Assembly: GCF_023684405.1 (NCBI RefSeq)
Contig: NZ_JAGSOI010000026.1
Span: 1 to 33,458, forward strand
Reading direction: 5' to 3'
DNA: 33,458 bases
Origin: Methanococcoides seepicolus
GTDB taxonomy: Archaea > Halobacteriota > Methanosarcinia > Methanosarcinales > Methanosarcinaceae
In this document: one piece after another, positions 1 to 33,458 of the stretch
Layout of the letters: each line of letters begins with the position of its first letter
Numbering within the stretch: position 1 is the stretch's first letter
Position numbers and translations under genes: made by a program
The notes under the pieces: generated by a model
The model's input: only the letters and a program-made list of their open reading frames with translations
Databases searched by the model: none
Told to the model about the DNA's origin: nothing

Positions 1-389
1 ATTACTTCATCGAGTCCAGTTTCTCCAAGTCTGTATTTTACAAAATGATGAAGTGTTGCAGGAGATGGAAGATTCATAATGCCGTTATTGTCTTCAAAAG
101 ACAGAAGCTGCGCTTCTTCTTTTGTTAAGGTAGATATTGTTTTCTCAAATGAGAGGTTTCTATAACATTTCACAACGATGAGCTTTATCATTGACGAAAT
201 CTTATACCTAAAGTGCCAGTCCTTATCGGCATAATAGCTACTTTCAACATAAGAAGCAATGTCATCGATATCTAAGAAATACAAAAATTGGCATATTGAT
301 ACGTTGTCTGTGTTCAGATAGTTAGCAATTGAATCTCTGGTACAGATTCCGTCCGAAACATCGTAATAATATTTCATGGACTGGCACAT
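1..389 (-). CDS. Transposase, N-terminal part (cut by window edge)
   Basis: Read on the minus strand from ATG at 389 (or 377), an uninterrupted frame of about 129 residues begins MCQSMKYYYDVSDG and runs off the left edge. It contains a stretch like the N-terminal region of IS4/IS5-type DDE transposases of methanosarcinal genomes (FRYKISSMIKLIVVKCYRN, then PSPATLHHFVKYRLGETG). The catalytic DDE part would lie outside the window, so family and intactness cannot be judged. Codon pattern and lack of stops support real coding sequence. The element's outer end should lie to the right, and the CTACAGAGCC end at 755-771 is a possible terminus. The family call is from memory of sequence style, so moderate confidence. 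Confidence 0.6.
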   Translation of the reverse strand, partial: MCQSMKYYYDVSDGICTRDSIANYLNTDNVSICQFLYFLDIDDIASYVESSYYADKDWHFRYKISSMIKLIVVKCYRNLSFEKTISTLTKEEAQLLSFEDNNGIMNLPSPATLHHFVKYRLGETGLDEV

Positions 390-922
390 TTTCTACCATA
401 TAAATGTAATGCATAAGCTATGCTCAAAGTGAGACCAGTCGTCTTGAAAAAAGAGTTACGCTTTTAAAGCGAAAAGCTAATTTGATAATCTCATATAATT
501 AATTCTTTACAGTAAAGGTGAAAAATAGGCATTCTTCATGCTCTTTAGTTGTTGACTTCCTGCTATTCTTCCTAATTATAGTGAATATTGGGATCTGGAA
601 ATCCTCCTTTTCAAACATATTTTCTACAATTCAGTTTTAGGCTCTGTAGAAAACCTATCAAAATCAACATATATAGACTGGAATTGGAATTATATTCCAA
701 CATCATGCAACACATCCCATAATCTTTTCAAATTGGATTAGTGTCCGAATATCGAGGATTTCTACAGAGCCAAAATAACAACATATTATATACGATTAAA
801 GTTATTTTGTTTATGGGGAATTGGGTCAAACAGCTATGAAGCAGAAAGTATTCCTTATACTTCTGGGACATAGTTTTGTTGAATCAATGCTGCATTATTA
901 TGCTCTTTAAATAACTAATAAA
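390..922. other. Gene-free AT-rich stretch between transposase and ACP cassette
   Basis: No convincing gene on either strand. It holds a near-palindrome around 469-481 (CGCTTTTAAAGCG), the inverted-repeat element at 640-771, and TATA-like runs at 783-792 and 907-915 that could serve the cassette starting at 941. The 907-915 run lies about 30 bases before the ATG, which would fit a nearly leaderless transcript. Confidence 0.5.
640..771. mobile_element. 132-bp MITE-like element with terminal inverted repeats
   Basis: The left end at 640-656 reads GGCTCTGTAGAAAACCT. The right end at 755-771 reads AGGATTTCTACAGAGCC, its reverse complement with one mismatch in 17. The 98-bp interior has no open frame. 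Size and structure fit a miniature inverted-repeat element mobilised in trans, or two insertion-sequence ends left after a deletion. The flanks are T-rich left and A-rich right, so the repeat may extend a few bases. No clear target duplication is visible. The nearby transposase at 1-389 may belong to the same family. Confidence 0.55.
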
Positions 923-940
923 TTGGATGGTGTGACACGC

Positions 941-1186
941 ATGGGAGAAATTAAAGAAGTTATGATGGCATACTTGCAAAACAAATCATTTATGGACAGT
1001 GGTACAAAATTAAATGATGATGATTCTTTAACAATGAAAGGGATTATCGATTCTATTGGATTGATCGAATTAATAGATTTTATTTCTGAAAAATATTCCA
1101 TAGAGATTCCTGAAGACCTATTAACTCCTGAAAATTTTGATTCAATCAATGGAATTGTAAATATTATCCAAAAATTGACAAAGTGA
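941..1186 (+). CDS. Acyl carrier protein
   Basis: An 81-residue stand-alone carrier protein with the phosphopantetheine site GIIDSIGLIEL (Ser38 is the expected attachment site), preceded by an acidic loop (DDDSL) and followed by the PENFDSI segment typical of free-standing carrier proteins in bacterial glycan and aminoacyl-transfer clusters. ATG 941 is chosen over TTG 923 because GGTGTGA sits just upstream at a suitable distance. The stop is four bases before the next gene, an AMP-forming ligase, which is the obvious loading enzyme. Archaea generally make isoprenoid lipids without a fatty-acid synthase, so this protein probably serves a dedicated side pathway. A phosphopantetheinyl transferase is required and is not in the window. 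Confidence 0.85.
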   Translation: MGEIKEVMMAYLQNKSFMDSGTKLNDDDSLTMKGIIDSIGLIELIDFISEKYSIEIPEDLLTPENFDSINGIVNIIQKLTK

Positions 1187-1190
1187 GACC

Positions 1191-2669
1191 ATGAGAATTG
1201 ATGAATATATTGCAAACCATGCAAAAACAAGTCCCGAAAATATTGCTCTGGAAGAGAAAGACAAATCTATCCCTTATGGCCTTCTTGATGAAACTATAAA
1301 CACTATAGCATCAGAAATAAATGATTTTGATAATTGTAAATTTGCACTCCTTGCCGAATCAGGTATAGAATATATTCAGGCCCTAATGGCAGTTTATCGA
1401 TCGGATAACATCGCCGTACCTCTCCCGGTGGAACTGACGGAATCCAACATTAGAGAGATACTTAATAGCAACCAGATAAATAATATTATTGTCACAGAAC
1501 AGCAATATTCGAGATTTGGAAATGCTTTCTTTGAAGGATTCACCACTGTGATCTATATTCCAAATGATTCTTCTGTGAAGAATTTACGTAAAAAGATCAT
1601 TAGTGAAAACAATAATGAGCTATTAAGGCTCGTAATGTACACATCCGGGACGACAGGAACTCCAAAAGGTGTCATGCTAAGTGATGAAAATCTAATAGCA
1701 AATGCAAATTCCATAATAGAGGTACTTAACATAACACCGAAGGACAAAGCTGCACAAGTGATATCTCCACACCATGCTTTTGGAAATTCTATAATTAATT
1801 CTCAGTTGATCGCAGGCGGTTCCATCAAAATCGGTGGTCTTACTTTCCTCGAATCAACCTTTAAACTTGTAGAATCGGGAGTAACTATATTTTATGGAGT
1901 TCCAAGTACCTACCGTATCCTTCTCAAATATCCTTCTAGCTTCCAGAGATCATTCAAGAACGTCAGACTTGCTGCTTCTGCAGGCGGCGCCATGGAAGAA
2001 GAGATTATAGAAAAGATCAAGCAATTGAATGACAGGATCGAAATAATCCCTATGTATGGACAAACAGAAGCAACAGCAAGACTTTCCTATCTTCCATCAG
2101 CAGACCTGGAAAAATACCCTGATACAATAGGCAAACCAATTCCAGGAGTTGAACTTGACGTTGTTGATGATAGTAAAAAACCAGTTGCTTCTGGAGTTAC
2201 AGGAGAATTAATTGCCAGAGGTAAAAATATACTGATAGGTTACCTTAACGATGAGGAAGCTACCAGTAAAAAGATCATAGATGGTTGGATGTATACCGGA
2301 GATCTGGCACAGAAGTTACCAAATGGTTACTTTAAATTGTTAGGCCGTAAGGACGATCTGATAAAAGTTGCCGATCATCGTGTAAATCCAAGAGAAGTAG
2401 AAAAATATATTGGCAAACAAAATGAAGTTTCGGATGTGTTCGTCGTCCCAGTGAATCATGAGTACTTGGGAAATGCTATCAGTCTGATGGTAATTCCAAA
2501 TCAAAATACAGAAATTGAAACACTGCATACATTTTGTAGGAAGAACCTGCCCGGTTTCCTGTGTCCACTGGAAATTATTCTTATCGAGAACTTGCCACTA
2601 AGCAAAAGTGGAAAAATATCTAACAGGTCTATAATAGAGGGGTATCAAAATGTCAAAGCTAATATGTAA
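1191..2669 (+). CDS. AMP-forming acyl/aminoacyl ligase (ANL superfamily)
   Basis: A 492-residue adenylate-forming enzyme. It has the phosphate-binding loop YTSGTTGTPKG (residues 150-160), the MYGQTEA motif (Tyr289 region), YTGDL with the ribose-binding Asp371, a hinge-like GRKDDLIKV and a C-terminal catalytic lysine context LSKSGK. This family activates a carboxylic acid as its adenylate, then passes it to CoA or a carrier-protein thiol. With the carrier gene four bases upstream, loading that carrier is the likely role. The substrate cannot be read from the sequence: fatty, aryl or amino acids are all possible. Its last 20 bases overlap the next gene, so the two are probably translationally coupled. 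Confidence 0.88.
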   Translation: MRIDEYIANHAKTSPENIALEEKDKSIPYGLLDETINTIASEINDFDNCKFALLAESGIEYIQALMAVYRSDNIAVPLPVELTESNIREILNSNQINNIIVTEQQYSRFGNAFFEGFTTVIYIPNDSSVKNLRKKIISENNNELLRLVMYTSGTTGTPKGVMLSDENLIANANSIIEVLNITPKDKAAQVISPHHAFGNSIINSQLIAGGSIKIGGLTFLESTFKLVESGVTIFYGVPSTYRILLKYPSSFQRSFKNVRLAASAGGAMEEEIIEKIKQLNDRIEIIPMYGQTEATARLSYLPSADLEKYPDTIGKPIPGVELDVVDDSKKPVASGVTGELIARGKNILIGYLNDEEATSKKIIDGWMYTGDLAQKLPNGYFKLLGRKDDLIKVADHRVNPREVEKYIGKQNEVSDVFVVPVNHEYLGNAISLMVIPNQNTEIETLHTFCRKNLPGFLCPLEIILIENLPLSKSGKISNRSIIEGYQNVKANM

Positions 2670-3663
2670 AAAATGTATTTTAGATTCAGACATTCCTGGC
2701 ATAACAATAAACGAGGAGAGTGGCCTTTGCCAGTTCTGTGAGAGCTACACACCCCTGTCTTCGGAAGAAAAGAAGAAATATTTAGGAATTATAGAAGACC
2801 TGTTTACAGAACACAGCGGAAAAGGAGAATATGATGCTATTTTTGCACTTTCCGGCGGAAAAGACTCTTCATATGCACTTTATAAACTGAAAAAGGAGTA
2901 CCCATTCCTGAATATCCTTGCAGTTCAGTTTGATAATGCCTTCATTTCAGACACTGCTATTGCCAATGCAAAAAAGATGTGTGAGATAGTGGGATGCGAC
3001 TATTTTAAACTGACAATGGAAGAAAAGAGACTTTGTGATACATTTCGAAAAGCAGCTGAGTCTACCAACGCATATTCAAAATTCGCCAGATATCGAGCCA
3101 GTGATATCTGCAATACTTGTATTAGCATCATCAAGCAGAAACTGATCGAACAGGCAATTATTCATAAAACACCATTTATTATTTTTGCATTCACATCCGG
3201 ACAGGCCCCAAATCCCATAATTGACCTTCAGGTCAATTTCATAAAATGGTCCCGAAATATTTTTGAGAAGCAACTTCAAAATTTCGGTGTAGAGGACAAG
3301 GATGAAATTTTCCTTATAAAGAATGAGATCATAAAAAGCATAGACAAAAACACCACTCCAATCATGTTACACCCATTGTGCCTGTGGGATTACAATGAAG
3401 ATGATATACTAAAGACTCTGGCAGACCTCGGATGGATATCTCCGAAAATCAGTGACAGCAATTCAACAAACTGCCTTTTGAATTCATTTGCCTGCCATAA
3501 TCATATCAAAAAATATCAGATCCACCCATATGCTTTCGACATAGCAGGACTTGTTAGAAGCGGGGATATGACACAGGAAGAAGGATTGGAAAAATTGCAT
3601 AAAGAATTGTCAAAGCCACTGATGGAAGTGGCTGCAAAGAAACTCAATATGGAACTCGAGTGA
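2650..3663 (+). CDS. PP-loop ATPase, N-acetyl sugar amidotransferase-like (WbpG-like)
   Basis: A 337-residue N-type ATP pyrophosphatase. The PP-loop SGGKDSS occupies residues 68-74. The N-terminus has two CxxC pairs (Cys6/Cys9 and Cys27/Cys30) around a PGITINEESGLC segment, followed by further CNTC and NCLL...CHNH cysteines. This layout recalls WbpG/PseA-type enzymes, which use ammonia from a glutaminase to turn a sugar acetamido group into an amidino group in O-antigen or flagellin sugars. No HisH/HisF-type glutaminase partner is seen here, and the protein is a little shorter than those enzymes as I recall them. Other PP-loop activities (thiolation, amidation) remain possible. The start lies inside the ligase gene. 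Confidence 0.7.
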   Translation: MSKLICKKCILDSDIPGITINEESGLCQFCESYTPLSSEEKKKYLGIIEDLFTEHSGKGEYDAIFALSGGKDSSYALYKLKKEYPFLNILAVQFDNAFISDTAIANAKKMCEIVGCDYFKLTMEEKRLCDTFRKAAESTNAYSKFARYRASDICNTCISIIKQKLIEQAIIHKTPFIIFAFTSGQAPNPIIDLQVNFIKWSRNIFEKQLQNFGVEDKDEIFLIKNEIIKSIDKNTTPIMLHPLCLWDYNEDDILKTLADLGWISPKISDSNSTNCLLNSFACHNHIKKYQIHPYAFDIAGLVRSGDMTQEEGLEKLHKELSKPLMEVAAKKLNMELE

Positions 3664-3743
3664 GCCAGAGTTCCAAATGAGATCCACTAATATTCTAAAC
3701 TAAGCAACTGCTCAAAGTAGTAATCATTTTCAGGGTGAACATT

Positions 3744-4712
3744 ATGATAATAATTGATGAACTGAACAAAGATACAGAAAAGAACACCTTTAAGATCAGA
3801 ACCTTTATTAAAAGAAAAGTTCAGGATTTTAAGAAAAAAGGAGTTGTTGTAGGAGTTTCAGGTGGAATCGATTCTGCAGTCATACTCACACTAGCTGTTC
3901 AGGCTTTGGGCAATGAGAATGTTTATGGATTACTACTTCCTGAAGAAGAATCAGCCACTATCAGCACGGAACTTGGAGCAAGACTTTGTGAATCATTGAA
4001 TGTTTCCTATGAAAAGGTCCCAATCACCCCAATATTGCAGTCACTTGACATATATGGTGAGAAGGATAGGATCATAAAGAAAACCTGTCCTGAATATGAT
4101 CCGGATATCCATAAGACCTCACTGGTCCTACCTGCCCTCTTAAACAATGATATGTTAAACATCCCATCCATAAGACTGGTAAAAGATGGTGAAATAATTG
4201 CAGAGAACAGGTTGAAAGCAAAGGACTATCTCGAACTTATAGGAATCCAGAATGTGAAACAGAGATCGAGAATGTTAATCCAATATCTATACGCTGAAAA
4301 AAATAATTATATTGTATGCGGTACAACTAATAAAACAGAACTTATCCTGGGACAGTTCGTAAAATATGGCGATGGTGGGGTGGATATCGAACCCCTGGCA
4401 GATTGTTATAAAACTCAAGTATATGCATTAGCAGATCTACTTGGTGTGGATAGAGAGATAATAGAAAGACCTCCAAGCCCAGATACATGGAGCCACTATA
4501 CATCTGATGAAGATTTTTACTGGCGTATGCCAATTCAAATTATGGATCAGCTATTATATTCACAGGAATATGCCCTGCCCATTGAAATGATAGAAGAGAA
4601 CACCGAACTGTCAGAAGAAGCAATAGATAAAGCAAAAAAACACATCGACAGGGTAAGAAGTGCAGCCAATTATAGTGTGTCCCCACCAGCTATATGCTAT
4701 CTTGACAAATGA
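3744..4712 (+). CDS. nadE: NAD synthase family protein (possible glycan-pathway paralogue)
   Basis: A 322-residue synthetase-type protein without a glutaminase domain. It carries the PP-loop SGGIDS (39-44), a QRSRM segment, GTTNKTE and the KYGDGGVDIEPLADCYKTQ core that binds deamido-NAD in NadE. NadE adenylates deamido-NAD and amidates it with ammonia. The C-terminal part departs from what I remember of housekeeping NadE: after PPSPDTW comes a longer HYTSDEDFYWRMPIQIMD segment. ATG 3744 is preferred to GTG 3735 because GGGTGA (3733-3738) is then correctly spaced. Its place in an ACP/ligase/amidotransferase cassette suggests a related amidation of another adenylated substrate. Plain NAD synthesis is the conservative reading. 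Confidence 0.78.
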   Translation: MIIIDELNKDTEKNTFKIRTFIKRKVQDFKKKGVVVGVSGGIDSAVILTLAVQALGNENVYGLLLPEEESATISTELGARLCESLNVSYEKVPITPILQSLDIYGEKDRIIKKTCPEYDPDIHKTSLVLPALLNNDMLNIPSIRLVKDGEIIAENRLKAKDYLELIGIQNVKQRSRMLIQYLYAEKNNYIVCGTTNKTELILGQFVKYGDGGVDIEPLADCYKTQVYALADLLGVDREIIERPPSPDTWSHYTSDEDFYWRMPIQIMDQLLYSQEYALPIEMIEENTELSEEAIDKAKKHIDRVRSAANYSVSPPAICYLDK

Positions 4713-4786
4713 TATTGCATTTATGCCAAGCGGTACCAGATCTTTATGATTCGAACTTTGAACTGCTTAAAAAGTGGAATGTGAAA

Positions 4787-5527
4787 ATGCTCAAAGATAA
4801 AGTAGTACTGATTACAGGAGCAAGCCGCGGGATCGGAAGAGCTACGGCACTACTAGCAGCAGAGAATCATGCACAAGTGATCATTAACTATCACAAAAGT
4901 GAAGATAAAGCAGCCGAACTTGTAGACATCATTAATGAGAAAGGACTTCATGCTACCATGATAAAAGCAGATGTTTCTGTTGAAAATGAAGTCAAAGACA
5001 TGTTTGAATCTATTAAAAAACAATACTTCAAGATCGACATACTTGTAAATAATGCTGGAATAATGAAAAATAATTATTTGATGATGACAAGCACTGAGTT
5101 ATTCGATAATATTATTGACGTTAATTTAAAAGGGACTTTTTTGTGTAGTCGATACGCCTCAAACATTATGAGGAAGCAAAAATCCGGAAGAATAATTAAT
5201 GTATCATCTATAATAGGATTGAATGGAAATGCTGGACAAACAGCATATTCAACAAGCAAAGCAGGAGTCATTGGATTTACAAAGTCTGCAGCAAAGGAGC
5301 TTGGCAGATATGGAATAACAGTTAATGCAATTGCACCAGGATTTATTGAAACTGACCTGACCAAAGATGTTAAAGAGGAAATCAAAGAAAAAATAATCTC
5401 TGACATAGCTCTTGGTAGGAGTGGAAAGCCAGAAGATGTTGCAAAAGTGATTTTATTTTTGAGTTCAGAACTTGGCGACTATGTAAGTGGACAGATCATC
5501 GGAGTAGATGGATGTCAAATAATCTAA
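4787..5527 (+). CDS. SDR-family oxidoreductase, FabG-like
   Basis: A classical short-chain dehydrogenase of 246 residues from the chosen start (MLKDKVVLITGASRGIG). It shows the cofactor loop TGASRGIG, the NNAG motif, catalytic Ser141, Tyr154 and Lys158 (AYSTSK), and a C-terminus GQIIGVDGC like FabG. FabG-type enzymes reduce 3-oxoacyl-ACP with NADPH, which fits the carrier protein at the head of the cassette. Reduction of a sugar keto group is equally possible. An in-frame ATG at 4709 overlaps the upstream stop as ATGA and would add 26 residues that do not resemble SDR sequence. I treat 4709 as a coupling signal or spacer, but the start is uncertain. It is the last gene of the cassette. Confidence 0.85.
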   Translation: MLKDKVVLITGASRGIGRATALLAAENHAQVIINYHKSEDKAAELVDIINEKGLHATMIKADVSVENEVKDMFESIKKQYFKIDILVNNAGIMKNNYLMMTSTELFDNIIDVNLKGTFLCSRYASNIMRKQKSGRIINVSSIIGLNGNAGQTAYSTSKAGVIGFTKSAAKELGRYGITVNAIAPGFIETDLTKDVKEEIKEKIISDIALGRSGKPEDVAKVILFLSSELGDYVSGQIIGVDGCQII

Positions 5528-5592
5528 TTGCATCCCCCATAAGATCAAGTCTGTACCTAATAAATTTGAAAAATGATACGATGATTCTAAGC

Positions 5593-5811
5593 TTATTCTC
5601 CTCTAGGATCTAGCTTGATCTTGAATACTATGAACTCAATGATCATGACTAAAATAATAAATGCCATATAAATACCTGTGATCATTGACACCTCCTGGAA
5701 GTCAAAATCCCGTATCCAGAACACATCCAAAATGATGATCCCAAAAAGCACAATTGAGTATGATACAAAGCTGAAGAGCAGTGACAACTTCCATTTATTC
5801 AACAGGTCCAT
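5593..5811 (-). CDS. Small two-helix membrane protein
   Basis: 72 residues with two hydrophobic segments (about 8-32 and 43-64), a short acidic loop between them and a charged C-terminus (KIKLDPRGE). It begins 15 bases after the HtpX-like gene on the same strand, so the two are probably co-transcribed. It could be a membrane partner or regulator of that protease. No family recognised. Confidence 0.6.
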   Translation of the reverse strand: MDLLNKWKLSLLFSFVSYSIVLFGIIILDVFWIRDFDFQEVSMITGIYMAFIILVMIIEFIVFKIKLDPRGE

Positions 5812-5826
5812 ACGTAATAGCCTCCA

Positions 5827-6666
5827 TTATATCTTTTTTGATGCTTCCTTCAATCGATTAGATCTACTTTCCAAAGAAGGATGGGTATTGAACAGTAATA
5901 AATGGATATCATACAACTCTGTAACATGTAATACATTGAGAGGAAACATGTGAGCGTGTCCAGGATTTACACCTACTTGATTCAGATCGACCTGATGTTT
6001 CAATCGTTCCAAGGACTCAACCAGCATCTGAGAGTTTCCAGTAAGTTCTACAGCAGTTTCGTCAGCCACATGTTCCCTTGAGCACGCAACTAACAACTGT
6101 GCAACCAATGCTGCAGGTGGAGCTACCAACCCCATTGAAAAGAAACGAATGAATCGGGGTGCAGGGTCATAATTCTGCCCAAAACCCATAAACAGTGCCC
6201 CCCACAATGCAAGTGTGGATACAGCTGCAAAAGAGCCTGCGAAAAGAGCAACAATGGTATTTAATTGGACGTCACCATTCTTTATATGACCAATCTCATG
6301 TGCAAACAGGATCTCAAGCTCAGATTTATCAAACATATCCATTGCCTCACTGGACAACGCAACAGCGTATCTCCCACCTGTACCTACCGTGAAAATCAAA
6401 GGTAAAGGATGATCAAACAGATACATATCAGGAGGTGATATTTCTGCTTTTTTAGAAATATTCTCCAAGGAAGCCACTTTTTCTGCACGATACCATCTAA
6501 GAAGGATCTTTCCACTATAACGGTAGAGAATATAACTTAAAAATAAGAACACTAATAAGGAGATACCACCAGCAATATCCCCAAAGATCAAGAAAACTAT
6601 CGCAGGAACAGGGATTGAAAATAGAACAAAAAGGAAGATAATCTTTACTTGATTGTTAATGAGCAC
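5827..6666 (-). CDS. htpX: HtpX-like M48 membrane metalloprotease
   Basis: A 279-residue protein with two N-terminal transmembrane helices (about 7-27 and 30-48), the zinc-binding HEIGH motif (His123, Glu124, His127), two further hydrophobic segments (about 140-165 and 176-195), and SREHVADE carrying the third zinc ligand. HtpX proteases degrade misfolded or damaged membrane proteins, with the active site facing the cytoplasm. The length is normal for the family. The start is GTG at 6666 with GGGGA directly abutting it, an unusual spacing, so the transcript may be leaderless or initiation may differ. The gene is divergent from the DUF1616 gene and followed by a small membrane protein. Confidence 0.9.
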   Translation of the reverse strand: MLINNQVKIIFLFVLFSIPVPAIVFLIFGDIAGGISLLVFLFLSYILYRYSGKILLRWYRAEKVASLENISKKAEISPPDMYLFDHPLPLIFTVGTGGRYAVALSSEAMDMFDKSELEILFAHEIGHIKNGDVQLNTIVALFAGSFAAVSTLALWGALFMGFGQNYDPAPRFIRFFSMGLVAPPAALVAQLLVACSREHVADETAVELTGNSQMLVESLERLKHQVDLNQVGVNPGHAHMFPLNVLHVTELYDIHLLLFNTHPSLESRSNRLKEASKKI

Positions 6667-6812
6667 TCCCCACTAGTAGATTATAGTAGTCTATATTATA
6701 ATTGTAATTCATGCTTTAAAAGGTTTCTAACAATATCTTAAAAATAACCATAGAAGACCTTTACCCTATTAAGGGCCATATTTTACTCTTGCTACTGGAA
6801 AATAATTTAAGA

Positions 6813-6847
6813 AAAAGTTATATCTTTTAAAAACGTACTTCTTATAG
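6813..6847 (+). promoter_or_regulatory. TATA-type promoter of a leaderless DUF1616 transcript
   Basis: A TATA-like sequence AAGTTATATCTTTT lies at 6815-6828, its centre about 26 bases before the ATG at 6848. With standard archaeal spacing, transcription would begin at or next to the start codon. No ribosome binding site is visible. Confidence 0.4.
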
Positions 6848-8605
6848 ATGTTCAAGTCTGATAAGTGTGTATATAAACAAGATCTAATAGCATCTATCGC
6901 CTTGGCAATACTTGCAGTGATTTTTATCCTTATTCCACCACTGAACGAAACTCCATTGCGGATAGTCTTTGCCCTGCCTCTGATATTTTTCATACCAGGT
7001 TATGCATTTATCGCCATGATGTTCCCAAAAAGAGACATCAGCAACATCGAACGTTTTACATTGAGTATTGGATTCAGTATAGCCATAACGGTCTTTAATG
7101 GCTTTGCATTAAGCCTGACACAGTGGTTATTCAGACCAAACTCCATATCAATATCATTACTTATAATAACGGTCATTTTTGCCGTACTTGCATATCCTGC
7201 CAGAAGAAGGCATCTGGAAGAAGACCAATTCACATTTTCAGTTCACGGATTCATAGAGTCCATCAGATCAGATGATGAAAATGTTCCTGAAAAGGACCGC
7301 ATCCCACCTGAGATCGAGAAAGCGCTAATTATCGCCCTTGTGGTATCCATTATCATAGCAGCAGGGATGCTCGTCTACGCAAAGACCACACAGGAAGAGG
7401 AACAGTTCACAGCACTGTACATACTTGGACCTGAAGGAATGGCTGAGAACTACCCCACAAACGCATTCCTCGAAGAACCCATTACAGTTACCGTGGGTAT
7501 CGAGAACTATGAGAAGCAGGATGTGAACTACATACTTCAAATGCAGCTTGATGGCGAAGTTCTTCAAACGTTGGACGTTACATTATCTGATGAAGAAAAA
7601 TGGGAAAAGGACCTGACATACCATCCCGAACAGATGCGAATGGGACGATCGAAACTTGAATATGCACTTTTCAAGGAAAAAGTATCACTCAATCCATATA
7701 GCTCTGTAAATCTGCAGATAACACATGAATATCCGATCGAATACTTGCAGGAACTGGCAGAAGAGGAAGAAAAAGGATCATCAGATATTCTCCATGTGCT
7801 TGAGAACTATGACATGGAGCAAAACACCAGTTGGAGCTTTAAGACCAACGATAAGAACTTCAGTGGGTCATATGTTAAAGGAGAAGGAATATTTGATTCC
7901 CAAGCATTTGTATTCAAGCTTCCATACGAAGGAAAATTGCCATTCTACAGTGGCCAATATTATGAGATGTCCCAGAATTTCAGATCGGATAAAAAGGGAA
8001 CTTTTGTATTGTCACTGTTTGTGAAAGACACATACAAACCTAGAATTGTCGAAATTAATCAGACACAATTCAAACAGATACTTGTCAACAATATATTAGT
8101 TTGGGAGACTGCGGTCGGTGGAGATTATAATTGGCAACACGTTCATTTACCAGTAATATTGAACGAAGGAAACAATCTCATAACATTAAGAGCGATCCAG
8201 AGGAGTAATAACGATGTCCATCCTGTAGAAATAATATGGGACGAAGTGACAATACTTCCAATCTCGGAACTTTCACCTTACTCAGAGAACGGACTTCTCG
8301 AACTCAACCCCCCACGATCAGAAATGGTCCCATTGCCAATAAGCGTAAATACAACTGATTTTGAAGTCGAATGGAATGGTACAGATATTGGAAGCGGTAT
8401 TGAGTACTATCTTGTAGAATATAGTATTGATGGAGAAAACTGGCAGACATGGTTATCCGAATCAAATGAAACTTCCGCAACATTCACGGGAGTTAATGGA
8501 AATGATTATTATTTCCGCACCCAAGCAATGGACGGAGCAGGTAACTGGGAAATTGTCCATGATACACCAGATACGAATACCACCGTTGACCTTACTGAAC
8601 CGTAA
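6848..8605 (+). CDS. DUF1616 membrane protein with C-terminal Fn3-like domain
   Basis: A 585-residue protein. The N-terminal third matches the DUF1616 style: several transmembrane helices (about 13-33, 37-57, 73-95, 100-118) with the PLIFFIPGYAF signature and a NIERFTLSIGFS segment, then a cytoplasmic stretch and a further helix at about 158-177. The remaining roughly 400 residues are extracellular and beta-rich. They end in a fibronectin-III/reprolysin-like module (SGIEYYLVEYSIDGENWQ ... YFRTQAMDGAGNWE), a type often seen on archaeal surface proteins. Function is unknown, and cell-envelope assembly or glycan handling is a guess. The C-terminus stops abruptly at TEP, and the following 140 bases look like broken continuation of coding sequence. 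Confidence 0.82.
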   Translation: MFKSDKCVYKQDLIASIALAILAVIFILIPPLNETPLRIVFALPLIFFIPGYAFIAMMFPKRDISNIERFTLSIGFSIAITVFNGFALSLTQWLFRPNSISISLLIITVIFAVLAYPARRRHLEEDQFTFSVHGFIESIRSDDENVPEKDRIPPEIEKALIIALVVSIIIAAGMLVYAKTTQEEEQFTALYILGPEGMAENYPTNAFLEEPITVTVGIENYEKQDVNYILQMQLDGEVLQTLDVTLSDEEKWEKDLTYHPEQMRMGRSKLEYALFKEKVSLNPYSSVNLQITHEYPIEYLQELAEEEEKGSSDILHVLENYDMEQNTSWSFKTNDKNFSGSYVKGEGIFDSQAFVFKLPYEGKLPFYSGQYYEMSQNFRSDKKGTFVLSLFVKDTYKPRIVEINQTQFKQILVNNILVWETAVGGDYNWQHVHLPVILNEGNNLITLRAIQRSNNDVHPVEIIWDEVTILPISELSPYSENGLLELNPPRSEMVPLPISVNTTDFEVEWNGTDIGSGIEYYLVEYSIDGENWQTWLSESNETSATFTGVNGNDYYFRTQAMDGAGNWEIVHDTPDTNTTVDLTEP

Positions 8606-8622
8606 TTTGATATGATATTTAA

Positions 8623-8748
8623 CCAAATCCATCAAATGGACCAACATTGTTTGTTGTGAAAGCGGAAGAAACATTGACTGGAATTGAGTGCCTGATAGCA
8701 CCGGATGATGAGAACTTCCACTATGATTTTATTATTAAACGCAATTGA
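8623..8748 (+). pseudogene. Decayed coding remnant behind the DUF1616 gene
   Basis: An open frame without a usable start encodes about 41 residues (PNPSNGPTLFVVKAEETLTG ..., ending IIKRN), with protein-like composition and codon use. It is in a different frame from the DUF1616 gene, which ends 17 bases upstream in TVDLTEP, a phrase that normally leads into another extracellular repeat. A frameshift or deletion that removed a further C-terminal domain would explain both. Not a confident call. Confidence 0.3.
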
Positions 8749-8849
8749 TTGTGACAAACGATGGTGTTGACAGGAACCAGGTCAACATTTTACCTTTTTT
8801 GACACATACATAATAATTTTAAAATTTATTTTTGAAATGCATTCACACC

Positions 8850-8912
8850 AGTACTGGAAGTTATCTAAATAAATACCCCCTCATCATTATCACCATGATG
8901 ACTTCCAGTATT
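8850..8912 (+). repeat. Long hairpin (inverted repeat) before the PEF-CTERM gene
   Basis: The left arm TACTGGAAGTTATC (8852-8865) pairs with GATGACTTCCAGTA (8897-8910), fully if G-U pairs are allowed, and outer bases extend the stem to about 16 pairs. The 31-base loop contains a second small palindrome (TCAT...ATGA). The hairpin is flanked by direct copies of ATTCACA at 8841-8847 and 8914-8920. It could be a transcript end, a small structured RNA, or a tiny insertion with a 7-bp target duplication. Confidence 0.5.
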
Positions 8913-8980
8913 TATTCACAATGTTTAAATCTAATCCTATACAAAATATTAATTATAAATCGTTAAAACGAGGGGGTAGA

Positions 8981-9487
8981 ATGATGAAAGGGAAAATATT
9001 ACTATAGCTAATGGTAGCAATTATAGCCACAAGTGGCACTTCAATGGCTTATGGGGCTGACCTATGGGATGAAACCGGCACGGCAAGTTTGCCACCTATA
9101 GTCATTATCCAGCCAGGTGAATCATTAGTAGTGAGTTACCACATGGAGGGTATCGCTGACCTAAATGAACCCCATGTCTACGAATACGATGTGTCTGTGA
9201 GATCCGGCTCAGGCAGCCCTACCGATATCGAGATTACATATCCACATAATGTGACACCAACATCTGACCCATTCATTGATGTCGGTAATATAACCATTAC
9301 CAAAAATGCAAGTACACCGATGGACACCGTTTATACAATCCAGATCAAGGCTGGCCCACAAGGACTAGGAGCAGTAATTGACGCTGCTTCAAGAACGAAC
9401 GAAGTCCCAGAATTCCCAATAATCGCTCTCCCAGTAGCAACGATCATTGGCCTAGCATTCTTCCTTCGGCGCCGCAAAGGAGAGTAA
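8981..9487 (+). CDS. PEF-CTERM surface protein with in-frame UAG in its signal peptide
   Basis: The C-terminus VPEFPIIALPVATIIGLAFF plus RRRKGE is a PEF-CTERM sorting signal, which an archaeosortase cleaves and replaces with a membrane anchor. The body is a beta-rich domain of about 120 residues. From ATG 8981/8984, after the strong site AGGGGGT (8971-8977), the frame reads MMKGKILL, then TAG at 9005-9007, then LMVAIIATSGTSMAYGAD. That is a textbook signal peptide only if UAG is read through. Translation from ATG 9011 would lack the basic N-terminus and has no ribosome binding site. In Methanosarcinaceae UAG can be read as pyrrolysine. The alternative is a recent Leu (TTG) to stop mutation or a sequencing error. 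Confidence 0.8.
9005..9007 (+). other. In-frame amber codon (possible pyrrolysine site)
   Basis: A UAG codon at position 9 of the PEF-CTERM open frame, inside the hydrophobic core of the signal peptide. The reading frame, ribosome binding site and signal peptide are intact on both sides. No complete gene called in this window uses TAG as its stop, as expected where UAG is a sense codon. Confidence 0.55.
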
Positions 9488-9520
9488 CCTTACTCTTCTC
9501 TCATTCCCTTTTTTGCTTTA
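9488..9520 (+). terminator. T-rich transcript end after the PEF-CTERM gene
   Basis: Pyrimidine-rich sequence directly after the stop ends in a run of six T (9511-9516). Archaeal transcription commonly ends at such runs without a hairpin. Confidence 0.35.
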
Positions 9521-9617
9521 ATTAACACAACCCCAGAATACATTCCCTAATTCTACACTATCATCGATCCTACTCAAACCTTTATATTCTCAAAGACCAA
9601 TCTAGCAGCGATCAGCT

Positions 9618-10670
9618 ATGGAACTTGAGAAGCTACTTGAAAAATTATCTAATGCACATGGAATATCAGGGTATGAGAATAACGTCAAACAGATAATGGA
9701 AGACGAGATCACACCATACGTTGATGAGACCAGAACGGACAAGATGGGAAATCTCATCGCCACGAAAAAAGGTGATGGACCCACGGTCATGCTGGCAGCA
9801 CACATGGACGAGATCGGCCTGATGGTACAATACATTGATGACAATGGCTTCCTGCACTTTGTGAAGATAGGTGGCTGGTTCGACCAGACCCTCCACAGCC
9901 AGAGAGTTGCAGTCCACGGAACCAATGGACAGCTAACAGGCGTTATCGGTTCAAAACCACCGCATGTTATGAAAGAGGAGGACAGAAATAAACCGGTCAA
10001 GGCAGAGGACATGTTCATTGATATCGGAGCAAAGGACAAAGAAGATGCCATGAAGATGGGAGTGGATGTAGGAACCGCCATATCCATAGACAGAGATTTT
10101 GCAACCCTCGCTAACGGCCTGGTCACATGTAAAGCATTCGACAACAGGGCGGGAATTACAATGCTCATTGATGCCATGAAGCAGATATCCGAAACAAAAG
10201 TAAATGCAACCATACATGCCGTAGGGACAGTTCAGGAAGAGGTCGGGCTCAAAGGTGCACGCACATCTGCCTTCGGACTTAACCCGGATGTCGCCATTGC
10301 AGTAGATGTCACATTCCCCGGAGACCACCCCGGAATAAGCAAGAACGATTCTGCACTTGAAATGGGAAAAGGTGCTGTTATCACAGTCGTTGATGCTTCC
10401 GGCAGAGGACTTATTGCAGACAGGACAGTAATAAAATGGTTAAAAGAGACCGCTGAAGAGAATGAAATACCCTACCAGCTCAATGTAGGTGGCGGCGGAA
10501 CGACCGATGCGACCGCAATACATCTCACAAGAGAAGGTATCCCGTCAAGCACGATCAGCGTACCTACAAGATACATCCACTCACCTGTGGAGGTCTTATC
10601 CCTTGAAGATCTAAGGTCCTGTGCCGATCTCATCGCAAAGGCTGTTCAGAACATCGACAAGTATTTCTGA
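9618..10670 (+). CDS. M42-family (TET-type) metalloaminopeptidase
   Basis: A 350-residue dinuclear-metal aminopeptidase. All expected metal or catalytic positions are visible: His62 (AAHMDE), bridging Asp175 (KAFDNRAG), Glu207/Glu208 (QEEVG), Asp230 (AVDVT) and His321 (RYIHSP). These enzymes assemble into 12-subunit tetrahedral particles that trim peptides released by the proteasome. Homologues are often labelled endoglucanase M or FrvX. The length is standard. The gene stands alone, with a TATA-like element near 9578-9588 and a T-run end at about 10696-10705. Substrate preference cannot be read from the sequence. Confidence 0.92.
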   Translation: MELEKLLEKLSNAHGISGYENNVKQIMEDEITPYVDETRTDKMGNLIATKKGDGPTVMLAAHMDEIGLMVQYIDDNGFLHFVKIGGWFDQTLHSQRVAVHGTNGQLTGVIGSKPPHVMKEEDRNKPVKAEDMFIDIGAKDKEDAMKMGVDVGTAISIDRDFATLANGLVTCKAFDNRAGITMLIDAMKQISETKVNATIHAVGTVQEEVGLKGARTSAFGLNPDVAIAVDVTFPGDHPGISKNDSALEMGKGAVITVVDASGRGLIADRTVIKWLKETAEENEIPYQLNVGGGGTTDATAIHLTREGIPSSTISVPTRYIHSPVEVLSLEDLRSCADLIAKAVQNIDKYF

Positions 10671-10969
10671 TAAACAGATCAGAATACTCATTTTCCCTTT
10701 TTTTAAAATAATTTGTTTTGGAATTCTTTGGAATTGATGTACGCAAATATATCATAGAATTCTCAAATATTAAACGACATACAGGCGACTATAGGGCATA
10801 TGCAGATCACACCTCACCAAAAAGACTAAAACCAATAGGAGTATTATTTTGGCTGTCATAGTCAGCGGCATGCGTATATAAATAATATCTTTATTATTAG
10901 TGATAAATATACAGATCGCTGATGAGAAAGGATAGATCATTAAAACTGAAAAACAAAAAAATAAACTGA
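10671..10969 (+). promoter_or_regulatory. Intergenic region with promoter of the isopropylmalate/citramalate synthase gene
   Basis: About 300 bases without a gene. The left part holds the T-rich end of the peptidase transcript (10690-10705). A good TATA box, CGTATATAAATAAT, sits at 10873-10886, placing transcription start near 10906 and leaving a leader of about 60-70 bases. I see no attenuator-like peptide or riboswitch. Confidence 0.45.
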
Positions 10970-12457
10970 GGGATTGCATTATTTGAAAATATCCGGTTTT
11001 TGGACACAACATTGAGAGACGGTGAACAGACACCTGGTGTCGCACTGAAAACAGAAGAGAAGGTCTGGATAGCACGTAAGCTTGATGAGCTGGGAGTGGA
11101 CATTATCGAAGCAGGCTCAGCTATCACTTCCGAAGGGGAGCGTGAGGCCATTCGTGCCGTATCAGCAGAAGGGTTAGACGCAGAGATCTGCAGCTATTGC
11201 CGTATCATGCAGCAAGACGTGGATTTCGCATTAGAATGTGATGTGGATTCAATTCACCTTGTGGCACCGGTATCTGACCTACATATCAGTGTGAAGCTGA
11301 AGAAAGACAGGGCAGCATTGAAGGAAATGGCATTAAATGCCGTGGAATATGCAAAGGACCATGGTCTTATCGTGGAGCTTAGCGGAGAGGATGCTTCAAG
11401 GGCAGACTTAGACTTCTTGAAGGACCTGTACAAGGCCGGTGTGGAAGTAGGTGCTGACAGAGTGTGTTTCTGTGATACTGTGGGATTGCTTGTGCCTGAA
11501 AGAACAACCGAGATATTTAAAGAGCTATCATCATCCATTGACGTACCAGTGGCTGTTCACTGCCACAACGACTTCGGTCTTGCAGTATCGAATACAGTAG
11601 CAGCGCTCAATGCCGGTGCAAGAGAAGCACATATGACAGTAAACGGTATAGGAGAAAGAGCAGGGAACGCAGCCCTTGAAGAGGTTGTCATGGTCCTTGA
11701 ATGGCTCTATAAGCGCGATACTTGCATAAAGACCAATGAACTTTACAAGGTCTCAAGGCTTGTCAGTCGTCTTACAGGCCTCGCCGTTGCACCGAATAAA
11801 TCACTTGTAGGCGGAAATGCATTTACCCATGAAGCAGGTATCCACGTTCACGGATTGCTCGCGGATACTTCCACCTATGAACCGATAACCCCGGAGAGTA
11901 TCGGACGTGAAAGGCAGATAGTGCTTGGAAAACATGCAGGGAAGAGTTCCGTCACACTTGCACTGAAAGAGCAGGGACTGGATGTGGATGATTCACAGCT
12001 CAATGAGATCGTCTCACGTGTGAAGGAATTAGGCGACCACGGAAAGCGTGTTACGGATGCAGACCTCCAGACAATCGCAGAAACTGTGCTTGACATTTAC
12101 CGCGAATCAAAGGTCAAATTAGAGGATTTTACTGTCGTATCCGGGAACAGAGCAACTCCAACCGCTTCTGTAAGGCTGACAGTCGATGGAAAAGAGATCG
12201 TTGAAGCAGCTACCGGTGACGGACCTGTGGATGCGGCCTTTGAAGGGATTCGCAAAGCTGTCTCCGGTGTTGCTGACATCCAGCTTGAGGAATATCATGT
12301 CGATGCCATCACCGGCGGTACAGATGCACTTGTGGAAGTACTGGTAAAACTTTCGAAAGATGGGAAAATGGTCACCTCACGGGGCGCACGAACAGACATA
12401 ATAATGGCATCTGTAGAAGCAGTTATAAACGGTATCAACCAGCTTATACAGGATTAA
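10970..12457 (+). CDS. 2-Isopropylmalate / (R)-citramalate synthase family enzyme
   Basis: About 490 residues of the LeuA/CimA/homocitrate synthase family. It shows the catalytic signature [45 protein letters not shown], and a C-terminal LeuA-type regulatory domain ending GGTDALVEV. It condenses acetyl-CoA with 2-oxoisovalerate (leucine route) or pyruvate (isoleucine route). Sequence alone does not separate these, and the ilvBNC genes downstream fit both. The start is a problem: the first canonical in-frame start is TTG 11000, which would cut away most of barrel strand 1 (IRFLDTTL). The frame is open upstream to a stop at 10967-10969, so I give the whole open frame. A noncanonical start or a 2-bp insertion are possibilities. 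Confidence 0.85.
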
Positions 12458-12549
12458 GAACAAGTAATTTATGATTAATAATTGAAAGATGTCGATATAT
12501 AGTTTGATAGTCAGTATTGATGGTAGCTATTGAATAATATGTTAGCAAC

Positions 12550-12606
12550 CTATTGACAAATATATATCGATCTTAACTTACCGATCAACTAAAAGGAAAA
12601 GATAGC
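12550..12606 (+). promoter_or_regulatory. Promoter and ribosome binding site of the ilvBNC operon
   Basis: A TATA box AAATATATAT at 12558-12567 would start transcription near 12590. AAAAGGAAAA just before ATG 12607 gives a weak AAGG ribosome binding site. Copies of GATCTTAA/CCGATC around the start region may be an operator, but this is unproven. Confidence 0.4.
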
Positions 12607-14298
12607 ATGGCCGGAAAAGCAGAAAGAATGACAGGCGCAAGAGCATTTGTCGAGTGCCTGTATCGGGAAAACGTCGAGATTATTTTCGGATATCCAGGTG
12701 GCGTACTGCTCCCTATCTATGATGAACTTTATGATGCACACCTGTACCATCTACTCGTCAGACACGAGCAGGCAGCAGTCCATGCAGCCGAAGGATACGC
12801 AAGAGCCACAGGTAAAGTCGGTGTATGCCTCGCAACATCAGGCCCAGGAGCAACGAATCTTGTCACAGGTATTGCGAACGCATACATGGATTCAGTTCCA
12901 ATGGTAGCTTTCACCGGACAGGTACCAAGTTCAATGTTAGGCAATGATGCATTTCAGGAAGCTGACATCACGGGCATTACGATGCCCATCACAAAACACA
13001 ATTACCTCGTACAGGACGTAAAGGACCTGCCAAGGATCATCAAGGAAGCATTCCATATTGCTTCCACAGGCAGACCAGGACCAGTACTCGTCGACATTCC
13101 AAAGGATATTACTACAGACGAGCTTGATTTTGTATATCCTGACACGGTCGAACTGCGTGGATACAAACCAACATTCAAAGGTAATGTACAGCAAATAAAG
13201 AGAGCTGCATCTGTCCTTAAAGGTTCAAAAAGACCTGTGATCTATGCAGGCGGCGGTGTGATAGGATCGGAAGCAAGCAAAGAATTGCTGGCATTTGCCG
13301 AGAAGATCAAAGCGCCTGTTACGACGACACTTACCGGCATCGGTGGGTTCCCGAACGACAATGAGCTTTATCTTGGAATGCCTGGAATGCACGGCACGAA
13401 ATATGCTAACTATGCGATCCAGGAAAGCGATGTCCTCATAGCAGTAGGCGTACGTTTCGATGACAGAGTAATCGGAAAGGCAACATCTTTCGCACCGAAT
13501 GCAAAGGTTATCCACATTGATATCGACCCTGCGGAAATATCAAAGATCATAAAGGTAGATGTCCCGATCGTCGGCGATGCAAAACACATCCTGGCATCAC
13601 TTATCGACCATGTTTCCGAATGCAATACCAAAGACTGGCTCGACAAAATTGCTACATGGAAGAGGGATTTCCCGTTGTTCTATGTCAACAGGGATGATGT
13701 CATCAAACCACAGTACATCCTCGAACAGATTAACGAGGTATGCCCTGATGCGATAATCGTCACTGAGGTCGGACAGCACCAGATGTGGGCTGCTCAGTAT
13801 TTCAAATACAAAGAACCTCGTACATTCATATCCTCAGGCGGACTCGGAACAATGGGCTATGGTTTCCCGGCAGCCATCGGTGCCAAGCTCGGCAGACCCG
13901 ACAAGATCGTTGTCGATGTTTCCGGTGACGGTTCGTTCCAGATGAACTCACAGGAAATGGCAACCATTGTCCAGAACAACATCCCCATAATCATTGCAAT
14001 TTTCAACAATGGTTATCTTGGAATGGTCAGACAGTGGCAGGCATTGTTCTTCGAACACCGGTATTCACACACCACCATTGAGAACAGTGTTGACTTCGTC
14101 AAGCTGGCAGAAGCATACGGTGCAATGGGAATACGCGTAACAAAGCCATCCGAAGTGAAAGCTGCTATTGAAAAAGCGGTTGAGGCCAATGGACCGGTAC
14201 TTATCGATTTCATCATCGAACGTGAGGAGAATGTATCCCCTATGGTCCCGGCAGGTGCTGCAATAAACGAAATACTCGATCTGGAGGACATACAATGA
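12607..14298 (+). CDS. ilvB: Acetolactate synthase, large (catalytic) subunit
   Basis: A 563-residue thiamine-diphosphate enzyme of the normal length. The N-terminal domain has [14 protein letters not shown] and catalytic Glu54 ([14 protein letters not shown]), the central domain follows, and the C-terminal TPP/Mg-binding motif [11 protein letters not shown]...NN begins near residue 440. It makes 2-acetolactate from two pyruvates, or 2-aceto-2-hydroxybutyrate from pyruvate and 2-oxobutyrate, the first shared step of valine, leucine and isoleucine synthesis. The stop overlaps the start of ilvN as ATGA, so the two subunits are translationally coupled. GFVGQVP-like biosynthetic features ([11 protein letters not shown]) favour the anabolic, FAD-binding type. 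Confidence 0.96.
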
Positions 14299-14780
14299 GA
14301 CACACACTTGCAGTTCTGGTAGAGAACAAATACGGAGTACTGGCAAGGGTCTCCGGGCTCTTTTCACGCCGTGGTTTCAATATTGACAGCCTTGCAGTAG
14401 GGATCACTGAAGACCCTACGATCTCAAGGATGACCATCATTGTTAGTGGTGATGATCACGTGCTTGAACAGGTCATGAAACAGCTTAACAAGCTCATCGA
14501 TGTCATTCGTGTGATAGACCTCAGTTCAGAAGAGTTCGTTGAGAGAGAACTGGCCCTCATTAAAGTTAATGCCGATGCCAACAATCGTGCAGAGATAATA
14601 CAGATAGTCGATATCTTCAGGGCAAGGATAATCGATGTTGCCTCAAAGTCAGTGACCATCGAAGTTACCGGTGACATTGAAAAGATAAAGGCTATTCAGA
14701 CCTTGCTTAAGCCATTCGGTATCAAAGAGATGGCAAGAACCGGAATAGTAGCCCTTAAAAGAGGCTCAAAGAGCTTGTGA
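14295..14780 (+). CDS. ilvN: Acetolactate synthase, small (regulatory) subunit
   Basis: 161 residues with an N-terminal ACT domain ([20 protein letters not shown], then FNIDSLAVG) and the conserved C-terminal activation domain ending GIVALKRG. It binds valine and sets the activity and feedback inhibition of the IlvB subunit. The start codon overlaps the ilvB stop by four bases. The length matches the family. The archaeal gene is called ilvN or ilvH in different databases. Confidence 0.95.
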
Positions 14781-14823
14781 TCATTATTCATATTTAATAT
14801 TTTCAGAATCAGGAGAAATAAAC

Positions 14824-15831
14824 ATGGTAGAAATGTTCTATGACAAAGACGCCGATCTTGGCGCACTTAAAGGTAAAACAATTGCTGTAATGGGCTATGG
14901 TAGCCAGGGTCATGCTCAGGCACAGAACCTGCACGACTCCGGCCTTGAAGTTATCATCGGCCTTAGAGAAGGAAGCCGCCGCTGGAAACAGGCAGAAGCT
15001 GATGGCCTTAAGGTCATGACCGTAGCAGAAGCTGCAAAAGCTGCAGATGTTGTCCAGATCCTCCTTCCTGACGAGATCCAGTCAAAGGTCTATTATTCAG
15101 AGATCGAACCAGGACTTGAAGCAGGAAATTCCCTTGTGTTCTCACACGGATTCAACATCCACTACAACCAGATCGTACCATCAAAGGACCTTGATGTTTA
15201 CATGGTAGCACCAAAGAGCCCAGGTCACCTTGTAAGAAGAACATACAATGAAGGAGCTGGCGTACCAGGTCTTATCGCAGTCTATCAGGACGCAAGCGGA
15301 AATGCACGTGAAATGGCACTTGCACACGCAAAGGGTGTCGGATGTACAAGAGCCGGTGTCATCGAGACAACATTCCGTGAAGAGACAGAAACCGACCTTT
15401 TCGGAGAGCAGGTCGACCTTTGTGGCGGTGTCGCAAGCCTTATCAAGACATCCTTCGAAGTTCTTGTCGAAGCAGGATACCAGCCGGAGATGGCATATTT
15501 CGAGACACTACACGAGCTCAAGCTCATTGTTGACCTCATCCACGAGGGCGGTCTTGAGAAGATGTGGTATTCAGTCTCCAACACCGCAGAATATGGCGGT
15601 CTTACAGTAGGCCCACAGATCATCAACGAAGAGTCCCGTGAAGCAATGTATGTTGCACTCGAGAGGATCCAGAACGGTGAGTTCGCACGTGAGTTCGTCC
15701 TTGAAGGACAGACAAACCATGCAGTACTTACCTCTATGGAGCGCCTTGAAAGGGAACACCCTGTAGAGGTCGTTGGTAAGAAGCTCAGGGCAATGATGCC
15801 ATGGCTTAACAGCGAACTCAACGAAGAGTAA
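14824..15831 (+). CDS. ilvC: Ketol-acid reductoisomerase
   Basis: A 335-residue class I enzyme. The Rossmann motif [13 protein letters not shown] is near residues 23-35, followed by the cofactor loop [12 protein letters not shown]. The Mg-binding acidic pair lies in [12 protein letters not shown], and further conserved acidic residues lie in [15 protein letters not shown]. It isomerises and reduces acetolactate to dihydroxyisovalerate with NADPH. Arg and Ser residues in the cofactor loop agree with NADPH use. It begins 43 bases after ilvN, with AGGAG (14811-14815) as ribosome binding site. A hairpin terminator follows, so the operon probably ends here. Confidence 0.96.
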
Positions 15832-15854
15832 GCTTATAAAAATAAACTAAATAC

Positions 15855-15894
15855 TTTTTCAGGACATGATGCCCTGAAAAACCTTCTTTTTTTG
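15855..15894 (+). terminator. Hairpin plus T-run terminator after ilvC
   Basis: A nine-pair stem, TTTTTCAGG (15855-15863) with CCTGAAAAA (15873-15881), is followed by CCTTC and a run of seven T (15887-15893). It has the shape of an intrinsic terminator and ends just before the next gene. Confidence 0.6.
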
Positions 15895-15902
15895 TGATAC
15901 TT

Positions 15903-16436
15903 ATGTCAACTACCATAGAAGCCATTCTTAACCGACGAAGTGTCAGGGAATACACCGATGAACCGGTCAGTGAAAAGGATATCAATACAATCCTTGACTG
16001 TGCCAGATGGGCGCCATCGGGTCTTAACAACCAGCCCTGGAAATTCATTGTTGTACGCGATGAAGACACCATCAAGAACCTGGCACAATGCACACATTAC
16101 TCAACCATTGTACTACGATCCAAAGTATTGATCGCAGTTTATCTTGACAATGAAGAAATGTACCACCATGACAAAGATGTAATGGCGATCGGAGCATCAA
16201 TACAGAACATATTGCTTGCCTGTGTCGAACTTGGACTTGGCTCAGTATGGCTTGGTGAGATCCTCAAACAGGCGGATATGGTCAATTCTATCCTTGAGGC
16301 CCCGGAAAATCATGAGCTTATGGCAGTGATAGCTATTGGAAAACCTGTGGAAAAGGAAAGAACGTCCAGTAGGAAAAGTATTGCTGAGCTTACTTTCGAA
16401 AACAAATTCGGCAAGAAGTGGATAGGTTCGAACTGA
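15903..16436 (+). CDS. Nitroreductase-family flavoprotein
   Basis: 177 residues from ATG 15903. The N-terminal signature AILNRRSVREYTDEPV is followed by the flavin-contact motif CARWAPSGLNNQPWKFIVV, and the C-terminal half has the LGSVWLGEI and AVIAIGKP motifs. These are dimeric FMN enzymes that reduce nitro compounds, quinones or flavins with NAD(P)H, and the true substrate is unknown. ATG 15903 is favoured over GTG 15894 because the conserved family N-terminus begins there and a GTGAT sequence lies just upstream. The gene sits right behind the ilvC terminator, so it may have low read-through expression or its own weak promoter. Confidence 0.88.
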   Translation: MSTTIEAILNRRSVREYTDEPVSEKDINTILDCARWAPSGLNNQPWKFIVVRDEDTIKNLAQCTHYSTIVLRSKVLIAVYLDNEEMYHHDKDVMAIGASIQNILLACVELGLGSVWLGEILKQADMVNSILEAPENHELMAVIAIGKPVEKERTSSRKSIAELTFENKFGKKWIGSN

Positions 16437-16519
16437 ACCCCCCCACAGAGATATTCACATACGTGCCATAAAATAAAGAACATCACAGATGAGAACTTTA
16501 AGCAACAGTATTTACTAGC

Positions 16520-18862
16520 TTATTTTTTCCTGTAACTGCTTCGCATCTGTGCTGCAACCTCACATTTACGATTGGCACAATATTCCTTCGCATCCTTCCC
16601 CTGCTCTTTGACGCGCAACCATCGCCATCCACATCCCCCACAGACCTTATCGGTGATGGTCAGCCTGCCGTTCTTTGGAACAGATTGTGTATGACCACAA
16701 CGTTTTGTACAGCCAAGGAAACGTGAGTCTTTGGTAGTGATCAGAAATGTCTGACCATCGCAGGCAGGACATGCACCCACCACTTCGGGAGGATAACATT
16801 CCTTTTCCATATCGCATGAAAAGCATGGGCCTATACCCACAGCCCAGAAATATTTGCTTCCCACCTTCAAAACAGCCGCTCCACCTTTCTTGCACGTACG
16901 TGACCTCTGCACGGCCAAAGCACCTGTTTTCGGCAAAGGGAAAGTGTTCTTGCACTGCGGATAACCTGTACAACCTACAAAGCGTCCTTTATCCGTAGTA
17001 ATGATGTGAAGCACCCGTTCACACTCACTGCATTTACCAATGTGGTTCTTCTTATCAGTCTCGACCGCTTCATCTGTAATAGTACCTGCAATGCGAGTGA
17101 CCATCAGATCACGATTGCTCAAAAGCTGTGAATACATCCCTTTGATAAGCGAAGTACCTTCTTCAAGAGCCAATTCAAATTTCTTGGTCCCGTCTTCAAC
17201 ATCCTGTATGAGAGATTCTATGCTTGAACGAATATCAGGTTTAACAAGGATAGAAACTGAACTGTTCAGCGCATCCATCAAAGTAAAACCGGTATCGAGT
17301 ATGGCAATGGTCTTTCCCTTTACCTCGAAATAACCACGTTTCTTGTTGGTCTCTATATGGCTCGGAGCAGTTGCTTTGGTACCAATGCCATGCTTATCCA
17401 TAAGCGTAAGGAGTTCGGCCTCAGTTAGCCTTTTCGGAGGTGTGGTCTGTGCCTTTATATTAGTGACCTTCTTGACATCGAGAATCTCACCCAGATCGAG
17501 TTCCGGTAATATCTTGTCCTGTGGTTTCTCAAAAGGATAAACAGCAAGCCATCCGGCATTATTCTGTATCGAGCCCGTAGAATCGAACAGTTCGTCCACC
17601 ATGGTGATCTCAAATCTTGTCTTTTCAAATATCGCCGGCGGAAGTAAGTTCGCAATGAAATGCCTTACGATAAGATCATATACATCCCATGCACGCGGCA
17701 TCTTGACAGCCCTTTCGACCTCCATGCGTGAACCTGCCTTGATCGGATGAATAGGCGGGTGGTCATGACCGTCCTTTTTACCATTACGGGGAACTATGGC
17801 CTTTTGTGAGAGTAACAACAATGCAAAATCCTGATAATCCCCTTTAGTAAAGCCTTTGAGTATGCTGGCGAAATCCATGTCATCAGCATACATGTTCGTC
17901 TCTGTCCTCGGATAGCTCGTAAAGCCTGAAAGATAGAGCTGTTCAGCTATCTCCAGAGCCTGATCAGGACTCACACCCAGATATTTCGATGCACGTTTAA
18001 GGAACTCATTGGTGTTGAGAGGGAAGGGAGGATTTGTATTCATCTCCTTTACTGTCTTTTTGGAAATGACCGCGGTCTTGCAACCTTTCAGTTTCTTAAA
18101 GATCGCATCCGCTTTTTCTTTATCATAGATGTGACCACCACGGTGCACACCTGTAATATCAGCACCCTTTCCGGTGAATACTCCCTCGATCTTCCAGAAA
18201 TCCCGGGGATCGAACTTACGAATGGCAAGTTCACGTTCATAAACAAAACCACATGTAGGGGTCTGACATGGTCCGATGGAGAGAACACCTTTGGTTCTTG
18301 CCCTTTCCCGCACCGAAAGGGTCACAAATCGAGTAAAGGATGCACCCATCTTGAGATCAAGGATCTGTCTCGCCTCTGCGGACATCGCCATGTTCTCATC
18401 AGGCTCCACAAGGTCATTAAAAGCCTTTTCGATCTCACTTTTGGAAAGAGAGGAAAAACGTGCACGTTTAACTGTTGAATTGCACACTTTCTCTGCAATG
18501 GACTTCGCTTCGAACCCTATATTCTCCCCTTCCCGATCAAAATCGCAAGCAAGCACAAGAAGATCTGCACCTTTGGAGATCTTCAGAATAGCACTGCCAA
18601 ACGATGCTTTGTTGATCTGCTTCACAGGATCGGTATCCAACAGAACAGCGGGGTCCACATCCCTCCAATTGTTGAACTCTTCGGGATAATCATACCCCAT
18701 GATATGACCTGCAAGTCCCATGATCTTCCAGAGAGATCCATCCCTCTGGAACTCATATACAGAAACACCATCCACGATGCTTCTTTTTGCTGAACCTCCG
18801 GACAAGATGGTAGATATCTGTGCAGCGGCCTTGTTCTTCTCGGTGAATACAACTGTGGTCAT
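16520..18862 (-). CDS. topA: DNA topoisomerase I (type IA)
   Basis: 780 residues. The N-terminal Toprim domain has an acidic Mg-binding segment (LACDFDREGENIGFEA). The catalytic core holds the active tyrosine Tyr317 in GFTSYPRTETNMY. The C-terminal part has several four-cysteine zinc ribbons (from about CSECERV onward, including CGGCGW) used for DNA binding. The enzyme relaxes negatively supercoiled DNA by single-strand passage. The length and the Asp-rich Toprim fit archaeal TopA rather than reverse gyrase, as there is no helicase domain. It is convergent with the nitroreductase gene. Start ATG 18862 is followed directly by the family N-terminus (TTVVFTEKNKAAAQI). Confidence 0.94.
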   Translation of the reverse strand: MTTVVFTEKNKAAAQISTILSGGSAKRSIVDGVSVYEFQRDGSLWKIMGLAGHIMGYDYPEEFNNWRDVDPAVLLDTDPVKQINKASFGSAILKISKGADLLVLACDFDREGENIGFEAKSIAEKVCNSTVKRARFSSLSKSEIEKAFNDLVEPDENMAMSAEARQILDLKMGASFTRFVTLSVRERARTKGVLSIGPCQTPTCGFVYERELAIRKFDPRDFWKIEGVFTGKGADITGVHRGGHIYDKEKADAIFKKLKGCKTAVISKKTVKEMNTNPPFPLNTNEFLKRASKYLGVSPDQALEIAEQLYLSGFTSYPRTETNMYADDMDFASILKGFTKGDYQDFALLLLSQKAIVPRNGKKDGHDHPPIHPIKAGSRMEVERAVKMPRAWDVYDLIVRHFIANLLPPAIFEKTRFEITMVDELFDSTGSIQNNAGWLAVYPFEKPQDKILPELDLGEILDVKKVTNIKAQTTPPKRLTEAELLTLMDKHGIGTKATAPSHIETNKKRGYFEVKGKTIAILDTGFTLMDALNSSVSILVKPDIRSSIESLIQDVEDGTKKFELALEEGTSLIKGMYSQLLSNRDLMVTRIAGTITDEAVETDKKNHIGKCSECERVLHIITTDKGRFVGCTGYPQCKNTFPLPKTGALAVQRSRTCKKGGAAVLKVGSKYFWAVGIGPCFSCDMEKECYPPEVVGACPACDGQTFLITTKDSRFLGCTKRCGHTQSVPKNGRLTITDKVCGGCGWRWLRVKEQGKDAKEYCANRKCEVAAQMRSSYRKK

Positions 18863-19198
18863 GGATAATTGGGTGGATAAAGTAGTTCAAATAGCGATAC
18901 TGTTCCTAAAAAAGGTATGACATTACATAACGCTAACACTACATTAAAGTTATCTGGCATTAAAAAAATAGATATTGATACCACAATATGTTAGAGAGAA
19001 ATTATTCTAATGTTGTTCATCTTCGTTTAAATGAGAAATCATTGTACACACCATCATAGTAATTTTGCATGAAATATAATCGTTTATGTGAAGAATAATA
19101 AAAATTAAAAGTGCTAGAGAAAATCATTAAATTTGAGAAATAATTAAAGAATCATTTCAAGTTTAGTTTATTGTATAACATTACAAGAAGGATATAAT
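18863..19198. other. AT-rich intergenic region between topA and the UDG-like gene
   Basis: Very AT-rich, with no coding frame I can support. It must hold the divergent promoters of topA and the gene at 19199. GAAGGATATAAT immediately before 19199 supplies that gene's ribosome binding site. No repeats or structured RNA are evident. Confidence 0.4.
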
Positions 19199-20230
19199 AT
19201 GAAAGATATAACTTGGCATACTGAGCCAAATAACAAAGATGAAGCGATGCGAGAAATCATTAAAGAAGTTCGGAATTGTAATTTAAATTGTTATAGGGAA
19301 GAATACAAAAAACCATTGAAAACACTTTTTAATCGAATCATTAGCGTAGAAGAACTTATGAACGGCAGACCTCTGATAGATGATTGGAGAAGTCAAGATA
19401 TTCTGTTTATTTCGCAAGCACCTTCTAAGCAAGCATGGGTAGATAACGAGTTGAGTTCATTAGACAATTCTTTTTTTACTGACTTTTTATTGAAAAAAAT
19501 CTATCCTAATAATAATTCAAGCGTAGCAATTGAAAAATGGAAACAAAATGTCTTCTGGATTCATACTGCCAACTGTTATCCTGGCAAAGGTGAAGGTGGA
19601 GATAAAGTCCCTAATATGGATTGTGCTGAAATGTATTTCGATAAAATAATCGAAACTATGAATCCAAAACTCATTATTTTGATGGGGTTATCTGCAACTA
19701 AGTTTTTTACAGAATATAGAAGATTATCAGATATTAATAAAAAGTCACCACGTTTAAAAGATATACTATATTTACAATACGACAAACAAAAACCATTTTT
19801 TGTTGATTCTAAAGACGGGACCAATCAATATGAAACCATAGTCATCCCACACGCAGCAAACTTAACTAAGTTATCTGAAAGTGGAATATTTGCTTACAAT
19901 CTTTTAATTGATTCATTAATAGATGGGAAGGCTAAAAAGAATGAATATGAATTCACACTTAAAACCAAAGACATTGTTTCATCTTCTAAGCACACTTGGC
20001 TTGATGAAATTGTGTATGTGCTAAAAGAACTGGGGGGACATGCCAAAAATAAAGACATATTTATTGAAGTCGAAAAAAGAGGTATGATGAATTTCACTCC
20101 ACGCTGGAAAAATAGTGTAATAAAAACTATTGGATTACATTCAAGTGATTCCAAATCTTACAAAGAAGGCAATTCAGATAGATTTTATAAGATTGATAGA
20201 GGCCATTGGGGATTAAGGGACTTTAAATAA
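19199..20230 (+). CDS. Uracil-DNA-glycosylase-like protein fused to a helix-turn-helix domain
   Basis: 343 residues, more AT-rich than its neighbours. Residues about 60-240 follow the UDG-superfamily order: DILFISQAPSKQAW in place of the GEAPG water-activating motif, then HTANCYPGKG, PKLIILMGLSATKFF, and IVIPHAANLTKL in the position of the HPS motif. Residues about 265-343 (TWLDEIVYVLKELGGHAKN ... GHWGLRDF) resemble HARE-type or restriction-associated winged helix-turn-helix modules. UDGs remove uracil or other damaged bases. The altered motif 1 means activity is uncertain. Composition, flanking junk and domain pairing suggest horizontal acquisition, perhaps as a repair or defence gene. Confidence 0.6.
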   Translation: MKDITWHTEPNNKDEAMREIIKEVRNCNLNCYREEYKKPLKTLFNRIISVEELMNGRPLIDDWRSQDILFISQAPSKQAWVDNELSSLDNSFFTDFLLKKIYPNNNSSVAIEKWKQNVFWIHTANCYPGKGEGGDKVPNMDCAEMYFDKIIETMNPKLIILMGLSATKFFTEYRRLSDINKKSPRLKDILYLQYDKQKPFFVDSKDGTNQYETIVIPHAANLTKLSESGIFAYNLLIDSLIDGKAKKNEYEFTLKTKDIVSSSKHTWLDEIVYVLKELGGHAKNKDIFIEVEKRGMMNFTPRWKNSVIKTIGLHSSDSKSYKEGNSDRFYKIDRGHWGLRDFK

Positions 20231-20426
20231 GAAAGACAACGATTCAGTTCTCCGGTTAATTATCCGTGAAGATCTCTATAAACAACATCCCAATTGGACA
20301 AAAGATCAGTTATCTGACATGGCAAAAGGCACAACTACAACAATTGGCATTGAACAGGATGAAAACTTTGCACCAATTGCCATAAAATTAACTCGTGCAC
20401 GATTCACAAGGATTTTTAAATTATAG
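20220..20426 (+). pseudogene. Orphan open frame behind the UDG-like gene
   Basis: A frame shifted by one from the UDG-like gene runs without stop over its end and encodes about 68 protein-like residues (KKDNDSVLRLIIREDLYKQH ... LTRARFTRIFKL), closing with TAG. No good start is visible; ATG at 20320 would give 35 residues. Either a remnant of another gene or the C-terminal tail of a frameshifted neighbour. Not recognised. Confidence 0.3.
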
Positions 20427-20427
20427 A

Positions 20428-20464
20428 AAACAAATAAAAATAGAGGTGAACAAAAGGTTCACCT
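20428..20464 (-). terminator. Hairpin terminator overlapping the stop codon of the stress-protein gene
   Basis: On the plus strand AGGTGAAC (20444-20451) and GTTCACCT (20457-20464) form a perfect eight-pair stem with a five-base loop. Read on the minus strand, the stem includes the TGA stop at 20461-20459 and is followed by a T-rich stretch (CTATTTTTATTTG). This fits an intrinsic-type end of the minus-strand transcript. Confidence 0.55.
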
Positions 20465-20905
20465 TACTACCAGAACTTCCACAGGAGAATGACGTAATAC
20501 ATTTTCCGCCACACTTCCGAGAAGCAATCTTGTCAGGCCGGTCTTACCGAGAGTTCCCAGTACGATGAGGTCGATGTCGTTATCCTGTGCATATTTGAGA
20601 ATCTCTTCAGCAGGATGACCTTCAAGCAGAACAGGTTCTGCATCCACGCCATTTATTTTGGCGACTTCGACAACCTCGTTCACTGCTTTTGTACCCTCTT
20701 CCCTCATCACATCAAATGGTACTTCCCATCGCATCATCCTTGAGCCGATAGGCATGGAAGAGGCGGGATGTGTCGGAAGGACACAAACTGCATAGATCTT
20801 TGCTCCAAGCAGCCCTGCCAGGTTCATTCCTGAAAAAATAGCATTCTTTGCATTATCAGAACCGTCGGTAGCTATCAATATTTTATTATAACTTTTACCT
20901 GCCAT
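20459..20905 (-). CDS. Universal stress protein (UspA family)
   Basis: 148 residues from ATG 20905, beginning MAGKSYNKILIATDGSDNA. The ATP-binding signature GTLGKTGLTRLLLGSVAEN with a terminal HSPVEVLVVR is complete, so an ATP-binding, dimeric USP is expected. The ATG at 20905 is preferred over a longer start at 20947 because GGGGGT lies six bases upstream of it and the extra residues (MSFQRAPMYYW) are not USP-like. The precise role is unknown, and such proteins usually accumulate under stress or starvation. It is divergent from thiC across about 210 bases. Confidence 0.92.
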   Translation of the reverse strand: MAGKSYNKILIATDGSDNAKNAIFSGMNLAGLLGAKIYAVCVLPTHPASSMPIGSRMMRWEVPFDVMREEGTKAVNEVVEVAKINGVDAEPVLLEGHPAEEILKYAQDNDIDLIVLGTLGKTGLTRLLLGSVAENVLRHSPVEVLVVR

Positions 20906-21025
20906 GTAATACCCCCAGTAATACATAGGTGCTCTTTGAAAAGACATTCACCCAAGTAAAATATACTTTTCAATAGTATATTATATTTACGAAAATGTCC
21001 TGAGAAAGTTCGGTCATAGGAATAT

Positions 21026-21118
21026 GAAACATATATATGCACCTGTGCTGTATTGCAACTACAAACACGACTTGAAAACATAACATATTAAGCTACAGAC
21101 CATTACGCCGGAGTAACT
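21026..21118 (+). promoter_or_regulatory. thiC promoter and leader
   Basis: A TATA box AACATATATATG at 21028-21039 puts transcription start near 21060, leaving a leader of about 60 bases that ends in GGAG (21110-21113) before ATG 21119. The leader is too short and lacks the conserved CUGAGA-type core for a TPP riboswitch, so control by thiamine, if any, is probably through a repressor. Confidence 0.4.
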
Positions 21119-22408
21119 ATGACATTAATGGAAGATGCAAGGAAGGGATTGATCACTCCTGAGATTAGAAGTGTGGCCGAAGTTGAGGGGATAGATGCGG
21201 ATCTGGTAAGGTCCTGTGTTGCAAAAGGACTTGTGACCATCCCGAAGAACATCAAAGGTAAATCTCGTGCATTCGGTATTGGGAAATATATGAGCGTTAA
21301 GGTAAACGCCAATATCGGAACCTCAAGGGATTTTGTAGATATCGATGACGAGGTCGATAAAGCAAAAGCTGCGGTTGAATACGGAGCAGATACCATTATG
21401 GACCTGTCTACCGGAGGTGACCTCGACCTTATACGTGCAAGGATAATGGATGCCGTGGATGTACCTATTGGCACCGTGCCAATATACCAGGCAGCAGCAT
21501 CCCATAAAACTGTGGTCGATATGACATCTGATGACATGTTCAATGCTGTTCGCAAACATGCGGAGGATGGAGTCGATTTTGTCACAATCCATTCAGGTGT
21601 CAATTATAATGCATTGGAAAGGCTCAAAAAAGGTGACAGGATCACAAATGTTGTCAGTCGTGGCGGTTCATTCACCATTGCATGGATGATACACAATGAA
21701 CAGGAAAATCCATTCTATTCTGAATATGACTACCTTGTGGAGATAGCAAAGGAATACGACCTGACAATAAGTCTTGGCGATGGTATGAGACCGGGTTGTA
21801 TCCATGATGCATCAGATGCACCAAAGTTCATGGAGTTCATCACCCTCGGAGAACTTGTCAGCAAAGCAAGGGAATCGGACGTGCAGACATTTGTGGAAGG
21901 TCCGGGACATGTACCTTTGAACGAAGTAGAGCTTAGCGTAAAGGCAATGAAAGAATTGTGCCACGGTGCACCCCTTTATCTGCTTGGCCCTCTTGTGACC
22001 GATATTGCACCAGGTTATGACCATATAACAGGAGCTATCGGAGGCACACTGGCAGGAATGTACGGAGCGGATTTCCTTTGTATGACAACACCGGCAGAAC
22101 ATCTTGCATTGCCAACCGTAGATGACATACGCGAAGGTGCTATTGTCACAAATATCGCTGCACACGCTGCCGATCTTACCCGCGAGGGACAGAAAGAAAA
22201 GGCGCGTGAGCTGGATGACAGGATGGCACATGCACGTGCTGAACTCGATTGGGAGACACAATACGAAGTTGCCATCGATACTGAAAAGGCACGCAATATC
22301 AGAGAAAGCCGAAATACCGGTACTGATGCGTGTTCCATGTGCGGTGAACTCTGTGCCATGAAGATAGTCAAAAGTGCACTTGAAGAGAGCAGGCAGAAAG
22401 AGAATTGA
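21119..22408 (+). CDS. thiC: Phosphomethylpyrimidine synthase
   Basis: 429 residues of the radical-SAM-like ThiC family, which converts aminoimidazole ribotide to hydroxymethylpyrimidine phosphate for thiamine. Visible signatures are the [13 protein letters not shown] segment, [26 protein letters not shown]-type [20 protein letters not shown], and the C-terminal cluster-binding cysteines Cys405, Cys408 and Cys412 (CSMCGELC). It lacks the long N-terminal extension of bacterial and plant ThiC, as expected for an archaeal type. The gene is monocistronic, with a T-run at 22425-22431 as likely transcript end. Thiamine diphosphate made through this route is also the cofactor of the nearby IlvB, but the two are not in one operon. 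Confidence 0.95.
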
Positions 22409-22651
22409 TCTTCCTGTAGCTCTTTTTTTCAATTACTGAGATAGAAGAACTTTATGCATTTCTTTTTTTGAAATATTGCTAATTTTACAGGACCTATTTG
22501 TCAAAATGTACGCTTTGACCGATAAATAGGGTATTTTTCGGTTAACCACACGAATTTTCGGTCAACGATATGAATTATTGGTCAACGAATGAAATTATGA
22601 GATTTTGAACTGAATACGGAGGAAGTGAGAAAGATATTGGAGAAAATGCCA
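22409..22651. other. Convergent intergenic region with T-run and 20-bp repeats
   Basis: It lies between the 3' ends of thiC and the serpin gene. It contains the thiC T-run (22425-22431) and a small array of 20-bp repeats at 22539-22598. No gene found. Confidence 0.45.
22539..22598 (+). repeat. Three tandem 20-bp degenerate repeats
   Basis: Units begin at 22539 (CGGTTAACCACACGAATTTT), 22559 (CGGTCAACGATATGAATTAT) and 22579 (TGGTCAACGAATGAAATTAT). The spacing is exactly 20 bp. A reverse copy of the core, TTGACCG, lies at 22515-22521. The array lies between two converging genes, so a promoter role is unlikely. Confidence 0.5.
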
Positions 22652-23902
22652 TTATGACATTTCCTCAGATTCAGGACTTTCAACTTTACCCATGAAAAGT
22701 ATGGTACCTGTTCTCTTATCTTCGATGAAGAACAGGAAGGGATGGTCTGCTGTAAACTCATACTTGTAGTAAGGTAGTCCATCTTCCATTACGATTCCTG
22801 TTGCTGCTGCAGCTTCAGTTCCTTTTTCATTTACACCGATATATGCCTGATGAACTACTTCAGATATGAATAGACCGCCACTGGCACTGATACCTGAAAA
22901 ATCAGCCATGCCAGAATCAAAAGCATCAACAATTCCCATGTCCTGCAACGGTTCATTTAATTTAGCCTTTGTCTCGAACGTGAACTTTGGCAACAGGATT
23001 TTTACTTCGTCAGAATGAAGGTTATCCTTTAGCTCATTGTAATAGCTGAGCGTAAGATCATTTTCAAATTTTTCAATGTTGTTGTCGGACGGAAGAATGA
23101 TGTACATGCTAATATCATCACCCTTATATGGCAATTCTAAGATTTGGGCATTCTTATCTTCTCCATAATTGTATGTACCTATGACATACATTGTGTCAAC
23201 TTTCTTCTCCTTCCCGTTGGAAAGATGGAATACTCTTTTTCGAGTGCCTGCTTCTTCAAACTCTTCTAACCAGGTGCCATTGAAATAAACTGCATTGGTA
23301 ATTATCAGCCTTGTATTTCCGTCAATGCTTCCTTCAGACAGCAGATCTTTTATTTTATCATTAGTTTTATTCTCAACCCAACTATTGATAACAAGTCTGG
23401 ACTCTTCTGGTTGCCCTGCAAAATCAAGTGGTGTTATCATTCCACCATAATAGTTTTCCGCATTGAACGCATACTGTTCATTCAATGGATATTCTTCAAG
23501 GATCCATAGTGCATTCGCAGTTTTCAGATCGTATGCATCGTTGTCAGAATTGATTGTATCTGTCATCTCTTTTGAACTTTCTTCAAGAACAGGTTTACTT
23601 AGAGGATAGTAAAAAACATTTGAAATCTGCTTTTTTGTAGAACCTTCTGCACCATCATAACAAATAGCCATTGCAGTGAATATACTGTATGGTGAGAAGA
23701 AGAGATTTTCATTTTCAATTTTAACCACTGAATACATGTCAAAAGCAAAAGCATTGTTTGCTGTTGCAATATCATACTCTTCAACTGAATCTGCATTGAT
23801 TGTATTCTTTGTGTTTATAGTCGAATCTTCAATACAACCACCTAGAAAAAGTGATGTAATTATACACAATGTAACAATCACCAAAGTTTTTGTTTTTCTC
23901 AT
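22652..23902 (-). CDS. Serpin (serine protease inhibitor), lipoprotein
   Basis: 416 residues. An N-terminal lipoprotein signal (MRKTKTLVIV ... LFLGGC) implies a membrane-anchored extracellular protein. The serpin fold is recognisable from NAFAFDMYSVV, FSPYSIFTAMAICYDGAEG, NAVYFNGTW and VHQAYIGVNEKGTEAAAAT, the last being an inhibitory-type hinge with small residues at P12-P9. DHPFLFFIEDKRTGTILFMG closes the fold. Counting from the hinge places the scissile bond near EDGLP, an acidic loop, so the target protease class is unclear. Serpins trap proteases by loop insertion. They occur in only some archaea, and this one was probably acquired from bacteria. Monocistronic. Confidence 0.93.
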   Translation of the reverse strand: MRKTKTLVIVTLCIITSLFLGGCIEDSTINTKNTINADSVEEYDIATANNAFAFDMYSVVKIENENLFFSPYSIFTAMAICYDGAEGSTKKQISNVFYYPLSKPVLEESSKEMTDTINSDNDAYDLKTANALWILEEYPLNEQYAFNAENYYGGMITPLDFAGQPEESRLVINSWVENKTNDKIKDLLSEGSIDGNTRLIITNAVYFNGTWLEEFEEAGTRKRVFHLSNGKEKKVDTMYVIGTYNYGEDKNAQILELPYKGDDISMYIILPSDNNIEKFENDLTLSYYNELKDNLHSDEVKILLPKFTFETKAKLNEPLQDMGIVDAFDSGMADFSGISASGGLFISEVVHQAYIGVNEKGTEAAAATGIVMEDGLPYYKYEFTADHPFLFFIEDKRTGTILFMGKVESPESEEMS

Positions 23903-24007
23903 AATCTTTAGTAGAAGTGTAGGTATAAAAAATTTGTGACGCTCTTGTAATCTGCATTAAAATGTATCGGGAAATTTCAAGGTAATTTTCGGGCAAAGCG
24001 CAAAATG

Positions 24008-24024
24008 TCGGAAAGTATATATAG
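24008..24024 (+). promoter_or_regulatory. TATA-type promoter of the ABC-exporter operon
   Basis: CGGAAAGTATATATAG at 24009-24024 is a strong TATA box with a purine-rich BRE-like lead. Transcription should start near 24046, giving a short leader that contains GGGTTGTG as a possible ribosome binding site before ATG 24076. Confidence 0.5.
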
Positions 24025-24075
24025 AAACATGCGTATAGAAAATCTTGTCGATAAATAGACAGGGTTGTGCATCAC

Positions 24076-24801
24076 ATGGAAGAACAGGTATTGAACAACC
24101 AGACCGAACAAAAAATGAAAGGCATACCCGATAAGGTCATGGAAACCATTGGCCTGAAAAAAAGCTATTATCTGTCCGACATGGAAGTACCGATCCTTCA
24201 TGATATCAACATCACTGTGAAAAAAGGAGAGTTCATTGCGATCATGGGACCATCGGGTTCTGGCAAAAGCACTCTTATGAACTTGCTTGGATGTCTTGAC
24301 AGACCAAGTGAAGGACAGGTCCTTGTCATGGGCAAGGACATAAACAGTATCTCTGAGAGTGAACTTGCAAAGCTTCGGGGATTAGAGATCGGTTTTGTAT
24401 TTCAGAACTTCAACCTTGTTTCAAGACTTACAGCTTTACAGAATGTCCTTTTACCAACACATGCTAACCGCAGAATTGATGTCAACGTGAACCAACGTGC
24501 GAAACAGCTTCTGGGACTGGTAGGACTGGATGACCGCATGGAACACAGACCTACTGAGCTTTCAGGTGGACAATCACAGAGGGTCGCTATTGCAAGAGCC
24601 CTCATCAACGAGCCTGCCATCATTCTGGCAGATGAACCTACGGGGAACCTCGACTCGAAGACAAGTGTCGAGATAATGGAACTCTTTTCCGAGCTTCACA
24701 GGAATGGAAGCACGATAATAATGATAACACACGATCCTGAGACATCAGCATATGCTGACAGGACCATCCACGTGAAAGACGGCTATATAGAGAATAATTA
24801 A
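24076..24801 (+). CDS. MacB/LolD-type ABC transporter ATPase
   Basis: 241 residues from ATG 24076. Walker A is GPSGSGKST (about 58-66), the Q-loop is VFQNFNL, the signature is LSGGQSQRVAIARAL, Walker B is IILADEPTGNLDS, and the switch histidine is in MITHDPE. The MNLLGCLDRPSEG phrase is characteristic of the MacB/LolD/FtsE-type group, which powers mechanotransmission or extrusion rather than classical import. The first 30 residues are a poorly conserved extension, so the true start could be a later ATG. It is the first gene of an operon with a secreted COG1361 protein and a FtsX/MacB permease. Confidence 0.93.
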   Translation: MEEQVLNNQTEQKMKGIPDKVMETIGLKKSYYLSDMEVPILHDINITVKKGEFIAIMGPSGSGKSTLMNLLGCLDRPSEGQVLVMGKDINSISESELAKLRGLEIGFVFQNFNLVSRLTALQNVLLPTHANRRIDVNVNQRAKQLLGLVGLDDRMEHRPTELSGGQSQRVAIARALINEPAIILADEPTGNLDSKTSVEIMELFSELHRNGSTIIMITHDPETSAYADRTIHVKDGYIENN

Positions 24802-24810
24802 GGTGATGAC

Positions 24811-26046
24811 ATGGGAAATGATAATTCGAGAATAACGAAGGAAATAACGGTCTTTGCATTTATGATGGTCCTTTTGATAATGGTAATGCCTTCCGCATCT
24901 GCACAGGAGAGCAGTGTAACAAGCCTGGATATCAGCGTTCAGAAATACGAGCCATTTCCGGCAGAGATAGGACAATATGTGGATGTGTGGGTGAAGGTGG
25001 AGAACTTTAGGTCAGGACAGTCCGATGACGTGACAATAAAACTTGTTCCTGAATATCCTTTGTCCCTTGATTCTGAAAAAAATGCTGAGAATAATATCGG
25101 CATACTTTCACCAGACAGTGCATCGGTGCAGGAGTTCCGCCTCTACGTAGATGAGAATGCAAAACCTGGGACAGCTTCTTTTGATGTGTATTACAGAGGC
25201 ACGGACAACAGTCCCTGGATAAAGGACACTTTTAAAATAAAGGTAGGATCCACCACATTTGATAGTAAAGGTACTCTTGAACTTACTGAGACCACATCCA
25301 CCCCAGATATGTTCAGCCCTGGAGATAAAGGTACTATAAGTTTCAAATTGACAAATACAGCATCAGAGAATACCATCAATTTCGAAGGTGAGGATTATGA
25401 CACTAATGCACGTATCCAATCGGCAAGTCTTACAGGTGCTGACAGTATCAAGGTCACCAGCGGAGTTCAAGAAGCCGGGATAGTCGGACCAGGTAATTCG
25501 GTCACCCTTACATTCAATGTAGAGGTTCCGGAAGAGGTCCAGGAAGGAACATACTATCTTGACCTTGCGATAATTGGTAATTCATATTCTTATAACAACA
25601 TCTGGAGAGTACCTGTCACCATTGACAGTTCATCCCTCAAGATGATCCCCTCAAAGTCCATGATATTAACTAACAGTGAAGGGAAGATACAGTTCGATGT
25701 TGCGAATCTTCATCAGAACACGATATCTTCAGTGAGTGTCAGACCAATAGCTGAAGGAATCAAATTCTCCCCTGCAGAGTATTTTATCGGCTCGATGAAA
25801 CCGGACGAGCTTTTTACAATTGAATTTAACGCTGTTGCAGAAGAGGAAAGAGAACAATCTTCGCTCACCCTTGAAGCAGAATACAGGAACGGATTTAACG
25901 ATCACACAACCTCTGCCAATGTGGGCAACCTTGAGGTAGTTGAAGAAAAGACAGATACCAGCACTGGCAGTACAACTATTGCTTTCGTACTTTTGATAGT
26001 GGCAGCAGCAGGGATTTTTATTTACAGGAAAAGGAAACAGGATTAA
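24811..26046 (+). CDS. Secreted COG1361/S-layer-like protein of the ABC operon
   Basis: 411 residues. It has an N-terminal signal peptide (hydrophobic about 13-30, then SASAQ), a large extracellular part of tandem immunoglobulin-like beta domains in COG1361 style (VDVWVKVENFRSGQSDDVTIKL, NVEVPEEVQEGTYYLDL), and a C-terminal transmembrane helix followed by a basic tail (IYRKRKQD). It starts nine bases after the ATPase stop with GGTGATG as ribosome binding site, and 35 bases before the permease. It is likely an extracellular adaptor or substrate-binding partner of the transporter, functionally like the periplasmic partner of MacB but unrelated in fold. This is inference from position. Confidence 0.82.
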   Translation: MGNDNSRITKEITVFAFMMVLLIMVMPSASAQESSVTSLDISVQKYEPFPAEIGQYVDVWVKVENFRSGQSDDVTIKLVPEYPLSLDSEKNAENNIGILSPDSASVQEFRLYVDENAKPGTASFDVYYRGTDNSPWIKDTFKIKVGSTTFDSKGTLELTETTSTPDMFSPGDKGTISFKLTNTASENTINFEGEDYDTNARIQSASLTGADSIKVTSGVQEAGIVGPGNSVTLTFNVEVPEEVQEGTYYLDLAIIGNSYSYNNIWRVPVTIDSSSLKMIPSKSMILTNSEGKIQFDVANLHQNTISSVSVRPIAEGIKFSPAEYFIGSMKPDELFTIEFNAVAEEEREQSSLTLEAEYRNGFNDHTTSANVGNLEVVEEKTDTSTGSTTIAFVLLIVAAAGIFIYRKRKQD

Positions 26047-26081
26047 GCGAAGTCAGGTGCACTATCAAAAGGAGATATATA

Positions 26082-27296
26082 ATGGTCGATCTGAAGCAGT
26101 CACTTGAAATCGCATTGGGAAGCATTTTTAGCTCCAAGCTTCGTTCCACGCTTACAACTCTGGGGATCGTGATAGGAGTAGCTGCTGTCATCGCCAATGT
26201 TTCCTTAGGTGCGAGCTTTAACCAATATTTTGATGAAGAGATAGGAACTATCGGTTCTAATTTCATCTATGTGGGTGCAAATGAACCAAACACATTCTTT
26301 GATAACGAACTGGAGGTTGTCAGGAAAACCCCGGGAGTACTGAGGGCTTCACCCATCAATGAACAGGTAGCTGAAGTCACTTATATGTCAGATTCGCGGA
26401 GAGTGTCAATTACGGGGGTCACAGGCGACTATGATGAGGTCGCCAACATTGGACTTAGTGAAGGGAATTTTATCAAAGACAATGATCAGTATGTGGCTGT
26501 GATAGGGTATGATGTATCTGAAGATACGTTTGACCGGAAGTTATCGAATAAGAATTCAATAGACATCACATTCCGAACACGTGATGGAGGAGAGATAACA
26601 CAGACGTTCCAGATCAAAGGTATTGTCCAAGAATCTGAACCTAGCTTCATATCAGGAGGAATGGTCCCCGACAAAAGGATATTCATTCCAATATCGACCA
26701 TGAACGAGATCCTCTCGGTCAGTGATTATTCCACCATCTTCGCCGAAGGGGAATCAATCGAGACGGTTTCCGAAACATCCGAGGAGATAGATAAGAGACT
26801 CGGAAGATATATGGGAATTTCATCAAGGGATATGGAGGAAGATGACATCAAGCCGTATTTCATTGTGGACCAACAGGAGTTGCTTGAGGAAGCAGGCTCA
26901 CTTTCAAGTGCTCTTTCCGGACTTCTGACTGCAGTTGCATTTATTTCACTTGTTGTCGGTTCCATCGGGATCATGAACATTATGCTGGTCACCGTTACCG
27001 AACGTACATCGGAGATAGGTTTGATGAAGGCGATAGGGTATTCCAACTTCGATGTCCTTACGATGTTCATCGTTGAATCAGCGGTCGTGGGAACTATCGG
27101 TGGTGTGCTTGGCGTGATACTTGGTTGTGCTGGAGCTTATGGGGCTGCAGCATTCATGAACCTGCCAGTAGTGCTTCCTGCATCAAAGATATTCGCAGGC
27201 TTTGTTGTATCCATATTCGTAGGTCTGATCGCCGGAGCATATCCTGCGAACAAGGCCGCTAAGATGAAACCTGTCGATGCATTGAGACATGATTGA
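26082..27296 (+). CDS. MacB/FtsX-type ABC transporter permease
   Basis: 404 residues with the usual MacB layout: one N-terminal helix (about 18-40, STLTTLGIVIGVAAVI), a large extracellular MacB_PCD-type domain (about 45-270), then three helices in the FtsX domain (ALSGLLTAVAFISLVVGSIG, VGTIGGVLGVILGCAGAYGA, IFAGFVVSIFVGLIAGAYPA). The RTSEIGLMKAIGYS coupling segment and the terminal PANKAAKMKPVDALRHD are typical. It pairs with the ATPase two genes upstream. AGGAGAT before ATG 26082 is a good ribosome binding site. The cargo is unknown: lipoproteins, peptides or antimicrobial compounds. Confidence 0.93.
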   Translation: MVDLKQSLEIALGSIFSSKLRSTLTTLGIVIGVAAVIANVSLGASFNQYFDEEIGTIGSNFIYVGANEPNTFFDNELEVVRKTPGVLRASPINEQVAEVTYMSDSRRVSITGVTGDYDEVANIGLSEGNFIKDNDQYVAVIGYDVSEDTFDRKLSNKNSIDITFRTRDGGEITQTFQIKGIVQESEPSFISGGMVPDKRIFIPISTMNEILSVSDYSTIFAEGESIETVSETSEEIDKRLGRYMGISSRDMEEDDIKPYFIVDQQELLEEAGSLSSALSGLLTAVAFISLVVGSIGIMNIMLVTVTERTSEIGLMKAIGYSNFDVLTMFIVESAVVGTIGGVLGVILGCAGAYGAAAFMNLPVVLPASKIFAGFVVSIFVGLIAGAYPANKAAKMKPVDALRHD

Positions 27297-27332
27297 AAGA
27301 ACGAAACTCTAAAGTGCGAAGGTGGAGATAAT

Positions 27333-27581
27333 ATGATCGATAGCTGGATATTCTTCCCGGTACAAATTTTGTTGTTCCTGCTATTTGCAGGGATTGTGAT
27401 AGGAAGTACCATTTTCTGGATATGGATGCTTATCGATTGTGTTATGAACGAGCCATCGCAGGGAAATGATAAACTTATATGGGTTATTATTATAGTATTC
27501 GCACAATTATTGGGTGCACTGATATATTTCATATTCAGAAGGCAAAAGCACAATGCGGTTTCTGATGCAGCGGATGTATGA
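27333..27581 (+). CDS. Small PLDc_N-like membrane protein
   Basis: 82 residues with two transmembrane helices (about 8-35 and 48-66) and the phrase WIWMLIDCVMNEPSQGNDKLIWVIII, which is the pattern of the phospholipase-D-nuclease N-terminal (PLDc_N) family found alone in many prokaryotic membranes. GGTGGAG lies before the ATG. The gene follows the ABC permease by 36 bases and leads the Sensor-like gene by about 35. These small proteins often accompany envelope-stress two-component or ABC systems. No biochemical role is established. Confidence 0.75.
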   Translation: MIDSWIFFPVQILLFLLFAGIVIGSTIFWIWMLIDCVMNEPSQGNDKLIWVIIIVFAQLLGALIYFIFRRQKHNAVSDAADV

Positions 27582-27616
27582 TACGAATATTATCGGTATA
27601 AAGGAGAATGTTCAAC

Positions 27617-28396
27617 ATGGGTCTAAATGATATAATAAAATGGATACGTGATCTCTTCGGAGTGGTCACTAAAAGACAGACCTATATGAATCTGACGTAC
27701 CTTTTGTTCACATTCCCCCTCGGAACAGCCTATTTCATATTCCTTGTGACCGGACTTTCCATGGGATTAGGCCTTTCTATAACCCTTATCGGACTTCCCA
27801 TCCTGCTTTTGATGCTCGTTGCATGGTGGGAACTTGCTGCTTTTGAAAGGCAGCTTGCGATCTGGCTTCTGGGAGTTGATATACCACCCATGGAGAATCG
27901 TTGTGTAGGAAAACAGAAGAGCTTGGAGAAGATAAAGGGCTATATCCTAAATCCTGTGACATGGAAGGGACTTGTGTTCCTTTTCATTAAGTTCCCATTG
28001 GGCATATTTACATTGATAGTTTCCTTCACATTGATAGGCATCACTCTTGCTTTTATTGCAACACCCTTTGCCTACAAGCTTACCGACATCGGTTACAGTA
28101 TTGGGACCAGCACGTTCGTCATCGATTCTTTTGCTAGTGCTTTGATGATGATGTTCTTAGGGATGATCTTTGGGATAATTTCACTGCATTTTATGAACTG
28201 GATGGCAAAACTTTCAGGAATTCTTGCAAAGAACCTGCTTGGAAATGCAAATTCATATATGACCAATGAAAACGATTACACCAGTTTTGACGATATCGAA
28301 CTGGATGAAGAAGAAACTGTAGGATCTATCGAGAAGGTCGAAACCGGGGATGCAGAATATATCGAAGAATACGACATCGGTATTCAACGGGAATAA
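27617..28396 (+). CDS. Multi-helix membrane protein with Sensor-like domain
   Basis: 259 residues from ATG 27617. It resembles the putative Sensor domain found at the N-terminus of some histidine kinases and as stand-alone archaeal proteins: paired hydrophobic segments around YLLFTFPLGTAYFIFLVTGL, then GLPILLLMLVAWWELAAFER, a repeat-like second pair around KFPLGIFTLIVSFTLIGITL, a last helix near 175-195, and an acidic C-terminal tail (DDIELDEEET). ATG 27617 is preferred to 27608 because AAGGAG (27601-27606) is then ten rather than one base away. It probably senses membrane or envelope state. It has no kinase domain and lies close to a separate kinase and regulator. Confidence 0.72.
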   Translation: MGLNDIIKWIRDLFGVVTKRQTYMNLTYLLFTFPLGTAYFIFLVTGLSMGLGLSITLIGLPILLLMLVAWWELAAFERQLAIWLLGVDIPPMENRCVGKQKSLEKIKGYILNPVTWKGLVFLFIKFPLGIFTLIVSFTLIGITLAFIATPFAYKLTDIGYSIGTSTFVIDSFASALMMMFLGMIFGIISLHFMNWMAKLSGILAKNLLGNANSYMTNENDYTSFDDIELDEEETVGSIEKVETGDAEYIEEYDIGIQRE

Positions 28397-28429
28397 TGAA
28401 CGTTGAGTTGAAAAATAGAAAAGAAATGA

Positions 28430-28711
28430 TCAGAGTTTCATCTTTTCGAGCCGCCCGTAGAAATCAAGGATATGATTGGTAAGTTCACTGTCAAGATTCA
28501 AACTGAAGGTGCGGATCTGTTTCCCAAGACGCTTTTCAATGACGATGTTGGATTTGAGAAGGGGTTCGATTACCCTGGCAACGCTTGAGTGGGATAGACC
28601 AGTCTCTTCCGCAATACCAGAGAGATAAGTAGATTCCCCTTTATGCTGAATCAGGTTCTTTAGAACCGTTATCTGTGCAGTCTTTCCAAATATTTTCTCA
28701 AGAGCGTCCAT
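28430..28711 (-). CDS. Winged helix-turn-helix transcriptional regulator
   Basis: 93 residues beginning MDALEKIFGKTAQITVLKNL. A compact winged-helix fold is clear: helix 2 and recognition helix in YLSGIAEETGLSHSSVARVI, then the wing (NIVIEKRLGKQIRTFSLN). It is close to the ArsR/MarR-like single-domain regulators common in methanogens. ATG 28711 is chosen because GGGTGA lies five bases upstream. It is divergent from the response-regulator gene, so it may control itself and that operon. AAGGCTTT repeats in the shared region are candidate sites. No ligand-binding residues are evident. Confidence 0.82.
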   Translation of the reverse strand: MDALEKIFGKTAQITVLKNLIQHKGESTYLSGIAEETGLSHSSVARVIEPLLKSNIVIEKRLGKQIRTFSLNLDSELTNHILDFYGRLEKMKL

Positions 28712-28861
28712 TGACATCACCCTTAAATATACGATAATAATTTATAAGGCTTTCTCATAATTGGCTATTGATACAATATATGAATAGACCTTATCATATT
28801 TAGAAAGGCTTTAATAATATCATCCATTTATGTTTAGATACATTTGAAAGTTGTGGTATAT
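28712..28861. promoter_or_regulatory. Shared divergent promoter region with AAGGCTTT repeats
   Basis: 150 AT-rich bases between two divergent regulatory genes. AAGGCTTT occurs as direct copies at 28746-28753 and 28805-28812, each in a similar setting (TTATAAGGCTTTCTCATAAT and TAGAAAGGCTTTAATAAT). TATA-like runs occur on both strands. This is a plausible operator pair. Confidence 0.4.
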
Positions 28862-29374
28862 ATGGAAAGAGAAACGCTTGAAAAAGACATACTGAGACTT
28901 CTCGAACAGCAACCCGGCATCAGTGCAAAGGAGATAGCAGACCAACTTTCGGTTTCTGAGGACATGGTGACCAAGAGCATTGAGAGCCTGTCGGATACGA
29001 GACAGAAGGTCCTTATTGTGGATGATGAGCCAGATGCTGTCATTGCTACCAAGAGAGCACTCGAGGCGGACGGATACAATGTCATTGAAGCAAACAACGG
29101 AGTCATGGCCTTTGATGTGCTTAAGTCCGATATACCCGATGTGATCCTTCTTGACGTTATGATGCCTGATATGGACGGCTTTGAAGTATGCAGGAGATTG
29201 AAAGAAGAACCTCTCTATGAGAACATACCTGTGATCATGCTCACAGCAAAGGGAGAGATCAATGACAAGATAGAGGGTCTGGATATTGGTGCTGATGACT
29301 ACATGACCAAGCCATTCAATCTGAAAGAGCTGAAAGCAAGGATCAAAACTGTGTTGAGAAGAACACAGGACTGA
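28862..29374 (+). CDS. Response regulator with N-terminal helix-turn-helix and C-terminal receiver
   Basis: 170 residues from ATG 28862. Residues about 1-42 form a winged-helix or MarR-like HTH (LEQQPGISAKEIADQLSVSE). Residues about 48-165 form a complete receiver: acidic pair in VLIVDDEPD, phosphoacceptor Asp98 (ILLDVMMPDMDGF), Thr in VIMLTAKG, Lys in YMTKPF. The order is the reverse of bacterial response regulators, where the receiver comes first. The N-terminal module is also very short. The downstream histidine kinase starts 32 bases later and is its likely phosphodonor. TTG 28844 would add six residues (KVVVYM), and ATG 28862 is the simpler start. Confidence 0.88.
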   Translation: MERETLEKDILRLLEQQPGISAKEIADQLSVSEDMVTKSIESLSDTRQKVLIVDDEPDAVIATKRALEADGYNVIEANNGVMAFDVLKSDIPDVILLDVMMPDMDGFEVCRRLKEEPLYENIPVIMLTAKGEINDKIEGLDIGADDYMTKPFNLKELKARIKTVLRRTQD

Positions 29375-29406
29375 CTTTTTTAACGCACTTTTCGTGCCGA
29401 CCTCAT

Positions 29407-31185
29407 ATGTTTGCCACAAAAAGCAGATGGAACGTCATTATCGTTGTAATGATAACGATGCTTTTCATTTCTTCCATCCTTTTTCTGGGGATCAGGGCAA
29501 ATACAGAGGTCGAAGATCTTTTTGTTGGGATGTTCACCCGGGAACAGACCAGCCAGGCACAGCAGATATCGAGCGGTATTACTACATTCCTGAACGAAAA
29601 GGTCACAATGCTTGAGATCATCTCAAGGAACCATAATAGCATACCCGATGATAATTTCAATACCATTTTTTCGATAGTGTATAATGAGTCGGAAGGCTTC
29701 TATGCTATCGAATACATAAACAGCACAGGCATAATAGTCTCTGGATATCCAGAGGAGAATGTGCCTTTCGGATACGATCTTTATGAAAATAATAAGGCTG
29801 CTGCCTTTGAACAAATAAAAGAGACAGGTGAGACCTACATCACCAATCCACTCACTACTTTAGAGGGTGAACTTGCGATCTATGTGTGGATACCTCTTCA
29901 TCTTGAGAATGGCAGTTTTGAAGGGGCCATAGTTGCCATAATAGAGATAGACGAGATAACGAAGCAGACCATAAAAACGGAATACGAATCGGGATATGTT
30001 TATCTCATCGATGATAATGCAAAGCTGCTCTATGACAGTTCCGATGATCACCTCGTAGGAAAGAATTACTTCAATATAATAAACGAGCCCGACCATAGAC
30101 GTCTTGATATCATCGGCATGCAGACAGAAGGACTTTCAGGCAGCGGACAGTTCTCTGAGAGGAACAAGAACGGTTTCATGGAAGAGAAGATAATCTCTTA
30201 TGTACCTGTGAACTGGTATAACCAGCAATGGTCCGTTGGCGTTGTTACTCCATTATGGTATGTAGAATCACTCATACAGTCGGTCTATGTCAAGCAGGGT
30301 CTTTTTGCAATGATCTCCATTGCGTTCATTCTCTTCATCAGTGCATTCATCGCCCTGATCCTGTTCTCCTGGAACAAGACCCTTGAGGATGAGGTGAAAA
30401 GCAAGACCTCGGAGCTGGAAAGATCGAACGATTATCTCCAGAACGCTAATAAGAAATTAAAGGAACTTGACCGCCTGAAGAACGATTTTGTTTCAATGGT
30501 CTCCCATGAGCTAAAGACCCCACTGACAGCCATGAAGACCTCCAGTGAGTTCCTGAGGGAAAGCGAATGCAACAAGGAGATCAAGGAGGAGATGCTGGAC
30601 CTTATTATAAGGAACATTGACAGACAGGCGCGAATGGTCGATGACCTGCTGGATATATCCCGCATAGAATCAGGAAAGATGAAATTCACACCTGAGGATG
30701 TGAACATAAAAGAGATAATCGAGATCGCCCTTCATAATGTGGCAAAACATGCTAAGGATAAGAGCATAAAGATTATGGTGAACTGTCCGGAAGAGGTGCC
30801 GGTCATTAGGACGGATAAGGACAAGCTCATAAGGGTCTTTGTGAACCTGCTGACAAATGCGATCAAGTTCACACCCGAAGAGGGAGAAGTGACGATCATC
30901 GTGGAAGATCATGAGGATCATTTGCAGACAAGTATAAAGGATAATGGCATAGGTATTTCCAAAGAAAAGCGTGATAAGATATTCGACAAGTTCTATCAGG
31001 TGGACAGCACTGCCACAAGGAAGGCAGGAGGCACAGGGCTCGGGCTTGCGATCATCAAGGGTATCATCGATGGACAGGGCGGAAACATTTACCTTGAGAG
31101 CGAGACAGGCAAGGGCAGTACATTCACTTTCAGATTACCGAAAGAGCTGAAAGAGGATGATTTCACCGAGATAGAGGGAGTTTAA
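29407..31185 (+). CDS. Membrane histidine kinase with extracellular Cache-like sensor
   Basis: 592 residues. It has an N-terminal helix (about 8-28), an extracellular sensor of about 270 residues with Cache-like features (GFYAIEYINSTGIIVSGYPE, GYVYLIDDNAKLLYDS), a second helix (about 300-322), a coiled linker, HisKA with phospho-acceptor His367 (MVSHELKTPLTAMK), then an ATPase domain with N-box NLLTNAIKFTP, G1 DNGIGI and G2 GGTGLGLAI. It should autophosphorylate on sensing a small ligand and pass phosphate to the receiver protein encoded upstream. The last codon abuts the lipoprotein gene. The ligand is unknown; Cache domains commonly bind organic acids, amines or amino acids. Confidence 0.93.
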   Translation: MFATKSRWNVIIVVMITMLFISSILFLGIRANTEVEDLFVGMFTREQTSQAQQISSGITTFLNEKVTMLEIISRNHNSIPDDNFNTIFSIVYNESEGFYAIEYINSTGIIVSGYPEENVPFGYDLYENNKAAAFEQIKETGETYITNPLTTLEGELAIYVWIPLHLENGSFEGAIVAIIEIDEITKQTIKTEYESGYVYLIDDNAKLLYDSSDDHLVGKNYFNIINEPDHRRLDIIGMQTEGLSGSGQFSERNKNGFMEEKIISYVPVNWYNQQWSVGVVTPLWYVESLIQSVYVKQGLFAMISIAFILFISAFIALILFSWNKTLEDEVKSKTSELERSNDYLQNANKKLKELDRLKNDFVSMVSHELKTPLTAMKTSSEFLRESECNKEIKEEMLDLIIRNIDRQARMVDDLLDISRIESGKMKFTPEDVNIKEIIEIALHNVAKHAKDKSIKIMVNCPEEVPVIRTDKDKLIRVFVNLLTNAIKFTPEEGEVTIIVEDHEDHLQTSIKDNGIGISKEKRDKIFDKFYQVDSTATRKAGGTGLGLAIIKGIIDGQGGNIYLESETGKGSTFTFRLPKELKEDDFTEIEGV

Positions 31186-31659
31186 GTGAGGAACATGAAA
31201 GCAAGAACAGCATTATTGATGGCCTTTGTCTTTTTAGTGGCGATCATTTGCAGCGGATGTACATCCATTGAACTTGAAGGAGTGAGCATAGAGGATGGAG
31301 ATATTGCAGAATATGCTGAACCGATAGCAGAAAATACCCTTCAGGGCCTTAATGAGAAGAACTATACCAAGTTCTCTGCTAATTTCAACCCAACGATGAA
31401 AAAGGCCATTACTGAAGACCTGTTCCTGGAACTTACGGACATTGTTCATGAGGAGGTTGGGAACTATACTTCAAAGGAACTTGCCGAAATAACTGTTACT
31501 GACAGACATTCAGCCGTTGTCTATAATGTAGCCTTCGAAAAGGAGCCGGAAGGTGCTATTTTCCGATTGATATTCCAAGAGAAGGACGGACAACGAGAGC
31601 TTAAAGGTATGTGGATCGATTCTCCAAAGATGCGAAAACGATTGGCCCTTGAAAGATAA
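31186..31659 (+). CDS. DUF3887-like lipoprotein
   Basis: 157 residues with a lipoprotein signal (hydrophobic core LLMAFVFLVAIICSGC, lipid-carrying Cys) and a small alpha/beta domain resembling DUF3887 (YTKFSANFNPTMKKAITE, FRLIFQEKDGQRELKGMWID). It begins directly after the kinase stop, so it is part of the same operon. GTG 31186 has GAGGGAG five bases upstream, while ATG 31195 is an equally possible start. An outer-surface lipoprotein next to a sensor kinase could be an accessory ligand or stress sensor, but nothing in the sequence proves this. A T-run follows (about 31669-31674). Confidence 0.8.
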   Translation: MRNMKARTALLMAFVFLVAIICSGCTSIELEGVSIEDGDIAEYAEPIAENTLQGLNEKNYTKFSANFNPTMKKAITEDLFLELTDIVHEEVGNYTSKELAEITVTDRHSAVVYNVAFEKEPEGAIFRLIFQEKDGQRELKGMWIDSPKMRKRLALER

Positions 31660-32217
31660 AGTCCCTCACTTTTTTCTTTCAGACCGCTCCTGCCCTTTAA
31701 TTTCATTTGATCGGATTTCATATTATAGCATGAAATGTCATGCCATTTTTTTAAATTTCACACCCAGATCTTACTCTTCCCTCAAAAGCCGATCTTCAAT
31801 ATTTCTCAAAGATTAGACTACTAATTAAGTATTAGTTTCAAATTGAAAAGGAGGAGTTCAAGGCAGAGTTCTCACCCTGCCCCGATACACGAAGGAGGAG
31901 TTAAATGTACACCAGTCAAGAACTTTGAGATGGAAAGGGAGTATGGTGGTTTGTGTGTGGTTCAAGAGGTAGTAACTTATCCGTTTTTCAAGAAACTGCC
32001 CAAAGTTCTCGTCCAATGTACAATTCTCTAAATACATGAATAATACTTAAACATTTCCATAAATAGACAGGTTCTTTCATATATTGATTTTATAAATACT
32101 AATATTTCCATAAAACTACCACAACCCCCGTTAAACTTATAGCCCATCAACCCATTTAAGCTCTGTAGCACCTGAAAATAGGCTGATAGTGTCTCAGGTA
32201 CTATTTTAATTCAACAT
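31660..32217. other. Long non-genic region before tRNA-Val
   Basis: It starts with the T-run that ends the kinase operon. It contains a direct repeat of AAGGAGGAGTT at 31848-31858 and 31892-31902 and a weakly supported small frame at 31843-32031 (62 residues, from TTG, ending LPKVLVQCTIL). A seven-codon frame MYTSQEL starts at 31904, right after the second copy. The rest is AT-rich, with tRNA promoter sequence presumably just before 32218. No gene is claimed. Confidence 0.4.
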
Positions 32218-32291
32218 GGGCTCGTGGTCTAGCTGGTTATGACGTTGCCTTCACACGGCAGAGGTCGGGTGTTCGAATCTCCCCGGGCCCA
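32218..32291 (+). tRNA. tRNA-Val (anticodon CAC)
   Basis: A 74-base cloverleaf. The acceptor arm GGGCTCG (32218-32224) pairs with CGGGCCC (32284-32290), the D arm contains AGCTGGTTATGA, the anticodon stem-loop is TGCCTTCACACGGCA with anticodon CAC, the T loop is GTTCGAATC, and the discriminator is A. CCA is not encoded, as is common in archaea. The T stem has one T-T mismatch. It reads GUG valine codons. A minus-strand gene overlaps its 3' three quarters. Confidence 0.93.
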
Positions 32292-32581
32292 TCTGGTTTT
32301 TCTGAAGCGGTTGATGGCGGTTTTTCTAGTTCAATGATCCTTTGCTCCAGCGAAGCTAGCCTTGTTTCGAGGGTTGAGTTTAAACTATCAGGAGTTAAGT
32401 TTGAACTATTACAACCTAAAGTTATCAAAAATGCCTGCTTGCCCTCATGTTCTATTGGATTAATCTCTACCTTCTCACCAACAAGATATAAGTATTCTTT
32501 AGGCAAGCGAAGAGTGGGATAAGCTCTTGTTTTACTGGCACTCAATTTCGTGATCTTTGATTGAAATGGTTGTTTTATCAT
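32237..32581 (-). CDS. AbrB/SpoVT-like DNA-binding protein with coiled coil, running antisense into tRNA-Val
   Basis: 114 residues. Residues about 8-55 (ASKTRAYPTLRLPKEYLYLV, then GEKVEI) look like an AbrB-type swapped-hairpin DNA-binding domain. Residues about 70-92 (LETRLASLEQRIIELEKP) form a short coiled coil for oligomerisation. The last 17 residues (GPGEIRTPDLCRVKATS) are simply the antisense of the tRNA, so the original C-terminus was probably replaced or the frame runs on by chance. A TATA box and twin GTTTAAAC palindromes stand directly before the ATG, which argues that the gene is real and autoregulated. Such genes are typical of plasmids and integrated elements. Confidence 0.6.
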   Translation of the reverse strand: MIKQPFQSKITKLSASKTRAYPTLRLPKEYLYLVGEKVEINPIEHEGKQAFLITLGCNSSNLTPDSLNSTLETRLASLEQRIIELEKPPSTASEKPDGPGEIRTPDLCRVKATS

Positions 32582-32582
32582 A

Positions 32583-32615
32583 GTTTAAACGTGTGTTTAA
32601 ACTTTATATACTTTT
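32583..32615 (-). promoter_or_regulatory. TATA box and twin GTTTAAAC operator of the AbrB-like gene
   Basis: GTTTAAAC, itself a perfect palindrome, occurs at 32583-32590 and 32595-32602 separated by four bases. Upstream on the minus strand, AGTATATAAAG (about 32603-32613) is a TATA box centred some 27 bases before the ATG at 32581, so the mRNA is probably leaderless. The palindromes fill the gap between TATA box and start site, where an archaeal repressor acts. A third copy lies inside the gene at 32378-32385. Confidence 0.55.
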
Positions 32616-32706
32616 CATTGATTTCTTTCTATGAGAATACCAAGTCCACCGTCCTATCATTTAATTGATATTAAATACAGAGGGGGGCTCCGCAAAAAAC
32701 AAAGAA

Positions 32707-33105
32707 TTAGAGGTTCTTTCCATCAATGATTGTTTCAACGGTTTCACATGCCTTATAAACTGAAGTGAGATATTTTTGAGGCTGGTCAGGACAATAGTAC
32801 CATTTGGTATAATACTCCATAGCTCCCACAACAGAATCCGAATTGCGATTAGATTCTTTACACACTTTAAGAGCAATCCCTAAAATTATAACTTGATAAT
32901 CCGTATTTGTTCCAAAAAGGGTTTGCCTATCTGGCCAAATTTCAGTTGCGATATATAAAAGACGTTCAGCATCTACAGGCTGAAGCTCCAAAAGCATTAC
33001 TGTAGCTGATAGAAAATAAAACTCAGCGAAATCCAGAATGTGGTTGTAGTCATTTTCAGAGTATTTTTTGAGTAGAAATGGAATTGACCTGTGTCTTTCC
33101 GACAT
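32707..33105 (-). CDS. Uncharacterised alpha-helical protein
   Basis: 132 residues from ATG 33105 (MSERHRSIPFLLKKYSEND); GTG 33117 would add four. The protein seems all-helical and soluble, with aromatic-rich stretches (DFAEFYFLSATVMLLELQPV, YYTKWYYCPDQPQKYL) and no signal peptide or membrane segment. The pattern of paired helices could suggest a TPR-like fold, but I do not recognise a family. It stands alone between the AbrB-like gene and a transposase, in an AT-rich accessory setting. The ribosome binding site is weak. Confidence 0.6.
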   Translation of the reverse strand: MSERHRSIPFLLKKYSENDYNHILDFAEFYFLSATVMLLELQPVDAERLLYIATEIWPDRQTLFGTNTDYQVIILGIALKVCKESNRNSDSVVGAMEYYTKWYYCPDQPQKYLTSVYKACETVETIIDGKNL

Positions 33106-33117
33106 GAATACCAACAC

Positions 33118-33382
33118 AGAAGCATTTTATTTATAGTAAACGTTGTTATTTTAGAGAATATTCATGGCTACATTACCAAAATATAACTGGAGTTTGGGTA
33201 AATTATATATAGTATTACTTCTGCCGATTGACTTCCTAGGTATTGGAGAGAGATAAAAGGACTAGCAACTCCAAACTGAGTATTCGTATTGAAATTTAAT
33301 CAATCTACTTTTTTTCATACCATGAAATTTTGGCATTGGTATTTAAGTAGAGTTTTTATGTTATTAGGACCTATATTTATGC
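33118..33382. other. AT-rich leader of the right-hand insertion sequence
   Basis: No gene supported. It includes the inverted pair AGTTTGG/CCAAACT (about 33196 and 33272) and a hairpin ATACCA (33317-33322) with TGGTAT (33337-33342) shortly before the transposase start. One of these may mark the end of the insertion sequence. Confidence 0.35.
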
Positions 33383-33458
33383 ATGAACTGTCCCAGGTGC
33401 AAGAGCTCCAATCATAAAAAGAACGGTAAAATCGATGGACGTCAACGCTACAAATGCC
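33383..33458 (+). CDS. IS1/ISNCY-type transposase N-terminus (cut by window edge)
   Basis: ATG 33383 opens 25 codons to the window end, MNCPRCKSSNHKKNGKIDG followed by RQRYKC. This zinc-ribbon (CPRC ... YKC) is the usual N-terminus of IS1-like InsA and related archaeal transposases, where it binds the terminal repeats. The catalytic part is beyond the edge, so family and intactness are open. Confidence 0.7.
   Translation, partial: MNCPRCKSSNHKKNGKIDGRQRYKC

Follow-up and report, generated by a model that had tools for sequence, protein, structure and literature searches.

The window, a 33,458-nucleotide stretch of a Methanococcoides seepicolus contig, contains a gene for a PEF-CTERM surface protein between a DUF1616/fn3 membrane protein gene and an M42 glutamyl aminopeptidase gene (Table 1). 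Within this gene we found a TAG at 9005-9007, in frame between the ATG at 8984 and the TAA at 9485-9487. Translation of 8981-9487 gives MMKGKILL-stop-LMVAIIATSGTSMAYGADLW...EVPEFPIIALPVATIIGLAFFLRRRKGE-stop, and the read-through product from 8984 would be MKGKILL-O-LMVAIIATSGTSMAYGADLW...EVPEFPIIALPVATIIGLAFFLRRRKGE. At its N terminus, this product has lysines and then an 11-residue hydrophobic core, which leads into a stretch of small residues; next comes an extracellular-type domain, and a PEF-CTERM sorting domain lies at the C terminus. The match to TIGR03024 near the C terminus scored 35 bits against a cut-off of 23, which identifies a PEF-CTERM protein; for the body of the protein, Pfam gave no domain match.

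Table 1. Features of the locus around the in-frame TAG (positions in the window).
Feature	Position	Strand	Details	Basis
DUF1616/fn3 membrane protein	6848..8605	+	conserved upstream neighbour	Pfam PF07760
Shine-Dalgarno-like GAGGGGG, purine-rich	8970..8976	+	7 nt 5' of ATG 8984; putative function	sequence
Upstream ATG, this lineage only	8981..8983	+	ATC in both close relatives	alignment
PEF-CTERM surface protein gene	8984..9487	+	167 codons, TAG = codon 8, TAA end	TIGR03024, orthologues
Signal peptide MKGKILL-O-LMVAIIATSGTSMAYGA	8984..9058	+	cleavage point approximate	homology to relatives' intact leaders, hydropathy
In-frame TAG	9005..9007	+	TAC in G009, TAT in G006, TAC in G002 (Tyr)	
ATG 3 nt 3' of TAG, lineage-specific	9011..9013	+	ATA in G009, TTA in G006; possible fallback start	
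PEF-CTERM sorting domain	9404..9478	+		TIGR03024
M42 glutamyl aminopeptidase	9618..10670	+	conserved downstream neighbour	Pfam PF05343; locus check across genus

We compared the locus with other genomes, given here as G-numbers (G000 is the organism's own genome; G002, G004, G006 and G009 are among its relatives). The nearest named relative at the locus was Methanococcoides sp. SMBSF09. Orthologues of the PEF-CTERM gene were present in G009 (89% identical), G006 (60%) and G022 (51%), and a diverged PEF-CTERM protein with the Tyr codon TAC at the TAG position occupies the locus in G002. Coding homology extended to both sides of the TAG, with 7 codons 5' and 159 codons 3' aligning with the orthologues, and the first 12 codons matched the nearest relative at 94% of bases, compared with 73% over the preceding 60 nt. 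Codon for codon, the leader shows homology to the intact signal peptides of the relatives (MKGKILLYLIVAIIATSG, MKSKILIYLLVAIIATAG), so chance does not account for a signal peptide that runs unbroken across the TAG. An earlier note on this DNA had proposed an in-frame UAG within a signal peptide, as we found. It had also described a double ATG; both ATGs are present, but only one is the conserved start. Because the ATG at 8981 reads ATC in both close relatives, the alignment places the conserved start at 8984, making the TAG codon 8. A purine-rich stretch at the Shine-Dalgarno position is found in the relatives as well.

A mechanical open reading frame (ORF) caller begins the gene at the ATG at 9011, which would give a 158-residue protein and leave the upstream codons and the TAG as untranslated leader sequence. 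This ATG is in frame and lineage-specific, beside an equally lineage-specific TAG, and ribosomes could in principle re-initiate 3 nt past a stop. We nevertheless consider a start at 9011 very improbable, as the sequence upstream of it has no Shine-Dalgarno-like element at the usual spacing, whereas the start at 8984 is shared with relatives, in which it is plainly the one used. Moreover, a protein begun at 9011 would lack the two lysines and keep only half of the hydrophobic core, and export would probably fail: the best 11-residue hydropathy was 3.0 with the upstream half (counting the TAG as Tyr) and 1.4 without it. An N-terminal Sec-type signal peptide is thus predicted only if the UAG is decoded.

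Because three relatives of the same genus carry TAC, TAT and TAC at this site, the comparison indicates that the TAG arose from a Tyr codon in the lineage of this species, through the replacement of one base. The Leu that had been expected in orthologues in the case of a mutation was not found. Two more changes in this lineage lie nearby, from ATC to ATG at 8981-8983 and from ATA to ATG at 9011-9013. The organism's own assembly contained no second copy of the locus, either as a paralogue or as a strain variant, and none of the plasmids in the collection has a relative.

We examined the use of TAG in 743 kb of stretches (L-numbers), about 26% of the genome. TAG terminates 11 of 535 ORFs of at least 150 aa (2.1%), yet it makes up 18.6% of the stop triplets. 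Terminal TAGs were also few in G006 (3 of 137 ORFs). By contrast, two genomes of the order that lack pyl genes used TAG to end 10 of 86 (11.6%) and 16 of 92 (17.4%) ORFs, and the difference between this genome and these pyl-less relatives (26/178) was significant (Fisher p = 3e-9). Within the window, none of the ORFs of at least 100 aa that were picked ends in TAG, in agreement with the earlier note, although we counted 28 such ORFs, not the 31 complete genes given there.

Several TAG-ended ORFs in the 743 kb sample proved to be interrupted genes in Pfam checks. The dimethylamine methyltransferase gene (TIGR02368, MtbB, L090) is interrupted within its Pfam domain by a TAG at the canonical pyrrolysine site. 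In-frame TAGs also occur in conserved genes unrelated to methylamines. Two histidine kinase genes (L047:312-2261 and L072:14260-15651) have one each inside HATPase_c, at a similar place, after 'NAVKFTSDRG' and 'NAIKFTPEGG'. A CitG-family triphosphoribosyl-dephospho-CoA synthase gene (L055:9807-10790) has one that is spanned by the Pfam domain, and a class II-type ribonucleotide reductase large subunit gene (L089:11803-13938, G000:C102) has one between the ATP-cone and catalytic domains. We rejected the TAG-bearing reductase as proof of forced decoding, because an intact second copy exists on C24; the copy in G004 is reported with one TAG inside. Judging by these in-frame TAGs, pyrrolysine in this genome is not confined to methylamine methyltransferases, the proteins to which the earlier note had mainly assigned it. 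Because this genome strongly avoids ending genes with TAG and several of its conserved genes are interrupted by one, UAG very likely functions as a sense codon here. The earlier note had found the window consistent with this, and the conserved frame behind the TAG (described below) also speaks for this.

Could the TAG be a single-base sequencing or assembly error, with TAC or TAT as the true codon? The relatives' codons differ from TAG in the third base only, and the genome is a draft of 2.80 Mb in 158 contigs with 4.4% estimated contamination. In addition, an isochorismatase-family gene (L083:15129-15788) is cut by an in-frame TGA at 15387 and is either a pseudogene or itself the product of such an error, so ordinary nonsense changes or sequencing errors do exist in this assembly. 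A coding-potential comparison of TAG with TAA/TGA was swamped by gene-gene junctions, and we therefore read it by eye with Pfam checks. On inspection, the control scan of TAA and TGA yielded gene-gene junctions, one Pfam-confirmed interruption and one unconfirmed. Pfam-confirmed interruptions thus numbered five for TAG (the methyltransferase included) and one for TGA/TAA, even though TGA and TAA triplets together are more than four times commoner. This imbalance argues against an error, as do the intactness of the other genes of the window and the lack of a homopolymer at the TAG, and we regard an error as quite unlikely.

Consistent with decoding of UAG, the full pylTSBCD set for which the earlier note had suggested a search is present. 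The genome encodes tRNA-Pyl with a CUA anticodon (pylT) and matches to PylS (728 bits), PylB (583 bits), PylC (587 bits) and PylD (404 bits), which form a complete pylT-S-B-C-D cluster in one row with MtbA adjacent. A search for PylC with Pfam PF21360 gave a false negative; the NCBIfam equivalog model made the 587-bit match. PylS was found in 11 of 11 genomes of the genus; a search of 23 genomes belonging to other families of the order found no PylS. TAG is also the last codon of pylB (L032:11268-12380), and the next 42 codons have a non-coding score; from the sequence, this TAG may be a stop or may allow a harmless extension. A gene for pyrrolysine synthesis therefore has a terminator that pyrrolysine could read through. 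TAG-ended pylB genes have been published for M. burtonii, M. mazei and M. acetivorans (PMC2933860). Because pylB ends in TAG, UAG decoding may be partial. In M. acetivorans, a reporter amber codon was read at about 20-30% (PMC2933860).

Another possible explanation is that a recent nonsense mutation has in effect silenced a dispensable gene: with UAG serving chiefly as a stop, most translation would end after codon 7 or 8, leaving little or none of the protein. The gene is probably dispensable, because six genomes of the genus lack it at the position upstream of the M42 peptidase gene; with this patchy distribution and its replacement in G002, a loss would be tolerated, and pylB suggests that UAG can still terminate (PMC2933860). 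The sequence behind the TAG bears on this possibility. Between the window and G009 we obtained a dN of 0.06 and a dS of 0.25-0.27 (dN/dS about 0.22-0.24), and with G006 as the outgroup, 7 nonsynonymous and 12 synonymous changes fell on the window branch, compared with 7 and 7 on the G009 branch. The frame 3' of the TAG is intact and under purifying selection, and the window branch is not accelerated. These values suggest that any decay of the gene began only recently, although they would look the same after a very recent change. As the gene also has no second disabling change and TAG is seldom a terminator in this genome, we think silencing unlikely.

We consider it probable that the UAG, a recent replacement of a Tyr codon, is decoded as pyrrolysine at least in part, that the leader containing it is cleaved off, and that the change is tolerated and likely neutral. 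A Tyr codon in the hydrophobic core of the signal peptide became TAG through one base change. Charged tRNA-Pyl would then compete with release factor at codon 8 and win at least in part, pyrrolysine would be inserted, and the ribosome would complete the PEF-CTERM protein. The completed leader would direct export and then be removed together with its pyrrolysine. Because the mature protein would be unchanged by this removal, the change would be tolerated, most likely as neutral drift. Decoding at the TAG, its efficiency, leader cleavage and neutrality are steps that we infer. The earlier note had offered read-through and a fresh nonsense mutation as alternatives; both apply, as a Tyr codon became TAG in a cell able to decode UAG, and only the either/or falls away.

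We saw no sign of selection for pyrrolysine at this site. A search for a PYLIS-like or stimulatory RNA fold behind the TAG found none beyond chance (z = -0.19), and published views hold that no obligatory signal is needed for pyrrolysine insertion (PMC8211752, PMC2933860). Among the other PEF-CTERM leaders readable in the genus and family relatives examined, none contained a TAG; in these genes, TAGs occurred only upstream of the leader starts. Because no other PEF-CTERM leader examined holds a TAG, the comparison favours one-off drift over a conserved pyrrolysine switch. We accordingly give very little credence to the idea that the UAG at codon 8 is a pyrrolysine gate on surface display; the earlier note's suggestion that display could depend on pyrrolysine supply found no support. 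With such a gate, the complete leader may be made and the protein exported when charged tRNA-Pyl is available; when it is not, translation may stop at the UAG and possibly restart at the ATG at 9011, giving a leaderless form. There is room for such a stop and restart because both the TAG and the ATG at 9011, which follows 3 nt later, are new in this lineage, a support that is positional.

The phenomenon of amber codons drifting into genes of pyrrolysine-decoding archaea is known; what would be new here is the place, a signal peptide. By analogy, the closest known case is Thg1 (tRNA-His guanylyltransferase) of Methanosarcina acetivorans, which has a non-essential pyrrolysine at an acquired amber codon (PMC2933860) and is attributed to neutral evolution by Heinemann et al. 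2009, PNAS, as cited in PMC2933860 and PMC3639795. Similar to Thg1, the amber codon described here was acquired in one species, in a gene that is unrelated to methylamines and has sense codons in relatives, and the host is a pyl-bearing member of the same family. Unlike Thg1, which retains pyrrolysine in the mature protein and whose read-through was examined by experiment, the present case comes from sequence comparison and places the residue in a leader that is expected to be removed.

The methylamine methyltransferases MtmB, MtbB and MttB share with this gene the in-frame UAG and the tRNA-Pyl, as the genome's own MtbB illustrates. Their pyrrolysine is a conserved catalytic residue, whereas here it would replace a leader Tyr and is not conserved. 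Like archaeal PEF-CTERM (TIGR03024) surface proteins, the predicted product combines an N-terminal signal peptide with a C-terminal domain above the cut-off; what sets it apart from the other leaders readable in the genus and family relatives examined is the TAG. In a 'Pyl code' reportedly described by Kivenson et al. in Science in 2025, some archaea, Methanococcoides burtonii among them, are said to read every TAG as pyrrolysine, and that work is said to rest on proteomics. The present genome resembles these archaea in belonging to the same genus, in its low use of TAG and in having in-frame TAGs in many unrelated proteins. In contrast to the cases seen by proteomics, a pyrrolysine in a signal peptide would leave with the leader and be hard to see.

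These observations suggest how freely UAG may enter genes in cells where it is decoded as pyrrolysine, and a discarded leader would be a low-cost place to accept the residue. If the codon is decoded, the hydrophobic core of a Sec signal can accommodate a residue as bulky as pyrrolysine. Gene callers, taking the start at 9011, would drop the signal peptide and overlook such cases, and proteomics of mature proteins would not see them either.

Elsewhere in the window, between thiC and the next gene, we noted a short tandem array at 22535-22598 made of units of about 20 bases with GGTCAACGA.

Follow-up and report, generated by a model that had tools for sequence, protein, structure and literature searches.

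Near one end of the window, by which we mean the whole 33,458-nt stretch of Methanococcoides seepicolus DNA analyzed here, two identical 8-bp palindromes lie between the TATA box and the start codon of a short open reading frame (ORF). Which protein would recognize them, and what would it do there? The original prediction took the ORF for an AbrB-like regulator that represses its own promoter. Its description of the layout was accurate: the palindrome GTTTAAAC occurs beside the start codon (32583-32590) and again beside the TATA box (32595-32602), with starts 12 bp apart and a 4-bp spacer. The pair (32583-32602) directly abuts the TATA box TATATAAA, assigned by sequence (32610-32603, minus strand), and is separated by one base from the minus-strand ATG (32581-32579), thereby filling the gap between them. 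The third copy that had been reported for the coding region was also found (32378-32385), in the coding frame and as part of a 10-bp palindrome, AGTTTAAACT (32377-32386), in the linker that follows the N-terminal domain. Judged against the TATA-to-start distance of archaeal promoters, the 29 nt from the first base of this TATA box to the ATG makes a leaderless or nearly leaderless transcript plausible. Shuffled versions of the window had an expectation of 0.60 copies of GTTTAAAC, and at least three copies appeared in 2 of 100 shuffles. The 2.80-Mb genome contains 19 GTTTAAAC sites (the reversed, different word occurs 65 times), three of which are those of the window, all within 225 bp.

The 114-aa ORF (32237-32581, minus strand) terminates in GPGEIRTPDLCRVKATS, the antisense reading of tRNA-Val(CAC), and its stop codon also falls within the tRNA gene (32217-32293, plus strand). 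Of the 185 genomes of the order, 59 hold relatives, fragments counted; within Methanococcoides the figure is 10 of 11 genomes, that of the window included. From 43 deduplicated relatives we used 36, omitting seven as short, weak, or partial. For 32 of the 36, an antisense tRNA gene (27 Val with anticodon TAC or CAC, one Val GAC, two Gly, and two Gln) is present at the end of the ORF or next to it, with overlap in 26; the ORF ends in KA[MT]S in 20 of the 36. In one relative, L055, the frame continues without a stop through the same tRNA-derived words to give a 436-residue protein, in which the same N-terminal domain is fused in frame to the archaeal phage integrase domain PF16795 (135.8 bits; cut-off, 27).

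Given the antisense tRNA at the ends of the relatives and the continuation of L055 into an integrase, we identify the window ORF as intN, the N-terminal portion of a suicidal SSV-type integrase gene that was split by integration into tRNA-Val(CAC), the target gene being reconstituted at attL. Integrases of this type carry the att site inside the int gene, target tRNA genes, and are split into int(N) and int(C) (PMC8371274). Each of these traits was found here. The att site lies inside the integrase’s own gene in tRNA-derived sequence, as seen in the L055 frame and in 32 of 36 relatives. L055 has the catalytic domain of an archaeal tyrosine recombinase, with the R, KTIR, and Y of the R...KXXR...Y signature found by eye, and PF16795 also matches an intC on contig C129 of the window genome (137.5 bits). 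In 12 of 12 elements in relatives, chosen because both halves were on one contig and with the expected order in mind, intN and intC stand at opposite ends on the same strand. The idea of a free-standing AbrB regulator was rejected on the same evidence of antisense tRNA ends and of the L055 continuation: what the ORF encodes is an N-terminal piece of a split integrase, its tail specified by antisense tRNA-Val.

Kinship of the N-terminal domain itself with AbrB was not confirmed either. None of nine members matched an AbrB family of Pfam at E ≤ 1, the hhalign probability against AbrB was 1.1%, and NCBIfam gave no match for the N-domain. The best hit of a PDB sequence search (query A1) had E 0.041, with coiled coils making up most of the hits, and Foldseek returned no match at E ≤ 0.001. 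In the structural comparison VIA-align 2, 41 of 816 chains reached Z ≥ 2, with a best Z of 3.8; the top four were designed DZBB-fold proteins, and C56 of pSSVi (Z 2.3) was too weak a match to use. The single-chain model is weak (pLDDT 68.1, pTM 0.37); it predicts the element order E6-9, H28-33, E37-45, E48-55, directly followed by a predicted helix over residues 64-86. This predicted strand/helix order and an LP word before the helix would fit the swapped-hairpin DNA-binding proteins of the AbrB/MazE/SpoVT type, but there was no significant profile match and no convincing fold match to them.

The window contig ends ~850 bp beyond the intN promoter. A 68-bp stretch (32248-32315), which starts in the anticodon arm and probably includes the att core, is identical to DNA on contig C129, which carries the intC mentioned above, so that C129, on the strength of this identity, is likely the other end of the window element. 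On C129 an older intN remnant precedes intC, with a stop codon between them. This truncated remnant is joined to intC via tRNA-derived words (L030; G000:C129 1789-2856, G000 being the window genome) and resembles the distal end of an element that integrated later at this tRNA gene. Contig C146 was set aside as a candidate for the other end, its att words belonging to tRNA-Val(TAC). The next ORF inside the element (32707-33117, minus strand, 136 aa) has no family match; its weak relatives in the element regions of G106 (40% identity over 60 aa) and G109 (34% over 87 aa) hint at a shared element family. The end of the window contig (33383-33458) is the ORF start MNCPRCKSSNHKKNGKIDGRQRYKC, which we take to be that of an IS-transposase-like zinc ribbon. 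Since the same DNA recurs at the start of contig C84 (L029 34-108), a repeated IS probably broke the assembly at this point. A search of IMG/VR gave 76 pattern stretches, none of which was confirmed, and no plasmid (4) or phage (64) record covered 80% of L055, the matches displayed lying in the part after residue 130.

Comparison of the N-terminal 59 residues places the six closest relatives in G106, G103, G109, G102, G118, and G135. Those of G103 (L076) and G102 (L078) carry the GTTTAAAC twin at 11-bp spacing and an in-gene copy, that of G109 (L077) has GTTTAAAC once upstream and once in the gene, and that of G106 (L075) has GTTTAAAC at the ATG and GTGTAAAC both further upstream and in the gene; in all four, the copy beside the start codon occupies the same position as in the window. 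The two remaining genes (L079 in G118 and L080 in G135) have a different palindrome, GTGTACAC, again both upstream and in the gene. Across the wider family we found the words GTTGTACAAC or GTTATACAAC, GTTACAYAA, GTTATAAAAC, GTTGTGCAAC, and AATTGCGCAAT, and in many members the word at the promoter is also that in the linker. The recurring set consists of one or two palindromes at the promoter or start, plus at least one in the linker that follows the N-terminal domain.

This diversity bears on the proposal that GTTTAAAC pairs would provide a searchable motif for a regulon, which did not survive a wider search. The window genome has one such twin. With gaps of 1-8 bases, twins occur at 19 places in 12 of 111 family genomes, and 16 of the 19 are in nine genomes other than G000, G102, and G103. 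We fetched 16 of the loci: the intN gene was present only at those of G000, G102, and G103, and absent from the fetched loci of the other nine genomes. The twin alone is therefore not diagnostic, and GTTTAAAC pairs were rejected as a regulon probe. Most relatives of the window gene use palindromes other than GTTTAAAC, and a single consensus for the whole family was likewise rejected, as other subfamilies carry other palindromes.

We then asked how closely the upstream and in-gene words correspond. The best ungapped match between each member’s upstream region and its own linker averaged 9.28, compared to 7.64 against the linkers of other members (n = 36), a value reached in 0 of 20,000 permutations; the same test on four other coding segments gave p of 0.08-0.76, the linker segment having been picked after the sites had been seen. 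The upstream stretch of this first run was too short for L079 and L080, and a later run extended it by 18 nt for all members. With representatives below 90%, 70%, and 55% identity (30, 14, and 8 members), the extended run reached the observed value in 0, 0, and 135 of 20,000 permutations. The best own match lay off the sites in 9 of the 36 members (L007, L053, L060, L063, L070, L072, L037, L039, and L040). A later-fetched set of seven loci, from which L201 and L202 were omitted as duplicates of L059 and L066, gave 8 of 5,040 exact permutations, using sequences that had been seen before the test and an in-gene stretch of 75 rather than 60 nt. Within this set, a clear matching palindrome was present in L194, L199, and L200 and in part in L195; L196, L197, and L198 had no clear matching palindrome. 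Separately, we noted that L200 (G129:C62:10200-11200) carries three TTRTACAAT-type copies in the gene and one upstream.

Codon choice in the linker points the same way. A V-[VITK]-[QK] motif is present in the linkers of 22 of the 36 members, the window’s own subfamily being without it, and its valine codon is GTT in 22 of 22 cases, compared to 42 of 131 elsewhere. Its isoleucine codon is ATA in 7 of 7 cases, compared to 66 of 207 elsewhere. This codon use indicates that the linker is conserved as DNA and not only as protein, and the permutations indicate that upstream and in-gene words change together across the relatives; both the permutations and the codon counts correct only partly for shared ancestry. 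A chance coincidence in AT-rich DNA is already disfavored by these two tests. GTTTAAAC is self-complementary and unrelated twins do occur in the nine other genomes, as coincidence would allow, but the clustering of 3 of 19 genomic copies in the window, their reappearance at matching positions in G102, G103, G109, and G106, and the concerted change of the upstream word with the in-gene site lead us to regard chance as very improbable.

In most of the whole elements searched for exact words, the copies lie chiefly at the integrase gene. Both GTTTAAAC copies of the G109 element are at int, as are both GTTTTATAAC copies in G140, all GTTRTAYAAC copies in G006 (3/3), G008 (2/2), and G136 (2/2), and the GTTACAYAA copies of G157 (2/2), G160 (2/2), and G167 (2/3). 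In G162, G132, and G134 the exact word at intN was found only as an in-gene copy, and in G131 and G005 there was none at intN. On the intC side of the examined elements, an element’s own word was absent except in older intN remnants; the remnants next to intC in G160, G167, G005, and C129 carry a differing word. Two elements of the window genome itself have different words, GTTTAAAC in the window and GTTATACAAC on C84.

Since the sites travel with the N-terminal domain and differ between elements of one host, we infer that the factor binding them is the integrase’s own N-domain. Control of int by some other regulator, encoded by the host or the element, has a precedent in SSV1, whose int is under a separate repressor, F55 (PMC8371274), and this precedent counts against self-binding by analogy. 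So does IntSSV2, in which the N-terminus serves multimerization and the middle part contacts DNA (PMC8371274). A separate regulator is harder to reconcile with words that differ from one sister integrase to another and inside a single host genome, and with the fact that the sites move with int itself, so that a host factor in particular is not an easy fit; we consider such a regulator quite unlikely.

The reading that we favor, with somewhat better than even confidence, is that the N-domain binds the palindromes and represses the promoter of its own gene, an activity that it could retain once the gene has been split. The palindromes would be cis-sites of the self-splitting integrase gene; N-domain bound over the TATA/start region would repress int, and the in-gene site would act as an auxiliary operator or roadblock. 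The predicted helix over residues 64-86, perhaps a coiled coil, could join dimers across sites, although this is speculation. Promoter, sites, and N-domain remain together on the intN side, so that splitting would yield a small DNA-binding protein that represses its own gene rather than a useless remnant. The operator idea of the original prediction is thus partly and indirectly supported: the sites recur, co-vary with the in-gene copy, and have their matching word chiefly at int in most whole elements, but the protein assigned to them is not a free-standing AbrB regulator.

The main rival is that the palindromes are arm-type sites, bound by the N-domain during recombination as lambda Int binds the arms of attP, with any effect on transcription a by-product. 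The same conservation data fit this explanation, and in 19 of the 21 members measured, ~96-144 bp separate the in-gene site from the T-arm part of the tRNA-derived att region (117-121 bp in 14; 219 bp in the two others). Yet the upstream palindromes fall on the TATA box and start codon, the own word is missing from the intC side outside older intN remnants, and core-region sites are described as sufficient in vitro for the characterized suicidal integrases (PMC8371274). We think an arm-type role alone unlikely, although arm-type sites and operators could be the same sites. As with the arm-type sites of lambda Int (named in PMC8371274), a recombinase N-domain would contact additional sites outside the core; the difference is that here matching intC-side sites are absent and the upstream sites are on the promoter.

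For autorepression, the closest parallel is the bacterial KplE1 intS, a negatively autoregulated, tRNA-associated phage integrase gene with integrase sites overlapping the int promoter (PMC2951348). The putative sites described here overlap the int promoter by position, their binding being inferred. The KplE1 gene stays whole after integration; the integrase gene described here is split, and only intN keeps the promoter and sites. That an integrase can down-regulate its own gene through sites overlapping the promoter is already known from bacteria (PMC2951348). Nor is the element type new, since split SSV-type integrases are known and a 2021 review names Methanosarcinales in brackets beside the pT26-2 family (PMC8371274). 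SSV1, pTN3, and pT26-2 share with the window element an att site in the int gene, a tRNA target, and a split into int(N) and int(C). The integrases of pT26-2 and pGE2 also have the PF16795 catalytic domain found in L055 (35.5% identity between L055 and pT26-2 over 67% of L055’s length), but their N-termini are different, with only sub-threshold CcdA/BrnA-like matches. These matches, to the CcdA and BrnA antitoxins, were seen in the N-terminal parts of both the pT26-2 integrase (L179 1-1059) and the pGE2 integrase (L181 34-1155); perhaps several suicidal integrases carry regulator-type N-domains. In literature searches, mostly at title and abstract level, we found no description of a matched promoter/in-gene site set with concerted change, and at the same level none of the sites staying with the N-terminal part when the gene is split.

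According to the same review, the two pieces into which a suicidal integrase gene is cut are inactive pseudogenes, their expression being an unsettled matter (PMC8371274). The stepwise joint evolution of the intN sites at the promoter and in the coding frame suggests a definite role for the N-terminal part, that of a repressor, which can be put to the test. The site words also allow integrative elements of Methanosarcinaceae to be sorted into site groups by sequence only, and such groups make it possible to test whether elements of the same group exclude each other. A possible but doubtful extension of our reading is that gene splitting is a switch, by which intN would become a stand-alone, self-limiting repressor that keeps its promoter and operators and silences both itself and an incoming intact int of the same word. 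If true, this would be a homo-immunity system, lambda-like in logic, with GTTTAAAC, GTGTACAC, GTTRTAYAAC, GTTACAYAA, GTTATAAAAC, GTTGTGCAAC, and AATTGCGCAAT as immunity groups. According to the 2021 review, immunity of the lambda type had not been reported for archaeal mobile elements, although the review also describes a cI-like repressor in phiCh1 (PMC8371274). Genomes with several intN copies (G134, G132, and G000) are too few to test the immunity groups; the copies that coexist in them, L055, L194, and L195 in G134, L053 and L196 in G132, and those of the window and C84 in G000, carry differing or slightly differing words.
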